Shown here: piece by piece, positions 1-64,000 of the stretch
Position numbering within the stretch: the first letter of the stretch is position 1
Layout of the letters: each line of letters starts with the position of its first letter
Assembly: GCF_016027715.1 (NCBI RefSeq)
Contig: NZ_CP065691.1
Span: forward strand, 1,769,954 to 1,833,953
From: Lactococcus garvieae
Lineage (GTDB): Bacteria > Bacillota > Bacilli > Lactobacillales > Streptococcaceae
Length of the DNA stretch: 64,000 bases
Reading direction: 5' to 3'
The notes under the pieces: model-generated
Told to the model about the DNA's origin: nothing
Seen by the model: the letters and a program-made list of their open reading frames with translations, nothing else
Databases searched by the model: none
Made by a program: the position numbers and the translations under genes

Positions 1-641
1 TTTTATCTGACAAGAAGAATCTTAAAGCAGTTGCGACAGACTCACATCGCATGAGCCAACGTCTTCTTGTTCTGGAAAATGAAGGTTCTGATTTTGATGT
101 AGTATTACCAAGTAAATCAATTCAAAGTTTTAAAAATGTATTTACCAACGATGAAGAAGATCTTGACATCTTGCTTGCCAATAATCAAATTCTCTTTCGC
201 AATGAGCGCGTGAGCTACTATAGTCGTTTAATTGAAGGCACTTATCCTGATACAAATCGATTGATTCCAAATGAAGAGGATTATAGCTTGAATTTGGTTT
301 TTGATGTTGCAGCTTTACGTCGTACGATGGAACGTGCACGTCTTTTATCTAATGCAACTGCAAATGGTACAGTTAAACTTACAGTATCAGGAGATTCAGT
401 CATAACTACTGCTAACTCTCCTGAAGTTGGTAGTGTACATGAAGAGTTGACAACTATTGAAAAAACTGGTGAAGATTTAGCTATCAGTTTTAACCCTCAA
501 TATTTGATTGATGCGCTTCGTGTAATCAAGGAAGCTGAAGTTCGTATTCGATTTATTTCAAATGTTCGTCCTTTCACTCTTCTTCCTAAAAATGATACAG
601 ATAGTTTTGTCCAACTTATCACACCTGTTAGAACAAACTAA
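1..641 (+). CDS. dnaN: DNA polymerase III sliding clamp, beta subunit (C-terminal part)
   Basis: The reading frame is open from the window edge (first full codon at position 3) to the TAA at 639-641, so the start lies outside the window. About 212 residues are visible, covering the middle and C-terminal clamp domains. The sequence runs through the typical AVATDSHRM segment and ends in the family's C-terminal motif, here [21 protein letters not shown]. DnaN is the ring-shaped processivity clamp that tethers replicative polymerase to DNA. It is followed by rexB, the known lactococcal order next to dnaA and oriC, so the window starts roughly 2-3 kb from the origin (inference). Confidence 0.95.
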
Positions 642-651
642 AAAATGTTAG

Positions 652-684
652 AATAGACTTAACGAAAGTGAGGTCTATTTTTTT
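652..684 (+). terminator. Hairpin plus T-run between dnaN and rexB, containing the rexB ribosome binding site
   Basis: AATAGACTT (652-660) pairs with AGGTCTATT (671-679), with one G-U pair, and a run of T follows up to 684. It looks like an intrinsic terminator for dnaN. The 3' half of the loop and the second arm contain AGTGAGG (668-674), the only good ribosome binding site for the rexB ATG at 685, so the same hairpin could mask rexB translation. Confidence 0.65.
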
Positions 685-3600
685 ATGGAAATCATTTATA
701 CTGAAATCACACAGGATTTAACAGCCTTCCTTCTTGAACGAGCTAAAACTGCTCTAAAAACAGGAAAAAAAGTATATTATATTGTTCCTTCTTCAATGTC
801 TTTTGAAAAAGAAAAAGATATCTTAGAGCGAATTAATTCAGGGAAAGATACAGCAGTTTTTGATTTGTATGTGACGCGTTTTAAACAGCTTCCATACTAT
901 TTTGACCGCAAAGATGGAGCTAGCGAGGAAAAAATTGAGCTCAGTCAGTCAGGACTAAGTATGCTTTTCCGGAAAGTTTTAAAGTCTTTTTCTAAAGAAG
1001 AACTTCCCCTTTACCATAATTTACAAAATTCGTCAGCTTTTCTAGAAATGCTGGTAAATTTGCGTGCAGAACTACTCACGGCAAATTTAACTTTTTCTGA
1101 TTTACCTGTTAGCCCTAAAAATGAAGAATTGTCTTCGATTTTGGAGCGCTTTGAAGAAGAACTGAATGCTTCTTATGCCAATTTTTCAGAATTTCAAGCT
1201 TTTATTCAAAATATAATAGAGGGTAAATTTACCTCGGGATTTCGCGATGCGGTCTTTATTATTGATGGTTATACTCGTTTTACGGCGCAGGAAGAAAACT
1301 TCATTGGTATTCTTCAACAGCAAGCTTCCGAAGTAATAATTGGCACTTATGCCACAGAAACAGATTACAAGTTGACAGATTTTTCTCTTTCCGTTTACAG
1401 GGACGCTTTAGAAATGATTGAGCGTTTCCGAAATAAATTTTCAGCTAAAGTAAAATCTGTTCGAGAGACAATTGCGCCTACGGTTTATCAAAAGATAACT
1501 AATTTGATTGAGATAGAAACGAATTTTCTTCGTGAAAAAGAGACTATTGAATTTAGGAATCAAGACAGAGAACATTTTGAAATCTGGGAAGCAGAAAATC
1601 AAATCGCTGAAATCGAAGCTGTTGCTAAAGATATTCGTCAGAAAATAGTAAGAGGTGCATCATTTAAAGAGTTTACTGTTTTAGTAGGGGATGTTAGTGC
1701 ATATGCTATCCCTGTTCAAGAAACTTTTGACTTGTATGACATACCTTTCTTTTATGCTCAAGAAGAGTCAATGAGTCAACATCCCTTAATTATTCTTTTA
1801 GAAAGTCTTTACGCAATTAAAAAGAATAATTATCGAACCAATGATGTCGTTAACTTGCTTAAAAGTAAAGTTTACACCAGTGTAAACTTTAATCAAGACT
1901 CACTTGACTACTTTGAATATTATGTCAATAAATATAAAATACGAGGCAGAAAAAGTTTTGCCACTTCTTTTGATGAAAGTGAATTTTTAGAGTTAGAACA
2001 AATTGAAAAATTAAGAGAAGAAATCCTTGGTGAAAAATCCGCCTTACAAATATTTTTGAAAGGAAGCACAGAAAAAACGGGAAGTGCTTGGATTGAAGCC
2101 TTTCAACAATTTATCCAGGATGGAAATATTTTAGAAAATATTAATCTACTCTATAATCAAGCAGATTATGAAAATAATCATGTCTTGGCTGATAAATATG
2201 AACAAGTTTGGAAACTGCTTTTATCTAATTTGAGAGAGTTTCAAGCTATTTTTGCTGATCAAAAGATGAAGGTTTTAGAATTTTTAGATTTAATTTTAGC
2301 TGGATTAAAGAATGCTAAATACCGTCAGATACCAGCAAATGTTGATGTGGTAAATATTAAAGATTATGAACTTGTTGAGGCGAGAACTAATAAATATATC
2401 TATGCTATTGGTTTAACTTTGGCTAACTTTCCTAAAGTAAAGAAAAATTCTAGTTTATTGTCAGATGAGGAACGGGCAGCTATTAATGAAAATGTATCGC
2501 ATGAGGATTTTCGTTTTATTGAACAGATGAACGTCACAAATTACAGTAAAAACACATTTACAAGTTTATCTTTAATGAATGCTGCAACCGAAAAATTAGT
2601 TCTTTCTACTCCACAAATTTATGCCAACATACAGGATGATATCTCACCACTACTTCAGCTTTTTATAAATCACACCAAAGCAGGAGAAAGTATTAAACGT
2701 GAAGTATCTTCTGTTAACCTAGCAGAAACTGTTGAGCATATCGGTAACAAGCGTTCCTTAATTTCAAATATAGGTAAAATAGAACATATACTTGCTCAAA
2801 CGGATACTGAAACCGAAAATGACAAGCGTGCCTTTTGGTCTAGTTTATTTAGAATACTTACGAAAGAAAATCAAGAGTTTCAAAAGCTTATTCTTAATCT
2901 GGATCAAGACATTACCCCCGTTCCTTTAGCACCAGAAACTGTAAAAGAAGTTTACAGTGACGAAATTTATGCTTCAGTAAGTAGTTTTGAACGTTTTTAT
3001 AATTGTGAATATCAATATTTTTTAGAAAAAACTTTAGGTCTAGAAAGTTTTGAAAATATTGATTTGAATTCGAAAGTTGTTGGAAACTTCTTTCATGAAG
3101 TCTTTGAAAAGCTTTTAGTAAGACCGAACTTGAACAGTGAAAACTTCGACTTACAGTTAGAAAGTATTTTACACGAAGTTGACAGTGAGTATGAACGATA
3201 TTTCACTCAAGATGCTACTTCGCAATTTACATGGGCAAATCTCGGCGAAATTGTAAAACAAACTTCTGTCATTTTGAAAAAAGGTTTAGAAAATAATCAA
3301 ATTAAAACTTTAGCCACGGAAAGTGCTTTTGGCTTTCCTCAAAGCGAGCTGGGTAGTTTTAATATAGACCAAATTAATCTACGAGGTCGTATTGACCGTA
3401 TTGATCAATTTTTTGAAGACAGTATTGGTGCCATTGATTATAAATCGAGTCAGCACAAGTTTGATTTATCTTCAGCTTATGATGGCACGAATTTACAGTT
3501 TCTAACATACCTCGATGTTTTAAAACAGATGAATGCAGATCAAAAACTGTGGGGAGCTTTATATTTACATCTAAAAAATGAGGCAATTAACCTTTCGGAT

Positions 3601-4005
3601 GTTGATTATTTGGGTGAAATTTCTGCTTTAATTGCTAAAAATATGCGATATGAAGGCCTTATTTTAGAGGAATATAAGGATAAAGTAAGCAAGGACATTG
3701 ATTTTGTAAATATTAATCGAAATAACGTCTATAATCAGGAAGAGTTTGAAAGTTTAATAAAACTTAATGAAGAACATTATGTTCACGCAGGTCAGCGAAT
3801 TCGTGAGGGAGAGATAGCTATCAATCCAGTCATGACTAAAGAAGGTATTGATAAGTCTGGAAATGTGCATGGTTGCAGATACTGTCCCTTGAAATCAATT
3901 TGTCGCTTTGAAGCCAATAGACATATGAGTGACGCACGTGAAATAGGTAAGAAAGATCGCAAAGAAATTCTTGAAGAATTGAAGGGAGGGGAAGCAAATG
4001 ACTGA
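685..4005 (+). CDS. rexB: ATP-dependent exonuclease subunit RexB (AddB-type)
   Basis: A 1106-residue subunit of the RexAB (AddAB-type) helicase-nuclease that processes DNA double-strand ends for recombination. The C-terminal RecB-like nuclease motif is seen as AIDYKSS, with D918 and K920. Four cysteines fit the AddB iron-sulfur staple: C774 (FYNCEYQYF) and C1064, C1067, C1073 (GCRYCPLKSIC). ATG at 685 follows AGTGAGG with ten bases spacing. The gene overlaps rexA by 8 bp, so the two subunits are probably translated together. In L. lactis the enzyme recognises the Chi site GCGCGTG (established); that heptamer appears several times in this window. Confidence 0.95.
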   Translation: MEIIYTEITQDLTAFLLERAKTALKTGKKVYYIVPSSMSFEKEKDILERINSGKDTAVFDLYVTRFKQLPYYFDRKDGASEEKIELSQSGLSMLFRKVLKSFSKEELPLYHNLQNSSAFLEMLVNLRAELLTANLTFSDLPVSPKNEELSSILERFEEELNASYANFSEFQAFIQNIIEGKFTSGFRDAVFIIDGYTRFTAQEENFIGILQQQASEVIIGTYATETDYKLTDFSLSVYRDALEMIERFRNKFSAKVKSVRETIAPTVYQKITNLIEIETNFLREKETIEFRNQDREHFEIWEAENQIAEIEAVAKDIRQKIVRGASFKEFTVLVGDVSAYAIPVQETFDLYDIPFFYAQEESMSQHPLIILLESLYAIKKNNYRTNDVVNLLKSKVYTSVNFNQDSLDYFEYYVNKYKIRGRKSFATSFDESEFLELEQIEKLREEILGEKSALQIFLKGSTEKTGSAWIEAFQQFIQDGNILENINLLYNQADYENNHVLADKYEQVWKLLLSNLREFQAIFADQKMKVLEFLDLILAGLKNAKYRQIPANVDVVNIKDYELVEARTNKYIYAIGLTLANFPKVKKNSSLLSDEERAAINENVSHEDFRFIEQMNVTNYSKNTFTSLSLMNAATEKLVLSTPQIYANIQDDISPLLQLFINHTKAGESIKREVSSVNLAETVEHIGNKRSLISNIGKIEHILAQTDTETENDKRAFWSSLFRILTKENQEFQKLILNLDQDITPVPLAPETVKEVYSDEIYASVSSFERFYNCEYQYFLEKTLGLESFENIDLNSKVVGNFFHEVFEKLLVRPNLNSENFDLQLESILHEVDSEYERYFTQDATSQFTWANLGEIVKQTSVILKKGLENNQIKTLATESAFGFPQSELGSFNIDQINLRGRIDRIDQFFEDSIGAIDYKSSQHKFDLSSAYDGTNLQFLTYLDVLKQMNADQKLWGALYLHLKNEAINLSDVDYLGEISALIAKNMRYEGLILEEYKDKVSKDIDFVNINRNNVYNQEEFESLIKLNEEHYVHAGQRIREGEIAINPVMTKEGIDKSGNVHGCRYCPLKSICRFEANRHMSDAREIGKKDRKEILEELKGGEAND

Positions 4006-7000
4006 TGTGAAATTGACACCAGAACAGGAAGAAGCAATACATAGCCAAGGACATAATATATTAGTCTCTGCCAGTGCGGGTTCAGGAAAAACCTTTGTCA
4101 TGGCTAATCGTATCGTTGAAAAGATAAAAAATGGTATTGATATTGAAAGCTTATTTATTTCTACCTTCACCAAAAAAGCTGCAGCAGAACTGCGCATGCG
4201 CTTGGAAAAAGATTTGAAACAAGCAAGTCAACTGTCTCAGGATACACTTGAAAATCAACGAATAAAACTTGCACTACAAAATTTGCCCAATGCAGATGTT
4301 GGAACAATGGACAGCTTTACACAAAAGCTATTACGTACGCACTTTAATCGTGTAGATGTAGATCCTAATTTTCGAATCTTAGCTGATCAGACAGAAAGTG
4401 ATCTTATAAAACAAGAAGTATTTGAAGATCTTGTAGAACAGTATTTTTCTGAGAACGATGTTATTGATACCGCAGCTAAAATAGATAAAATATCTTTTGA
4501 AAAGCTAGTCAAAAATTTCTCCAAAGATAGAAATATCAAAGGTTTTCAAAATGTAGTTTACACTATATACAGCTTTGCATCAGCCACAGAAAATCCAGAA
4601 AAGTGGTTAGAAAATGACTTCCTCAAAGGGTTTGATTTATATCAAAAGTTTGCAGATTTACCAGATAACTTTGCAAATAATATTAGATATAAAATGGAAG
4701 ATTTTATTCTAGCTTTGCAAAGGTCCATCGATGAGAAAAATTTAACAGCTAAAACATTAGAGAAAGCACAGATTGTCCTTGATAATCAAGAATATTTATT
4801 TGAGAGTTTGGATAAGCAAGATTATGGACAGTTTACGGAGCTCTTTCGATCTCTTGATTTTTCGCGTTGGTCGCTTAAAAAAGATGAAATTTTAGCAGAA
4901 ATATTCAAAACAGTAATAGGAACTAAGACAGATCCGGGTTTAGTCCGTGATTTTCTTGAAAAAGTTAAACATTTACCGACGATTGAAAAATATCAGCCTG
5001 AAGCAAAAATTATGGCTGAAAATCTTCAAAAATTTGTTCTTTATTTTTATAAAATTTACCTTGAGAGAAAACGTTCGGAAAATGCTTTTGAATATTCGGA
5101 TATTGCTCACTTTGCGATTCAAATACTAGAAGAAAATTCAGATATTTCAAAAGCCTATCGTGAGAAATATAGTGAAATAATGATTGATGAATATCAAGAT
5201 ACAAGCCATGTTCAAGAAGCGATGTTACGTTTACTTAGTAAAAATGGTGATGGAACAAATAATCTTTTTATGGTCGGTGATATAAAGCAATCTATCTACG
5301 GCTTCCGTCTAGCTGACCCTCGTCTTTTTCTTAAAAAATATCATTATTACGCCCAAGAGAACAATCCCAACCAACTTATTCGTTTGAAAGAAAATTTTCG
5401 ATCTCGTGGGGAGGTCTTAGATTTTACGAATGAAGTATTTAAACATTTGATGAATGAAGATATTGGTGAGATGGTGTATGGTAAAGAGGAGGAGTTGGTT
5501 CAAGGAAATATTGTAGATTATCCTGAACATGCTGACGCCAATTTTTACCCTGAACTTCTTCTGTATGAGGAAGATTCATCTGAAGATGATACGGAGCAAA
5601 TTAGTGATGGTGAAATTAAAATTGTTGCCCAAAAAATCAAAGATTTAATAACCTCAGATGAAAATTTAGAGTATAAAGATATTGCCTTACTAGTGCGATC
5701 AAAATCTCAAAATAATAAAATAGAAGATATTCTTAAAGCTTATGATATTCCAGTTGTACTCGATGAAGGGCGCGTTGACTTTTTAAAATCACTTGAAGTA
5801 ATTTTAATTTTGGATGTTTTACGTGCTATTGATAATCCTCTCTATGATATTTCACTTGTAGCCACCTTGCGCTCACCAATGTTTAGATTTACAGAAGATG
5901 AGCTGACAAGGATTAGTCTAAGTGCAGGTTCTGATACACGCTTTTGGAAAAAATTACAAATAACAGATGGTGAATTAATCACTCCCCAACTTAAAGATAA
6001 AATTTCTTCATTCTTAGACAAGTTTACAGCATGGCGTAAACTTGTAAACGAAATTTCTATACATGAATTGCTCTGGAAAATTTATACAGAAACATATTAC
6101 ATGGATTATGTAGGGGCTCTTCCTAATGGAGAAATGCGACAAGCCAATCTCCAAGCCCTATCCATCCGCGCTGAATCTTATGAAAGTTCTGGCTATAAGG
6201 GATTATTTAAATTCATAAAAATGATTGATAAATTTATGGAGCAAAATAATGATCTTGCCTCTGTAAATATCAAACTCCCTCAAAATGCTGTGAGAGTGAT
6301 GACTTTTCACAAGTCAAAAGGTTTAGAGTTTGATGTTGTTTTCTTAATGAATTTACAAACCAAATTCAATCAGAAAGATTTGAGAGAGTCTGTGATACTT
6401 ACGCGGGAAAATGGTTTAGGGATGAAATACACGGCAGATTTGAAAAATGAAGCAGCTGTTGAGACAGACTTTCCTTATGCCTTGGTCAAAATGGATACTC
6501 TTCCCTATATTGTCAATAAAGATTTAAAACGTAATGCTACTTTATCTGAAGAAATGCGTGTCCTTTATGTAGCCTTTACGCGTGCTAAGAAAAAACTTTA
6601 CATGGTGGGTAAAGTTAAGAAAAAAGAGTTAGAAAAATATGCGAGTATCAAACTAGAAAATGGTATCCTTCCCGATAAATATCGACAGGCAGCAACGGGA
6701 TACCAACATTGGCTTTTAGCTCTTCATACTGCTCATTCATTGCCTATGGAGGTAAAACTAAGTAATTTTGCTGATTTACAAGATATTGATAAAAAGTTTA
6801 CAGCACATCTGGATTTCAAAAAATTAGCAGATGAATCGAAAAAATTTGATAAAATAATGGATAACTTGGATGATGTCAAAGAGGCACGTCGAATCATGAA
6901 TTATCAGTATCCTAAAGTTGCTGCTACAGAGTTGTCTAGCATCCAGACTCCTAGTCAAGTCAAAAAAAGAAGCTATGAAAAACAATTAGAATTGGGTAAT

Positions 7001-7561
7001 GTTTTACCTTCCAGTGAACATGTACGTGTTAAAAAATTAGAATTATTTGATTTTGCCAAACCAAAAATTACTGCCGCAGAGATTGGTTCAGCTATACATA
7101 GCTTTATGCAACTTTCAGATTTTTCTCACCCTAATTTATTAGATTTCCAACAAACTCTGGATCAGATGAATCTTAGTGAGGAATTAAAGAACAAAATTGA
7201 TTTACCAAAAATATTGACTCTGTTTGATACCGATTTTGGTAAATTATTGATGGATAATGTTGATAAAACCACTAAAGAGGCACCTTTTTCAATGCTAAGG
7301 ACTGATGAAATAGCTCAGGAACAGTATATTGTACGTGGGATATGTGATGGGTTTATCAGATTTGAAGATAAAATTGTTCTGTTTGACTATAAGACAGATC
7401 GCTTCCGTAGTTTGAGTCAAATTGCTGAAATAAAAAGCACTTATGAAGTGCAAATGGAGCTCTATGCAGAGGCATTGAGAAAAGCTTATGGTGTCAACCA
7501 AATTGAAAAGTATTTAATTTTATTAGGGGGGCCAGAAAGGGTTATTATAGAAAGGATTTAG
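3998..7561 (+). CDS. rexA: ATP-dependent helicase/nuclease subunit RexA (AddA-type)
   Basis: A 1187-residue UvrD-like helicase and RecB-family nuclease, partner of RexB. The Walker A motif is ASAGSGKT (K31). Further helicase motifs in order are DEYQDTSHVQ, GDIKQSIYGFR, VMTFHKSKGLEFDVVF and LYVAFTRAKKKLY. The C-terminal nuclease motif FDYKTDR has D1130 and K1132. Length and domain order match full-length AddA/RexA. GGGAGGGG lies just upstream of the ATG inside the end of rexB. The downstream DUF951 gene starts one base after the stop, so it belongs to the same transcript. Confidence 0.95.
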   Translation: MTDVKLTPEQEEAIHSQGHNILVSASAGSGKTFVMANRIVEKIKNGIDIESLFISTFTKKAAAELRMRLEKDLKQASQLSQDTLENQRIKLALQNLPNADVGTMDSFTQKLLRTHFNRVDVDPNFRILADQTESDLIKQEVFEDLVEQYFSENDVIDTAAKIDKISFEKLVKNFSKDRNIKGFQNVVYTIYSFASATENPEKWLENDFLKGFDLYQKFADLPDNFANNIRYKMEDFILALQRSIDEKNLTAKTLEKAQIVLDNQEYLFESLDKQDYGQFTELFRSLDFSRWSLKKDEILAEIFKTVIGTKTDPGLVRDFLEKVKHLPTIEKYQPEAKIMAENLQKFVLYFYKIYLERKRSENAFEYSDIAHFAIQILEENSDISKAYREKYSEIMIDEYQDTSHVQEAMLRLLSKNGDGTNNLFMVGDIKQSIYGFRLADPRLFLKKYHYYAQENNPNQLIRLKENFRSRGEVLDFTNEVFKHLMNEDIGEMVYGKEEELVQGNIVDYPEHADANFYPELLLYEEDSSEDDTEQISDGEIKIVAQKIKDLITSDENLEYKDIALLVRSKSQNNKIEDILKAYDIPVVLDEGRVDFLKSLEVILILDVLRAIDNPLYDISLVATLRSPMFRFTEDELTRISLSAGSDTRFWKKLQITDGELITPQLKDKISSFLDKFTAWRKLVNEISIHELLWKIYTETYYMDYVGALPNGEMRQANLQALSIRAESYESSGYKGLFKFIKMIDKFMEQNNDLASVNIKLPQNAVRVMTFHKSKGLEFDVVFLMNLQTKFNQKDLRESVILTRENGLGMKYTADLKNEAAVETDFPYALVKMDTLPYIVNKDLKRNATLSEEMRVLYVAFTRAKKKLYMVGKVKKKELEKYASIKLENGILPDKYRQAATGYQHWLLALHTAHSLPMEVKLSNFADLQDIDKKFTAHLDFKKLADESKKFDKIMDNLDDVKEARRIMNYQYPKVAATELSSIQTPSQVKKRSYEKQLELGNVLPSSEHVRVKKLELFDFAKPKITAAEIGSAIHSFMQLSDFSHPNLLDFQQTLDQMNLSEELKNKIDLPKILTLFDTDFGKLLMDNVDKTTKEAPFSMLRTDEIAQEQYIVRGICDGFIRFEDKIVLFDYKTDRFRSLSQIAEIKSTYEVQMELYAEALRKAYGVNQIEKYLILLGGPERVIIERI

Positions 7562-7562
7562 G

Positions 7563-7766
7563 ATGATAAACTATGATTTAGGGTCAGTTGTTGAGATGAA
7601 AAAACCTCATGCATGTATAATTAAATCAACAGGTAAGAAGGCCAACAGCTGGGAAATTGTCCGTATGGGAGCAGACATAAAAATACGTTGTACAAATTGT
7701 GATCATATTGTGATGATGAACCGTAATGACTTTAATAAAAAAATAAAAAAAGTGCTGACAAAGTAG
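7563..7766 (+). CDS. DUF951 small protein
   Basis: A 67-residue protein of the DUF951 family, recognisable by GSVVEMKKPHAC near the start, NSWEIVRMGADIKIRCTNC in the middle and a basic C-terminus. Cysteines in HAC and CTNC could bind a metal (inference). Family members often sit close to ychF or replication genes in Firmicutes; their function is unknown to me. It begins one base after the rexA stop and probably depends on rexA translation because its own ribosome site (GGATTTAGG) is weak. The last codons and stop lie inside the terminator hairpin that follows. Confidence 0.8.
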   Translation: MINYDLGSVVEMKKPHACIIKSTGKKANSWEIVRMGADIKIRCTNCDHIVMMNRNDFNKKIKKVLTK

Positions 7767-7780
7767 TCAGCACTTTTTTT
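7751..7780 (+). terminator. Strong intrinsic terminator of the rexBA operon
   Basis: AGTGCTGAC (7751-7759) and GTCAGCACT (7766-7774) form a perfect 9-bp stem followed by seven or more T. The DUF951 stop codon TAG (7764-7766) sits at the loop, so the terminator overlaps the coding sequence. Confidence 0.9.
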
Positions 7781-7939
7781 TACTTAATTATAGAGAGAAT
7801 TCTGAAGCTGGAGTGCATTTTGAATGATTGGCATAATTCACCTTTCTACAGAAGTGTTATGAGAATAATTATGTCTAAAAAATATTTGATATCCTAAATA
7901 TATAAGTTTGATGGAAAGAAAAAGAGAGCATTTGCTTTT

Positions 7940-7968
7940 TTGTCTTTTTTAATGATTTAAGGTATAAT
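7940..7968 (+). promoter_or_regulatory. ychF promoter
   Basis: -35 TTGTCT (7940-7945), 17-bp spacer, -10 TATAAT (7963-7968). The ATG of ychF is 38 bases further. The remaining 160 bases upstream, back to the rexBA terminator, show nothing I recognise. Confidence 0.75.
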
Positions 7969-8005
7969 TGGGTGACTATAAAATTTTACGGAGAAATGTA
8001 TAAAT

Positions 8006-9121
8006 ATGGCTTTAACAGCAGGTATCGTCGGCCTTCCCAATGTCGGAAAATCTACTCTTTTTAATGCAATTACAAAAGCTGGAGCGGAAGCAGCAAATTA
8101 TCCTTTCGCAACAATAGAACCTAACGTAGGTATGGTTGAAGTTCCAGATGAACGCTTGACTAAAATTACAGAATTAATTAAACCTAAAAAAACTGTACCC
8201 ACAACTTTTGAATTTACAGATATTGCCGGTATTGTCAAAGGAGCTTCTAAAGGAGAAGGTCTGGGGAATAAATTTTTAGCAAATATTCGTGAAGTTGATG
8301 CGATTGTACACGTCGTTCGTGCATTTGATGATGAAAATGTTATGCGTGAAAATAATCGTGAAGATTCTTTTGTTGACCCTTTAGCGGATATTGAAACAAT
8401 TAACTTGGAGTTAATTCTTGCAGATTTAGAGTCTGTAAATAAACGTTATGCGCGTGTTGAAAAAGTAGCCCGTACAGTTAAAGATAAAGACGCTGTGGCA
8501 GAATTTAATGTTTTATCAAAAATTAAACCCGTTTTGGAAGATGGTAAATCTGCGCGTACTGTAGAGTTTGATGAAGAAGAACAAAAAGTTGTTAAGCAAC
8601 TTTTCTTGTTGACGACTAAACCAGTCTTATATGTTGCAAATGTTGGTGAAGATGAAGTAAGTGCTCCCGATGATATTGAATATGTGAAACAAATTCGTGA
8701 GTTTGCAGCAACGGAAAATGCTGAGGTTGTCGTTATTTCAGCTCGTGCCGAGGAAGAAATCGCTGAACTGGATGATGAAGATAAAGCAGAATTTTTAGAA
8801 GCCCTCGGTTTAGAAGAATCAGGTGTAGATAAATTAACTAAAGCTGCTTACCACCTACTTGGTCTTGCCACTTACTTTACAGCGGGTGAAAAAGAAGTGC
8901 GTGCGTGGACCTTTAAACGTGGCATGAAAGCTCCTCAGCTAGCGGGCGTTATTCATAGTGACTTTGAAAAAGGGTTTATTCGTGCTGTAACAATGTCTTA
9001 CGATGATTTGATGAAATACGGCAGTGAAAAAGCTGTAAAAGAGGCAGGTCGCTTACGCGAAGAAGGTAAAGAATATGTTGGACAAGATGGAGACATCATG
9101 GAATTCCGCTTTAATGTTTAA
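8006..9121 (+). CDS. ychF: Ribosome-binding ATPase YchF (Obg family)
   Basis: A 371-residue cytoplasmic P-loop protein of the OBG/YchF family, which binds ribosomes and prefers ATP over GTP (established for the family). The P-loop is GLPNVGKST (residues 8-16). ADIAGIVKGAS-like switch residues appear as DIAGIVKGASKGEGLG, and the C-terminal TGS-like domain ends with RAVTMSYDDLMKYGS and DGDIMEFRFNV. Length matches the family. ACGGAG at 7988-7993 precedes the ATG. It has its own promoter and a hairpin terminator at 9180-9205. Confidence 0.95.
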   Translation: MALTAGIVGLPNVGKSTLFNAITKAGAEAANYPFATIEPNVGMVEVPDERLTKITELIKPKKTVPTTFEFTDIAGIVKGASKGEGLGNKFLANIREVDAIVHVVRAFDDENVMRENNREDSFVDPLADIETINLELILADLESVNKRYARVEKVARTVKDKDAVAEFNVLSKIKPVLEDGKSARTVEFDEEEQKVVKQLFLLTTKPVLYVANVGEDEVSAPDDIEYVKQIREFAATENAEVVVISARAEEEIAELDDEDKAEFLEALGLEESGVDKLTKAAYHLLGLATYFTAGEKEVRAWTFKRGMKAPQLAGVIHSDFEKGFIRAVTMSYDDLMKYGSEKAVKEAGRLREEGKEYVGQDGDIMEFRFNV

Positions 9122-9177
9122 AAACTTTGTCACAGTATTTAAAATTACAAGCAAAAAACGTTTGCATTAACTAAAAA

Positions 9178-9205
9178 GAGCTGATTTGTAAAAATCAGCC
9201 TTTTG
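9178..9205 (+). terminator. Terminator after ychF
   Basis: GCTGATTT (9180-9187) pairs with AAATCAGC (9192-9199) around a GTAA loop, followed by CTTTTG and further T. It separates ychF from pth. Confidence 0.7.
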
Positions 9206-9230
9206 CTATTTTTTGGAAACAGGAGAAAAG

Positions 9231-9803
9231 ATGACAAAAATGATTGTAGGCCTTGGTAACCCAGGGGATAAATATGAAAAAACAAAACATAACATGGGTT
9301 TTATGGCCCTAGATTTACTTGCACACGAGTATGGTGTAAATTTTAGTATGGAAAAAACTTTCATGGCAGAGGTCGCTTCAACTTTTGTGAACGGTGAGAA
9401 GATTTTTCTTGTAAAGCCTCAAACGTTTATGAATGAGTCAGGACGAGCTATCCAACCTCTGTTAACTTATTACAATATGGATCCTTCAGATTTAACCGTG
9501 ATTGTTGATGATATGGATTCTGCTGTTGGACGAGTACGTTTGCGTTCAAAAGGTTCCTCAGGTGGACAAAGAGGAATTAAATCAACAATTACGCATTTAG
9601 GAACAGAACAATTTAACCGCGTAAAAATCGGCATCGGACGTCCGGAGAATGGCAAGACGGTAGTCGCACATGTTTTATCAAAATTTGACAAGGAAAATTC
9701 AGAAATTGCACAAACAGGTATAAGTAAAGCAGTGGATGCAGTGAAGTATTATGTAGAATCAAGTGATTTTGCTAAAGCAATGAATAAATTTAACGGACAA
9801 TGA
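9231..9803 (+). CDS. pth: Peptidyl-tRNA hydrolase
   Basis: A 190-residue Pth1 enzyme that cleaves peptidyl-tRNA released by stalled ribosomes. Hallmarks are GLGNPG near the start, KHNMGF with the catalytic histidine, FMNESG, and [13 protein letters not shown] followed by [11 protein letters not shown] chose ATG 9231 because AGGAG (9221-9225) precedes it; an upstream TTG at 9213 in frame would place that ribosome site inside the coding sequence. The stop overlaps the mfd start by four bases (ATGA), so pth and mfd are co-translated. Confidence 0.93.
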
Positions 9804-12800
9804 AAATAAACGAATTTTTTGACCAGAACCATGATCTACAATCATGGCAGAGAAGTTTTGCTAAGTCAGAACGTACTCTCTTAACAGGACTTTCAGGAAC
9901 AGCTAAGGCCATGGCCATGGCGAATGCCTATGACAATAATCCTGATAAATATGTGATTATCACTGATAATCAGTTTCATGCAAATGAACTATATGATGAA
10001 CTGTCTAATCTGTTAGATGAGAAAAATGTTTATCAATTTTTTTCAGATGATAATGTGTATGCGGAATTTGCTATAGCCAGTAAAGATCGTACAGCCTATC
10101 GTCTAGAAGCTCTAAATTTCCTGCTCGATACACATCAAACAGGGTTTTTGGTCGTTCCATTTATGGCTTTGCGCTCTTTATTACCACATCCGGATAATTT
10201 TCAAGAGAACTATCTTCTCCTCACTCAAGGTGATGAGTTTGATATGACTAACCTCGTAGAGATGCTATCGAATGCCGGTTATGAAAAAACACAACGTGTG
10301 ATGGTTCCAGGTGAATTTTCACAACGTGGAGATATTGTCGATATTTATCCTCTAGATGTTGCTCAACCTTTACGTTTAGAATTTTTTGGGGATGAAGTAG
10401 ATTCCATTCGAGCCTTTGATAGTGAAAGTCAACGTTCTCTTGAAAATATGGAACAGGTTGAGATTTATCCCGCCAGTGATTTTATATTGATGCCTTGGGA
10501 GTTTGATCAAGGCGTCAAATCCATGGCCAAAAATCTCGAAAATATAACAGATGCTACTGCAAAATCTTATTTTGAAGAAGTTATTGCTGCTGCAGAAAAT
10601 CATTATTACCATAAAGATTTGCGTAAATTTGCAGAATATTTCTATGAAAAACCCTCTTCTCTTTTAAATTATTTTCCTAAAAACATTCAGTTCTTTATTG
10701 ATGATTTTCAAAAAATTAATGAAGCAAACAATAAGACAGAGCAGGAGCTTGCAGATTTTATTGTTTCTGAAAAGAGTATGGGCCGTTCATTTGAAGGTCA
10801 ATCTTATCTTCTAGATGTAATTTCTAAAATTCGTACCCATAAGCCAGCCAGCTTTTTCTCTAATTTCCAAAAAGGTTTAGGGAATATAAAATTTGATTCA
10901 TTGTATAATTTCAATCAACATACAATGCAACAGTTTTTTGGGCAAATGGAACTCTTTTACACTGAAGTTGACAGGTTTGTAAAACAAGGTTTTACAGTTA
11001 TCTTAGCAGTGGCTTCTGAAAAATTAAGAACAGAGTTACAAAAGCTAGAATTCGATTTCCAAATAGTTTCGGCTGAAGAAATACAAAAAGGAAAAGTAAA
11101 TCTACTTGATTTGAACTTGGCAAATGGCTTTAATTTTATTGATGAAAAGTTAGTTGTTATTACCGAATCAGAAATATTTGGGAAAGCACGAAAGAAAAAA
11201 ACACGTCGTTTAAATATTACCAATGCTGAGCGTTTAAAAGATTATAATGAGCTAGAGATTGGTGATTATGTTGTACATAAAAACCATGGTATTGGTAAAT
11301 ATCTAGGTATCCAAACGATTGAAGTTTCGGGCATGCACCGAGATTATCTGACAATTCAATATCAAAATGGCGATACTATTTCTGTCCCAGTAGATCATTT
11401 GAATCTGTTAAGCAAATATTCTGCTGCTGAAGGAAAATCTCCTAAGATCAATAAACTTAATGATGGCCGTTGGCGTAGAACAATGGCTTCAGTTAACAAG
11501 CAAGTTGAAGATATTTCTGAGGACTTGATTAAACTTTATTCTGCAAGACAGGCTTTAAAAGGACACGCATTCTCACCTGATGATACTAATCAAGAAGAAT
11601 TTGATAATGGTTTTGCTTACCCAGAAACTCTTGATCAGATCCGCTCAATCAATGAAATTAAGAAAGATATGGAACTTGAGCGACCAATGGATCGTCTTTT
11701 AGTGGGTGATGTTGGTTTTGGTAAAACGGAAGTAGCTATGCGTGCAGCTTTCAAAGCTATAAATGATAGTAAACAGGTTGCTATTCTAGTGCCAACTACA
11801 GTTTTAGCTGAACAACATTACAATAACTTCATGGAACGTTTTGTAAACTTTGGTGTAAACATTGCTGTCTTGAGTCGTTTTCAAACAAAGGCACAACAGA
11901 CTGAAATATTAGATAAGCTAAAAAAAGGACGCATTGACCTGATTATTGGTACTCATCGTCTTTTGTCAAAAGATGTTGAATTTCTTGATTTAGGATTAAT
12001 GGTTATTGATGAGGAACAACGTTTCGGTGTAAAACATAAGGAACGACTGAAAGAGTTAAAAACGCAGGTTGACGTATTGACTCTAACTGCAACACCGATC
12101 CCAAGAACACTGCATATGTCCATGTTAGGTATCCGGGATTTATCCGTTATTGAGACACCTCCAACTAACCGCTACCCCGTCCAAACCTATGTGCTAGAAA
12201 CAAACTATGGTGTAGTTCGTGATGCTGTTTTGCGAGAAATTTCACGTGGTGGGCAAGTTTACTATATTCATAATAGAGTAGACAGTATTGAGCAAAAAGT
12301 TTCACAGCTTGAAGAACTTATTCCTGAAGCAAGGATCGGTTATATTCATGGGCAGATGACTGAAATCCAATTAGAAAATACCTTGATGGAATTTATTAAT
12401 GGAGACTATGATGTTTTAGTGGCTACAACCATTATTGAAACAGGGGTGGATATTCCTAATGCCAATACTCTATTTATTGAGAATGCGGATATGATGGGTC
12501 TTTCTCAACTGTATCAATTGCGCGGCCGCGTTGGGCGAAGTAACCGTGTAGCTTATGCTTACTTTATGTATAAACCAGAGAAAATATTGTCGGAAGTTTC
12601 TGAAAAACGTTTAGAAGCCATTAAAGGGTTTACTGAGTTAGGATCTGGCTTTAAAATAGCTATGCGAGATCTATCTATACGTGGGGCAGGTAATTTACTT
12701 GGGGCTGAGCAATCTGGCTTCATTGATTCTGTCGGATTTGAACTTTACTCACAGTTGCTTGAGGAAGCAGTCCATAAACGTATGGGTGGAGAGAAGGCTA

Positions 12801-13285
12801 AAACGAAGACGAATTCCGAGATATTACTAGGACTAGATGCCTTTATTCCTAGTTATTACATTGGAGATGAGCGTCAAAAAATTGAAATTTACAAACGTAT
12901 TCGTCAGGTTGATAATCGTCAAAATTATGAAGAACTTCAAGATGAATTGATGGACCGATTTGGCGAATATCCAGATGAGGTTGCTTATCTTTTAGAAGTC
13001 GGTTTATTAAAAACGTTTGCGGACAATGCCTTGGTTGAAAAAATTGAGAAGACCAAATTTGAAGTTGTATTGAGTATGGCCAAATCTGCTAATACGATGT
13101 ATGACCCCCAAGAGTATTTTGAAGCCTTGTCAGAAACAACCTTGAAAGCTAGTGTCGGCGAAAAATTAGGTAGAATGACTTTTCGATTTAAGATTGAAAA
13201 ACGCACAGATGTGGTCCTTCTAAGTGAAATAATGAAGTTTACAGAAAAATTATCTGAGCTTAGAGATAAACACGAAAAAGAATAA
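9800..13285 (+). CDS. mfd: Transcription-repair coupling factor Mfd
   Basis: An 1161-residue DNA translocase that removes stalled RNA polymerase and recruits nucleotide excision repair. Domains in order: UvrB-homology region (about 1-350), the RNA polymerase interaction domain around [14 protein letters not shown] (about 490-560), then the RecG-like helicase with [11 protein letters not shown] (Walker A), [31 protein letters not shown] and RGRVGRSNR, and a C-terminal TRCF domain. Length is normal. It overlaps pth and ends at a long palindromic terminator. Confidence 0.96.
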
Positions 13286-13314
13286 TGTTTCATATGAAAC
13301 ATTATTCTTTTTTT
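13276..13314. terminator. Palindromic terminator after mfd
   Basis: GAATAATGTTTC (13280-13291) pairs perfectly with GAAACATTATTC (13296-13307) around ATAT, with A-tract before and T-tract after. It can end transcripts in either direction, though only the rightward mfd transcript needs it here. Confidence 0.85.
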
Positions 13315-13390
13315 GTAAGTAAGTTCTTTCATTGATAGCCTTTAGAGCTATACAGAATTTTTCACTTGATTTTTCAAAAGACTTGAAGTG

Positions 13391-13399
13391 TGTTATAAT
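13391..13399 (+). promoter_or_regulatory. Extended -10 promoter of rqcP, eight bases from the ATG
   Basis: TGTTATAAT (13391-13399) is a perfect extended -10 (TGn-TATAAT). No good -35 box is seen at the right distance. The predicted transcription start falls at 13405-13407, at the ATG itself, so the mRNA would be leaderless. Confidence 0.7.
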
Positions 13400-13406
13400 A
13401 ACCACT

Positions 13407-13679
13407 ATGAGATTAGATAAATTTTTAAAAGTTTCTCGTCTGATAAAACGCCGTCCTGTGGCCAAAGAGGTTGCGGATAAAGGTCGTATTAAAATCAATG
13501 GGAAAATAGCAAAATCTTCAAGTGATGTTAAATTTGACGATATTATCGAAATTCGTTTTGGAAATAAGATTGTTGAGGTCCAAGTTTCAGAGCTTAAAGA
13601 ATTTACGCGTAAAGAAGATGCAGAAAAAATGTATAAAATTCTTAATGAAACAAGGATTACAGCTGAGACTGAACTTTAA
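13407..13679 (+). CDS. rqcP: S4-domain RNA-binding protein RqcP (YabO family)
   Basis: A 90-residue S4-domain protein. The start [16 protein letters not shown] followed by [15 protein letters not shown] is typical of YabO/RqcP, which binds peptidyl-tRNA and the 50S subunit during ribosome-associated quality control in B. subtilis (established for the family). The frame is open further upstream, but ATG 13407 matches the family's N-terminus. No Shine-Dalgarno sequence precedes it and the -10 box ends only seven bases before it. It leads the rqcP-divIC-S1-hydrolase-tilS-hpt run, similar to the yabO-divIC-yabR order of B. subtilis. Confidence 0.88.
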
Positions 13680-13708
13680 TTTTTATATATAACTTTTTCG
13701 GAGGAAAA

Positions 13709-14080
13709 ATGGAAAAACAAATTATTCATTTGAAAAATGATTATAATAAGACTAAAAGAATGGAAGAAACACAACACAATTTACCTAAGCGGAAACATTT
13801 AGGTGTTATTTTGGTTGGTGCAATGTTGCTGTTTAGCTTAGCAACAATCAGTGTGGTTCAGTCTTACCAAAATTTGCAAAAGCAAGTTGAGATGGAAGCG
13901 CAAGCTGCTCAAAAGAATGCATCTTTAGATCGTGATTTAGCCTTGAAAAGTTCAGATATAAGTAAACTTAAGGATCCCACTTTCTTGGCTAAATATGCCA
14001 GAGCAAAATTGGATGATTCACAATCAAATGAAAAAGTATTTAGTATTCCAGAACTTGTTAACGGTGGGATAGAGCCTTGA
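13709..14080 (+). CDS. divIC: Septum formation initiator, DivIC/FtsB family
   Basis: A 123-residue bitopic membrane protein. A basic N-terminus of about 32 residues is followed by one membrane helix (about 33-52), then a coiled-coil-like stretch SYQNLQKQVEMEAQ and the DivIC-type tail KLKDPTFLAKYARAKL. The family bridges early and late division proteins at the septum. CGGAGG precedes the ATG by about six bases. It lies between rqcP and the S1-domain gene, the position divIC takes in B. subtilis. The stop TGA overlaps the TTG start of the next gene. Confidence 0.85.
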   Translation: MEKQIIHLKNDYNKTKRMEETQHNLPKRKHLGVILVGAMLLFSLATISVVQSYQNLQKQVEMEAQAAQKNASLDRDLALKSSDISKLKDPTFLAKYARAKLDDSQSNEKVFSIPELVNGGIEP

Positions 14081-14358
14081 TTGGAAAAGTAAAATCAATC
14101 AGTAAATTTGGGCTTTTTGTCCTTTTTTCTGATGCAAAAACTGGACTGCTTCGCTGGTCAAATTTACCAAAAAAACATGGCAAATTTAAGTCCGGTGACC
14201 TTATCGGTATAGAAGTTTTAAAAGTACATGAAGATGGGAAATACGAACTAAAATTTGTCGAAAGAGATTTTAAAGAAACTTTCGGTCACTTTTTAGAAGA
14301 AAGTGCGGAGCAGCTTGAACAGTTAAAAATAAAAAATGGAGACCTCAGAAGACTATGA
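14077..14358 (+). CDS. S1-domain RNA-binding protein (YabR-like)
   Basis: A 93-residue single S1-domain protein: GKVKSISKFGLFVLF, then GLLRWSNLP, FKSGDLIGIEVLKV and KYELKFVERDF. The family member YabR sits after divIC in B. subtilis. No ATG fits; the start is TTG at 14077, overlapping the divIC stop by four bases, with GGTGGG eight bases upstream. It is shorter than typical YabR (about 130 residues). Its target RNA is unknown. TTG plus overlap suggests low, coupled translation. Confidence 0.75.
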   Translation: MIGKVKSISKFGLFVLFSDAKTGLLRWSNLPKKHGKFKSGDLIGIEVLKVHEDGKYELKFVERDFKETFGHFLEESAEQLEQLKIKNGDLRRL

Positions 14359-14391
14359 CTACAAAAGAGAGTAGTTTAAAGGTTTGAGAAA

Positions 14392-15693
14392 ATGCAAAAT
14401 CTGAAAAATAAAATTAATATTGCTGTATGGTTGGTGATGATAATAATGATCATTCCAGCCTTTTTTGTCTTGCCCCAAAAAGGTAAAGAAGGCAATGCAG
14501 AAGCTAAAGTTAAGGAAGTAAAACAAAGACAAGCAACTTATTACAGTGAAATTCCTTCTCGTGCTGTTAACCTAACGAGTATGCCTGTATATAAAGATAA
14601 AGCTCTTCAACAAAAAGTGGGTGAGCTTCCTAAGAAAACGCAATTAGATATTATCAAAGTAAACAATAATGTATTTGAATTAGCAAACCATACTTTTATC
14701 AAAGCAGATACAAAGTCTATAGTGTCAGATATCCTTCTATCAAAAAAGGAAAAGAAAGCAACAGTATATACTTCGAAGATGACAGAGGTCTATTATAACC
14801 CGTTTACAACGTATGACAAGGAAGTTTACACTACACTCTGTCAAGGACAGCAACTGACAACAAATCAGATTGCAAAAACACATTGGGGAACCTATTATGA
14901 GGTTAATTTTAATGGCGGACAGACAGGTTGGATCAGTTCAGATAAATTACGCTTAGAGAATCCTAAGATGCTTCAAGTACAAGAATTATTAAATAAAAAA
15001 TACAATGATTCCAAGTACTCCATTTATGTTAAACAATTGAATAATCCGTTTACGGTTGGTGTAAACCAAAAAGAAAAGTTATATGCAGCGAGCCTATCTA
15101 AACTTCCTATTTTGTATTGGACACAGAAACGTCTAAATGAAGGACAGGCTACTTTGAATGATAAGCTACAATATAATACTGCAATAAATACCTTTAAAGG
15201 CTCTTTTGAAGCAGGGGGCACGGGCACTTTACCTGTAATTGCTAATAATGTTTCCTATTCATTATCTGAGGTTATTGACCGCACCGCAAAGAATTCTGAC
15301 AATGTAGGAAGTAATTTACTTGCTTACTATGAAACTGGTCAATTTTCGCCCGCATTTCAAAACGAGATTACCAAGCTGGCAGGTCAAGCTTGGGATCCAG
15401 TAGAACGTGAGGCGTCCGCCGAAATGACAGGAAAAATACTAGAAGCACTTTACAACGAAGGCGGTTATTCTTTTAACGCTTTGTTTGGTACACAATTTGA
15501 TGACATTAAGATTCAGGCTGGGGTCCCCAAAAATATCCGTGTAGCTCATAAAATCGGAGCTGCAGATGCTTATAATCATGATGCCGCAATTGTTTTTGCA
15601 CCTGAACCGTATATTTTAGTAGTCGAAACTAAAGGCGGAAGTGATCAAATGATTTCACAAATTTCAAGAGATATTTATGGAGTTTTAAAATGA
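14392..15693 (+). CDS. Secreted or membrane-anchored serine hydrolase (class A beta-lactamase fold) with SH3-like region
   Basis: A 433-residue protein with an N-terminal membrane helix (about 10-29) that could be a signal anchor. Residues about 120-185 look like an SH3/GW-type module (KTHWGTYYEVNFNGGQTGWI). The C-terminal half has the penicillin-recognising triad: S234-x-x-K237 (SLSK), S302-D303-N304 and H386-K-I-G389 in place of KTG. This fits the beta-lactamase-like proteins found next to tilS in lactococci and streptococci. Real beta-lactam hydrolysis is not implied; a cell-wall role is more likely (inference). It overlaps tilS by four bases (ATGA). Confidence 0.8.
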   Translation: MQNLKNKINIAVWLVMIIMIIPAFFVLPQKGKEGNAEAKVKEVKQRQATYYSEIPSRAVNLTSMPVYKDKALQQKVGELPKKTQLDIIKVNNNVFELANHTFIKADTKSIVSDILLSKKEKKATVYTSKMTEVYYNPFTTYDKEVYTTLCQGQQLTTNQIAKTHWGTYYEVNFNGGQTGWISSDKLRLENPKMLQVQELLNKKYNDSKYSIYVKQLNNPFTVGVNQKEKLYAASLSKLPILYWTQKRLNEGQATLNDKLQYNTAINTFKGSFEAGGTGTLPVIANNVSYSLSEVIDRTAKNSDNVGSNLLAYYETGQFSPAFQNEITKLAGQAWDPVEREASAEMTGKILEALYNEGGYSFNALFGTQFDDIKIQAGVPKNIRVAHKIGAADAYNHDAAIVFAPEPYILVVETKGGSDQMISQISRDIYGVLK

Positions 15694-16940
15694 ATGAATT
15701 TTTGAAAGTAGTTCAGAAAAAGGACTTCTTCAGGAGTCATCGACGAGTTCTCCTTGCCTTATCTGGTGGTAAAGATTCAATGACCCTTTTTAATTGGCTC
15801 TATGAACTTAGGGAGACTTTGGATATCGAACTGTTTACAGCTCATGTAAACTATGGTTTACGTGATGTAGCAGATTGGGAAGAGGAGCAACTTCGTCAAA
15901 AAATGTACACACTCGGGGTTGACTTTTCGGTTGCCCATTTCTCAGGTGAAACTTTCAGTGAAGATGCAGGGCGCAAGATGCGTTATGATTTTTTCCAGGA
16001 AGTCATGCAAGAAAAAAGCTGTACAGCTCTTGTCACGGCTCATCATAAGGGGGACCAGGCCGAGACAGTTCTGATGCGACAAATCACCGGAAGACGCCTT
16101 CGGCATCTTACAGGTATTCCTGAACGCCAAGCTTTCGGTTCAGGAGAACTCATTCGCCCTCTCCTGAATTTTGAAAAGAAGGATTTTGATGCTGCAGAAT
16201 ACTTTGAGGATGTAACAAATGCAGGAAATGACTACTTACGGAATCGTATACGAAATCAATACATCCCTACTTTGACAAAAGAAAATCCAAAATTTTCTGA
16301 AGCAATTTTAAGTATGTCAGAAGAAATTAATTTGGCTTTTTCAGTTATTAAAGATAAGATAGCAGAATTAGAGATATTAAAGGATGAAATAGATATTTCC
16401 CTCTTCCTTCAACAGTCAAGGGCTCTACAAAACTTTATTTTGCAAGAATATCTTGAAAAATTTCCAGATTTGCAAGTGTCTAAGTCGAAATTTGAAGAAT
16501 TGTTATGGATTATTGAAAGGCCCCAACAGTATCATTCGGAACTATCAAAAGACTATTTTTTTATAAAAAGTGATAAGCATTTTATCATCTCGCCTAAATC
16601 GTCTAACAAAGAAATAGATCTAGAAATACGTGATGAGGATCCGGAAGACTCTCGTTTTATGCGGGTTGATCTTCCACCCACAGGAGAAATTACGATACGT
16701 AAGCGCCAGCCAGGCGATGTAATTTTTATTAATGGTCATCATAAAAAACTTAGAAAGTTTTTTATAGATCAACACATAGATTTAAGGAAACGTGATAATT
16801 TTTTAATTCTAGTGGAAAAAGATGTTTATGCAATCACGGGTTTAACAGTTTCAGATTTGAGTAAAGCCCTCAAAAATGATAAAATGAAAAGGACGCTGTG
16901 GGTCAAACCCACTATAAGAGAGGATATTGATAATGCTTGA
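15690..16940 (+). CDS. tilS: tRNA(Ile)-lysidine synthase
   Basis: A 416-residue PP-loop ATPase that converts C34 of the CAU-anticodon tRNA-Ile to lysidine so that it reads AUA. The PP-loop is SGGKDS (25-30). HVNYGLR and [15 protein letters not shown] follow, and the C-terminal domain has the typical RKRQPGD and [12 protein letters not shown]. Length is normal. The ATG overlaps the hydrolase stop, and the end overlaps hpt by eight bases, as in the conserved tilS-hpt-ftsH order of Firmicutes. Confidence 0.95.
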
Positions 16941-17472
16941 AAAAGACATAAAAAAAATACTCATTTCAGAAGAAGAAATTCAAGAAAAAACGATTGAATT
17001 AGGAAAAACTCTTGCTGATGAATATAAAGATAAAAATCCATTACTTTTGGGTATCCTACGTGGTTCTGTTCCCTTCCTTGCGGAATTGATTAAGCGCATG
17101 GATATTCAATTGGAAATAGACTTCATGACAGTTTCAAGCTATCATGGAGGAACAGAATCATCAGGTGAAGTGAAATTATTGCTTGACGTGGCTACTCCTG
17201 TATCAGGGCGTGAAATTATTATTGTTGAAGACATCATCGATACTGGGCGTACTTTGAAGTATCTCAAAGAACTTCTCGAACACCGCGGAGCTACAGTAAA
17301 AATTGTTACACTTTTGGATAAGCCAGAAGGTCGCGTGGTCGAAATTGATGCAGATTATACTGGCTTTACAATTCCTAATGAATTTGTTGTAGGCTTCGGT
17401 CTTGATTATGATAATCATTATCGTAACCTCCCTTATGTAGGTGTACTAAAAGAAGAAATTTATAGCAAATAA
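16933..17472 (+). CDS. hpt: Hypoxanthine-guanine phosphoribosyltransferase
   Basis: A 179-residue purine salvage enzyme that joins hypoxanthine or guanine to PRPP. The PRPP-binding loop is [11 protein letters not shown], with [10 protein letters not shown] and [11 protein letters not shown] upstream. I chose ATG 16933 over the in-frame TTG 16927 because GAGAGG (16918-16923) is nine bases away. It overlaps the end of tilS by eight bases, and ftsH follows after a 111-base gap with its own promoter. Confidence 0.95.
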
Positions 17473-17540
17473 AAAACTCATACCAAAGTATGAAAAATGA
17501 TCATGATAGGGCTTACTAATAGCAAAAGATAGGTAAGTAT

Positions 17541-17548
17541 GCTATAAC
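17541..17548 (+). promoter_or_regulatory. Probable ftsH promoter (-10)
   Basis: TGCTATAAC (TGn plus TATAAC, 17540-17548) resembles an extended -10. No convincing -35 is visible. A short hairpin TCATAC-CAAA-GTATGA (17479-17494) lies upstream, without a T-run on this strand. Confidence 0.45.
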
Positions 17549-17583
17549 TAAGAGATAAAAAAATAAAAGGCAAAGAAGAAAAT

Positions 17584-19629
17584 ATGAACAATCCAAATCC
17601 TAACAACAACAAAAATGGGGGCTTTATTAAAAGCACTCTTGGTTGGGTATTGCTTGTAATCGTCATTGTTTTCGGTATTAATGCTTTCTTTAGTGGCAAT
17701 CAATCAAATGTTGATAAAATCAGCTACAGTAGATTGATGAGCGACATTAAAGATGGCAATATAAAATCACTGAAAATGCAGCCTAGTGATAGTCTGTTTA
17801 CAGTATCTGGCGAATATAAGGAACCTAAACCTGTAGAAGGAAATAATAACTTCTCATTTTTACCAGGTAACACTTCTAAAGTGTCAAATTTCCAATCACT
17901 TATTATCCCGACAGATAGTATCATCAAAGATGTGCAAGCAGCTGCGGATGAAAAAGGAATCCAAGTTAACGTTGTCGCAGCATCAACAAGCGGTATGTGG
18001 ATTCAAATTCTGTCATACATCTTACCAATGCTCCTTATGGTCGGCTTCTTCTGGTTGATGATGGGCGGAATGGGCTCACGCGGTGGCGGTGGAGCTGGTA
18101 ATCCGATGAGTTTTGGTAAATCCCGTGCGAAACAGCAAGATGCTAAAACATCAAAAGTACGTTTTGCCGATGTTGCTGGTTCTGAAGAAGAAAAACAAGA
18201 ACTTGTAGAAGTTGTTGATTTCCTCAAAGACCCTAAAAAATACCATAACCTTGGGGCACGTATTCCTGCGGGCGTACTCTTAGAGGGCCCTCCGGGTACA
18301 GGTAAAACTTTACTTGCCAAAGCTGTTGCAGGTGAGGCAGGCGTACCTTTCTATTCTATTTCTGGTTCTGACTTCGTCGAAATGTTTGTCGGTGTTGGTG
18401 CGAGCCGTGTCCGTGATCTCTTTGAAAATGCTAAGAAAACAGCTCCTTCTATCATCTTTATTGATGAAATCGATGCTGTTGGACGTCAACGTGGCGCAGG
18501 TCTTGGTGGCGGTAATGATGAACGCGAACAAACACTTAACCAGCTTTTGGTTGAGATGGATGGTTTCCAAGATAATGATAATTCAGTTATCGTTATTGCG
18601 GCCACTAACCGTTCTGATGTACTAGACCCAGCCTTGCTTCGTCCAGGTCGTTTTGACCGTAAAGTTCTCGTCGGTGCTCCTGACGTTAAGGGACGTGAAG
18701 CAGTTCTACGTGTACATGCAAAAAATAAACCACTTGACTCAAGTGTTGACCTTAAAGTTGTTGCTCAACAAACCCCAGGTTTCGTTGGAGCTGACCTTGA
18801 AAATGTCCTTAATGAAGCTGCTCTTGTTGCTGCGCGTCGTGATAAAAAAGTTATCGATGCATCTGATATTGATGAAGCACAAGACCGAGTTATTGCTGGA
18901 CCAGCTAAAAGAGATAAAAGAATCTCTGAGCGTGAACGTGAAATGGTTGCCTACCATGAAGCCGGACACACAATCGTTGGTTTGGTTCTTTCAAATGCGA
19001 ATACTGTCCATAAAGTTACAATCGTTCCACGTGGTCGTGCAGGTGGTTACATGATTGCACTTCCTAAAGAAGATCAGTTCCTTCTTTCAAAAGAAGATAT
19101 GCAAGAAAATCTTGCAGGGCTCATGGGTGGTCGTGCAGCTGAACAAATCATTTTTGATACAATTACTACTGGTGCTTCAAATGACTTTGAACAGGCTACA
19201 CGTATTGCGCGTGGTATGGTTACTCAGTATGGTATGTCTGATAAATTAGGTACAATCAGTTATGAAGGCAGTCAGGCTGTATTTATTGGCCGTGACTACG
19301 GACAAACAAAAACCTATTCTGAAGCAACAGCTCAAGCTATTGACGAAGAAATCCGTGCAATTACCAAAGAAGCTTACGACAAAGCTGTGGAAATCATTCA
19401 AGCTCATCGTGAACAACATAAAGCTATCGCTCTTGCTCTTCTTAAATACGAAACATTGGATGCGAAACAAATCATGTCTCTTTATAAGACTGGTAAAATG
19501 CCAAACGATGTTATCGAGAACGAAGATGAACCTGTTGAAGCAAAATCATTTGAAGAAGTTCGTGAGGATGCTAATAAGGCTCAAGAAGAAGCTCAAACTG
19601 AAAATAATGAAGAAAAAACAGTCGAATAA
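17584..19629 (+). CDS. ftsH: ATP-dependent membrane zinc metalloprotease FtsH
   Basis: A 681-residue membrane AAA+ protease that degrades damaged membrane and regulatory proteins. Two membrane helices lie at about 18-37 and 138-162 with an extracytoplasmic segment between. The AAA module has GPPGTGKT (about 235-242), [14 protein letters not shown] and the arginine-finger region RPGRFDR. The zinc site is HEAGH (H458). The acidic C-terminal tail is typical of Gram-positive FtsH. It ends in a perfect hairpin terminator that includes its last codons. Confidence 0.97.
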
Positions 19630-19642
19630 GACTGTTTTTTTC
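19613..19642 (+). terminator. ftsH terminator
   Basis: AAAAAACAGTC (19613-19623) pairs with GACTGTTTTTT (19630-19640). The loop GAATAA holds the ftsH stop codon. Confidence 0.85.
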
Positions 19643-19690
19643 TTTTAAAAATTATTACTAAGTGGAGAAAAAGGCCTCATAAGTTTTTCT

Positions 19691-19718
19691 TTGACAAAAT
19701 GATAAAATATGATATACT
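19691..19718 (+). promoter_or_regulatory. Upstream promoter of the tRNA/5S operon
   Basis: Consensus -35 TTGACA (19691-19696), 16-bp spacer, -10 TATACT (19713-19718). It is the first of two tandem promoters before the tRNA genes. Confidence 0.75.
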
Positions 19719-19795
19719 AGTATAGTTGTCACTTAAGGTACACCATCTATTCACGAATTTAAATGAAAATATTTTGGATAAAGTAAAGTTTATTC

Positions 19796-19823
19796 TTGAC
19801 ATATATTTTAATTAGTGTATAAT
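19796..19823 (+). promoter_or_regulatory. Main promoter of the tRNA/5S operon
   Basis: Perfect -35 TTGACA (19796-19801), 16-bp spacer, perfect -10 TATAAT (19818-19823). The AT-rich stretch before it is typical of stable-RNA promoters. About 33 bases of leader separate the predicted start from tRNA-Glu. Confidence 0.9.
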
Positions 19824-19862
19824 AGAAAAGTACTGTTCGAGAGGGCAGCGCAATAATAAGAT

Positions 19863-19934
19863 GGTCCGTTGGTCAAGGGGTTAAGACACCGCCTTTTCAC
19901 GGCGGTAACACGGGTTCGAATCCCGTACGGACTA
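19863..19934 (+). tRNA. tRNA-Glu(TTC)
   Basis: A full cloverleaf: acceptor GGTCCGT / ACGGACT (first pair G-U), anticodon stem CCGCC / GGCGG with loop TTTTCAC giving anticodon TTC, and T arm CGGGTTCGAATCCCG. The CCA end is not encoded. It is the first gene of the tRNA operon. Confidence 0.95.
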
Positions 19935-19939
19935 TTTTT

Positions 19940-20029
19940 GGAGGATTACCCAAGTCCGGCTGAAGGGAACGGTCTTGAAAACCGTCAGGCGGGTAAAACC
20001 GTGCGTGGGTTCGAATCCCACATCCTCCT
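19940..20029 (+). tRNA. tRNA-Ser(TGA)
   Basis: Acceptor GGAGGAT / ATCCTCC, anticodon stem ACGGT / ACCGT with loop CTTGAAA (anticodon TGA), a long variable arm and T arm GTGGGTTCGAATCCCAC: a class II tRNA as expected for serine. CCA is not encoded. The base after the acceptor stem reads T, whereas many serine tRNAs have G there. Confidence 0.95.
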
Positions 20030-20038
20030 TTTTATTAT

Positions 20039-20112
<74 letters not shown>

Positions 20113-20132
20113 TTAGATTATAAATTACATTT

Positions 20133-20205
20133 GGCTCGGTAGCTCAGTTGGTAGAGCAATGGATTGAAGCTCCATGTGTCGGCGGTTCGATTCCGTCTCG
20201 CGCCA
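20133..20205 (+). tRNA. tRNA-Phe(GAA)
   Basis: Anticodon stem ATGGA / TCCAT with loop TTGAAGC gives GAA. D arm and T arm (CGGTTCGATTCCG) are normal. The acceptor GGCTCGG / TCGCGCC has a T4-C69 mismatch. I recall the same bases in streptococcal tRNA-Phe, so the gene is probably functional. Confidence 0.93.
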
Positions 20206-20208
20206 TTT

Positions 20209-20279
20209 GCGGGTGTAGTTTAGTGGTAAAACCTCAGCCTTCCAAGCTGATGTTGTGAGTTCGATTCTCATCACCCGCT
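20209..20279 (+). tRNA. tRNA-Gly(TCC)
   Basis: Acceptor GCGGGTG / CACCCGC, anticodon stem TCAGC / GCTGA with loop CTTCCAA (anticodon TCC), and T arm TGAGTTCGATTCTCA. It follows tRNA-Phe by three bases. Confidence 0.95.
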
Positions 20280-20317
20280 TAATTTGACTATTAATTTAGG
20301 AAAATTTTTAAAAATTT

Positions 20318-20391
20318 GGGAGCATAGCTCAGTTGGTTAGAGCACTGTGTTGATAACGCAGGGGTCCGAGGTTCAAATCCTCGTGTTCCCA
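20318..20391 (+). tRNA. tRNA-Ile(GAT)
   Basis: Acceptor GGGAGCA / TGTTCCC, anticodon stem CTGTG / CGCAG with loop TTGATAA (anticodon GAT), and T arm GAGGTTCAAATCCTC. Only two bases separate it from the 5S gene. Confidence 0.95.
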
Positions 20392-20393
20392 TA

Positions 20394-20509
20394 TTTGGTA
20401 TTCATTGCATAGGAGATACACCTGTTCCCATGTCGAACACAGAAGTTAAGTCCTATCACGCCGGAAGTAGTTGGGGGTTGCCCCCTGTGAGATAAGGTAA
20501 ATGCCAAGT
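20394..20509 (+). rRNA. rrf: 5S ribosomal RNA, solitary copy
   Basis: About 116 bases. The ends pair (TTGGTATT with AATGCCAA), and the internal GGAGATACACCTGTTCCCAT and CGAACACAGAAGTTAAG are the conserved 5S core. No 16S or 23S gene is present in the window. The 5S lies inside the tRNA operon between tRNA-Ile and tRNA-Asn, like the tail of a ribosomal operon (5S-tRNA-Asn) joined to a tRNA cluster. End positions are approximate. Confidence 0.92.
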
Positions 20510-20511
20510 AT

Positions 20512-20585
20512 TGCGGATTAGCTCAGTTGGTAGTAGCGCATGACTGTTAATCATGATGTCGTCAGTTCGAGTCTGACATCCGCAG
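20512..20585 (+). tRNA. tRNA-Asn(GTT)
   Basis: Acceptor TGCGGAT / ATCCGCA, anticodon stem CATGA / TCATG with loop CTGTTAA (anticodon GTT), and T arm GTCAGTTCGAGTCTGAC. It is the last gene of the operon and directly precedes the terminator. Confidence 0.95.
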
Positions 20586-20590
20586 TGTAG

Positions 20591-20615
20591 AGACAATCTA
20601 AGGATTGTCTTTTTT
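20591..20615 (+). terminator. Terminator of the tRNA/5S operon
   Basis: AGACAATC (20591-20598) and GATTGTCT (20603-20610) form an 8-bp stem with loop TAAG and a T6 tail. Confidence 0.9.
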
Positions 20616-20656
20616 AGTTTTATTATATAAAACGATGAAACCGCTAACTCTTTTAC

Positions 20657-20685
20657 TTGAAAAAGAGAGTAGAACATGTTAGTAT
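20657..20685 (+). promoter_or_regulatory. Promoter of the 6S-like RNA
   Basis: -35 TTGAAA (20657-20662), 17-bp spacer, -10 TAGTAT (20680-20685) with an upstream TG (20677-20678). The predicted start is near 20692. Confidence 0.6.
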
Positions 20686-20691
20686 AAGAAT

Positions 20692-20894
20692 ATAGAAAAG
20701 CACTGGAATGTGCGAGCATACTCAATTTTTTGACCGACTATATTTGTATTGCATAGGGGTTCAAGAGACATTCGATAGCGTTAAGACTCCGAATCGAGTA
20801 GGAGCAGCTGATTTGAAGCGAGAACACCCACCTGGCTTCGAGCGGGTTCAATACTAGAGTATGCACACGGCATTCAATCAGTGTTTTTTTTTGT
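20692..20894 (+). ncRNA. ssrS: 6S RNA candidate
   Basis: About 200 bases, the usual 6S size. The two ends form a long closing stem: CACTG, GAATG and GCATACTC (20701-20723) pair in order with GAGTATGC, CATTC and CAGTG (20857-20883), and the last arm runs into a T-tract that serves as terminator. Between them lies a rod-like interior including CACCTGGCTTCGAGCGGGTT, which resembles the conserved 3' strand next to the central bubble of 6S RNA. 6S RNA binds sigma-A RNA polymerase and mimics an open promoter (established). No open reading frame is present. The gene stands alone behind its own promoter. Confidence 0.7.
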
Positions 20895-20944
20895 GCTTTT
20901 ATATGAAGAGTGATATTTTTTTATTGAAGTAAAAGTATAAACCT

Positions 20945-20982
20945 AGCGAGAATATCGCTTTTTTCTTTTCTCAAGAAAAGAA
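20945..20982 (+). terminator. Two small hairpins after the 6S-like RNA
   Basis: AGCGA-GAATA-TCGCT followed by T6 (20945-20964) looks like a terminator. TTCTTTTCT-CA-AGAAAAGAA (20963-20982) is a second inverted repeat right behind it. The next 110 bases up to the regulator gene hold only a TATAAT at 21082-21087, its likely -10. Confidence 0.5.
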
Positions 20983-21107
20983 AGTTTACAGTAATGGTTT
21001 CTCAGATTGACAGCTCTTCTAACTGCAGTTATAACAGCACGCAAGAAATATTTGCTAGACATTTAATAATTTTTGATATATTATAATGTGGTAAGAAAGG
21101 AGTAAAC

Positions 21108-21728
21108 ATGGAGCTATCCACTGTTTTAGTAGAAGAACGTAAGAAAAAAGGCGTAACGCAACAAAGCGTTGCAGATGCTCTCTATATTTCTAGACAGTCT
21201 CTTTCGAACTGGGAAAACGGAAAGAATTTTCCAGATGTACCTATGCTTATCGAATTAAGCAACTATTACGATTTTTCACTCGATATTATTAAAGGAGATA
21301 CGCAATTTATGGAGCAAGTCAAAAAAGATTATGAATTAATCAATACCAAAAAGGCGAATAAAAAGTACTCAATAATACTGATTGTCCTAACTACTTTGAT
21401 TGTGCTTTTTTCAGTGGTATTAGTTCCTCTTGTCTCTCATAATATAACTTTACTAAATAGTGTTACAGTTGTTATTTCCCTCCTTTGTATCGCTCTCATG
21501 CACGTGGCTGTTGGTTTCACAAAAGTTGCTTACCAACATTATAAAGGACTACCAGACTCACCTCTGTGGGTTCCAAAGGCATTTGGTTATGGCGTGAGTA
21601 TAAATCCCTATAGTAAGTTTGGTAGAATATTGACACTTGCTCTTTTAGTCATTATTGACCTTTTGTTTATTGGGATGAGTATCGCTATTTTATTTTTGGG
21701 TTACTCTGCTACTTCATTTATGCATTAA
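21108..21728 (+). CDS. XRE-family regulator fused to a membrane domain
   Basis: A 206-residue protein. Residues 1-60 are a Cro/CI-type helix-turn-helix (GVTQQSVADALYISRQSLSNWENG). Three hydrophobic stretches follow at about 88-109, 114-136 and 172-199. Such HTH-plus-membrane proteins occur next to peptide toxin, bacteriocin or immunity genes in lactic acid bacteria (inference from family context). AAAGGAG precedes the ATG and TATAAT lies at 21082-21087. A small membrane gene follows 122 bases downstream on the same strand and may be its partner. Confidence 0.75.
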   Translation: MELSTVLVEERKKKGVTQQSVADALYISRQSLSNWENGKNFPDVPMLIELSNYYDFSLDIIKGDTQFMEQVKKDYELINTKKANKKYSIILIVLTTLIVLFSVVLVPLVSHNITLLNSVTVVISLLCIALMHVAVGFTKVAYQHYKGLPDSPLWVPKAFGYGVSINPYSKFGRILTLALLVIIDLLFIGMSIAILFLGYSATSFMH

Positions 21729-21850
21729 AAAAGTTTAATAGTAGCAAGTAAGAATATTATTATCTATTAAATAATGGGCTCAAAAAAGAGTGCACTTTAA
21801 AGCCTTGAGAAAGAAGTATTTTTATTATAAGAAACTGTTCGGAGGAACTC

Positions 21851-22207
21851 ATGTATAAATTATCTCTATTATTGGATCGTATTTATGCTAAATTTTTTAT
21901 TATTACAATTTCCTTGTCGTTATTGTTACTAGGATTGTCATTTTATTTATATCCTAAATTACCAAGTTATATTCCCACTCATATTTTTTTGAGGAGAGGC
22001 TTTGATAATTGGTGGCATAAAGAAGTTATATTCATATACCCTCTTATATTTCTAATATTGGGAATTACTTTCTCTAAAAGCAATATTGCTAAACAGTTTT
22101 CGCAAGGAAAGCCTTTGTTTTTTATTGAAAGCTTTGCTGTCGCTTTAACTATAATCGTTTTAATTTCTACTATATTTGCTTTTAATTTCTATTTCAACAT
22201 GAGATAA
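21851..22207 (+). CDS. Small membrane protein, DUF1648-like
   Basis: A 118-residue protein with three membrane segments (about 13-33, 58-76 and 92-113). The piece YPKLPSYIPTHIF between the first two resembles the DUF1648 signature found at the N-terminus of SdpI-type immunity proteins. The assignment is weak and the remaining SdpI helices are missing. CGGAGG lies seven bases before the ATG. It follows the XRE membrane regulator, so an immunity or stress role can be guessed but not shown. Confidence 0.55.
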   Translation: MYKLSLLLDRIYAKFFIITISLSLLLLGLSFYLYPKLPSYIPTHIFLRRGFDNWWHKEVIFIYPLIFLILGITFSKSNIAKQFSQGKPLFFIESFAVALTIIVLISTIFAFNFYFNMR

Positions 22208-22439
22208 AACTATCGAATATATTTAGTTTTTTTCCCTACAATTTGTCTTATATGGGCTAGTTTCTTTGAAGTTGTATATATTTAGGCTCCTCGTATCGTA
22301 GAAGCTTCAAATAAGGCTCTTAAAGCCTCCTGACGCCCTTTTATAAATAAAAGTGTTATCTTACCCTACTCCACAGATAGAGGGTTAGAATAAGCTTATA
22401 ATGCGCTTGTTAGTAATAAGTGAAGACATACAAAAATTC
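22208..22439. other. Gap with no recognisable gene
   Basis: AT-rich DNA between the DUF1648-like gene and the tRNA-Lys promoter. I see no open frame with a ribosome site and no strong hairpin. Confidence 0.5.
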
Positions 22440-22467
22440 TTGCTTTTTTTGCTGAAAGTGCTATACT
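22440..22467 (+). promoter_or_regulatory. tRNA-Lys promoter
   Basis: -35 TTGCTT (22440-22445), 16-bp spacer, -10 TATACT (22462-22467) with TGc directly before it. Confidence 0.75.
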
Positions 22468-22494
22468 AATAAAGTAAGTTATTACACGTGAATA

Positions 22495-22567
22495 GCCTCC
22501 TTAGCTCAGTTGGTAGAGCAGTAGACTCTTAATCTATGGGTCGCAGGTTCGAGCCCTGCAGGGGGCA
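22495..22567 (+). tRNA. tRNA-Lys(CTT), attachment site of the mobile element
   Basis: Acceptor GCCTCCT / AGGGGGC, anticodon stem GTAGA / TCTAT with loop CTCTTAA (anticodon CTT), and T arm GCAGGTTCGAGCCCTGC. Its 3' end is repeated at 28988-28999, and an integrase gene lies 0.6 kb away. This tRNA is a common insertion site for integrative elements in streptococci and lactococci. CCA is not encoded. The tRNA remains intact. Confidence 0.95.
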
Positions 22568-22568
22568 T
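22557..22568 (+). repeat. attL core repeat of the integrated element
   Basis: TGCAGGGGGCAT at the tRNA-Lys 3' end is repeated identically in the same orientation at 28988-28999, 6.4 kb away. Confidence 0.75.
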
Positions 22569-22572
22569 TGCT

Positions 22573-22625
22573 GAGGGATGATTCCCTCGTTTTAAATCAA
22601 ACCGTCTTTGGCGGTTTTTTTTTAT
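22573..22625 (+). terminator. Two hairpins ending the tRNA-Lys transcript
   Basis: GAGGGA-TGAT-TCCCTC (22573-22588) is followed by AAACCGTC-TTT-GGCGGTTT with a long T-run (about 22599-22623). They lie inside the element, just right of attL, so the element supplies the terminator for the tRNA. Confidence 0.75.
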
Positions 22626-22672
22626 TACATAATAAGTATATCACAATTTAATATTATGTCAACTAGTTTACA

Positions 22673-23182
22673 TCATTTTTTTAAATTTATGTATAAATCA
22701 TAATCAAATATACCGGCTGAACCTTTATTATGGCTGCCATCATGAAGCTTATCCTCGACCTCTGCATACCCTACAATTTTAGATAAGTCTGTTAAAGACT
22801 TTTCAATATTTTTTTTCAATTTTGCTAGCTCTGCAGAAATAACTTCATTTCTAACATATTCTTGAAAAGCACGATGATGTTCTGGAGGAGCAGATACACC
22901 CAACCAAGGCTCAACAGCAGAAGACTGTTCTATCCCAAACTCTTCTAAGTCAAAAAGTTCAAATTCTACTGCTGGGACATTCAGAATAGATGCTAGTTTA
23001 TCAATTGTTTGAGATTCTGGCTTAGTTTCCCCAGTAGTCCAACGATTGAACTGTTGGCGTTTAGTATCTTTACCTGTAATTTCGTTCAACATTTTCAAGG
23101 CTTCTGCTTGTGATAGTTCATTTTTCTTTAGCAATCTTGATAGTTGAAAACCAAAATATAAGTTTTCTAGTTTTTTATTCAT
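22673..23182 (-). CDS. XRE-like regulator of the mobile element
   Basis: A 169-residue protein with an N-terminal helix-turn-helix region (about 10-75), including LSQAEALKMLNEITG, RQQFNRWTTGETKPE and IDKLASILNV. The C-terminal part is charged and probably helical, with no family I recognise. It starts 11 bases after the integrase stop in the same direction, so the two are probably co-transcribed. It may control excision or transfer (inference). Confidence 0.65.
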   Translation of the reverse strand: MNKKLENLYFGFQLSRLLKKNELSQAEALKMLNEITGKDTKRQQFNRWTTGETKPESQTIDKLASILNVPAVEFELFDLEEFGIEQSSAVEPWLGVSAPPEHHRAFQEYVRNEVISAELAKLKKNIEKSLTDLSKIVGYAEVEDKLHDGSHNKGSAGIFDYDLYINLKK

Positions 23183-23193
23183 GCCTTATTATC

Positions 23194-24141
23194 TCAAATC
23201 TTTCTGATTTGTTCAAAGCCTTGTGTTTTGATTTCATCTAATAAACCTCCATACGTTTTTATTAATTGTTCATTTGATACATGCCCCGCGTATCGAGCTA
23301 CAACAGCCATTTCGACACCGTTAGCAAGTAAGACACTTAACTTTGTATGACGTGCGCCATAAAGACTTATTCTTGGCGTTATTTTTAATGTATCAAGCAC
23401 AGTCTTTAGACTTTTAGTTAATGTTGTATGAGTTGGGAGAGTATGCTTGTAGTTCCAGTGTACAAATACTAGGTTATTTGGGTTTGTCATATGATGATTT
23501 TTAAGCATTAATTCCTGCTTTTCTTTAATTTCGTGAAGTACTTCCAGAGTATCTGAATTTATAGGAAGAGTTCTTACTGAAAAAGAATTTTTGGGAGGAA
23601 CTTGTTTGAGCGTAATTGTACTCACTCTATTTTCAACATGAATTTCTTGTGATTGAAAATATACGTTATCCCAAGTCAATCCGAGTAATTCCCCAGGACG
23701 TAAACCAGTTTGAAAGAGGAGGTAGAGATAATAAGCAGAGATACTGTCAGTATAATTGAAGTGTCTTTTACAGTGATCTAGAACGAGTTCAAAATCATTT
23801 AAACTATGAAGATACTTTTCTTCGCGGAGTTTTTTAGGATTTTGAGCAAAGATTTCTAACCCTACAGTAAAATCTTGAATGTCAATTCCGTCAGCAATAC
23901 CAAATTGAACTACTTTTTTAATTGTTTGATGTATTCGTCTTGAGTAGTCTCTACCAGTACTCTTTCCAATTTCGTTAAACGCTCTTTGGTAGGTGCTTGG
24001 TTTAATTTCTTGGATATCTTGAGGGAAAGAAGTTTGAATTATTTTTCCGAACTTATGATATTTGCTTAGTGTAGCCTCACTTCGTGGGCTTGGGAAAATT
24101 TTTACTTCCAACCATTCTTGGTATAAATCAGATAATTTCAT
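23194..24141 (-). CDS. int: Tyrosine recombinase (integrase)
   Basis: A 315-residue site-specific recombinase. An N-terminal SAM-like core-binding region (about 1-110) is followed by a catalytic domain with the first arginine in LFQTGLRPGELLGLTW, the second in YGARHTKLS, the histidine in YAGHVSNEQ and the likely nucleophile in KTYGG. In the usual H-x-x-R box the histidine is replaced by tyrosine (Y-G-A-R). Length is short but complete compared with phage and ICE integrases (350-400). AAAGG precedes the ATG. Position beside tRNA-Lys and the repeat at 28988 support its role in integration there. Confidence 0.88.
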   Translation of the reverse strand: MKLSDLYQEWLEVKIFPSPRSEATLSKYHKFGKIIQTSFPQDIQEIKPSTYQRAFNEIGKSTGRDYSRRIHQTIKKVVQFGIADGIDIQDFTVGLEIFAQNPKKLREEKYLHSLNDFELVLDHCKRHFNYTDSISAYYLYLLFQTGLRPGELLGLTWDNVYFQSQEIHVENRVSTITLKQVPPKNSFSVRTLPINSDTLEVLHEIKEKQELMLKNHHMTNPNNLVFVHWNYKHTLPTHTTLTKSLKTVLDTLKITPRISLYGARHTKLSVLLANGVEMAVVARYAGHVSNEQLIKTYGGLLDEIKTQGFEQIRKI

Positions 24142-24288
24142 TAAATTAAATGCCTTTCTATTCTAAAAGTTTTGTCAAATAAACTCGTAATTTAATTACA
24201 AGAGACAGGTTGGAGTGTCTCTATACTTGATTCGAGCATTTGAAAATTGTTCATAATCTCTGCAAAAACTTTGGGGTGTAGCGATTTT

Positions 24289-25131
24289 TTAGAGCTCTTT
24301 TGCTTTAATTAAGCTATCCCTATTTTTTTGAATGATTTCCCCTGTTTCAGGGTCTATATATAACTTATAAATCGCTTTTTCTAGAATATTATTTCCAAAG
24401 TCATCTGTATCAACAACACCAAAATTAGGAATAAAATCAGAGTAATCACTATCTTCATCTTCAATGAACAGGATTTCGGGTTTTTTAAGTCCTCGACTTG
24501 GAAAATACCGTTTTTTACCGAACATCTCAGCTCCAGTCATTAATTCTTTAGAAATGTACTTTGTCATGTAAGAGCTTGTGCGTTCTTTATCTTCAATGAG
24601 CGTCACATCTGTAAAACCATAACGCCATTCTTTTAATTCCAATACCTGTCTATTATGTCTTATCAAGATTTCGCCTGTTTTGGGGTTAGTTGCCTCAGTC
24701 AAAGTAAAACTTCTATACTCGGGTTGCCCAATCACACCGTGGAAGTGTACTCTCCCGCTTTTATGAAATTCGGGAACAAAAATATAGTCAAATTTTCCTT
24801 TTGTTTTACGTTGGGCTCTACACCATTTGAGCAGTGTTTGCTTGGCTATTTCATAATCTAAGCTATCCCTTTTTTTAGGGTCTATAGTTAAAGTCACAAA
24901 ATACTTGAAATCATTAGCGAGTATGTAGTGTCTGATTTTGCGTTTTATAGAAAACATTTGTTTTTCAGTACGTTCTTGTTGTGCCTCATCAGAAATTACA
25001 GAATCAGCACTTCGTCCTCCTTTATGTCTTCCCTCTTGGCTACTTCTTAGCTGTGGCGAGTGGAATGTTGTAACTTCACGATAATTTCCGAAATCAGTTA
25101 TTTTCGTTGAGTATTTTTGAAATTTACGCAT
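24289..25131 (-). CDS. HUH-endonuclease replication initiator / relaxase
   Basis: A 280-residue rolling-circle-type initiator. Motif I is FVTLTID (78-84), motif II is the HUH pair in GRVHFHG (H129, H131), and motif III is YMTKY with candidate tyrosines Y188 and Y192. Such proteins nick one DNA strand and start replication; in streptococcal mobilizable elements related proteins act as relaxases (established for families; this member not tested). AGGAGG lies three bases before the ATG. The upstream 483-base gap with inverted repeats would be its origin. Filamentous phage replication proteins share the same fold. Confidence 0.8.
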   Translation of the reverse strand: MRKFQKYSTKITDFGNYREVTTFHSPQLRSSQEGRHKGGRSADSVISDEAQQERTEKQMFSIKRKIRHYILANDFKYFVTLTIDPKKRDSLDYEIAKQTLLKWCRAQRKTKGKFDYIFVPEFHKSGRVHFHGVIGQPEYRSFTLTEATNPKTGEILIRHNRQVLELKEWRYGFTDVTLIEDKERTSSYMTKYISKELMTGAEMFGKKRYFPSRGLKKPEILFIEDEDSDYSDFIPNFGVVDTDDFGNNILEKAIYKLYIDPETGEIIQKNRDSLIKAKEL

Positions 25132-25614
25132 ATACCTCCTAAACGGTTATTTTAAAAGGAATTATAAGTTTTTTAAAGTTACTTTAAAATTTAAAAGTGT
25201 CGTATCTTCGCCTTTTGACAAGATAGGCGAAGATATACATTGATAGAGTTATTTACATCTTCTATTGAGCGGTCAAAATGGAAGTTGTACAAATTTTTTC
25301 AACCACTTTATAGGAGATCAGATTGCTTGTTTCGAGTGCCGTAAGCGGCCCTCTACACAGCAATCCAAACCCCTTACCAGCAGTTTCAAAAATTCATACA
25401 TATCCTACTCAACCGCTCAATAGAAGACAGAAATATCTCTATCTTCCAAAAGAATGCCCTGCGGGGCAGATTGGGACACGGTAAGTAATGAGTAAAGATT
25501 TAAAATCATAATACGCTGTAAACCAAGTTGACGCTTTGCCTTAATATCGGCAGGCTCCTGCCTCTTACACCGTCAAGCGGTGCGGTTTAGTTGATTATGT
25601 TTACAGCCAAATAA
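25132..25614. other. Hairpin-rich gap, candidate oriT / double-strand origin
   Basis: No gene is visible in these 483 bases. They hold a perfect 11-bp hairpin, TATCTTCGCCT / AGGCGAAGATA (25203-25213 / 25225-25235), and a perfect 16-bp inverted repeat, TCTTCTATTGAGCGGT / ACCGCTCAATAGAAGA (25258-25273 / 25412-25427). Shorter hairpins are GCCC-TGCG-GGGC near 25456, GGCAG-GCTC-CTGCC (25549-25562) and CACCG-TCAAG-CGGTG (25568-25582). Lying between the coupling ATPase and the HUH protein, as oriT does in Tn916, it is the best place for the nick site. The nick itself cannot be placed by eye. Confidence 0.55.
25258..25427. repeat. 16-bp perfect inverted repeat with 138-bp centre
   Basis: Arms TCTTCTATTGAGCGGT (25258-25273) and ACCGCTCAATAGAAGA (25412-25427) are exact reverse complements. 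The region lies inside the presumed origin of the mobile element. Confidence 0.85.
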
Positions 25615-25815
25615 TTATGTTCTTGTTCGAGTATTTTTCCGCCGAAATGTGGAGCGGTACACCCAATTATCGGATACCGTTACAGAAAACATTCCATTAG
25701 ACAACTTTTCTGGAGTGTGGCAATATCCTTTTTTAATGTAATTGGTCAATAACTGAGAATCATCACTTATGATTTTTGTTATTTTATTTTCAGTATGAAT
25801 ACTAAGATTAGTCAT
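25615..25815 (-). CDS. Small protein of the mobile element
   Basis: A 66-residue protein with a basic tail (FRRKNTRTRT), of no family I recognise. AAGGGG is six bases before its ATG, and it overlaps the end of the coupling ATPase gene by eight bases, so it is very likely translated. Position between the ATPase and the presumed origin suggests an accessory of transfer or replication (inference). Confidence 0.6.
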   Translation of the reverse strand: MTNLSIHTENKITKIISDDSQLLTNYIKKGYCHTPEKLSNGMFSVTVSDNWVYRSTFRRKNTRTRT

Positions 25816-26572
25816 GCTTATCCCCTTTTAGTTTTTTTAATAGTCCAGTGTAATCATAGCCTTTGAGTATCATTTTAGGAGCTTCAAAGTAGGTTAATCC
25901 AGTTTGTGGAGTAACGGCATATCCTCGACCTACACCGCCTTTATAGGCCGTTCCAAGGTCTTTTTTATAATGACGTGTAGCAATATGAAAAAGTTCTTCC
26001 GATACCTCGGAACCGAGAACAATTCTTGTTTGGCATTGACTATTTATACTTTGAGGCAAGTCAGTGCTTAAAAGATATTGACTTGTTAGGCAGATAATAA
26101 ATCCAGCCATGCGTCCTTTAAGGGCAATTTGTTTCAGTAAATTTTCCATTTCTTGTTTTTGCTTTTTATCCCCTGCATGAAGTCCTGCAAGGACTTCGTC
26201 AAAGATAAGTATATGTGCTGGAAGATTTAGAGAGGAGAAGTTAGCCCCAAAATCAATGGTTCTGTTTTCATAATGTTCTGAGTAGGTAGACTCCATTTTA
26301 TTTACCATGAATTTTAGGAGGTCTATGATTTCTTCAGGAGTAGAAGCTACTTTGATTCCTGCTTTTTTTACAATAGCCCCAAAATCAGAATTTTTAGCAT
26401 CTACGAAGTATACTGTATGTCCTCTTTTTACTGCCATTGCTAGTAAATAAGCAGTCAGATAGGATTTACCTCCACCCGTCGGGGACAGCAGCAAGATGTG
26501 ACATGATTCGCTTGTCAGATTCCACTGAACATTATGATATAAAGGGATAGGAGTATAGTTATATTTCTTCAT
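25808..26572 (-). CDS. TcpA-like coupling ATPase (FtsK/SpoIIIE family), ATPase half
   Basis: A 254-residue soluble P-loop ATPase. Walker A is SPTGGGKSYL (K36) and VYFVDAKNSDFG follows. Walker B is HILIFDEVLAGL (about 118-129), and LKGRMAGFIICLTSQ resembles the sensor strand of TcpA/Orf21 of Tn916. The usual N-terminal membrane helices are missing here but are encoded by the overlapping upstream gene. Together they give about 430 residues, close to a single Tn916 Orf21. It would bring the nicked element DNA to a secretion channel. TTGGAG lies about ten bases before the ATG. Confidence 0.78.
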   Translation of the reverse strand: MKKYNYTPIPLYHNVQWNLTSESCHILLLSPTGGGKSYLTAYLLAMAVKRGHTVYFVDAKNSDFGAIVKKAGIKVASTPEEIIDLLKFMVNKMESTYSEHYENRTIDFGANFSSLNLPAHILIFDEVLAGLHAGDKKQKQEMENLLKQIALKGRMAGFIICLTSQYLLSTDLPQSINSQCQTRIVLGSEVSEELFHIATRHYKKDLGTAYKGGVGRGYAVTPQTGLTYFEAPKMILKGYDYTGLLKKLKGDKHD

Positions 26573-27089
26573 TTTCTAAAATCTCCAATCCATTTAATTG
26601 AGGAGGTTGTTTACCGAAGGTGTAAATACTCTTATAATCTTCTTCTGTAAAGCTGATTAAGGACATTCGTAAGTATTCGCTCAATTGTTTACCTAGCCTT
26701 GATTTATCTTCAATGAGCCCATCCGAATAAAGTTCAATACGAATTCGACTATCTTTTATTTGATAGCGCCATTCGACTGTGAAAATTGTATTTCCATATT
26801 CAATTTTTTTGACGAGTAATTGAGTAAACTTTTTAAGTTTCGCTCGTAATGCCAAAACTTCAATTGGACTACTCTTACTAAAAACATACAGGAACAGTAT
26901 TTCAAAGAAAATCAAAGATGAAAGAGCTGTAAGAACTATTTTGGACTGTATGGAAAGATGTAGACTGTATTTGTTTGTGAGCTGTAAGAAGACGAATGCA
27001 AGGACAGACACAAAACTACTAAGGATAAAAAGGTAGGCGTAGGCTTTGCTTGAATTCCTTTTACTGATTATTATTTTGAGTCTATTCAT
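26559..27089 (-). CDS. Membrane-anchor half of the split coupling protein
   Basis: A 176-residue protein with two membrane helices (about 15-38 and 45-70) and a cytoplasmic domain ending RIRIELYSDGLIEDKSRLGK, which resembles the region between the helices and the ATPase in Tn916 Orf21. ATG 27089 overlaps the previous gene's stop (ATGAATAG). An in-frame ATG at 27119 has no ribosome site. It ends 14 bases inside the ATPase gene, in another frame. Either a natural split or an old frameshift could explain this; each half looks well kept. Confidence 0.65.
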   Translation of the reverse strand: MNRLKIIISKRNSSKAYAYLFILSSFVSVLAFVFLQLTNKYSLHLSIQSKIVLTALSSLIFFEILFLYVFSKSSPIEVLALRAKLKKFTQLLVKKIEYGNTIFTVEWRYQIKDSRIRIELYSDGLIEDKSRLGKQLSEYLRMSLISFTEEDYKSIYTFGKQPPQLNGLEILENEEI

Positions 27090-27531
27090 GAGCTTTACCA
27101 GTATGTAATTTAACTTCATTGATAATGATTTTCAAACCACGGTATGCGCCATTTGAACCATTCCCGCTCCACATAGGAGCAAGGAGTGCCTCTTTTAAAG
27201 AAATTTCTTGTCCGATTAATTTGAGCGGGTCTAGGGTGAAGAGATATTCTTCATCGTTTTCAATTTCAATTGTGAATGCCAGTTTACGAATTTCTTTGTC
27301 AGTGATTCCCAAAGATTTTAAAGCTTGAACTTTTTGCGGATCTAAGGCAGAGAGCTTGATTTTATCAATTGTATTTGGAATAGGCTTAGAGTCTTTTTCG
27401 TCTGTCCGCTTTTCAGTAGCATGTGCAGAAATGATAACTGCACTTGCAGGGAGTGTGGCATTCGAAGATTTGATTCTAAGATTTTTAAGCGTCATATCTG
27501 TAAAAAGTGCTGTCTGATTTAAAGTTGTCAT
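27082..27531 (-). CDS. Unrecognised protein of the mobile element
   Basis: A 149-residue soluble protein with no family I can name. Its position just before the coupling protein is that of the small DUF961-type orf22/orf23 of Tn916, but I see no clear sequence match. The middle is KIKLSALDPQKVQALKSLGI and the end LKIIINEVKLHTGKAHE. It begins the run of overlapping genes that leads to the ATPase. Confidence 0.6.
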   Translation of the reverse strand: MTTLNQTALFTDMTLKNLRIKSSNATLPASAVIISAHATEKRTDEKDSKPIPNTIDKIKLSALDPQKVQALKSLGITDKEIRKLAFTIEIENDEEYLFTLDPLKLIGQEISLKEALLAPMWSGNGSNGAYRGLKIIINEVKLHTGKAHE

Positions 27532-27621
27532 ATGAGTGTACCTCTATTTTCTATTTGATGTGTCACTGAATTTTAATTCAGTAATACAAAAGTTATAATT
27601 AACGTTTTATGAGAAAATAGC

Positions 27622-27649
27622 AAAGCAGGTAATGTCCAATACCTGCTTT
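27622..27649. terminator. Hairpin upstream of the transfer genes
   Basis: AAAGCAGGT (27622-27630) pairs with ACCTGCTTT (27641-27649). It has a T-run on the plus strand and a weaker T-rich tail on the minus strand, so it may end the leftward lipoprotein transcript. Confidence 0.5.
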
Positions 27650-27663
27650 TATCTGCCTATATT

Positions 27664-27766
27664 TGATATAATAGAGGTAGACAAAAGGTAGTGTTTTAAC
27701 ACTAGCTTTAACTATTTTAAGTAGCACAAGGGACGGTCGCCAAACTATACCCAAGTGCTTTTTTTA
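27664..27766 (+). ncRNA. Candidate small RNA running opposite to all element genes
   Basis: Extended -10 TGATATAAT (27664-27672) predicts a start near 27679. About 88 bases later comes a terminator: AGCAC (27723-27727) and GGG pair with CCC and GTGCT (27755-27759), followed by T7. Inside are a hairpin TAGTGT-TTTA-ACACTA and an exposed GGGACGGTCGCCAAAC stretch. There is no open frame. The coordinates include the promoter. I do not recognise the RNA family. Confidence 0.5.
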
Positions 27767-27824
27767 TATTAAAAATATGAATGTAATAACCAGAGAATTG
27801 ATTATACTAGTATTTTTAGAGTTT

Positions 27825-28652
27825 CTATCTAGATGTAGAAACAGTTACATAGTTATCATCTACAGAGTCAAATACAGGCATTGAAGTGCCATTAAACTCA
27901 GTAGCATACGTCTTATCTTCCGTATCATCGAATATCATATATTGCTTATCATAAGCTGTGAATGTTGTCCCATTAAGCGTACTAAGTGTTAATTTTAAAT
28001 CATTCTTTTCGTCGTGGGGAAGTACTGTGTCTGTGTATTCTGGCTCACCATTATCACCGAGAAGAGGTGTCCCATCCTCATGACTGACAATAGGAACGCT
28101 ATCCATTTGTAAACCAAAGTTGGCCTTGGCACTAGCTGTAATCTCTTCGCTTTGGATATTATTACCAGTTGAATCAGTTACTGCAGATATTTTAATAGTT
28201 TGAGGTGTTCCCTCGACAAATTTAGTCTTTTGCCCTTTTGCTATATAGGCTCCTGTTTGGATTGTTTCTTTGAGGTCTTGTTTTTTAAGATGTTCAACCA
28301 TTTTGTCAATAATTTGTTTATTACTTAACCCTTTAAAGTCACCTAATACTAAAGGTGTAGGGGTATTATCGGTATTATAAATAGTAACTTTTCCTTTATT
28401 AAAATAGTAAACGCTAGCTACTTCCGTATTAATACCTGGAGTTTCAGAACCTAGGTATAATTGATAAATGATACGCTCATTTTTCATTAAATCTTCACCG
28501 AATTTATAAGTTGGTTCTGAATTGGATGAAGCAGCTTCTGTACTTTGATTTGAGGTATCAGAAGAATTTTTATCTGTGGTAGAAGTAGCGCCACATCCTG
28601 CTAATAAAAGAAGCGTAACTCCTAATGTGAGTGTAAGTTTTAAGTTTTTCAT
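27825..28652 (-). CDS. Secreted lipoprotein, cargo of the mobile element
   Basis: A 275-residue protein with a signal peptide and lipobox LLLAGC, then a serine/threonine-rich linker (about 20-47) typical of lactococcal lipoproteins. The rest is a soluble extracellular domain without motifs I recognise. It lies near the attR end, away from the transfer genes, as cargo usually does. A role in surface exclusion or as a transfer partner is possible but unsupported. Confidence 0.7.
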   Translation of the reverse strand: MKNLKLTLTLGVTLLLLAGCGATSTTDKNSSDTSNQSTEAASSNSEPTYKFGEDLMKNERIIYQLYLGSETPGINTEVASVYYFNKGKVTIYNTDNTPTPLVLGDFKGLSNKQIIDKMVEHLKKQDLKETIQTGAYIAKGQKTKFVEGTPQTIKISAVTDSTGNNIQSEEITASAKANFGLQMDSVPIVSHEDGTPLLGDNGEPEYTDTVLPHDEKNDLKLTLSTLNGTTFTAYDKQYMIFDDTEDKTYATEFNGTSMPVFDSVDDNYVTVSTSR

Positions 28653-28675
28653 AAAAGTTCCTAGTCTAAATTTTT

Positions 28676-28918
28676 TTACTCATGTATGAACGTATCTGGT
28701 CCATGTGCGATTACTTTTGCAATATGTTTTTCACTACTAGACTGTACAAATGATAAGGATGCATGAGGATTTTTCTTATAGAACTTCATGTCTTCCTTTG
28801 TCATATAGAGCTCCCATTCGATATCGTCTATGATTTCAATAACACTTACTAAGTCTGTTAGATCTTGATTCCTAAGCTCAGAAGCGCTACGTGATTTAGT
28901 ATGTTCTGATATTCCCAA
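28676..28918 (-). CDS. Small protein near the right end of the element
   Basis: An 80-residue acidic protein. The start is TTG at 28918 with AAAGGA nine bases upstream; no ATG gives a comparable protein. The middle (VSVIEIIDDIEWELYMTKED) is helix-like. No family recognised. It is followed 23 bases later by the lipoprotein gene, so the two probably form one transcript starting near attR. Confidence 0.5.
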   Translation of the reverse strand: MGISEHTKSRSASELRNQDLTDLVSVIEIIDDIEWELYMTKEDMKFYKKNPHASLSFVQSSSEKHIAKVIAHGPDTFIHE

Positions 28919-28987
28919 TAAAAATTTTCCTTTCGATTTCTCGAGTCATTCCAACTCTTTTTGTTAAAGTAGTAGTGCTCCCCTGAG

Positions 28988-28999
28988 TGCAGGGGGCAT
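28988..28999 (+). repeat. attR core repeat of the integrated element
   Basis: TGCAGGGGGCAT, identical to the tRNA-Lys 3' end at 22557-22568 and in the same orientation. Confidence 0.75.
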
Positions 29000-29010
29000 A
29001 ATATAAATAA

Positions 29011-29041
29011 GAAAAAAGTCCAGTAAAACTGGACTTTTTTC
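29011..29041. terminator. Bidirectional terminator just outside attR
   Basis: AAAAAAGTCCAGT (29012-29024) and ACTGGACTTTTTT (29028-29040) form a perfect 13-bp stem with a three-base loop. It insulates the element from the chromosome. Confidence 0.85.
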
Positions 29042-29138
29042 TTATGAGTTTACGTAGTTACCTTCAAAGATTAATAACTAAAACACATACTTCTTTGATA
29101 GAGGACTCGTGTGTGACAATAATGACCTTATTTTTATT

Positions 29139-29582
29139 TTATGGATGATTAGGGAACAGCTTCATCACTCTTTGATACTCCTTTTGGTACTCTTTAAACT
29201 TGTCCTCAACTAGTCGTATCTGTTCAATAGTGAGTTCAGACTTCCTTGTCTTAAGTTGACTTCTCTCTGAGGTTCTCATAATATCGGTGTTTTCTATGCT
29301 TGTATATTCAGATTCAACTTCCTTTGAATTAGTGATTAAAGGTAGTTTCTCTTCCAAAACTTTAAAACTTTTAATATTATTGGAAGTTTGTCTAATAAAT
29401 CGAGAATACAATTTATTTATGGGTTCAGTATGTATAGCATCTCTAGAACTCTCAACAGTAGACTGGCTACTGACTTTGTCTGTCTTAGGGTCAAAGAAGT
29501 GTTCTTTTGTTTTTGGACTTGTACAGGCAGTTAGAGTTATGAGTGATATTCCGCATAATAGTATTTTAGTCTTCTTGTTCAT
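29139..29582 (-). CDS. Small secreted lipoprotein
   Basis: A 147-residue protein with signal peptide and lipobox LTAC (about residues 17-20). The mature part is highly charged, with a likely coiled coil in the C-terminal third (KSELTIEQIRLVEDKFKEYQ). GGAG is six bases before the ATG. No family recognised. It lies just outside the repeat that bounds the mobile element. Confidence 0.65.
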   Translation of the reverse strand: MNKKTKILLCGISLITLTACTSPKTKEHFFDPKTDKVSSQSTVESSRDAIHTEPINKLYSRFIRQTSNNIKSFKVLEEKLPLITNSKEVESEYTSIENTDIMRTSERSQLKTRKSELTIEQIRLVEDKFKEYQKEYQRVMKLFPNHP

Positions 29583-29735
29583 TTATACTCCAATCAGTTA
29601 TGACAATTCATATGTTATAGTTTGAAGATTCGAGGATACGACCAGTTAAATATACACCTCTTTGTAATCATTTCGTCTTTTTATCTCGCGTGCAACTTTA
29701 GAAAGAATCAAGAATTTCAGTAACTGATACTAATT

Positions 29736-29900
29736 CTAACTTTTTCGAAGTTTAACAAAATAATAGATTACAAATATTATCAAAGTAAAAGCTAATTGTC
29801 TAATACCTAGAAATAGATTTTGTTGAAAATTAATTAGTAAATGATATAGTGAATAGATTACTATAAACCCGGTACTAATATATACAATATACTTTTCTAT
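29736..29900 (-). CDS. Candidate 54-residue membrane protein with ATA in the start position
   Basis: An open frame of 54 codons runs from ATA 29898-29900 to TAG 29736-29738. A perfect AAAGGAG lies seven bases upstream of the ATA, and an in-frame TAA two codons upstream limits the frame. The product would have two membrane helices (about 4-23 and 36-49) and end in KLRKS. An extended -10 TGcTATTAT lies about 54 bases upstream (29954-29959). Either an ATG has mutated to ATA, leaving a recent pseudogene, or a rare ATA start is used. It is probably missed by standard gene finders. Confidence 0.4.
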   Translation of the reverse strand: MEKYIVYISTGFIVIYSLYHLLINFQQNLFLGIRQLAFTLIIFVIYYFVKLRKS

Positions 29901-30271
29901 ATCTTATCTCCTTTACTCTACTGACTCCAACCAACACATCTCAAATATATTCTATAATAGCACACGGACTTCTTATTAATATATTAATAGTAAATTCTTG
30001 TTTGCAGTTTTAACTTGCTTACATTCTACATTTATTAGTAAAAAAAATCAAAACAAAACTTGACATTTTTTATCAAAAAGGAACATAACAAATAGATCTA
30101 ACTTATAACAAGATTTATCGCTTGTGTGCGAATACTATCCGAGAAGTTAAAAAGTAGGACAAGAGTCTTAGAAAACGTTAGGGGCACTTGGAACGCTTTG
30201 ATATAATTAAGTATATAAATAAAAAATAAATCAAGAGTGTTGTAGAATGAAGATGAATAAAGGAAGGTTAT
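29901..30271. other. AT-rich gap with divergent promoters
   Basis: It contains the minus-strand -10 for the small membrane ORF (29954-29959) and, on the plus strand, the extended -10 TGaTATAAT (30199-30207) for the lipoprotein at 30272. Between them I see no gene or strong structure. Confidence 0.5.
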
Positions 30272-30667
30272 ATGAAAAAAATTTTTTTATTTAGCACATT
30301 TATATTATCGCTAACCTTAGTAGGATGTTCTTCTAAAAATAACGAAGAAACAAAAGGAACAACGGCCTCTAACTCCACCATGCAAAAAGAGCAGGCAACA
30401 GAAGTTCGGAGTAGCCCAGTTAAAGAAGACGCTGCAGAGGATGAAGCTCTAATAGAACTAGAAGAGTATTCTACTATACAATCTCAGGTCTCTTTATCAG
30501 ATTTAACAGGAACGGTTTCATTAAATAATCTAAAGAAAAGAATTATTATATTTAAAGACCACAATCAGAGAGAAAAATATAAGACAATTTTTATTAAGGC
30601 AAAAAAGATGTTGAAAATAATTGACCTATCTGATCATAATACGATGATTTTTATAGGAAATATTTGA
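30272..30667 (+). CDS. Small secreted lipoprotein
   Basis: A 131-residue protein with signal peptide and lipobox LVGC (C19), a serine/threonine-rich linker and an acidic stretch, then a basic, beta-rich end. AAAGGAAGG precedes the ATG and an extended -10 TGaTATAAT lies at 30199-30207. No family recognised. A 8-bp hairpin terminator at 30725-30750 closes the unit. Confidence 0.65.
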   Translation: MKKIFLFSTFILSLTLVGCSSKNNEETKGTTASNSTMQKEQATEVRSSPVKEDAAEDEALIELEEYSTIQSQVSLSDLTGTVSLNNLKKRIIIFKDHNQREKYKTIFIKAKKMLKIIDLSDHNTMIFIGNI

Positions 30668-30724
30668 TATAATAATCTTGTCAAATGGCGGAGAAAAAGC
30701 GTGTGGGATAATATAGTGTGCAAG

Positions 30725-30751
30725 AAGTCCATAATCTAAATGGACTTTTTA
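30725..30751 (+). terminator. Terminator after the lipoprotein gene
   Basis: AAGTCCAT (30725-30732) and ATGGACTT (30740-30747) with a T5 tail. Confidence 0.75.
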
Positions 30752-30805
30752 TGTGCTGTCACGCGTATTTAATCGCTCCTAATATAATTTATCTAAGTCA
30801 CTATA

Positions 30806-30838
30806 AAAAAGCTCACAGCACGAAACTGTGAGCTTTTA
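30806..30838. terminator. Bidirectional terminator before the minus-strand membrane gene end
   Basis: AAAAGCTCACAG pairs with CTGTGAGCTTTT around CACGAAA. It mainly serves the leftward gene ending at 30841. Confidence 0.8.
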
Positions 30839-30840
30839 TC

Positions 30841-31404
30841 TTATATGTTATTGTGCCAAAATGACAGCGTTAAAAGTAAAAATAAAATAACGATAAACGT
30901 AAAAAGAGTTTTATATATTCGAGATGATTTTTCTACCTTATCAACATACGTATCTTTAAATAATACCACTTTAAACTCATTCTCTGGATTTTCTTTAAGG
31001 TATTTTTTTAAGAATTTCTGGTGTTGTCTGAGTGTCGGAGGAGTTATGCCTACAAGAAGTGTAACAAGTAAAAACAAAGTAAGAAAAACGAGAAGTATAT
31101 ATACTGATTTAAACCAAATCATATAATGTACGTAACCAACGAGGGAGAAAAGTAAAGCACTCCCAAGTATTATATTAAGTTTTCTTTGTAAAGGAGTATA
31201 GAAATACCATTTTTTATATGTTTCGAAAGCATCTTTGAGATATTTAATATCTTTATCGGTCAAATCGGGGTATTCTTTTTTTATAAGGTTTAATCTATCT
31301 GTTTTTACACTATTTAGTATTGTTTTATACTTAGAAGAAAAGATGATTAATATTATTAAGAGTGGAATAATAATCCAAGGAGCTAGGTCAATAAGTTTGT
31401 TCAT
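30841..31404 (-). CDS. Multi-pass membrane protein of unknown function
   Basis: A 187-residue protein with about four membrane helices: about 7-24, 75-95, 98-118 and 163-182. The first loop is charged (LIKKEYPDLTDKDIKYLKDA). GAGGA lies seven bases before the ATG. I recognise no family. A perfect 14-bp inverted repeat covers its promoter region, so it may be tightly regulated. Base composition is more AT-rich than the flanking housekeeping genes, which fits acquired DNA. Confidence 0.6.
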   Translation of the reverse strand: MNKLIDLAPWIIIPLLIILIIFSSKYKTILNSVKTDRLNLIKKEYPDLTDKDIKYLKDAFETYKKWYFYTPLQRKLNIILGSALLFSLVGYVHYMIWFKSVYILLVFLTLFLLVTLLVGITPPTLRQHQKFLKKYLKENPENEFKVVLFKDTYVDKVEKSSRIYKTLFTFIVILFLLLTLSFWHNNI

Positions 31405-31795
31405 AGGGAGGTCCTCATATATTTAATACATTTATTGTACTATAAAATGTATTAAATAAAATAAGTCTTATAAAGCCTATCTTTCACTCAAATAAAAAAA
31501 TAAGACATAAAACTAGTACTTACAATAATTTACAGCATATAAAGTAATTACCGATTATATTATATTAGAACACTATTTTTAAACTGTAGACTTTATTTAA
31601 GAAAACTACACAGAGGTGTTTGCTTGTGCTAAAGTCCATATACCTTTGATATACAACCCCTGATTGACAAAAATTAGTTCCGTTTTTAACTACGCTTTAG
31701 TTAAAAATTCAATATATGTTATTTATCTTAATTTTATCCTATCCCTAATAATTTGCTTTTAGTGACATTCAGTAGCCCTTATTTAAGTGGTGTGG
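31405..31795. other. AT-rich gap before recO with inverted repeats
   Basis: No gene is visible. It contains the 14-bp repeat at 31420-31458 and a 10-bp hairpin TTTTTAACTA-CGCTT-TAGTTAAAAA (31683-31707) without a T-tail. Function of the second is unknown. Confidence 0.5.
31420..31458. repeat. Perfect 14-bp inverted repeat over a promoter
   Basis: TATTTAATACATTT (31420-31433) and AAATGTATTAAATA (31445-31458) are exact reverse complements around 11 bases that include a possible minus-strand -10 (TACAAT). It is placed like an operator for the membrane gene starting at 31404. Confidence 0.7.
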
Positions 31796-31801
31796 TAAAA
31801 T
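31793..31801 (+). promoter_or_regulatory. recO extended -10, six bases from the ATG
   Basis: TGgTAAAAT (31793-31801). The recO ATG is at 31808, where transcription should begin. No -35 at the right distance and no ribosome binding site are seen. Confidence 0.6.
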
Positions 31802-31807
31802 ATAAGA

Positions 31808-32566
31808 ATGAAAAGTGTGGAAACTCGAGGCCTTGTCCTATATACTAAAAATTATAAAGAAAAGGACAAGCTGGTCAAAATTTTTACGGAGTCCTTTGGT
31901 AAGCGTATGTTTTTTGTTAAAAATTTTGCCCGCTCTAAATATGCGAGCAGCTTGCAGAATTTTACAAACTCTAGCTTGATGGGAACGATAAATGATGAAG
32001 GTTTTTCTTTCCTGGATGATGTGAGTGAGACAGTTACTTATAAGCATATCAGTGAGGATATTTTTCTTAATGCTCATGCTTCTTACATTATTAGTTTGGC
32101 AGATGCAGCAATACCTGATAATCAATATGACCCTTCTTTATATGCTTTTTTGACGAAGTGCTTAGATTTGTTAGAGCAAGGTTTTGATAAAGAAATCATT
32201 ACGAACATTTTTGAACTTCAAATTTTGAATCGTTTTGGTGTGAGTCTCAATTGTGCAGAATGCGCGTTTTGTCATAGTAAGCAAGGACCCTTTGATTATT
32301 CTTATAAGTTCAATGCTTGTCTTTGTAAAAATCATTTTAACGAAGATATTCGCCGCTTGCATTTGGATCCTAATGTCATTTACTTGGTTAATCTTTTTCA
32401 AGAAATATCCTTGAACCAGTTAGAAAAAATTTCTGTTAAAGAGGATATGAAACAGAAGATTCGCTTATTCATTGATGGGCTTTATGAGGAATATGTCGGT
32501 ATTCACTTGAAATCCAAAAAATTTTTAGACAGCATGAAAGATTGGGCTGATATTATGAAAGACTAA
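31808..32566 (+). CDS. recO: DNA repair protein RecO
   Basis: A 252-residue recombination mediator that helps load RecA with RecF and RecR. The N-terminal OB-fold begins MKSVETRGLVLYTKNYKEKD. A four-cysteine zinc motif lies in the middle (CAECAFC, then FNACLCKNHF). ATG 31808 matches the family's N-terminus and no earlier start fits, yet no ribosome site precedes it and the -10 ends at 31801, so the message is probably leaderless. It ends at a bidirectional terminator shared with pdhD. Confidence 0.92.
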   Translation: MKSVETRGLVLYTKNYKEKDKLVKIFTESFGKRMFFVKNFARSKYASSLQNFTNSSLMGTINDEGFSFLDDVSETVTYKHISEDIFLNAHASYIISLADAAIPDNQYDPSLYAFLTKCLDLLEQGFDKEIITNIFELQILNRFGVSLNCAECAFCHSKQGPFDYSYKFNACLCKNHFNEDIRRLHLDPNVIYLVNLFQEISLNQLEKISVKEDMKQKIRLFIDGLYEEYVGIHLKSKKFLDSMKDWADIMKD

Positions 32567-32576
32567 TTTAGAAAAA

Positions 32577-32608
32577 ATAAAAAAAAGCATCTTGAGATGC
32601 TTTTTTTT
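32577..32608. terminator. Bidirectional terminator between recO and pdhD
   Basis: AAAAAAGCATC-TTGA-GATGCTTTTTT. It serves the converging recO and pdh transcripts. Confidence 0.9.
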
Positions 32609-32611
32609 ATT

Positions 32612-34033
32612 TTAAACGTGGATAGGTAAACCATCAGCAATCTCAGCTGTATCCATAATTGCTTCACCAAGCGTTGGGTGAGGCTGGATCGTCAATGAGA
32701 TATCTTTAGAAGTTAAACCATTTTCAATAGCTAAAGCTAAACCGGAAATCAAGTCAGAAGCTCCAGGACCAACGATTTGGGCGCCAATAACGGCACCTTC
32801 TTTATTATCTGTAATTAAACGGATGAAACCTGTTGTATCGTCCATTGAAATAGCACGTCCATTGGCAGCAAATGGGAATTTGCTGATTTTAACTTGATCC
32901 ATGCGATCTTTAACAGTCTCAGGAGTTTCACCTACAGTCGCTAACTCTGTTGTTGTGTAAGCAACAGCAGGGAGAGCGATATGTAAGTCAACAGCGTCTT
33001 CTCCACCAGCAATAGCAGCAGCAGCAATCTTAGCTTGGAATGAAGCTTTATGTGCGAGCATTGGGCCAGGAACAACGTCACCGATAGCATAGATATGTGG
33101 TACTGAAGTTTGGAATGAATCGCTCACTTCGATGAGTCCACGGTCTGTCAACTTAACATCTGTATTGTTAAGACCTAACATATCTGTATTTGGACGACGA
33201 CCTACTGAAACGAGCAAGTAATCACCTGTAACAGTTTGTTCTTTACCATCTACTTCAAATGTCAAAGTAACATCTGTATCTGTTTGTGTAGCTGATTTTG
33301 CCATAGCAGAAGTATAAATTTCTGATCCAGCTGTTTTCACACGGTTGGCAATGATATCTGACATTTCTTTGTCAAAACCATTCAAGATATGATCTAAACC
33401 TTCAACGATAGTGATTTTAGAACCTAACATACGATAAGCACCACCAAGTTCAGAACCGATGACACCACCACCCACGATGATTAAATGTTTAGGTACTTCT
33501 TTAAGATTAAGCGCACCTGTAGAGTCGATAATACGTCCACCATAAGGGAAGCTAGGGATTTCAATTGGGCGTGAACCTGTAGCGATAATCGCATTTTGGA
33601 AGTTCAACAATTGGAAGCCATCTTCTTGTTCAACGTTAATTGTTTCATTATCAACGAACTCAGCTGTACCTTTGATTAATTCGATTTTATGCTTTTTAAG
33701 AAGCATGGCAATACCGCCAGTAAGTTGCTTAACAACTTTTTCATCTTTCCAAGCTTGTGTAGCAGCCCAATCAAGATTTACTGCACCATTTGATAGACCA
33801 AATGGACTTTTACCAGCTTCTTGTTTAAGCGCATCTTGATAGTGGTGACCCACATTAATCAAGGCTTTTGAAGGGATACAACCAATGTTAAGACATACCC
33901 CACCTACGTTATCTTTTTCGATAACAACAACTTTTTTACCAAGTTCAGCCGCACGGATAGCCGCAACATATCCGCCAGGGCCTGATCCGATGACAACTGT
34001 ATCCACTTCAGTGGCTTGTGCACCAACAACCAT
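32612..34033 (-). CDS. pdhD: Dihydrolipoyl dehydrogenase (E3) of pyruvate dehydrogenase
   Basis: A 473-residue FAD-disulfide oxidoreductase that reoxidises dihydrolipoyl groups with NAD. The N-terminal FAD site is VIGSGPGGYVAA, the redox pair is GGVCLNIGC (C47, C52), the NAD site is IIVGGGVIGSELG, and the C-terminal active-site base is in IQPHPTLGE. It carries no fused lipoyl domain, unlike some Firmicute E3s. It is the last gene of the lplA-pdhABCD operon. AAGGGGA precedes the ATG. Confidence 0.96.
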   Translation of the reverse strand: MVVGAQATEVDTVVIGSGPGGYVAAIRAAELGKKVVVIEKDNVGGVCLNIGCIPSKALINVGHHYQDALKQEAGKSPFGLSNGAVNLDWAATQAWKDEKVVKQLTGGIAMLLKKHKIELIKGTAEFVDNETINVEQEDGFQLLNFQNAIIATGSRPIEIPSFPYGGRIIDSTGALNLKEVPKHLIIVGGGVIGSELGGAYRMLGSKITIVEGLDHILNGFDKEMSDIIANRVKTAGSEIYTSAMAKSATQTDTDVTLTFEVDGKEQTVTGDYLLVSVGRRPNTDMLGLNNTDVKLTDRGLIEVSDSFQTSVPHIYAIGDVVPGPMLAHKASFQAKIAAAAIAGGEDAVDLHIALPAVAYTTTELATVGETPETVKDRMDQVKISKFPFAANGRAISMDDTTGFIRLITDNKEGAVIGAQIVGPGASDLISGLALAIENGLTSKDISLTIQPHPTLGEAIMDTAEIADGLPIHV

Positions 34034-34055
34034 AATTCTTTTTCCCCTTTTCTTT

Positions 34056-35639
34056 TTAAACTTCCATGAGCATGTAAGCTGGATCAGCTAAGAGGCTCTT
34101 AAGATAGTTCAATGAACCTTGTCCAAGCATTCCATCGATGAGACGGTGGTCATAGCTTACTGAAAGTTTCATGTTTTGGCCGACAGCTAATTCGCCTTCA
34201 GCATTAACGATTGGTTCTTTCACGATTGAACCAAGTCCCAGAATCATAACATCTGAACCGTTGATGATTGGTGTGAACCAAGTACCACGAGCAGATCCTA
34301 TGTTTGAAATTGTGATTGTTGAACCGCGCATTTGGTCAGGTTTGATAGCACCTGTACGTACTGCTTCAGCAAGTTCCGCAATTTCTTTAGCAATAGCAAA
34401 GATTGATTTCTTGTCTGCATTTTTAATAACAGGTACGTAAAGTCCACTTGGGGCATTTACAGCAATACCAATGTTTACTTCATTGTGGTACACAATATCG
34501 GTACCGTCAATAGAAGCGTTAATTTCTGGGAATTTCTTAGCTGTAGCAGCGAGAGCTTTAGTAACATAAGCAAGATAAGTGAGTTTAACATCTTGTTTAG
34601 CAGCAATTTCTTTGTACTCTTTACGGTGAGCAACTAACTTAGATACTTCCACTTGGTCAAAGTTAGTAACCGCAGGTATATTTGCATTTTGTGTGCTCAT
34701 CGCGTTTGAGATTGCTTTACGTGTAGGAGTCATTGGTTCACGACGGTCACCGTCTGCAGCTTGTACAGGAGCCGGCGCAGCTTTAGGAGCTGCAGGCTTA
34801 GGTGCTTCAACCGCAGGTTTTGCAGTTTCAGCAGCAGGAGCTTTAGGAGCAGCTGCACCAGATGCAAAGGCCTTAACGTCAGCTAATGTTGTATGTCCAT
34901 GACGACCTGTAGATTGGACTTGAGTCAAATCAATACCGTGCTCACGTGCATAGTGGCGTACAGAAGGCATAGCAAGGACACGACCATCTGTAGTAGTACG
35001 TGTTGTGGCACCGTCTGTTGCTGGCTGAGCAGGAGCTTCAGAAGTAGCAGGTTTTGCCGCTTCAGGAGCTTTAGGAGCCTCAGGAGCAGCTGTTCCTGAA
35101 CCGTTCCCATTATACTCAATTAGGGGAGCGCCAACTTCAACAGTAGTTCCTGCTTCAACAAAGAGTTTCGTTACTTTACCAGAGTAAGGTGATAAAATCT
35201 CTTGCATAAGTTTATCATTTTGAACCTCGGCGACTGGATCGTCTTCTTTGACTTCATCACCAACTTTAACAAGCCAGTTTGCGATGTCGCCTTCGTGCAT
35301 ACCTTCACCGATATCAGGCATCGTGAAGATTTGTGCATCACCTGCAGGAGCTTCAGAAGCAGTGGCAGGAGCCGCCTCAGCAGGAGCTGCTTCGCTTGAC
35401 CCATCTCCATCATATTCGATGAGGGGAGCGCCAACTTCAACAGTTGTTCCTGCTTCAACAAAGAGTTTTGTTACTGTACCAGAGTAAGGAGACAGGATTT
35501 CTTGCATAAGTTTGTCATTTTGAACTTCAGCAACTGGATCGTCTTCTTTAACAACGTCACCGACTTTAACAAGCCAGTTCGCGATGTCGCCTTCGTGCAT
35601 GCCTTCACCGATATCAGGCATTTTAAAAATTTCAGTCAT
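34056..35639 (-). CDS. pdhC: Dihydrolipoamide acetyltransferase (E2) with two lipoyl domains
   Basis: A 527-residue core subunit of pyruvate dehydrogenase. Two lipoyl domains (about 1-80 and 101-180) have modified lysines K43 and K143 in VQNDKLMQ. Alanine/proline-rich linkers follow, then the subunit-binding domain ([17 protein letters not shown]), and the acetyltransferase domain with HRLIDG (H498, D502). The two lipoyl domains are nearly identical over about 80 residues at an exact 100-residue offset, a sign of recent duplication or gene conversion. The start overlaps pdhB by eight bases. Confidence 0.96.
35100..35639 (-). repeat. 300-bp-offset tandem repeat encoding the two lipoyl domains
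   Basis: The segments 35400-35639 and 35100-35339 match closely at DNA level, for example GCGATGTCGCCTTCGTGCAT near 35281 and near 35581. Recombination between them would remove one lipoyl domain in frame. Confidence 0.85.
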
Positions 35640-36612
35640 AATTTACTACCTCTTTCACTTTGTTCACAATATCGTCTGCCTTAATTGCCCAGTCATTTTC
35701 TGCTTGAGCAAATGGGAAGATAGAATCTGGGCCAGCTACACGGCCGATAGGTGCTTTAAGTGACAGAACAAAACGTTCGGAGATTTCCGCCATAACATTC
35801 GCAGCGATACCAGCTGTACGTTGGGCTTCTTGAACCACAACAACACGTCCAGTTTTTTCAACAGTTTCTCCGATAGATTTAATATCAAGAGGAGAAACGG
35901 TACGAAGGTCAAGCACTTCAGCGTTGATACCTTCTTTTTCAAGTTGCTCAGCAGCTTTAATAGCTAGAGGAACTGTACCACCGTAAGCGATGATGGATAC
36001 ATCTGAACCTTCTTTAGCAACAACTGCTTGGTCCAAAGGCGTTGTGTAATAGCCTTCTGGAACTTCACCTTTAACAGAACGGTAAAGGTGTAAGTTTTCC
36101 AAGTACATTACAGGGTCATTGTTTTCAATGGCAGCTAAAAGAAGCCCTTTGGCATCTGCCGGATTTGAAGGCATAACCACGCGTAGTCCAGGGATTTGAG
36201 CAAATAGACCTTCAATAGAGTCCGCATGCATTTCAGGAGTTTTTGTACCAATCCCATAAGGAGTACGGATAACAATAGGGTTATGACGTGTGTTGTTGAA
36301 ACGATAACGTGTACGTGACATTTGCCCAGCAATAGAGTCAAAAACTTCATAAACAAAAGTTCCAAATTGAATTTCCATGACTGGTCGGAAGCCTTGTGTT
36401 GAAAGCCCGATAGCTAAACCACCGATACCAGATTCGGCAAGTGGTGTGTTGAAGACACGGTCTTCACCGTGTTTTGCTTGGAGTCCGTCAGTGGCACGGA
36501 ATACCCCACCATTTTGTCCAACGTCTTCACCAAAGATTAATGTATTTTCGTCACGCTCAAGCGCTAAGTCAAGCGCTTCTGTGATTGCTGCAATATAAGT
36601 TTTTACTGCCAT
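35632..36612 (-). CDS. pdhB: Pyruvate dehydrogenase E1 beta subunit
   Basis: A 326-residue transketolase-like subunit that forms the E1 heterotetramer with PdhA and decarboxylates pyruvate using thiamine diphosphate. Typical pieces are [22 protein letters not shown], the [13 protein letters not shown] segment and the C-terminal [12 protein letters not shown]. It starts two bases after the pdhA stop, with GTGAGGG inside pdhA, and overlaps pdhC by eight bases. Confidence 0.96.
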
Positions 36613-36614
36613 GT

Positions 36615-37739
36615 TTATTTGCCCTCACTTTCAAATTTTGCAATTTGCTCAGCCATTACTTGACTAGGTACTTCAAGTGTATTTTTCAAGAAGCTTGATA
36701 CTTTTTGTTTTTCAACATTGTTTGCTTTCTTGATATCAGCATCAATACGAGCATCAAGTTCAGCGATATAAGCTTCTTCTTGAGCTTCATCCCAGATACC
36801 TTTTTCTGTCAAGTAAGTACGCATACGGAGCAAAGGTTCTTTAGCCCACCAAGAGTCAAGCCCTTCTTGGCTACGGTAGCGCATAGGGTCATCACCGGCT
36901 GTTGAGTGTGGTTCTAAACGGTTAGTGAGTGCTTCAATAACTACAGGTCCGTTTCCAGCTACGGCCCAAGCACGTGCTTCTTTAGCAGCTAAGTACATAG
37001 CGATTGCATCATTACCGTCAACAACGATAGAAGGGGCACCCGCAGCCCAACCTTTAGCAGCCAAATGTGGTGCAGCAGTTTGAAGTTCGCGTGGAGTTGA
37101 AATCGCATAACCATTGTTTTGAATAAAGGCTACCAGTGGTGCTTTATAGGCAGAAGCAAAGTTGATTCCTTCATAAGTATCACCTTGTGAAGAACCACCA
37201 TCACCCGTATAGACAAAGGCAACTGCATCTTTTTTACGTTTTTTAAGTCCCAAAGCAACACCGGCTGCTTCAACGTATTGTGCACCGATGATGATTTGTG
37301 GGAACCAAGATTTTACTTCAGCACCGTCATCGGTTGTATATTCATTACCGAGTTGGTGACCACGAGACCAGAGGAGGCCTTTCCAGATTGGCCAACCTTT
37401 AGCATAAATTTGTGGCAAATCACGGTATCCTGGGAAAAGCCAATCTTCGTCAGTAAAAGCAAAAGAAGTGGCCATTTGAGAAGCTTCTTGACCTGCAGTA
37501 GGTCCGAAGAATCCCATACGCCCTTGCTTAGCGAGTTTCATACAACGAATGTCGATTTGGCGGCTAAGTAACATATCTTTGAAGAGGTCAACTAAATCTT
37601 GATCAGAAAGATCTGCACGTTTAAGACCTTCTTCATCAACAATTTTTCCGTTTTCGTCTAAGATTTGTAGCGTCGGAAATGCGCTGTCTTGTAATTCTAA
37701 TTGTTCTTTGAAATCGAGGATTTTTGTACTATTTGACAT
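36615..37739 (-). CDS. pdhA: Pyruvate dehydrogenase E1 alpha subunit
   Basis: A 374-residue thiamine-diphosphate enzyme subunit. The cofactor motif is seen as [19 protein letters not shown], and the phosphopyrophosphate-contacting [13 protein letters not shown] follows. The N-terminus [18 protein letters not shown] is typical of lactic acid bacteria. Its product feeds acetyl-CoA to fatty acid synthesis and aerobic metabolism. It follows lplA after 32 bases in the same transcript. Confidence 0.96.
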
Positions 37740-37771
37740 AAATATCTCCCTTTTTTAATTCGTTTTCTTTT

Positions 37772-38767
37772 TTAAATCAATTCATCAGCCCTAAAGAGCT
37801 GTGAAAGTTCATTGTTTTCAATTGTTCCAAAATACTGGCCGGCTTTGTTCTTTTCTAAAACTTCAAGCACCGAGTCTGGATTAAATGGTATCCCAATAAA
37901 ATCTTGCTTGATGTCACGCCAATCACGTACACCAAGGAAGTCTCCTAAGAAATTAATATCCGTAATCAGACCATTATTGACTTCAACTTGAATGTCAATG
38001 GATCCACCAGTAAATTTGGCATGGTTGTTGAAACTAAATTGAGGACTTTCTCCAAAATTCCAATCCCATGTAGAAAATTGTTCATCACGTAATTTTTTAA
38101 TACTTGCAAGCTGTGCATCACTTAGAATAAATTCCCCATCTTTACCCTGATCCGTCAAATAATACTTGAGCGCATCAATAAAAGTATCTAAATTTAAATC
38201 TGGCGCAAAGTCTTTGATGTTACCAACTCGCGATCGAACAGATTTAGCAGCTTTGGAGACGAACTTTTCATCTGATACATTAAGGGAGCGAATCATCGCC
38301 TCCACATCAGTATCCCATAATAAAGTACCATGATGCATAAGGTATCCGCCCGCATAACGTTGGGCATTACCAGAAACTTTTTTTCCTGCAATTTCGAGAT
38401 CATTTCTACCCGTGATTTCGGCTTCGATACCGAGGGAACGAAGCGCATCATACATAGGCTTTACAAACTGATGAAAGTTTACATGGGCTGAACTGGCTAC
38501 AGGGACAAAAAAGGTAAAGCAAATATTACCCAGATCATGGTAGACAGCTCCGCCACCCGAGACTCGGCGTACAACTTGTACATCATGTTGATCAATATAA
38601 TCTTGATTTATCTCAGCAAAAGTATTTTGGTTACGTCCAACGATAACAGCGCGCTTATTTTGCCAAAGAGCAAAAACAGGTTTATCTGCTTTCAGATTAT
38701 TTAATAACCAAGAATCCATCGCAATGTTTGTATAGGCATCCTGCCCGAGATAATTGATATATTGCAT
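37772..38767 (-). CDS. lplA: Lipoate-protein ligase
   Basis: A 331-residue ligase that attaches scavenged lipoate to E2 lipoyl domains. The catalytic domain has VGRNQNTFAEIN, VVRRVSGGGAVYHDLGN and KVSGNAQR, and a C-terminal accessory domain follows from about 245. I chose ATG 38767 because AAGGAG lies within the five codons after an upstream ATG (38782), which is therefore unlikely. It is the first gene of the pdh operon, giving the cell both the complex and the enzyme that activates it. Confidence 0.93.
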   Translation of the reverse strand: MQYINYLGQDAYTNIAMDSWLLNNLKADKPVFALWQNKRAVIVGRNQNTFAEINQDYIDQHDVQVVRRVSGGGAVYHDLGNICFTFFVPVASSAHVNFHQFVKPMYDALRSLGIEAEITGRNDLEIAGKKVSGNAQRYAGGYLMHHGTLLWDTDVEAMIRSLNVSDEKFVSKAAKSVRSRVGNIKDFAPDLNLDTFIDALKYYLTDQGKDGEFILSDAQLASIKKLRDEQFSTWDWNFGESPQFSFNNHAKFTGGSIDIQVEVNNGLITDINFLGDFLGVRDWRDIKQDFIGIPFNPDSVLEVLEKNKAGQYFGTIENNELSQLFRADELI

Positions 38768-38828
38768 AGATTCTCCTTCCATTAGAAATACATGTCAAAG
38801 GTATTTTACATTTGGCACATATAGTTTC

Positions 38829-38857
38829 ATTATATCCCTTGTGAAATAGAAAGTAAA
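38829..38857 (-). promoter_or_regulatory. lplA-pdhABCD operon promoter
   Basis: On the minus strand, -35 TTTACT (38852-38857), 17-bp spacer, -10 TATAAT (38829-38834). The leader is about 55 bases. Confidence 0.7.
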
Positions 38858-38930
38858 GAAAAATGACTCCGCTATCATAAGCGAAAATAACGCTATTTTT
38901 ATAAAAAATTTGTGAAGTTATTTTTAATAT

Positions 38931-38958
38931 AAAAAAGCATGAACGGCGCATGCTTTTA
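38931..38958. terminator. Terminator after the phosphodiesterase gene
   Basis: AAAAGCATG (38933-38941) pairs with CATGCTTTT (38949-38957). It lies between the leftward phosphodiesterase gene and the lplA promoter. Confidence 0.7.
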
Positions 38959-38968
38959 GTAGGAATTA

Positions 38969-39754
38969 TTAATATTTTCTTCCATAATTTTCTCGTAATT
39001 TGATAGCTTTTTCAGGATAATCGGTAAATAAACCCGAGATATTGTGTTGGAAGATCCGTCGCATATCTTTTTCGGAGTTAATCACCCAGAGACGAATTGC
39101 TTTGGAGTTAGAATCTATAAGTTTCGGGTGTTTAAACACATAATTTTGTTTTAAATGAAGTCCCGTTATAAAATCATCCACACCATCTAATTTAACGCTT
39201 TGAAAAGTTTTACCTGAGAGAAAGGCAAGTTCCTCTTTGACGCCAAGTTGATGAAGATGACGTAGCGTGGTGATATTAAAAGAAGAATAGATAGTTTTAA
39301 AGGGGAAGATACGACTGTTCATGAGTTCCATTAGTTTATTTTCGATACCTGGATAGTCAATAATGTCAGTCTTAACTTCGATATTTAAGTAGCCTGTAAA
39401 TTTTTCATCCACTAACAAATCTAGAACTTCTTTTAATGTTGGTATTTTTTCCCCTTGGAAACTTTTATGAAACCATGATCCTGCATCAAGTTGCTTTAAT
39501 TCAGATAAAGTCATGTCACTAACAAATCCTTTTCCTGAGGTGGTTCGATTCACTTTTTCATCATGGATGACAATGAGCTGCTTGTCTTTAGAAAGATGCA
39601 CGTCCAGCTCGATCCCATCTGACTTTACATTTAAAGCTTCGCGAAAAGCGCTCAGTGTATTCTCAGGTCGATTAGATTTTGAACCACGATGAGCAAAAAT
39701 AAGACAATGTTTTGGGTTTACACGTGAATAGTTTTTAGCTAAATTTATCGTCAT
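38969..39754 (-). CDS. Glycerophosphodiester phosphodiesterase family protein
   Basis: A 261-residue GDPD-family TIM barrel: FAHRGSKSNRPENT (H22, R23, E31), GIELDVHLSKDKQLIVIHDE and ELKQLDAGSWF. These are the metal and acid-base residues of enzymes that split glycerophosphodiesters into glycerol 3-phosphate and alcohol. It has no signal peptide or membrane segment, so it acts in the cytoplasm. AAGGGA precedes the ATG. It lies 11 bases after the HD hydrolase gene in the same direction. Confidence 0.9.
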   Translation of the reverse strand: MTINLAKNYSRVNPKHCLIFAHRGSKSNRPENTLSAFREALNVKSDGIELDVHLSKDKQLIVIHDEKVNRTTSGKGFVSDMTLSELKQLDAGSWFHKSFQGEKIPTLKEVLDLLVDEKFTGYLNIEVKTDIIDYPGIENKLMELMNSRIFPFKTIYSSFNITTLRHLHQLGVKEELAFLSGKTFQSVKLDGVDDFITGLHLKQNYVFKHPKLIDSNSKAIRLWVINSEKDMRRIFQHNISGLFTDYPEKAIKLRENYGRKY

Positions 39755-39765
39755 AATATCCCTTC

Positions 39766-40404
39766 TTAGAGCATATATTCTTCTTCAATAGCGGCAACAA
39801 ATTCGTGCATAATTTTGTCTCTTTTTTCAGCTAGTTCTTGACCTTTGGCTGTATTTATTAAGTTTTTAAGCAAGAAGAGCTTTTCATAAAAATGGTTGAG
39901 TGTTGTTCCTTTGTTTTTATGATAGGTATGTTTGTCAGAAAAACTTTCTGGCTTCACCGATGGATCATAAAGTGTTCTTCCATGTGTCCAGCCGTATTCC
40001 AACGTACGAACTATACCCCAGGCACCCATAGCATCGAGTCGATCCGCATCTTGAACGATTTGGCCATTGATATCTAACTCTTTTTGTTGAGTAAGATTAG
40101 AAGAATAACTCATATTATCTATGATATAGAAGATTTTATCTTGTTTTTCTTTTGAATAGTTGAGGGACTTTAGAAACTCAGCAACTTTTTGTTTTTGCAG
40201 AGCGACGTCAGGATAAAGTTTTTCATCATAGGTATCATGGAGATAAGCTGCAGCTAAAACTAAGTCAGAATCCGCTTGCGGTTCAGTGGCTAAGATTTTT
40301 TTTGCAAGTTGCACCACACGATAAATGTGGTCAAAACCGTGCCCGTCTTTATTATCTTGGTGGATATTTTGCACAAAGGTGGCTATATTCTCTTCAAATA
40401 TCAT
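39766..40404 (-). CDS. HD-domain phosphohydrolase
   Basis: A 212-residue metal-dependent hydrolase of the HD superfamily. The metal ligands are H26 in GHGFDHIYRV, H54-D55 in AAAYLHDTYD and an aspartate in VQDADRLDAMGA. This resembles YedJ/YpgQ-type nucleotide phosphohydrolases of about 210 residues. The natural substrate is uncertain. It sits between trpS and the phosphodiesterase gene in one leftward run. Confidence 0.85.
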   Translation of the reverse strand: MIFEENIATFVQNIHQDNKDGHGFDHIYRVVQLAKKILATEPQADSDLVLAAAYLHDTYDEKLYPDVALQKQKVAEFLKSLNYSKEKQDKIFYIIDNMSYSSNLTQQKELDINGQIVQDADRLDAMGAWGIVRTLEYGWTHGRTLYDPSVKPESFSDKHTYHKNKGTTLNHFYEKLFLLKNLINTAKGQELAEKRDKIMHEFVAAIEEEYML

Positions 40405-40420
40405 AACTTCTCTAATTCTT

Positions 40421-41452
40421 TTATTTTGTATCGAAGTAGTTGATGCCCATGGCAGATTTTACTTCAGACAGTGTATTTGCAGCAACAGCACGAGCTTTCT
40501 CAGAGCCTTCTTTTAGAATATCATACACGGCCCCCATATCTTTAGCAAATTCGATGCGACGTTCGCGTATAGGTGAAAGTTCACGGTCAAGAATATCAAG
40601 CAAATAGCGCTTCGTTTTAACATCGCCTAAGCCGCCTGCTTGATAGTGAGCTTTCATTTCAGCGATTGTTTCGGCATCTTCTTCACGACCAAACACATCT
40701 AGATAGTGGAAAACCATATTTCCTTCAATTTTACCTGGATCTTCAACTTTGATATGATCAGGGTCAGTGTACATGCTCATTACTTTCTTTTTAAGTGTAT
40801 CCATGTCGTCTGCAAGGTAAATACCGTTACCTAAAGACTTAGACATTTTAGCATTGCCATCTAGACCAGGTAGGCGACCAGCGGCTTCATTTTCTGGATA
40901 AAGACCTTCAGGTTCAACTAAGACATCACAGTCATAAGCATTGTTAAATGAGCGAGCAATTTCACGACATTGTTCAATCATTGGCTTTTGGTCGTTGCCT
41001 ACAGGAACAAGATTAGCTTTGAAAGCCGTAATATCTGCTGCTTGAGCGATAGGGTAAACCAAGAAACCAGCAGGAATAGATTCACCAAAGGCTTTTTGAG
41101 CTATTTCTGTTTTAACTGTTGGATTGCGTTCAAGGCGTGCTAAAGATACTAAGTTCATATAGTACATTGAAAGTTCAGCAAGTTCAGGGATTTGTGATTG
41201 GATAAAGAGGGTTGATTTCTCCGGATCCAAACCTGCTGCTAAATAATCCAAGGTAACATCACCCACAGATTGAATAATTTTTCCGGGATCTTTTGCATGA
41301 TCTGTGAGTGCTTGCTGGTCGGCAAGGAAAACAAACATGTTATAGTTGCCGGTATTTTGTAAGATAACTCGGTTTTTGAGAGAGCCCACATAGTGGCCGA
41401 TATGGAGTTTTCCCGTAGGACGGTCGCCCGTTAAGATTGTAGGTTTATTCAT
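40421..41452 (-). CDS. trpS: Tryptophanyl-tRNA synthetase
   Basis: A 343-residue class I synthetase. The HIGH motif is KLHIGHYVG (17-20) and KMSKS is in [15 protein letters not shown] 41452 is preceded by AAGGAG nine bases upstream; the frame extends upstream but runs into the T-box terminator stem, so the longer start is wrong. It is controlled by the tryptophan-specific T-box leader that precedes it. Confidence 0.96.
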
Positions 41453-41484
41453 AAGTATTATCTCCTTTTTATAGTGTGATTTAA

Positions 41485-41732
41485 GAACAAAAAACGCCCG
41501 TAGAGCATTGTAAAAAAACTCTACGGGCGTTATCACGCGGTACCACCGTAATTTGAAATTCTTTGAATTTCCTCTGGCTCGTCAAGAAACGAGTGCTTTT
41601 TTAACGGGAGCAGCCGTGATTTATATTGCTTAAAATCATCATTTATTGTCAGTCCATTCACTTTTCTAAAAACATTGACTCGCACCACCGTCAACTTCCT
41701 AAAGAATTTTATGAAAAGCTACTCTTCTGATA
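41485..41732 (-). promoter_or_regulatory. T-box riboswitch of trpS (specifier TGG)
   Basis: On the minus strand the leader starts near 41732. The specifier codon TGG for tryptophan lies at 41654-41656 in the stem I loop (GTGAATGGACTGAC). The T-box sequence with GGTGGTACCGCG is at about 41536-41548. The terminator follows: AACGCCCGTAGAG (41519-41531) pairs with CTCTACGGGCGTT (41493-41505), then T-run. Uncharged tRNA-Trp would stabilise the antiterminator and switch trpS on (established mechanism). Confidence 0.93.
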
Positions 41733-41738
41733 TTTGAC

Positions 41739-41767
41739 ATTCTACATTTAATTTCAAAAAATGTCAA
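41739..41767 (-). promoter_or_regulatory. trpS promoter
   Basis: On the minus strand, consensus -35 TTGACA (41762-41767), 17-bp spacer, -10 TAGAAT (41739-41744). A perfect 10-bp inverted repeat, TATTTGACAT / ATGTCAAATA (41731-41740 / 41761-41770), covers both boxes. Confidence 0.85.
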
Positions 41768-41797
41768 ATAAGTCTGAGCCCAATCTCTTGAAATGGC

Positions 41798-41803
41798 TAT
41801 AAT
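41798..41803 (+). promoter_or_regulatory. -10 box of the OsmC-family gene
   Basis: TATAAT at 41798-41803. The -35 is not convincing. The leader is about 55 bases. Confidence 0.5.
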
Positions 41804-41864
41804 AAAAACCTATACTTTAAATATAAGCTCTCAAAATATTCAGAATATAGAAAAGGAGAAACAT

Positions 41865-42308
41865 ATGGCAAATGTATCAACAGCTTCAGCACAATGGCAA
41901 GGAGATTTGCAAAATGGTTCAGGCACAATCAGCCTTGACTCTTCACAAATTTTTACAGATACGCCTTATAATTTTGTAGCACGTGCAGAACATTCAGCTT
42001 CAATTACAACGCCTGAGGAACTTCTTGGTGCCGCTCATGCAGCCTGCTTTAGCATGGCCTTTTCACTACTTTTAAGTGAAAAGGGTTATAAAGTAAACAA
42101 TATTTATACGCAAGCAGATGTTACTTTTGCGGTAACGGCGGATGGACCTGCTATTACGAAGATTCATTTGAAAAATCAATCTAAAATTGCGGGAATCTCG
42201 GATGATGAATTTCAAAAATTAGCTAAGGAAACGGAAGTTACGTGTCCCGTTTCTAAAGCTTTGGCCTCAGTACCCATTGAACTAGATGCAGAATTAGTTG
42301 TAGGTTAA
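41865..42308 (+). CDS. OsmC-family peroxiredoxin-like protein
   Basis: A 147-residue OsmC/Ohr-fold protein with the two redox cysteines C61 (AAHAACFSMAFS) and C127 (EVTCPVSKA). OsmC proteins reduce organic hydroperoxides. GGISx spacing and the sequence fit the OsmC rather than the Ohr branch. ATG 41865 is preceded by AAAGGAG; an upstream in-frame ATG at 41793 overlaps the -10 box and cannot be used. It is divergent from trpS. Confidence 0.88.
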   Translation: MANVSTASAQWQGDLQNGSGTISLDSSQIFTDTPYNFVARAEHSASITTPEELLGAAHAACFSMAFSLLLSEKGYKVNNIYTQADVTFAVTADGPAITKIHLKNQSKIAGISDDEFQKLAKETEVTCPVSKALASVPIELDAELVVG

Positions 42309-42368
42309 ACTTATACACATGTGGAAAATATTTCTACAAGATATTTTTTGCGAAGAGGCATGAAAATT

Positions 42369-42404
42369 AAAAAACAGTTATTCACATGTGAATAACTGTT
42401 TTTT
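42369..42404. terminator. Perfect palindromic terminator after the OsmC gene
   Basis: The 18-base half AAAAAACAGTTATTCACA is followed by its exact reverse complement, giving a 36-base palindrome with A- and T-tracts at the ends. Confidence 0.9.
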
Positions 42405-42746
42405 ATGTACTTTGTTTTCAATAATATTGTGGCGTGTAAAAAGATTAGACAAAAAGAGCAAAAGTTATTGAAACTGCTCATCCAAAAGTAAGATGTCAAC
42501 GTACTGTCAAATATATTTACAGTGGTAGAAAAGGTGTTTCAGCTTAGTTTACGATAATAACAGTTAGAGGTATAAAGGATTGTTTTTTATAAACAATATT
42601 AAATTCTGTTTGCGTTTGGTTATCTTAGGCGGTCTTTTGCGATATTTGTAGTAGAATAGAGAGAGGAATTTCGCAAACCAACACCATAATAAAAGAAAAG
42701 TGAGCTTCTTAAAGAAGCTCGCGCCCTAGAAATGGGAGGTGCATGT
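42405..42746 (+). promoter_or_regulatory. mgtA upstream region and hairpin leader
   Basis: A -10 TAGAAT lies at 42652-42657 and is bracketed by a near-perfect repeat TTTGCGATATT / AATTTCGCAAA (42636-42646 / 42667-42677). The leader has a 10-bp hairpin GTGAGCTTCT / AGAAGCTCGC (42700-42722). A second, overlapping stem GCGCC / GGTGC (42721-42725 / 42738-42742) encloses the ribosome site GGGAGG. This could make mgtA translation switchable. I do not see the conserved pieces of the M-box or of the yybP-ykoY motif. The 240 bases further upstream show no gene. Confidence 0.5.
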
Positions 42747-45344
42747 ATGCAAAAAATGAAAACCAACAAAAACGAAGTGCTAAAAGAACTAGCACAGCTA
42801 AATCGTGACGAGCTTTTTGAACGTTTAAACACCAACTTTACAGGTTTAAACGCTGAACAGGCTGAGGAACGCTTAGATGAATATGGCCCGAATGTAGTTG
42901 CCAGTCAAAAACCAACCCCCTGGTATATAATACTGCTTCATGCCTTTAAAAATCCCTTCGTTTTTGTCCTTGCTTTTTTGGCGGTTGTTTCCGCACTAAC
43001 AGGCGATATGGAGGGAGCACTCTATATGTTGCTCATGGTAACCGTATCTGCAGGTGTAAGCTTTGTGCAGGAATATAAGTCACAAAAAGCTTCAATTGCT
43101 CTACATGAGATGATTGAAAATACGACAAATGTTAAACGGGGAGCGGAGAACTTCGAAATCCCCATGGATGAAGTAGTACCAGGTGATATTATCCAACTGC
43201 AAACTGGCGACATGATTCCAGCAGATGCCATTTTGCTGTCTCACCGCGATCTCTTTATCAATCAAGCCTCGTTGACAGGGGAGTCATTTCCTGTAGAAAA
43301 ACGACTACCAGAAGACTTGGATGAAGATGAACAAATTGATTGGGAATTAACCTCCGCACTTGATGCCCCGAATATTCTCTTTATGGGAACGGATGTACTA
43401 TCAGGTAATGGCGAAATATTAATCGTTAAAACAGGTGCTTCAACGATGTTTGGCGATATCGCCAGCAAGGCCACGGCTACAAAAATTGAATCTTCCTTTG
43501 ACAAAGGTTTAAGTCGCGTAAGTCGTTTACTTTTAACCTTGGTTGCGATTATGTTCCCAGTTGTTTTAATCCTAAACTGGGTGACAAAAGGTGACTTTGA
43601 AACATCTTTCTTCTTTGCTATCGCTGTAGCAGTTGGGTTAACTCCAGAAATGTTACCAATGATTGTGAATGCTAATCTTGCTAAAGGGGCTGTAGCGCTT
43701 AGTAAAGAAAAAGTTATTGTTAAGAATCTGTCTGCCATTCAAAATCTTGGTTCAATGGACATTCTTTGTACTGACAAGACAGGGACGATTACGGAAGACC
43801 GTGTTGTCATGGTGGAGTATGTAAATTCACGAGGAGATAAAGCTGATGAAGTTCTAAATTCAGCTTACATTAACTCTAATTACCAAACGGGTTGGAAAAA
43901 CTTGATGGATGTTGCGGTCATTGACTACTTTAAAAAGTTGGACCGGGAATTACCAGACGAAAATATAACTAAAGTAGACGAAATTCCTTTCGATTTTTCA
44001 CGTCGCCTTTTATCTGTTGTTGTTAAAACGAATAATAAAAACTTGATGGTTACTAAAGGTGCTGTTGAGGAAATGCAAGCCATTTGTACCCATGTCATGG
44101 AAGATGGTAAGCGTGTCGAAATCACGGAGGAACGACTTGCAGAGATGAAGGAAGTCAACCGTGAGATGAATATGCAAGGCATGCGTGTACTCACAATAGC
44201 TGAGCGCATCATTTCCGACGATGAACTAGAAGATTTCGACTCTGCAAGTGAGCGTGATATGACACTTGTTGGCTTTATCGGTTTCCTTGATCCTGCTAAA
44301 GAATCAGCTGCAAAAGCAATTAGGAGTTTACAAGATCATGGTGTAACTGTAAAAGTGTTGACAGGTGATAATGCTATTGTTGCACAAAAAGTCTGTGAGG
44401 ATGTCGGTATACCGGTTGACAGTTATTGCATCGGAAGTGAGATTGATCTCATGGATGATGAGGAACTCTTCAATACAGCGATGGAAGTCCACCTGTTTGC
44501 TAAGCTTAATCCCATGCAAAAAGCACGTATCATTGAGCTAATCCGTAAAGTACATACTGTTGGTTTTATGGGTGATGGGATAAACGATGCTCCAAGTTTA
44601 CGCGCCGCTGATATAGGTATCTCTGTAGATACAGCAGCAGATATAACCAAAGATGCGTCCAATATTATCTTACTGGAAAAGAGTTTACAAGTATTGGAAA
44701 CAGGTGTAACTGAAGGGCGTAAAGTCTTTACAAATATGATGAAGTATATTCGTATTACCTTATCTTCAAACTTTGGGAATGTCTTTTCTGTATTGGTGGC
44801 CAGTGCTTTCTTGCCTTTCCTACCGATGCTAAGTTTACAAATTTTAACTTTGAATCTCATCTATGATATGAGTCAACTTTCCATCCCTTGGGATAATGTG
44901 GATGAAGAAGATATTGCTCGACCAGTTAAATGGCAAACCAAAGGTCTTGCTCGCTTTGCCTTTATTGTAGGTCCAGTATCTTCCATCTTTGATATCATTA
45001 CTTTCCTTGTATTATGGTATGTTTTTGGTTTCAATACAGTTGCGCATGCGAGTCTTTTCCAAGCAGGGTGGTTTGCAGTCAGCTTAGGAACACAGGCTTT
45101 GGCCTTCCATATCCTACGTACGAAAAAGGTTCCTTTCTTACAAAGCAAACCTTCGTTACCAGTTATTTTCACAACCATTGGTGCTTTTGTCGTTGGATTT
45201 ATATTGATTCTAGGCTCTTTTGGATCAATTATTGATTTAGCCCATCTGCCAGTTGCCTTTTTCTTCTATTGGGGCATAATCATCATTGCTTATCTCTTAT
45301 TCTTACAGTTCGTAAAAAATATTTACTACAAGAGATACAAATAA
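42747..45344 (+). CDS. mgtA: Magnesium-transporting P-type ATPase, MgtA type
   Basis: An 865-residue P3B-type ATPase expected to import Mg2+. The phosphorylation site is CTDKTGT (D343), the TGES loop is SLTGESFPVE, and the hinge is GDGINDAPSLRAADIG. About ten membrane segments, six of them after residue 660, fit MgtA/MgtB. The N-terminus has a long cytoplasmic helix region. ATG 42747 follows GGGAGG by seven bases; an upstream ATG (42732) would put that site inside the gene. It stands alone and ends at a terminator shared with plsX. Confidence 0.9.
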   Translation: MQKMKTNKNEVLKELAQLNRDELFERLNTNFTGLNAEQAEERLDEYGPNVVASQKPTPWYIILLHAFKNPFVFVLAFLAVVSALTGDMEGALYMLLMVTVSAGVSFVQEYKSQKASIALHEMIENTTNVKRGAENFEIPMDEVVPGDIIQLQTGDMIPADAILLSHRDLFINQASLTGESFPVEKRLPEDLDEDEQIDWELTSALDAPNILFMGTDVLSGNGEILIVKTGASTMFGDIASKATATKIESSFDKGLSRVSRLLLTLVAIMFPVVLILNWVTKGDFETSFFFAIAVAVGLTPEMLPMIVNANLAKGAVALSKEKVIVKNLSAIQNLGSMDILCTDKTGTITEDRVVMVEYVNSRGDKADEVLNSAYINSNYQTGWKNLMDVAVIDYFKKLDRELPDENITKVDEIPFDFSRRLLSVVVKTNNKNLMVTKGAVEEMQAICTHVMEDGKRVEITEERLAEMKEVNREMNMQGMRVLTIAERIISDDELEDFDSASERDMTLVGFIGFLDPAKESAAKAIRSLQDHGVTVKVLTGDNAIVAQKVCEDVGIPVDSYCIGSEIDLMDDEELFNTAMEVHLFAKLNPMQKARIIELIRKVHTVGFMGDGINDAPSLRAADIGISVDTAADITKDASNIILLEKSLQVLETGVTEGRKVFTNMMKYIRITLSSNFGNVFSVLVASAFLPFLPMLSLQILTLNLIYDMSQLSIPWDNVDEEDIARPVKWQTKGLARFAFIVGPVSSIFDIITFLVLWYVFGFNTVAHASLFQAGWFAVSLGTQALAFHILRTKKVPFLQSKPSLPVIFTTIGAFVVGFILILGSFGSIIDLAHLPVAFFFYWGIIIIAYLLFLQFVKNIYYKRYK

Positions 45345-45345
45345 C

Positions 45346-45380
45346 AAAAAAGCTTTGCCTCTAGGGTAAAGCTTTTTTTT
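45346..45380. terminator. Bidirectional terminator between mgtA and plsX
   Basis: An A-tract and GCTTTGCC pair with GGGTAAAGC and a T8 tail. It separates converging genes. Confidence 0.85.
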
Positions 45381-46371
45381 ATTCTTTCTCTTCAAAGTGT
45401 TTGACGAGTTGACCAGTAACATCTGTATCAAGCATACGCTGGATTTGGCGAATGGCTGAAACGATAGCTTCGGGGCTCGAATTGCCGTGTGCTTTGATGA
45501 CTGGAGCCTTTACACCAACTAGCGCTGCACCGCCGGCGCTGTCTGTACCCATGGTATCTTTGAGTTTACTCAATTCTTTCTTAACCAGAGCGCCACCAAT
45601 CTTGGTAGAGAAACCACCATTCATGATACCGTTTTTAATCTGACGCATGAGGACACTCGCAGTACCTTCAATCGCCTTCAGCACAGCGTTTCCCGTGAAA
45701 CCATCTGCAACAACCACATCAGCAGCGCCTGTCAAAATATCGCGAGACTCAATATTTCCGATGAAATTAATACCTTCAATATCTGAAAGAAGAGCATGTG
45801 CTTCCTTAATCATGGTAGAGCCTTTCGATTCTTCTGAACCGTTGGAAAGAAGAGCTACACGAGGATTTTTCACACCACGAACATTCGCAGCATAATAGCT
45901 TCCCAAAACAGCAAAATCTGCCAGATGTTCAGGTTTATTTTCAGCATTTGCCCCAAGGTCTAACATATCAAAGCCTGTGCCATCAGCAGTCGGTAAGGTA
46001 CTCATCAGTGCAGGACGGTCGATTTGTTTGATACGTCCGACGATGAAGAGACCAGCCGCAAGGAGAGCCCCAGTATTTCCTGCCGAAAGAACAGCATCAG
46101 CTTGATCATCTTTAACTGCCTTTACGGCACGGACAAGAGAACTATCTTTTTTCTTACGAATAGCTTTGACAGGCTCATCATGAAAGTCAATAAGTTCAGT
46201 TGTTGCAATAATTTTTACATTTTTTTCATCTTCTAGATGGGCCTTAATAGCTTCAGGATTTCCATAGAGTTGAAATTCTATATTTGGAAATTCTTTTTTT
46301 GCTAAATTAATTCCTTTGACGATTGACTCGGGCGCAAAGTCTCCACCCATAGCATCGATTGCGATTCTCAT
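45379..46371 (-). CDS. plsX: Phosphate acyltransferase PlsX
   Basis: A 330-residue enzyme that makes acyl-phosphate from acyl-ACP at the start of phospholipid synthesis. Typical pieces are [45 protein letters not shown] and [13 protein letters not shown]. Length is normal. A -10 TATAAT (46402-46407, minus strand) and GGAGGG precede it. An acpP gene, its common neighbour in other Firmicutes, is not next to it here. Confidence 0.95.
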
Positions 46372-46457
46372 AGTATTACCCTCCGATAACTTCTCTGTTC
46401 AATTATAGCGAAAATCTGTTTTTTTAGCCAATATGATTGGGCTTAGAATTAAGAATA

Positions 46458-46490
46458 CAAAAAAACATGAGACAAAACTCATGCTTTTGT
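46458..46490. terminator. Terminator after the HAD phosphatase gene
   Basis: ACATGAG-ACAAAA-CTCATG within A- and T-tracts, downstream of the leftward HAD gene. Confidence 0.7.
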
Positions 46491-47300
46491 TTAATTTGTC
46501 AAAATCGCTTCAAGTTCCGTTAAAACAGCAGCATCTCGATTGTGGCCGATGACCTTATCAGAAATTTTTAAGACCTCAGGAATGGCATTTTCGACAGCAA
46601 CAGCGGTACCTGCAAGTTCCAACATCTCCAAGTCATTACTTTGATCCCCAAAAGCTGTGAGGACTTCAGGTCGAGCTTGGAGGTGTGTGAGAAGGTGTGA
46701 TAGACCCGTTGCTTTACTGATACCAGCCGACATGATATCAATAGAGCGGAAACCTGTTGTAGTGGCACGAACATCGGGTACACGCGCATTAATCCAATTT
46801 TCACATTCACGGATCTGTTCAGGTGGAAATTCCACACAGACTTTTAAGATTTCGTCTTCAATATCGTGGACCGACTTCACTAATTGTAAGTCAGAATAAT
46901 ACATATTAGCAAATTCAACAAATTGTGGGTCAGCTGTTTGAAGAGCGTAAGCACCATTTAGACCAGAAAAAAGAACGACATCACGGTGCATATGTGGGTT
47001 TTGACGCACAACATCCACGAGTTTGCTGGCCTTGTCTTGTCCGAGAATACTACTGTAGAGGATGTTTCCCTGGTATTTTACAAGGGCTCCATTTTCAGCG
47101 CAGAAGGCGACTTGGTCTTGGAATTCATCAAAGAGTTCTTCTAAGGCTAAAAGTTGTCGGCCGCTGGCGGCACAGAAGAGGTAGTTTCTCTTTTTGAACT
47201 CTTTTAAGATATCCCGAAGGCGGCTTTTATCGTAACTACGGTTTTCATCGAGAAAGGTCCCATCCATGTCTGTCGCAAATATTTTTAATTGATTATTCAT
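46491..47300 (-). CDS. Cof-type HAD phosphatase
   Basis: A 269-residue haloacid dehalogenase-superfamily hydrolase of the Cof (IIB) subfamily. Motif I is FATDMDGTFLDE, motif II CAASGRQ, and motifs III/IV are in GISKATGLSHL and AFGDQSNDLEML. Such enzymes dephosphorylate sugar phosphates or flavin/pyridoxal phosphates; the substrate cannot be read from sequence. It starts 14 bases after the abcF terminator stem, with GGGGAGAAG as ribosome site, and is probably expressed by read-through or from an unseen promoter. Confidence 0.9.
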   Translation of the reverse strand: MNNQLKIFATDMDGTFLDENRSYDKSRLRDILKEFKKRNYLFCAASGRQLLALEELFDEFQDQVAFCAENGALVKYQGNILYSSILGQDKASKLVDVVRQNPHMHRDVVLFSGLNGAYALQTADPQFVEFANMYYSDLQLVKSVHDIEDEILKVCVEFPPEQIRECENWINARVPDVRATTTGFRSIDIMSAGISKATGLSHLLTHLQARPEVLTAFGDQSNDLEMLELAGTAVAVENAIPEVLKISDKVIGHNRDAAVLTELEAILTN

Positions 47301-47313
47301 CTTCTCCCCTTAT

Positions 47314-47350
47314 CAAAAATGCTCCGCTTCAAGATAATCTTGGCGGAGCA
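47314..47350 (-). terminator. Terminator of the ABC-F gene
   Basis: On the minus strand TGCTCCGC (47343-47350) pairs with GCGGAGCA (47320-47327), with an inner CAAGA-TCTTG stem, then TTTTT. Confidence 0.8.
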
Positions 47351-47376
47351 GTACTTTTAGTCTAGTGTAACTACTA

Positions 47377-49005
47377 TTAACCTTCAGACCAAAGTTCTTT
47401 AACTTTAGCTTGAACTTCATCATTTGCCAAGAAGTCATCGTAGGTTTCACCGATACGGTCAATGACACCATTTTTCGAAATAACAACGATATGGTTGGCC
47501 AAAGTGTTGATGAATTCACGGTCATGTGAAGTGAAAAGAATACTACCTTTGAATTTTTTCAAGCCATCATTAAGAGCGGAAATTGATTCCAAGTCCAAGT
47601 GATTTGTTGGATCATCAAGAACCAAAACATTCGCACGTTGCAACATCATTTTAGACAGCATTACACGAACTTTTTCTCCCCCTGAAAGGACAGAAACAGA
47701 TTTGAGTGATTCCTCACCTTTGAAGAGCATACGACCCAAGAAACCACGAAGATAAGTATTGTCATCTTCTTCTTTAGTCAAGACGAATTGACGCAACCAA
47801 TCTAAGATAGACTCATCAGTCGCAAAGTCACGGCTGTTGTCTTTAGGAAGATAAGAGCGAGAAGAAGTTACTCCCCATTTAATCTCTCCTGTATACTCGA
47901 TGTCACCCATCAAGGCACGAATCAAAGCAGTAGTTTGGATATCGTTTTGTCCGATAAAGGCAGTTTTATCGCCAGGTGCTAAGATAAAGCTGATGTTATC
48001 AATGACTTTCTCACCATCGATTTCAACAGACAAGTTGTCAACACGCAGTAAGTCATTTCCGATTTCACGTTCTTGGTCAAAACCGATAAATGGATACTTA
48101 CGAGAAGAAGGAACAAAACTTTCAACTTCGATTTTATCCAGCATTTTTTTACGTGATGTGGCTTGTTTTGATTTAGAAGCATTGGCAGAGAAACGTGCGA
48201 TGAAGTCTTGCAACTCTTTGATTTTTTCTTCAGCTTTACGGTTAGCATCTCCTTGAAGACGAAGCGCAAGCTCTGAAGATTCTTTCCAGAAATCATAGTT
48301 ACCTGGATAGAGTTTGATTTTACCGTAGTCAAGATCCGCCATGTATGTACATACATTGTTGAGGAAATGACGGTCATGGGAAACGACGATAACTGTGTTT
48401 TCGAAATTAATCAAGAAGTCTTCCAACCAGCTGATGGCTTGGATATCCAAACCGTTGGTAGGTTCATCTAAAAGAAGTACATCAGGTTTACCGAAAAGGG
48501 CACGGGCCAAAAGCACTTTAACGTGTTCACCAGAAGTCAAGTTAGCCATGACATCATAATGTTGGTCTGTTTTGATACCGAGGCTTTGAAGAAGTTGAGC
48601 AGCTTCAGCTTCAGCTTCATAACCACCCATTTCGCCAAATTCAGCTTCTAGCTCGGCAGCACGCATCCCATCTTCATCAGAAAAATCTTCTTTCATATAG
48701 ATGGCATTTTTTTCTTGAGCAATAGCATAGAGCTTTTCGTTACCCATCATAACGACATCAAGAGGTGTTTGGTCTTCGTAGTCATAGTGATTTTGACGAA
48801 GTACAGACATACGCTCATTTGGGCCCATTGAGACATGTCCGGTTGTAGGTTGGATTTCACCATCCAAGATTTTTAAAAATGTTGATTTACCGGCACCGTT
48901 GGCACCGATTAAACCATAGCAGTTACCTGCCGTAAACTTGATATTAACATCATCAAAAAGCTTGCGGTCAGAAAATTGTAATGATACATCAGAAACTGTA
49001 AGCAT
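47377..49005 (-). CDS. ABC-F family ATPase, YkpA/YbiT type
   Basis: A 542-residue soluble protein with two ABC ATPase domains and no membrane segment, so a ribosome-associated ABC-F factor rather than a transporter. Domain 1 has GANGAGKST (K40), LTSGE as signature and LLLDEPTNGLD (E181). The linker (about 245-295) is rich in lysine and helical. Domain 2 has GQNDIQTT (352-359), without the Walker A lysine, LSGGE, and LVLDDPTNHLD with D465 in place of the catalytic glutamate. This pattern seems common in streptococcal YkpA-like proteins. A 24-bp palindrome lies in its leader. Confidence 0.88.
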   Translation of the reverse strand: MLTVSDVSLQFSDRKLFDDVNIKFTAGNCYGLIGANGAGKSTFLKILDGEIQPTTGHVSMGPNERMSVLRQNHYDYEDQTPLDVVMMGNEKLYAIAQEKNAIYMKEDFSDEDGMRAAELEAEFGEMGGYEAEAEAAQLLQSLGIKTDQHYDVMANLTSGEHVKVLLARALFGKPDVLLLDEPTNGLDIQAISWLEDFLINFENTVIVVSHDRHFLNNVCTYMADLDYGKIKLYPGNYDFWKESSELALRLQGDANRKAEEKIKELQDFIARFSANASKSKQATSRKKMLDKIEVESFVPSSRKYPFIGFDQEREIGNDLLRVDNLSVEIDGEKVIDNISFILAPGDKTAFIGQNDIQTTALIRALMGDIEYTGEIKWGVTSSRSYLPKDNSRDFATDESILDWLRQFVLTKEEDDNTYLRGFLGRMLFKGEESLKSVSVLSGGEKVRVMLSKMMLQRANVLVLDDPTNHLDLESISALNDGLKKFKGSILFTSHDREFINTLANHIVVISKNGVIDRIGETYDDFLANDEVQAKVKELWSEG

Positions 49006-49034
49006 GGATATATTTTTCTCCTAGAATATATTGG

Positions 49035-49058
49035 TTTATAAAAGTTAACTTTTATAAA
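49035..49058. repeat. 24-bp perfect palindrome in the abcF leader
   Basis: TTTATAAAAGTT followed by its exact reverse complement AACTTTTATAAA. It lies between the predicted abcF promoter and the ATG. Confidence 0.8.
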
Positions 49059-49070
49059 GGTTATCGCCTT

Positions 49071-49099
49071 ATTCTATCATATTTTCAGTCTTTTTGAAA
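49071..49099 (-). promoter_or_regulatory. abcF promoter
   Basis: On the minus strand, -35 TTTCAA (49094-49099), 17-bp spacer, extended -10 TGaTAGAAT (TAGAAT at 49071-49076). The leader of about 60 bases holds the 24-bp palindrome. Confidence 0.6.
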
Positions 49100-49227
49100 C
49101 ACCGTAATTTGAGATAAATTGGACTTTTAGTTTTATTTTAGCGAGGCTTCAGTCTAGCTTAAGTCGAGTCTATTATAATATCCTTATTCCAATAAAATTT
49201 TTCATAAAACCTACTCCTAAAAGCAGA

Positions 49228-49257
49228 AAATGTCTTAGCTTAGCTAAGGCATTTTTT
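49228..49257 (+). terminator. Orphan terminator upstream of the CxxCxxCC gene
   Basis: ATGTCTTAGC-TTA-GCTAAGGCAT followed by T6. No plus-strand gene lies before it. A possible -10 TATAAT at 49174-49179 would give an RNA of about 75 bases ending here; the support is weak. Confidence 0.5.
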
Positions 49258-49284
49258 GTTCTTTTCTTGTATAATAAATAGCAA

Positions 49285-49770
49285 ATGGATATAGAACATT
49301 ATAAAGATTTAGCCCTTCAAAAAAAGAAAGAACACAAAAAGTTTTTAGGAACTTTAAAAAAGAAAGCACCCAAAAATTTAGACTATCTGGTTAAAGAAAC
49401 ACATGATGAAGTTTTTGCTGAGATTGATTGTACTGCCTGTGCCAACTGTTGTAAAAGTTTAGGCCCTCTTTTTACGGAAGCTGATATCACACGTATTTCA
49501 AAGTTTCTGCGGATGAAACCTGCTGATTTTGAAGCACACTATCTGCGTATAGATGAAGATGGGGATAAAGTTTTTCAGACCATGCCCTGCCCCTTTCTAG
49601 GCAGTGACAATCTTTGTAGCATATATGAAGTACGTCCCAAAGCATGCCGTGAATTTCCTCATACAGACAGGAAAAAAATTTACCAGATTAATAATCTAAC
49701 ATTGAAAAATACAGTAACTTGTCCAGCAGCTTATCTTTTTGTTGAGAAGCTTCGGAAAAAGTTGGATTAA
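49285..49770 (+). CDS. CxxCxxCC-type (YkgJ-family) metal-binding protein
   Basis: A 161-residue protein with the YkgJ/zinc-iron-chelating cluster signature CTACANCC (C49, C52, C55, C56), followed by further cysteines in MPCPFLG, NLCSIYE, RPKACREFP and TCPAA. These probably bind an iron-sulfur cluster or zinc. Function of the family is unknown. The -10 TATAAT (49270-49275) ends nine bases before the ATG and no ribosome site is seen, so the mRNA would have almost no leader. Confidence 0.82.
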   Translation: MDIEHYKDLALQKKKEHKKFLGTLKKKAPKNLDYLVKETHDEVFAEIDCTACANCCKSLGPLFTEADITRISKFLRMKPADFEAHYLRIDEDGDKVFQTMPCPFLGSDNLCSIYEVRPKACREFPHTDRKKIYQINNLTLKNTVTCPAAYLFVEKLRKKLD

Positions 49771-49794
49771 TAAAAAGACCTATATAGAACTTTT

Positions 49795-50532
49795 TTATTT
49801 GTAATAGTTTTCAATGGCTTCTAAGAAATATTCAGGAAGATTTTCATGTTTTTGATTATAGTTTGCTCGGAAGCGAGGGTCTTCAACATACATCTGTCCG
49901 AGTCCAATATGAGCTTCTGGGCTAATCGTATCTTCTGGCCAAAAAAGTTCCAAAATTTTTTTATGCAGACTGATGGCTTGTTTTGCCAAGTTATCGTCTT
50001 TATTCTCATAGGCTTCTTCGAGTAGCTGAATAACTTTTTCGTGTGACTCCTGCCACTCTTTTATTTTGGCTTGGTCAGCTTTGGCGTATTTTTTGTAAGA
50101 TTGTTCTACGCGTGCTTCGCCCCATTTTTGGCGTATTTCTGACCCGTATTTTTCTTCATTTTCTTTAAGTTGTTTGATTTTTAGTAATTCAAAGTCTTTT
50201 TCGTTCATTTGATAATCTCCTTTATTTAGCTTTAGGGACAGGTGGGCGATTAAGTTTTCCAAATGCTTCTTTTGGCTATTTAAGCGTTTTAAATGCTGAT
50301 TTAATGCTTCTTTTTCATCGCGTCCTTCTGATAATATTGCCTTTATTTGTTCAAGTGGAAGGTCAAAAGTTCTTAAACTCATGATATAAAATATCCGCGC
50401 AAGATCCTCGTCAGAATACAGGCGGTAATCATTCTCATCTCTATGAGGGTTAAGGAGCCCTACAGACTCCCAATGACGCAGTGTTTTTGAAGTTAAGCCC
50501 GTCATTTTGGTGACATTTTTAATATTTTTCAT
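49795..50532 (-). CDS. MerR-family regulator with TipAS-like domain
   Basis: A 245-residue regulator. The MerR helix-turn-helix begins KNVTKMTGLTSKTLRHWESVGLLNP (1-70), a dimerisation helix follows (about 75-105), and the C-terminal half (about 120-245) is a TipAS-type ligand domain with YGSEIRQKWGEARVEQSYKK and the EDPRFRANY end. TipA-like proteins sense multiple drugs. It reads leftward and faces the CxxCxxCC gene; its targets are not evident. Confidence 0.88.
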   Translation of the reverse strand: MKNIKNVTKMTGLTSKTLRHWESVGLLNPHRDENDYRLYSDEDLARIFYIMSLRTFDLPLEQIKAILSEGRDEKEALNQHLKRLNSQKKHLENLIAHLSLKLNKGDYQMNEKDFELLKIKQLKENEEKYGSEIRQKWGEARVEQSYKKYAKADQAKIKEWQESHEKVIQLLEEAYENKDDNLAKQAISLHKKILELFWPEDTISPEAHIGLGQMYVEDPRFRANYNQKHENLPEYFLEAIENYYK

Positions 50533-50597
50533 AGGTCTCCTTTCAGCTGATAGATTTATTATATACCTTTACCTTAGGGCAAGGTCAAGCCTTATAC

Positions 50598-50632
50598 AAA
50601 AAAACCTCATGTTTTTCATGAGATTTTTTTTA
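50598..50632. terminator. Terminator after the pip/yhgE gene
   Basis: CTCATG-TTTTT-CATGAG (50607-50623) inside A- and T-tracts. Works for the leftward gene ending at 50633. Confidence 0.8.
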
Positions 50633-53350
50633 TTAATGGAAGATATGACTTTTTTGTGCCATCTCTGATATTTTTTTCGAAGTTTTCTCTAGGTGTGGGA
50701 AAAGTAGAAGTCCCGCTACTAAGAAGACAACAGAAACAGCTACAAGGATTACAATGGCAAACCAAGCGTTTGGCCAATAGATACCTCCAGCTGACTCACG
50801 TAATAAGTTAACTGCGTGAGTGAATGGTAAGTAAGGATTAATGGCTTGGAAGAACTTACCTGAAACTTGGATAGGATAGTTCCCTCCCCCACCGGAGATA
50901 GAAAGTACCAAGATGATAATCGCAATACCTTTACCAATATTTCCAAAGAGTGCCACTAAAACATACACCATAATCATAAAGGTGATGGCTATCAGTAAAG
51001 CAAATAAGACACTGTAGACGGGATTGTGGACATCGACCCCGAGGCCAAAGTAATTACCTAGAGTAACGATTAGAGCTTGTCCCAGCCCCATCACGATGAA
51101 AGTAAGCATACGGGCAGAGAATTGCTCACGTTTAGAATAGAGCAGTTTATCTTTGCCATCCAAGTGGAAACCAGTTACGGCAACACTGGAGAAGAGGACG
51201 GCGCCCACCCATAAACAAAGTGCAGTATAGAATGGAGTGCTTGCCGAACCATTATTAGCGATAGGATAGATAGCATTTTCTTGAACATCAACGGGTTGAG
51301 TCAAGAATTCACTTTCTTTAGTTGCATCCAGTTTCAAAAGTTTGACAATTTCACCCAAGTTGACTTCTTTTTCACCCTTTTGAATGGCATCTGCAGCTTT
51401 GCGGATACCTGTTTTGATACTAGGCCAATCATTGATAATTAAATCATTGGCTTGGTTCAAGGCTTTCTCAAGATCAGGCATTTTTTCGTTAACAGTTCCT
51501 AAAGTTTGTGTAAGATCTTTACGAATACCAGGATAGTCGTTTTTGACAAAATCAGCAGCTTTATCTAACTTTTGCTCCACAAGAGGCAGCTCGTTTTGAT
51601 AAAGAGAAGCACCTTTATTAATGGCGTTGACGATTGTCTCCATATTACCATTGAGCATAAAATTGGCATCATGAACTTCTTGCTTAATCGCCGGCATCTC
51701 TTTTTGATATTTTTCAAGTAAAGTAATCGCATTCGTAACGGTCTTGCTTGTTGAGTTAAGCAAAGATTCAAAGTCAATAGCTTGAGCTTTTGTTAGGAGG
51801 CCTTGCGCGTGCTGGATGGTTGCGATGAGTTGGGTGAGGACATTTTGTATTTTTGCAGTTATATCATCAACATTAATTTGACTAACAAGACCAGAAATGT
51901 TCTTAGCGAGGGCATCAATTTGATCTAAATAAGCTTTAATAGTGTCGATATGCTCATCTGAAGAAGGATCTTGGATAATGGCATTTATATTACCAAGTGT
52001 ACTACTGATGTCGCTTAATAAAGTATATAAATTATTCAACGAGTCAATAGCAGCTTTAAACTCTTCATTTCCTGCATTTTCTTGCGCTTTTTGTAGAAAA
52101 CCAACTAAATTTCTGATTGCCTCTTGTTGTTGGGGAACACTTGCTTGGTAAGCTTTGACGAGGTTATCGATGTTTTCTTTTTCCTCATCAGTGAGTTGTC
52201 CATCCGCAACAGCTTGCTTTATAGTATTAACGATAGAGGAAGTAGTATCCGCTACATTTTGTAGCGATTTTAAAGTTACTTCAACACTACTTGTAATACT
52301 TGGCAAAGCAGTCTGAAGTTGTGTTGCCCCCTCCAAAGTAGTAGAAGCTAACTGATCCGCTTGATTTCCTAGTTTGCGAATATCGGGCAGAGCAGTTTGC
52401 ACTTGCTGGATGATTATTAAACCTTGTTTAGCTTCTTGAATACCTTCATTCATTGTTTGTTGTACAGAGGCAAAGTCGTTGTCGATCATTGCAATCTGTT
52501 TCCCAGCATTTTGTATTTCAGGTATTTTTTCTTGAAGTGTCATGATAATCGAAAGCTGATCTTTAACGGCTGGCATACTCTCATCAAGCTGAACAACTTT
52601 TTCGCCTAAAGCGTCAACTTCAGGTAAATAATCGATGAATTCATTTGCTTTAGCCAGTTTAGCTTTCAAATCGGGCATCTTGCCATGCAAGTCCACGACT
52701 TGTTGGGTATATTGATCGATTGTATCAAGATTATCATTAGTGGATAAAATGGTACTCTTTACCTTTTGGATACTGACCATGTTTTTATCAATATCATATC
52801 CAATGTCATTAAAGGTTTTAAGTAAGGTGCTACTTGCCGTTTTGATAAACTCTTCGGAAATCTGACTTTGCAAAGAAGAGGCACCTTTAGATGTAATTTT
52901 AGGGGCAATAGCATTTATTTTTTCATTGATGGAATAAACAATTTTAGGTTTCTGGATATCTCCAGTTGTAAAGCTGAGTAAGTTCTTTGAAAAGTCAGCA
53001 GGCAAGTAGATACCAGCGTAATATTTACCAGATTTGACTCCTTTGTCCAACTCTTGTTTTGAGTCAACAAACTTCCAGCCCAGTTGCTTATTCTCTTTAA
53101 GGTTGCTTAAGACTTCGTCCCCAATATTGATTGACTTGTCTTGGAATTTCTCTGTTCGGTCATCACTATAAACAGCGATTGGGAGCTGTGAAGTATTCGC
53201 ATAAGGATCCCAAAGGGCTTTAATATTAAACCAAGCATACAAAGATGGGATAAACATCAATGCAACCACTAAAAAAATTGCTATTGGATTTTTAAAGATA
53301 CGTTTCCAATCCAGAATAAATAGTTTTCCGGTATTTTTTATATGTTTCAC
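50633..53350 (-). CDS. YhgE/Pip family membrane protein (phage infection protein homologue)
   Basis: A 905-residue protein. One membrane helix near the start (about 19-40) is followed by the conserved [18 protein letters not shown], then a very long extracellular region of coiled-coil repeats (about 180-680), and five or six membrane helices at the end (about 720-890), ABC-2-like. The family includes Pip of L. lactis, about 900 residues, required for infection by c2-type phages (established). Its normal role may be export of a wall or cell-surface component. It forms a unit with the TetR gene 45 bases upstream. Confidence 0.9.
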
Positions 53351-53395
53351 AAATTCTCCTCTTTTAATAAATCTAAGGTAGATTAATTTCTAATA

Positions 53396-53926
53396 TCAGT
53401 TAATAAGAGCCATTAACAGCTCAGAGATTTGTTCTGGCGACTCTTTACGTTTACGACGAATCCAAGCTTGCGTTAAACCGAAAATAGCATGGGCATAGTA
53501 AGTCGTTGTATAAATGCTCTCCAATTTATTCATTTTATCTCGCTTAGGATTTTGTGGCAAAATCGAGCGAGCCAGAATGTTTTTCAACTGAGCTTGCATA
53601 AACTGATGGATTTCTTTGCTGCCATTTTCGGAAAATAAAGCAGCATAAATTTCATTTTTATCAAGAAACTCATAAGTCTCTAACATTGTCTTATGTAGAT
53701 CGCCATTATTTTTTTCAAAGACGTATTCAATTGTGTTAAACAGGGTCTTTTGGTATTGATCGATCATATCGTACTTGTCTTGGTAATGCGTATAGAAGCC
53801 GCTCCGACTAATTTTAGCTACTTTTACAAGCTCTGTTGTTGTAATATGGTCGAATGGTTTTTCCTGCAAAAGCTGAGTAATCGCATCACGAAGTCTTGAT
53901 TTTGTACGTTCTTTTCTGTTTTCCAT
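53396..53926 (-). CDS. TetR-family regulator of the yhgE/pip unit
   Basis: A 176-residue regulator with helix-turn-helix TTTELVKVAKISRSGFYTHY (about 28-50) and a C-terminal ligand or dimer domain. TetR genes commonly pair with yhgE. ATG 53926 follows GGAGG by five bases; the upstream frame is not used. Two copies of a 19-bp element bracket its promoter, so it probably represses itself and yhgE. Confidence 0.88.
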   Translation of the reverse strand: MENRKERTKSRLRDAITQLLQEKPFDHITTTELVKVAKISRSGFYTHYQDKYDMIDQYQKTLFNTIEYVFEKNNGDLHKTMLETYEFLDKNEIYAALFSENGSKEIHQFMQAQLKNILARSILPQNPKRDKMNKLESIYTTTYYAHAIFGLTQAWIRRKRKESPEQISELLMALIN

Positions 53927-53956
53927 AAATCCTCCTCTATTACTAAAATATAAAAA

Positions 53957-54053
53957 GAACATAGCGTCTATAATTAGCAAAGATATTCATTATAACCCTT
54001 ATTGAGTTTACGATATGCAATTATAACACAAACTGGACGTAGTGTCTATAATT
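53957..54053 (-). promoter_or_regulatory. tetR-yhgE promoter with two operator-like repeats
   Basis: On the minus strand, -35 TAGACA (54043-54048), 17-bp spacer, extended -10 TGtTATAAT (54020-54025). GAACATAGCGTCTATAATT (53957-53975) and GGACGTAGTGTCTATAATT (54035-54053) match at 16 of 19 bases in direct orientation, 78 bp apart. The second overlaps the -35 box. Confidence 0.7.
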
Positions 54054-54132
54054 TTGTGTGAAAAATTAGAATTTTTCCTAGAGATGATAAGTCCCACACT
54101 TTAAAAATTAGCTTTAAAGGGGAGAATAAAGT

Positions 54133-54154
54133 AAAAAAGCCGGGGGTTCCGGCT
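54133..54154 (-). terminator. Terminator of the C59 hydrolase gene
   Basis: On the minus strand AGCCGG-AACCC-CCGGCT followed by T6. Confidence 0.8.
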
Positions 54155-54161
54155 CATAGTT

Positions 54162-55058
54162 TTACATGCTAGGAAAAGGATAACTTATTACAGATAATGA
54201 ATCATAAGTTTGTAGGTATAAAGTACGACTTGTTAAGTCTACTGCACTCCGATAAACCGTATAAGTATTAGAACGCCCATCAGATTTCGGAACGGTCACC
54301 GCATTTAAAATATGCCAAACTTCACTTACATTTTGTCGTTCATCAGCGGCAAGGATGGCATGTTCTTTTAAAATAGTTGCCCGGATGAAGCGTGATGTTG
54401 GAGTAAAACCTCCAGGAAAAACAGGTTTGCCACTAAAGTTTCCTGTGGAGATACGATTTGCTCGGGTTGGTATGGGTGTCAAATCCATATAATCGTGCAA
54501 TTTCAAAATTTCACGTTCAAATTTCGGAGCGTTTGTGACGACGCCTATTGTATTTTCAATAATCTCAAAGGAACCATTTCGTGGCTCAATATTAATCATA
54601 CGACCTGTAACATCGACAGCTGAAAAGTGTAAGTCACTACGTCCAAATTTATAGGTGGAAAATTTATCCGTCATCAATTGGATATTGTCCAACTGGCTGA
54701 CCAAATCTGCAACAGAACGACAATTTCCCAAGGCCCATGTCACAAATTCAAAAGGTGCGAGCTGGGTTTTATCCTTACGAGGACTTTCTGCATACTCAGA
54801 ATGATTTGAGAAAGTAAGTTTCTGCACTGAAAGTCCAAATTCGTTGACTCCATCTGAAATATCTGCGTGGAAATCAGGCAAATTTCTGCCGACGCCTAAG
54901 ATAGCATAAGAGTTAATCATTTCACTATCATCATAGACACTTTTCCAATAATAATTTTTAGGCAAAATAAGTGCTTCGGGAGTGAAGTCGTACCAGTCCA
55001 TCGTCCTTGCGAAAACAATACTTCCATTAGCATCTTGCATTTTTATACTTGTACACAT
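54162..55058 (-). CDS. Choloylglycine hydrolase family (bile salt hydrolase / penicillin V acylase-like)
   Basis: A 298-residue Ntn hydrolase of peptidase family C59. C2 directly after the initiator methionine is the nucleophile, with R18 and D21 in FARTMDWYD and the asparagine in VVTNAP. It is slightly shorter than typical bile salt hydrolases (about 315-325). Substrates in the family range from conjugated bile acids to penicillin V and N-acyl homoserine lactones, so the exact reaction is open. No signal peptide; cytoplasmic. It is a single gene between tetR and the MFS transporter, which reads the other way. Confidence 0.85.
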   Translation of the reverse strand: MCTSIKMQDANGSIVFARTMDWYDFTPEALILPKNYYWKSVYDDSEMINSYAILGVGRNLPDFHADISDGVNEFGLSVQKLTFSNHSEYAESPRKDKTQLAPFEFVTWALGNCRSVADLVSQLDNIQLMTDKFSTYKFGRSDLHFSAVDVTGRMINIEPRNGSFEIIENTIGVVTNAPKFEREILKLHDYMDLTPIPTRANRISTGNFSGKPVFPGGFTPTSRFIRATILKEHAILAADERQNVSEVWHILNAVTVPKSDGRSNTYTVYRSAVDLTSRTLYLQTYDSLSVISYPFPSM

Positions 55059-55195
55059 AGTAATATTTTAGCAAAAGATTTTCTCTTTCCTCCTAAAAAT
55101 GGCTTATACGGGAAGATATACTTTTTTATTTTTGTCCTTAATTAAGCAAAAAGCGAACATTCAAAAGATTACATTCTTTTAAGCATATCCCGTCC

Positions 55196-55224
55196 TTGCA
55201 ACTCAATTTTCAAAATGATAAACT
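55196..55224 (+). promoter_or_regulatory. MFS transporter promoter
   Basis: -35 TTGCAA (55196-55201), 17-bp spacer, extended -10 TGaTAAACT (TAAACT at 55219-55224). Confidence 0.7.
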
Positions 55225-55275
55225 GTCTAAAGCAAATAAAGTCAGACAGAGATCTGGCATTTGGAGGAATTGAAT

Positions 55276-56496
55276 ATGAAAACAAACACAATAGCGCAAA
55301 CCAAGGCTGTCAGTGGCTACCAAGTCAAGGTGGGAACTTTAGTTTCTGCTGGATTTGGTTTGGAGAACATGGATATCATGTTTCTCTCTTTTGCACTTTC
55401 GTCAATAATCAGTGAATTTGGACTTTCCACTACTGAAGCTGGGGCGATTTCTACAGTTACTAACTTAGGGATGCTGCTTGGTGGGGTACTTTTTGGAATC
55501 CTAGCTGATAAATTTGGACGTGTAAAGATGTTGTCACTTTCTATCCTCATTTTTGGTCTCGCTACAGGTGCTATCTACTTTTCTCATAGTATAACCTCTC
55601 TCTACCTTTTACGCTTTATCGCCGGAATCGGTGGCGGAGGTGAATACGGAGTGGGTATGACTATTTTAGCTGAAAACTTCAGCAAGAAGAAGTTGGGGAG
55701 AACATCTTCGATAGTTGCTGTTGCAGGGCAAGTTGGGGCGATGACGGCAGCGATATTAGCTATGAGCATCCTGCCTGCTTACGGTTGGCGCTTCTTGTTC
55801 TTATTTGGTCTTGTTCCTGTCTTTTTGACTATCTTTATCCAAAAACACTTGAAGGAAAGTGACTCTTTTAAAGCTATAAAAAGAGAAAACAAAGGAAAAA
55901 TTTCTGATTTGTTTAAAACACGTCAATTGACACACCAAACACTTGTTTTGATGTGGATGGCAATTGTACAAATCGCAGGTTATTTTGGTTTGATGAACTG
56001 GTTGCCTACGATTATGCAAAATAAACTTCACTTGACAGTTGCGGGCTCTTCATCATGGATGATTGCGACTATTATCGGAATGTCTTTGGGGATGTTAACT
56101 TTCGGGCAGATCTTGGATAAGCTTGGACCTAAAGTAGCCTTCGGTATTTTCTTAGTTGCTTCATCTATGGCTGTTTATGTTTTAACGATACCAACAACAC
56201 TGGCCTCATTGACGCTAGTAGGTGCAATAGTCGGCTATTTTTCAAATGGGATGTTTACAGGTTTTGGTGCCATAGTTTCACGCTTATATCCAGCGGAAGT
56301 TCGAGCAACAGCAAATAATGTGATTATGAATACTGGACGTTGTATTGGTGGCTTTTCATCCATCATTATCGGATTTATTCTGGCGCATTATTCCATCATG
56401 ACAGTGATGTTGTTTATCTCAGTTCTCTATATTTTGAGCTTCTTGGCTATGCTAAGTGTTAAAAATTTACGCGGCAATATTTATTGGTCGCTTTAA
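55276..56496 (+). CDS. MFS transporter, sugar/acid:proton symporter type
   Basis: A 406-residue protein with twelve predicted membrane segments. The loop 2-3 motif is GILADKFGRVKM, and RFIAGIGGGGEYG in helix 4 is typical of the AAHS/SHS subgroup that carries aromatic or other organic acids. ATG 55276 follows GGAGG by eight bases; upstream TTG 55261 would include that site. The substrate is unknown. It lies next to the C59 hydrolase in divergent orientation, which is only a weak hint of a link. Confidence 0.85.
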   Translation: MKTNTIAQTKAVSGYQVKVGTLVSAGFGLENMDIMFLSFALSSIISEFGLSTTEAGAISTVTNLGMLLGGVLFGILADKFGRVKMLSLSILIFGLATGAIYFSHSITSLYLLRFIAGIGGGGEYGVGMTILAENFSKKKLGRTSSIVAVAGQVGAMTAAILAMSILPAYGWRFLFLFGLVPVFLTIFIQKHLKESDSFKAIKRENKGKISDLFKTRQLTHQTLVLMWMAIVQIAGYFGLMNWLPTIMQNKLHLTVAGSSSWMIATIIGMSLGMLTFGQILDKLGPKVAFGIFLVASSMAVYVLTIPTTLASLTLVGAIVGYFSNGMFTGFGAIVSRLYPAEVRATANNVIMNTGRCIGGFSSIIIGFILAHYSIMTVMLFISVLYILSFLAMLSVKNLRGNIYWSL

Positions 56497-56518
56497 TTAA
56501 TTGTGATGATTGTAATGA

Positions 56519-56590
56519 AGGTTTCAAGCTTACTTGAGGCTTTTTTTGAATAAAAAAACTTTTCTCAAACTCTATTGAGAAAAGCTTTTT
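56519..56590. terminator. Two terminators after the MFS gene
   Basis: GTTTCAAG-CTTA-CTTGAGGC plus T7 (56521-56547) on the plus strand, then CTTTTCTCAA-ACTCTA-TTGAGAAAAG (56559-56584) with T-tail. Confidence 0.75.
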
Positions 56591-56602
56591 ATTATGGAAA
56601 CA

Positions 56603-56624
56603 AAAAAACCGCATAAGCGGTTTA
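56603..56624 (-). terminator. Terminator of the rpmF-rpmG unit
   Basis: On the minus strand AACCGC-TTAT-GCGGTT followed by T7. Confidence 0.75.
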
Positions 56625-56627
56625 ATA

Positions 56628-56777
56628 TTATTTAACTTCTTTAAAAATAACGTGTTTACGTAGTTTTGGAGAGTATTTTTTCAATTCCAAACGGTCTGGG
56701 TTGTTACGTTTGTTCTTTTGAGTAAGGTAAAGACGTTCACCAGATTCTTTGTGTTCAAGTGTAATATTTACGCGCAT
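56628..56777 (-). CDS. rpmG: Ribosomal protein L33, zinc-free form
   Basis: A 49-residue L33: [20 protein letters not shown], then [19 protein letters not shown] and a basic end. The four cysteines of zinc-binding L33 are replaced (EHKESG and KYSPKL), which marks the C-minus paralogue that works without zinc. It is 30 bases downstream of rpmF on the same transcript. The product is too short for most length cut-offs but unambiguous. Confidence 0.92.
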
Positions 56778-56807
56778 AACTGTTCCTTTCTGACTTTTTT
56801 ACTGTTT

Positions 56808-56981
56808 TTATTTAGCGTCTTTTACTTGGCGGCCTTTGTAGTAGCCTTTAAGTGAAACACGGTGTGAGTGACGGTAGTCACCAGTAGTTTCGTCAAAAGT
56901 AACAGTTGGAGCTGTCATTTTGTAGTGTGTACGACGTTTGTTTTTCTTAGATTTAGAAGTGTGACGTGCAGGTACTGCCAT
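56808..56981 (-). CDS. rpmF: Ribosomal protein L32, zinc-free form
   Basis: A 57-residue L32 starting [20 protein letters not shown]. The two CxxC pairs of zinc-type L32 are absent; the C-terminal half reads [23 protein letters not shown] 56981 follows GGAGG by nine bases. It is the first gene of the rpmF-rpmG unit and is divergent from the metal ATPase. Confidence 0.93.
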
Positions 56982-57038
56982 GGTTTGATTCCTCCGTAGA
57001 TTTTTTCGTTTTGGATAAGCCCAAAAACGTACTTTACT

Positions 57039-57067
57039 ATAATACACTAATCTTTTTCGAAATGCAA
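57039..57067 (-). promoter_or_regulatory. rpmF-rpmG promoter
   Basis: On the minus strand, -35 TTGCAT (57062-57067), 17-bp spacer, -10 TATTAT (57039-57044). Confidence 0.75.
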
Positions 57068-57137
57068 GCTTTGTAAAGTATTTTTACTTGACGTTTTTGT
57101 TTTTTAGGCTAGAATAAAACAGGATTGACAAACATAT

Positions 57138-57165
57138 TTGACAGTTGTTAGATTAGAATTATATT
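57138..57165 (+). promoter_or_regulatory. Metal ATPase promoter with long leader
   Basis: -35 TTGACA (57138-57143), 16-bp spacer, -10 TATATT (57160-57165). A second TTGACA lies at 57125-57130. The leader is about 175 bases and includes a 6-bp hairpin CGAACA-AATCAG-TGTTCG (57263-57280). No riboswitch family recognised. Confidence 0.6.
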
Positions 57166-57345
57166 CTCTTTTTTGCTAATATAGAGTTAAGAATGTTGTA
57201 ACTTATGAAATAAAAGCTCAGTTCTTCGGAATCAAAGTGCGATAAAGAATATTTTTCTATCCCGAACAAATCAGTGTTCGATGAAGGATATTTTGAGTCA
57301 AACAGGGCAAAGCTTCAGAAAAAAATTATTTTATAAGGAGAAAAC

Positions 57346-59139
57346 ATGAAAAACTGGCAAAAACTTGTTCTAGTATTTTTAATAGCTGTCGCCTCTCTTT
57401 TGGCACAGTTTGTTTTTGAGTCCCCTTTGGTCGCGCGTGTCATTATTACTGTGGCGGGGGGCATTTTAGCTCTGTCCATGTTCATTGAAATGATAAAGAC
57501 CTTGCGTAAAGGGAATTATGGTGTGGATTTATTAGCTATTACAGCTATAATAGCCACCCTTTTAGTAGGTGAATACTGGGCATCTCTCATCATTATTCTG
57601 ATGTTAGTCGGCGGAGAAACGCTAGAGGACTATGCTGCAGGTCGGGCCAATCGTGAATTGTCAGCGTTGCTCCAAAAAACACCTGATATCGCGCATGTGA
57701 TACAAGAGGGCAAAGTTGTTGATGTGGACTTAGACGATGTGGAAATAGGGGCACATCTGCTGATTAAACCCCTGGAGGTAGTACCTATTGATGGCTGTCT
57801 TTTATCGGAAGCAGCTATCCTCGATGAGTCTTCAATTACAGGGGAAACAAAGCCTAACGAGCTCCAACAAGGTGATGAAATCCTTTCAGGAGCCATTAAC
57901 GGGAGCTCGACGATTGAGATTCGTACAACTGTAGCAGCTAGTGAGTCACAATTTCAAAAAATTATTGCTTTAGTTCGTGAAGCAGAAGCAACTCCAGCTA
58001 ATTTTGTTCGCTTAGCTGACCGATACGCTGTACCCTTTACGATTTTAGCTTATATTATTGCAGCTGTAGCTTATTTTATCTCTGGAGATCCTGTACGTAT
58101 TGCAGAAGTACTTGTAGTGGCAAGCCCATGTCCTTTAATCTTGGCAGCTCCCATTGCTTTTGTATCAGGAATGAGCCGTTCTTCTAAAAATGGTTTTCTG
58201 ATTAAAAATGGGACCATTATTGAGAAGTTGGCTACAGCTAAAGCAATCTTCTTTGACAAAACAGGTACAATTACTGATGGTAAAATCGAAGTAGATGACA
58301 TTGTACCTGCAGAAGGCATTTCACAAAAAGAATTACTAGAGATTGTTTACACTATCGAAAAGTCTTCAAACCATATTTTAGCAAAAGCAGTATCAAGTTA
58401 TGCAGAAGCGCATAATATTCAAGGTTTAGAGCTGGAAAGTCTGAATGAAGTTGCTGGTTTAGGTGTCACAGGGCAAATAAAAGAGCAACTTGTCAAGATT
58501 GGGCGGGCGAGCTTCGTAGGAGCGCCAGAGGGGCTCAATTTTGAAACAGCTTTTTATGTTTCACGTGCTGGGCATTATATTGGAGCCGTCACCTTCTCAG
58601 ACACCTTACGTGAAAATGCGCCTGAGGTAATAAAAGATTTACGGAATGATGGATTTGAAAAAATTGTAATGCTTACAGGTGATAATGCGCGTGTGGCAGA
58701 TAAAATTGCAACACAAGTCGGCATCACAGAGGTTCACAGCAGCATGTTGCCCGAAGAGAAGTTAGCGAAGATTGAAGCTTCAACTATTCGCCCAACTATC
58801 ATGGTAGGAGATGGTGTCAACGATGCCCCTGCCCTAACTCTTGCTGATGTTGGCATTTCTATTGGCACAGGTAACAATACTGTAGCCAGTGAAGCCGCTG
58901 ATATTGTCTTATTAAAAAATGATTTGGCCTCCGTAACAAAAGCTGTTAAGATTAGTCGTGATACCCTGACTATCGCTAAGCAGTCCGTGCTGATTGGGAT
59001 TATCATCTGTGTTGTCTTAATGTTGATTGCGGCCACAGGTCTTATTCCAGCGATTATCGGAGCTCTTTTCCAAGAGGTTATTGATGTGGTATCAATTCTC
59101 TATGCCTTAAGGGCCTTGAAGGGTTTGAGAAATAAATAA
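57346..59139 (+). CDS. Heavy-metal P1B-type ATPase with SPC motif
   Basis: A 597-residue P-type ATPase with about six membrane helices and no N-terminal metal-binding domain. Membrane motif S260-P261-C262 replaces the usual CPC. The phosphorylation site is FFDKTGT (D304), TGES is SSITGETKP, and the hinge is GDGVNDAPALTLADVG. The SPC motif and size resemble the P1B-4 group (Co, Fe or Zn/Cd efflux). However, the last helix has ALFQEVIDV where P1B-4 pumps carry HEGGT, and the HP locus reads SSNHILAK. The metal is therefore uncertain. GGAG precedes the ATG. Confidence 0.85.
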   Translation: MKNWQKLVLVFLIAVASLLAQFVFESPLVARVIITVAGGILALSMFIEMIKTLRKGNYGVDLLAITAIIATLLVGEYWASLIIILMLVGGETLEDYAAGRANRELSALLQKTPDIAHVIQEGKVVDVDLDDVEIGAHLLIKPLEVVPIDGCLLSEAAILDESSITGETKPNELQQGDEILSGAINGSSTIEIRTTVAASESQFQKIIALVREAEATPANFVRLADRYAVPFTILAYIIAAVAYFISGDPVRIAEVLVVASPCPLILAAPIAFVSGMSRSSKNGFLIKNGTIIEKLATAKAIFFDKTGTITDGKIEVDDIVPAEGISQKELLEIVYTIEKSSNHILAKAVSSYAEAHNIQGLELESLNEVAGLGVTGQIKEQLVKIGRASFVGAPEGLNFETAFYVSRAGHYIGAVTFSDTLRENAPEVIKDLRNDGFEKIVMLTGDNARVADKIATQVGITEVHSSMLPEEKLAKIEASTIRPTIMVGDGVNDAPALTLADVGISIGTGNNTVASEAADIVLLKNDLASVTKAVKISRDTLTIAKQSVLIGIIICVVLMLIAATGLIPAIIGALFQEVIDVVSILYALRALKGLRNK

Positions 59140-59141
59140 TG

Positions 59142-59170
59142 AAAAAATCGTCATTTCTGACGATTTTTCT
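59142..59170. terminator. Bidirectional terminator between the metal ATPase and rarA
   Basis: AAAATCGTCA (59144-59153) and TGACGATTTT (59158-59167) around TTTC. The rarA stop lies in the stem. Confidence 0.9.
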
Positions 59171-60419
59171 TTTGTTCTTCAATCCATTTTTTACGTTCAC
59201 TTAGCGCCCACTCATATTTTCCCATACGATCAGGTTGGAAATAATCCACTTTTCGCAATCTCTCCGGCAAATATTCTTGCTCAACCCAATGGTCAGGAAA
59301 GTTATGAGGGTACTTATATCCTTCACTACGCCCGAGGTCTTTGGCGCCAGCGTAATGCCCATCTTGCAAATGTGAGGGTATAGGGAGATTGCCGTACTTA
59401 CCTAAATCCTCTATGGCTGAGTCAAGTGCAACATAAGCAGCATTTGACTTTGGAGAAAGAGCTAAATCAATAACAATATTGGCAAGAGGAATTCTTGCTT
59501 CTGGGAAACCTAGTTTTTCTGCGGCCTGTAAACCTAGCATGGTATGGACAGCAGCTTCAGGATTTGCCAAACCGATATCCTCATAAGCTATAACGGTCAA
59601 GCGGCGAGCAAGGCTTTGTAAATCCCCTCCCTCGATTAATCGCGCCGCATAGTGTAAACTTGCGTTTACATCAGAACCACGAATTGACTTCTGCAAGGCA
59701 CTCAGTAAATCATAATGCGCATCACCGTCTTTGTCAAAAGTGAGGGCTTTCCGCTGTAAAGAGTTTTCCATATCGTCAAGACTTACATGGTGGTTTTCAG
59801 AGGATAAAACAGCCAGCTCCAAAGCATTGTAAACGGCACGTAAATCGCCATTTGTTGCATGTGTAAGAAAGTAAAGGGCATCATCATCCATAGTAACACG
59901 GAAATCAAAGCCTCGCGTATCATCTTTAAGGGCTAGGTTTACAGCTTTTTGTAAATCCTCGCTATCCAGAGGCTTGAGCTCAAAAATTTGTACTCGACTG
60001 CGAATGGCGGGTACAACGCTGAAATAAGGATTTTCTGTGGTTGCTCCGATTAAGATGATTTGTCCATTTTCTAGTAAAGGTAGAAGAAAATCTTGTTTCG
60101 GTTTATCTAGACGATGTATCTCATCAAGGAGCAGTACCAGTTGTCCGGAAAATTCTGCTTCAGATGCGATTTCTTGCAATTTTTTCTTACTGTCAGTCGT
60201 GGCATTGAAACTCCGAAAAGCAGCATTCATCGTACCCGCAATTGCCGAAGCGATGGACGTCTTTCCGATACCTGGAGGGCCATAAAGAATCATTGAAGTT
60301 AAAAGTTTTGTCTCAACCATGCGACGAATAATTTTTTTAGGACCCACGAGATGCTCTTGGCCAATAATTTCGTCAATATTTCGAGGCCGCATACGCCGCG
60401 CTAAGTTTTGATGAGTCAT
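59151..60419 (-). CDS. rarA: Replication-associated recombination protein A (MgsA/RarA)
   Basis: A 422-residue AAA+ ATPase related to clamp loaders that acts at stalled replication forks. Walker A is GPPGIGKTS (K53), Walker B is LLLDEIHRLDK, and sensor 1 is in IGATTENPYFSV. The C-terminal helical domain has ARRLTVIAYEDIGLANP and the end KYPHNFPDHWVEQEYLP. Length is normal. It lies 20 bases downstream of the acetyltransferase gene. Confidence 0.95.
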   Translation of the reverse strand: MTHQNLARRMRPRNIDEIIGQEHLVGPKKIIRRMVETKLLTSMILYGPPGIGKTSIASAIAGTMNAAFRSFNATTDSKKKLQEIASEAEFSGQLVLLLDEIHRLDKPKQDFLLPLLENGQIILIGATTENPYFSVVPAIRSRVQIFELKPLDSEDLQKAVNLALKDDTRGFDFRVTMDDDALYFLTHATNGDLRAVYNALELAVLSSENHHVSLDDMENSLQRKALTFDKDGDAHYDLLSALQKSIRGSDVNASLHYAARLIEGGDLQSLARRLTVIAYEDIGLANPEAAVHTMLGLQAAEKLGFPEARIPLANIVIDLALSPKSNAAYVALDSAIEDLGKYGNLPIPSHLQDGHYAGAKDLGRSEGYKYPHNFPDHWVEQEYLPERLRKVDYFQPDRMGKYEWALSERKKWIEEQKKNRQK

Positions 60420-60439
60420 AGTAGTATTCTCCTTGGAGA

Positions 60440-60913
60440 CTAGAGGTAATAAGCGTAAATCAAACTGTCAATATAAGTTCCATCAATAAAGTATTCCTTT
60501 TTTAATTCTCCTTCACGCACAAAGCCGAGGTGTTCATACAGAGTGAGTGCTTTAGGATTACTTGACATAGCATTGATAGTGATTTTTTCATAATTTTCAG
60601 TCCGAGCTTCTCGGATGAGGTACTGAATGAGTGCCGTAGCGACTCCTTTACCGCGAGCTTCTTGCACCGTCATCACACCAAAAGTGATAACATGTGATCC
60701 AAACTCGGACTTGTTACGCTGCCCATAGTCTAGAACACCTAGAATTTTCCCGTTTTCTTCGGCAAGAAGATAACGCGTTCCTTTTAGGATTTTTTTCATT
60801 ATCTTCTCTGCGGAACTGTTAATGATGAATGGTGTCGATTTTAAAGTCCAGTTTTGGTTTTCGATTTTGGCCACGTTCGCGAAATCATGGGGTTCAATAG
60901 GTCTAATTTTCAT
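60440..60913 (-). CDS. GNAT-family N-acetyltransferase
   Basis: A 157-residue acetyltransferase. The acetyl-CoA site is VQEARGKGVATALI, and the C-terminal motif is ALTLYEHLGFVREGELKKEY, close to RimI/PhnO-like enzymes. ATG 60913 begins the usual MKIRPIEPHDF; longer starts would cross the promoter palindrome. The substrate is unknown. It shares a palindromic promoter region with the divergent DUF3013 gene. Confidence 0.85.
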   Translation of the reverse strand: MKIRPIEPHDFANVAKIENQNWTLKSTPFIINSSAEKIMKKILKGTRYLLAEENGKILGVLDYGQRNKSEFGSHVITFGVMTVQEARGKGVATALIQYLIREARTENYEKITINAMSSNPKALTLYEHLGFVREGELKKEYFIDGTYIDSLIYAYYL

Positions 60914-60939
60914 ATATTTCTCTCTAGAGATAATTTTTA

Positions 60940-60966
60940 TTTCTGTTATAATAATTATAACAGAAA
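60940..60966. promoter_or_regulatory. 27-bp perfect palindrome with overlapping divergent -10 boxes
   Basis: TTTCTGTTATAAT (60940-60952), one A, then the exact reverse complement (60954-60966). Each arm holds an extended -10 TGtTATAAT: the plus one (60944-60952) faces the DUF3013 gene, the minus one (60954-60962) the GNAT gene. No -35 boxes are seen on either side. Confidence 0.8.
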
Positions 60967-60980
60967 AAAGAGGTGAAAAA

Positions 60981-61445
60981 ATGGCAAAGTATGGTTTTTT
61001 AGATATTTTAGATGAAGAGTTGAGCAAGAATTTTAGTTATGATTATGAGATAAATTGGGACAAACGCAATTTTGCGGTAGAAGTCAGTTTTTTATTGGAA
61101 GCTGCGAATCCTGAGGGAATCGCTTTGTCAGACGCCGATGGGGTGGAATCAGAAGAAAATATTCTCTATGAAGATGCAGTAATTTTTTATAACCCAAATA
61201 AATCAAAGTTTTCGGAGGAAGAATACTTAGCAGGTGTTGCTTATTCTGACAAAGGTTTGTCCCGGGAATATATTGCATATTTTGTGGCATTTTTACAGGA
61301 AACAGCTGATAAGGGCTTGGATGCCTTGATGGATTTCTTGGACTCAGAAGAGGAAGAATTTATGCTTGAATTTGATCAAGAAAAATTTGAATTGGGACTA
61401 GAAAAACTGGAAGAAACTACTTTTTTCAAATACCCACGTTATTGA
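60981..61445 (+). CDS. DUF3013 family protein
   Basis: A 154-residue acidic protein matching what I know of DUF3013, a family limited to Streptococcaceae and usually found just upstream of prmA. It opens MAKYGFLDILDEELSKNFSY and ends with a glutamate-rich stretch and FFKYPRY. No catalytic motif is evident. AAAGAGGTG lies six bases before the ATG. prmA and rsmE follow in the same direction. Confidence 0.8.
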   Translation: MAKYGFLDILDEELSKNFSYDYEINWDKRNFAVEVSFLLEAANPEGIALSDADGVESEENILYEDAVIFYNPNKSKFSEEEYLAGVAYSDKGLSREYIAYFVAFLQETADKGLDALMDFLDSEEEEFMLEFDQEKFELGLEKLEETTFFKYPRY

Positions 61446-61478
61446 GCCAAAGCATAGAGAGATAAGAAAGTGAAGAAA

Positions 61479-62432
61479 ATGAACAATTGGAACAGCATTA
61501 CCGTAAGTATCCTACGTGCCGCCGAAGAAGCCGTCAGCAACATATTGATTGAAGCTGGTTCAGCGGGAGTGGAAATCAATGACAGTGCGGACTATCTCAA
61601 CCATCAGGACCTCTTTGGAGAAGTTCTTCCAGAAGTGGAACAATCTGAAATGGTTGAAGTGACAGCTTACTATCCAGAAAATTTACCAATCACAGAGCTT
61701 AAGTCAGATATTGAGCAAAAGATAAAGGCTTTAGCTGGGAGCTTTGATCTATCCAACGTAGAAGTTAGGACCAATAATCTGGCAGAACAAGATTGGGCGG
61801 ATGCTTGGAAAAAATACTTTGAGCCAGCCCGTATTACCCATGATTTAACTATTGTTCCAAGTTGGACAGATTATGAGCCACAATCAATGGCAGAAAAATT
61901 GATTCGTTTAGATCCTGGTATGGCTTTTGGTACAGGAACACATCCAACCACAAAAATGAGCTTATATGCTTTAGAGCAAGTTATACGGGGTGGAGAAACT
62001 GTCTTTGATGTGGGGACAGGGTCAGGTGTTCTTTCCGTAGCAAGTGCCTACTTAGGGGCAAATGAGATTTATGCCTATGACATTGACGAAGTTGCTGTTC
62101 GAGTAGCACGAGAAAATATTGAACTTAATCCCAATACAGAAAAGATTTTTGTTTCAGCCAATAATTTATTAGAAGGCATTGAAAAAAAAGCAGAAATAAT
62201 CGTCGCTAATATCTTAGCGGATATCCTCGTTTTGATGACAGAAGATGCTTTTAACTTAGTTAAAGACGAAGGTTACTTGATCATGAGCGGAATTATCGCT
62301 GAGAAAGCAGATATGGTAATCCAATCTGCTGAAAATGCAGGTTTCTTCTTAGAAACACGCATGACTCAAGGAGAGTGGAATTGTGTGATTTTCAAAAAAA
62401 CGGAGAATCGAGAAGGAGTGATTGGCGGTTAA
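61479..62432 (+). CDS. prmA: Ribosomal protein L11 methyltransferase
   Basis: A 317-residue SAM-dependent methyltransferase that trimethylates ribosomal protein L11. The N-terminal substrate domain begins [18 protein letters not shown]. The SAM motif is [15 protein letters not shown], preceded by [12 protein letters not shown], and the NxxA motif is [11 protein letters not shown] chose ATG 61479 because it matches the family's start; GTG 61470 in frame would add three residues. It is followed after three bases by rsmE. Confidence 0.94.
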
Positions 62433-62435
62433 GTC

Positions 62436-63191
62436 ATGGCAAATCAGTATTTTATATTTAAAAAACAACCCCCAATTGGCGACATTTTTGCAATTGATGA
62501 CCAAGCAGCAGCACATCATATTTTTACGGTGATGCGGGCAAATGCTGGTGAAAAGATACAAGTGGTCTTTAAGGAAGGGCAAGTTGGTGTAGCCGAGGTT
62601 GTTTCAAGTGACCAAAAGACGGCCCGACTTCTAGAAATACTTGACACGCACACAGAGCTCCCTGTTCATGCAACAGTGGCACTAGGTTTTCCTAAAGGAG
62701 ACAAACTAGAGTTTGTGAGTGAAAAAGCAACAGAGCTTGGTGCAAGTGCTATCTGGGGTGCTCCTTTTAAATGGTCAGTGGCAAAATGGGATGCAAAAAA
62801 ACTCTCAAAGAAAAAAGACAAGCTCGATAAGATTGTTTTAGGGGCTGCAGAACAGTCTCGCCGACAAGTCCTTCCAGAAATTCGTTTTTTTGAAAAACTA
62901 ACAGAGCTAATTGCCGAATTTGCACAGTTTGATCAAGTTTTAATTGCGTATGAAGAATCTGCTAAAGCAGGAGAACAATCTATGTTTGCCCAAAGTATGT
63001 CACAACTTCAGGCAGGGCAGAAAATTCTTTTTATTTTTGGGCCAGAAGGTGGCATTGCTCCAGAAGAAATAGCATTATTTGAGCAGGCTGGAGCAAAGCT
63101 TATTGGTTTAGGACCACGTATCATGCGTGCGGAGACAGCTCCTTTATATGCCTTGTCAGCACTGTCCACCTATTTTGATTTACTGAAATAA
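62436..63191 (+). CDS. rsmE: 16S rRNA m3U1498 methyltransferase
   Basis: A 251-residue SPOUT-class methyltransferase. The N-terminal PUA-like part has HHIFTVMRANAGEKIQVV, and the knot domain has EKATELGASAIWG, ILFIFGPEGGIAPEE and LGPRIMRAETAPLYALS. It modifies U1498 in the decoding region of 16S rRNA. Order prmA-rsmE-relA is common in Firmicutes. Length is normal. Confidence 0.95.
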   Translation: MANQYFIFKKQPPIGDIFAIDDQAAAHHIFTVMRANAGEKIQVVFKEGQVGVAEVVSSDQKTARLLEILDTHTELPVHATVALGFPKGDKLEFVSEKATELGASAIWGAPFKWSVAKWDAKKLSKKKDKLDKIVLGAAEQSRRQVLPEIRFFEKLTELIAEFAQFDQVLIAYEESAKAGEQSMFAQSMSQLQAGQKILFIFGPEGGIAPEEIALFEQAGAKLIGLGPRIMRAETAPLYALSALSTYFDLLK

Positions 63192-63256
63192 ACCGAACAA
63201 AAAGGAAGAAAAACGATACCTCAAGTACTCAAGGGGTAATTTTATCCGCGTAAATG

Positions 63257-63265
63257 TGATAGAAT
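63257..63265 (+). promoter_or_regulatory. relA promoter (extended -10)
   Basis: TGaTAGAAT (63257-63265). No clear -35. The leader of about 45 bases contains the small ORF at 63290-63313. Confidence 0.55.
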
Positions 63266-63289
63266 AGTAAAAATATATCAAGGAGGAAA

Positions 63290-63313
63290 GTGGAGCTACT
63301 TCACAGGAATTAA
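63290..63313 (+). CDS. Seven-codon upstream ORF before relA
   Basis: GTG GAG CTA CTT CAC AGG AAT TAA. It is preceded by AAGGAGG (63280-63286), the strongest ribosome site in this stretch, three bases before the GTG. The stop lies three bases before the relA ATG, and relA's own site (AGGA) lies within the small ORF. Initiation here would couple to relA. It may instead be that the strong site simply loads ribosomes. Confidence 0.4.
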   Translation: MELLHRN

Positions 63314-63316
63314 AAT

Positions 63317-64000
63317 ATGCCCTCAGAACCAAATTTTACCGGAGATCAAGTGGTTAAACTTGCCTCCGCCTATATGAACGAAAAAGACATCTTATTAGTA
63401 CGTAAAGCTTTGAAGTGTGCTTCCATAGCCCATGCTGAGCAATATCGTGCGAGTGGGGAGCCTTACATTATCCATCCCATTCAAGTTGCGGGGATTTTAG
63501 CAAAGTTACAACTTGATGCAGTGACTGTATCTGCAGGCTTTTTGCATGATGTCGTAGAAGATACAAATTTTATACAATCTGATTTAGTAGAACTTTTTGG
63601 TGAAGAGATTGCTAATATTGTTGATGGGGTAACTAAGCTTGGTAAAGTAGAATACAAGTCCCATGAAGAACAACTAGCGGAAAATCATCGCAAAATGCTT
63701 ATGGCCATGAGTAAGGATATCCGTGTTATCTTGGTTAAACTTGCTGACCGACTTCATAACATGCGTACTTTGAAAAATCTACGACCAGATAAACAAAAGC
63801 GTATTTCCAGCGAGACAATGGCGATATATGCCCCACTGGCGCACCGCTTGGGTATTGGAAGTATCAAGTGGGAGCTTGAAGATCTTTCTTTCCGCTATTT
63901 GAACGAAACAGAGTTTTACCGTATCCGCGGCTTAATGAACGAAAAACGAGCAGCACGTGAAAACCTAGTGTCAGAGGTTATTGACAAGCTAAATGAGCGT
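63317..64000 (+). CDS. relA: GTP pyrophosphokinase / (p)ppGpp synthetase-hydrolase (N-terminal part)
   Basis: The first 228 residues of a RelA/SpoT homologue, cut by the window end. The HD hydrolase domain is intact: H53 in YIIHPIQVAG, H77-D78 in GFLHDVVEDT and the aspartate in KLADRLHNMRTL, followed by RISSETMAIYAPLAHRLGI. The enzyme should therefore both make and degrade the stringent alarmone, as the single long Rel of Firmicutes does. The synthetase domain lies beyond the edge. Confidence 0.95.
   Translation, partial: MPSEPNFTGDQVVKLASAYMNEKDILLVRKALKCASIAHAEQYRASGEPYIIHPIQVAGILAKLQLDAVTVSAGFLHDVVEDTNFIQSDLVELFGEEIANIVDGVTKLGKVEYKSHEEQLAENHRKMLMAMSKDIRVILVKLADRLHNMRTLKNLRPDKQKRISSETMAIYAPLAHRLGIGSIKWELEDLSFRYLNETEFYRIRGLMNEKRAARENLVSEVIDKLNER

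Follow-up and report, generated by a model that had tools for sequence, protein, structure and literature searches.

A perfect 27-bp palindrome between divergent GNAT and DUF3013 genes, probably a bidirectional promoter of two opposed extended -10 elements

Two divergent genes in the analyzed stretch of 64,000 nucleotides (the window) are separated by a perfect 27-bp palindrome, TTTCTGTTATAATAATTATAACAGAAA, at positions 60940-60966, and the question arises whether it is a promoter for both genes, an operator for a symmetric protein, or a switch between two expression states. Its arms of 13 bp each (60940-60952 and 60954-60966) mirror each other around A60953. Both contain the extended -10 element TGTTATAAT, that is, a TATAAT preceded by TGn, on the plus strand at 60944-60952 and on the minus strand at 60954-60962. 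The two -10 hexamers, at 60947-60952 (+) and 60959-60954 (-), are thus separated by a gap of 1 bp. The palindrome itself is exactly what the first-pass annotation had described, down to the coordinates, the length of the arms and the element in each of them. Its further statement that neither side has a -35 holds for a good -35: at a spacing of 15-19 bp, the best hexamer was TAGAGA on the plus side, with four of six matches and a spacer of 16, and had two of six matches on the minus side. A generic promoter scan yielded a weak minus-strand candidate with a shifted hexamer (TTCACC-18-TATTAT, 60977-60948).

To the right, the plus-strand element is predicted to serve the DUF3013 gene (60981-61445, +; PF11217, 1.8e-58), prmA for the ribosomal protein L11 methyltransferase (61479-62432, +; PF06325, 2.5e-104; start at an ATG, with a GTG at 61470 also possible) and a gene for an rsmE-type RNA methyltransferase (62436-63191, +; PF04452, 1.7e-52), beyond which a relA/spoT-like HD gene follows after a gap. 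To the left, the minus-strand element is predicted to serve the gene of a GNAT acetyltransferase (60440-60913, -, with the start codon at 60913; PF00583, 1.1e-15) and probably also the downstream rarA/mgsA AAA+ ATPase gene on the same strand (59151-60419, -; PF12002, 4.4e-59). With 7 bp between the -10 element and +1, the predicted starts are A60959 on the plus strand, giving a 22-nt leader to DUF3013, and 60947 on the minus strand, likewise an A on its strand, giving a 34-nt leader to GNAT as counted by hand. The two predicted starts are 12 bp apart on opposite strands. Likely ribosome-binding sites were found by eye for DUF3013 (GAGGTG, 60970-60975, +) and for GNAT (AGAGAG, 60920-60925, -). 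By the DUF3013 protein, the closest relatives with a name are Lactococcus petauri and L. formosensis, at 92%, which suggests a Lactococcus close to the L. garvieae group as the origin of the window.

Judged from the sequence, the palindrome is very probably a bidirectional promoter of the housekeeping sigma factor, built from two full-consensus extended -10 elements that do not depend on a -35. The housekeeping polymerase would recognize TGnTATAAT without a -35, and one RNA polymerase at a time would bind in either of two orientations, the opposed -10 elements being near enough that joint binding should be excluded. Rightward initiation at about A60959 would yield a DUF3013-prmA-rsmE mRNA, and leftward initiation at about 60947 on the minus strand a GNAT(-rarA) mRNA. 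We infer that initiation takes place at both starts, that the two elements cannot hold polymerases simultaneously and that each direction mildly limits the output of the other, with no bistable choice. The palindrome itself would arise because two consensus extended -10 elements face each other across one base and have T-rich outer flanks; its symmetry as such would not be kept by selection.

The rarity of the arrangement was assessed at several levels. The 27-mer with up to three mismatches occurred in none of 100 shuffles, and inverted repeats with arms of at least 13 bp occurred in none of 30. Long inverted repeats alone are unremarkable here, as four other sites in the window have terminator-like inverted repeats with arms of 18-19 bp. 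Single TGNTATAAT motifs were not enriched in the window (7 versus a shuffle mean of 4.11, with 15 of 100 shuffles reaching 7), nor were generic promoter-like sites between 58000 and 64000 (11 versus a mean of 13.2). Opposed full-consensus pairs with a gap of 0-30 bp occur once in the whole genome, namely at 60940-60966. Five further Lactococcus genomes contain between zero and three such pairs each, and four of the six genomes have any. This pattern is blind to overlapping motifs, for which the search covered the 16-bp form TGNTATAATTATANCA; that form was found at two further places in this genome and not at all in the control. One of them (G000:C2:1235052-1235067, L263:1001-1016) lies between divergent genes that, to judge from their translations, probably encode a TrmH/SpoU-like RNA methyltransferase and an acylphosphatase-like protein, and the other (G000:C2:839700-839715, L262:1001-1016) 13 bp before a gene for what is presumably a lipoprotein-like product. 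The opposed pair at 60940-60966 is therefore not unique: the genome holds two tighter full-consensus pairs, one of them between divergent genes. The predicted leftward start of the latter precedes the ATG of the TrmH/SpoU-like gene by about 1 nt, and its message would be nearly leaderless.

A looser 19-bp core, TGNTANAATNATTNTANCA, was found at 24 places in 14 of the 18 genus genomes, versus one for the reversed control, and 11 of the 24 are the GNAT/DUF3013 locus. The dyad CTGTTA-N4-8-TAACAG had three matches, as many as its control, in a spacing range that excludes this palindrome (N9). A genome-wide regulon of the dyad was considered and rejected: a single other place, L002, was within one mismatch of the 19-bp core, and the control also gave one. 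The L002 site is probably unrelated, because it is upstream of a chitinase-like gene and overlies what we take to be a catabolite-response element. An identical opposed pair, TGATAAAATAATTGTATCA, was noticed at three places in two genomes (G007:C1:86327, G007:C2:24759 and G010:C59:7112) and may belong to a mobile element.

Within the genus, DUF3013 was present in all 18 genomes, and 17 loci were compared, as the contig end in G014 cuts the locus inside the gene. Both opposed extended -10 elements were found between GNAT and DUF3013 in 16 of the 17 loci, with predicted starts 12 bp apart in 12 genomes and 15 bp apart in four. In G009, the two promoters have been pulled apart and the overlap is lost. 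G002 carries TGTTATAATTATTTTAACA at this locus, and in G004, G006, G008 and G010 the core measures 16 bp (TGTTATAATTATAACA or TGGTATAATTATAACA), three bases less than in the window. Leader lengths in the genus range from 21 to 119 nt. At the loci L004, L005, L006 and L007, which belong to these four genomes, the interval between the promoter and DUF3013 is longer by about 70-95 bases, which sit between repeats like TAACAGAAAA and are missing from the window.

The comparison was extended to the Streptococcaceae, where DUF3013 was found in 188 of the 196 genomes searched. The upstream regions of 184 of these (17 Lactococcus and 167 others) were examined, leaving out the cut locus of G014 as well as G051, G096 and G109. 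A GNAT or rarA match lay on the opposite strand within 700 bp upstream in 141 of the 184, and in 128 it started within 250 bp. Extended -10 elements were scored with consensus weights, and the best site per strand was used to calculate the distance D between the predicted starts. At 116 of these 128 loci, the best two sites overlapped face to face (D from 0 to 15). The 128 intergenic regions were then clustered by shared 6-mers, and one representative was taken from each of the resulting 34 clusters. Overlap was found in 23 representatives versus 7.9 expected under independent placement. A count of 23 did not come up in any of 200,000 simulations, although this is not a strict probability because the clusters share ancestry and are not independent. 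D among the overlapping clusters was 0, 3, 4, 9, 10, 12 or 15 bp; the 11 non-overlapping clusters include Lactococcus G009. The arrangement is common across the Streptococcus/Lactococcus family, and the palindrome, most likely a two-way promoter, is a clear-cut case of an established promoter type, not a new switch. The claim that two opposed extended -10 promoters at this site could not be occupied together is supported by the sequence and by this conservation in relatives.

The first-pass annotation had named loss of one arm in relatives with unchanged expression as evidence that would count against it, and for the arms themselves the picture was divided. Two loci without a recognized partner gene (G048 and G054) have indeed lost the minus-strand arm, and four others without a recognized partner within 700 bp (G069, G025, G161 and G143) have kept it, with scores of at least 6.8. 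A rule by which the arm is lost when the partner gene is lost was dropped on the basis of these mixed cases. At the same rarA/DUF3013 promoter, two loci of another genus (L074 and L075, from G060 and G033) have a different perfect palindrome, ATGTTATACTATATAGTATAACAT, whose symmetry was perhaps reached separately, for example by template switching.

Of 118 genomes belonging to the order, 81 have DUF3013, and 65 of these come from outside the Streptococcaceae. In the 15 DUF3013 loci examined outside the family, the overlapping opposed pair was absent by eye, and in 11 of them an open frame on the same strand ends just before DUF3013. As these loci do not have the pair, the overlapping promoter seems to be tied to the direct adjacency of the genes in the Streptococcaceae.

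Promoter and symmetric operator can be told apart by the way in which the two arms vary. A dimeric protein that needs symmetry should lead to mirrored changes in the arms and to fixed spacing. The spacing is not fixed, as the predicted start distance varies from 0 to 15 bp among relatives. For 30 distinct arm pairs with D of 9-15, matches between the arms were counted and compared with permuted pairs: 9 of 30 versus a mean of 11.6 for the n of TGn, 66 of 90 versus 64.7 for -10 positions 3-5, and 221 of 270 versus 222.3 for the 9-bp core as a whole. The core bases thus vary independently between the arms at these distances, without coupling. The outer four bases matched in 63 of 120 comparisons versus 54.0 permuted, a value reached by 4.5% of the permutations. 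In a wider set of 47 pairs, the outer four bases matched in 111 of 188 (93.6 permuted, 0.4%) and -10 positions 3-5 in 93 of 141 (85.1 permuted, 1.3%). The excess at the outer bases and at positions 3-5 is a hint of either symmetry or a shared base preference, and ordinary causes of such likeness are a similar T-richness upstream of both -10 elements and shared ancestry. In 94 pooled arms, the T of the TG was kept in 93 and the G in 91, an invariance that, like that at -12, -11 and -7, is partly circular, because the arms were picked by a score above 6 with the consensus weights. Hexamers with at least four matches to a -35 at a spacing of 15-19 bp were found in 18 of 83 cases on the forward side and in 24 of 83 on the reverse side, versus 16.9 in shuffled sequences; the -35 signal is therefore near the shuffled level, with a slight excess on the reverse side. 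Taken together, the uncoupled core, the varying spacing, the kept TG and the weak -35 argue for a bidirectional sigma-A promoter and not for a symmetric operator.

As an alternative, a symmetric repressor or other dimeric protein might occupy the palindrome in addition to the two promoters in this group of Lactococcus; this is improbable. Five close genomes (G000, G004, G006, G008 and G010) have retained the TTTC/GAAA symmetry of the outer bases, and the promoter of G060 and G033 also has perfect palindromes, as would suit such a protein. However, the half-sites have moved 3 bp nearer to each other in four of the five close genomes, two of which also have one arm changed (TGG), which indicates that the geometry for a dimer is not kept. 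In addition, a domain scan of six neighboring proteins revealed no transcription-factor domain and no regulator.

A more specific version, in which the palindrome is the operator of a Fur-family repressor whose dimer would shut both promoters, is very improbable, despite a striking sequence match. The 15 bases TTATAATAATTATAA at 60946-60960 agree at 15 of 15 positions, in a 7-1-7 arrangement, with what we take to be the Bacillus PerR box consensus, TTATAATNATTATAA, and this is the only exact match in the genome. However, PF01475 (FUR family) has no match in this 99.99%-complete genome, nor in 12 of the remaining 17 genomes of the genus. The five of 18 genus genomes that have a match (G002, G003, G005, G007 and G016) do not differ from those without one in the kind of arms they carry. 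PerR-box-like sites with up to two mismatches were not enriched (81 versus 114 for the reversed control), G004, G006, G008, G010 and most other loci of the family have lost the 7-1-7 spacing, and the TG, which is outside the PerR box, is kept in relatives. The site is thus like PerR/Fur boxes, which we take to be 7-1-7 inverted repeats, in its sequence and unlike such operators in that no Fur-family gene was found here and neither spacing nor core symmetry is kept in relatives. As neither a Fur-family match nor an enrichment of the box was found, the perfect PerR box most likely came about incidentally, from two TATAATs that face each other. The symmetric repressor site that the first-pass annotation had offered as a second option is consequently not favored, fixed spacing and coupling of the arms also being absent. 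PerR has been studied in streptococci, as the accessible part of one paper indicates (PMC3616900).

With a bidirectional promoter as the preferred reading, the effect of polymerase exclusion on expression was explored with a toy stochastic model, using parameters of our own in five settings. Exclusion cut the output by up to half, and the correlation between the two sides was no lower than -0.17 for mRNA and -0.15 for protein. The relative spread of protein rose with exclusion and did not fall, because the output fell. According to the available text of PMC12825309, the basal activity of five bidirectional promoters of E. coli was too low for competition, of which none was seen, and forced competition at acrA/acrR lowered noise. 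A mild mutual limit on output is plausible at the present locus, because both arms are near consensus. The coin-toss idea, in which transcription would alternate between the two sides through a stochastic two-state switch and each cell would express either GNAT-rarA or DUF3013-prmA-rsmE, would profit from the mutually exclusive occupancy that follows from the geometry. It is extremely unlikely in view of the weak anticorrelation in the toy model and the E. coli results; moreover, no feedback or memory element was seen, and the six neighboring proteins scanned have no transcription-factor domain.

The closest known systems are the prokaryotic bidirectional promoters of Warman, Grainger and colleagues, which, as far as the accessible parts of the papers describe them (PMC12825309, PMC10268837), have a near-symmetric -10 region with genes on either side. 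The present locus shares these features and, by prediction, closely spaced opposed starts and binding of one polymerase at a time. It differs from them in that the two -10 elements lie next to each other, with 1 bp between them, instead of sharing one hexamer, and in that both arms have the full extended consensus. The starts of bidirectional promoters are, in the same portions of these papers, most often 18, 10 or 23 bp apart, with small variation, in contrast to the predicted 12 bp here and 15 bp in near relatives. Streptococcal extended -10 promoters, as described in the parts available of PMC4448216 and PMC6431027, have the same TGnTATAAT and a weak or absent -35, but here two of them are opposed within 19 bp. 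For S. agalactiae, the first of these two sources gives TGn in 64% of the promoters and a -10 box only in 7%. A literature search found no paper on the GNAT/DUF3013 promoter locus.

The locus matters as a probable, naturally occurring bidirectional promoter in which both arms have the full consensus. It is possible, though unlikely, that this strong activator-free promoter has been kept across the Streptococcaceae because polymerase competition fixes and steadies the ratio between a DNA maintenance branch (rarA, GNAT) and a ribosome modification branch (DUF3013-prmA-rsmE). If so, arms this close to consensus would let competition take effect even at basal activity, unlike in the five E. coli promoters as the available text of PMC12825309 presents them. 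The family offers a natural spacing series, with predicted distances of 0, 3, 4, 9, 10, 12 and 15 bp and separated promoters as in G009, in which polymerase competition can be tested. The locus also calls for caution, as an AT-rich palindrome may consist of two opposed -10 elements even when its symmetry, or its match to the PerR box, is perfect.

A few observations were made apart from the promoter. In G272, a genome of another family, two equal-scoring DUF3013 matches were found (G272:C1:3024-3512 and G272:C2:1441681-1442169). The window has eight tRNA genes at 19862-22567 (+), seven of which are clustered with a 5S rRNA gene, and a T-box leader at 41520-41738 on the minus strand (99.2 bits). 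It also contains two perfect loopless palindromes of 38 bp with arms of 19 bp, at 13275-13312 and 42368-42405, which are A-rich on the 5' and T-rich on the 3' side and are probably two-way terminators.
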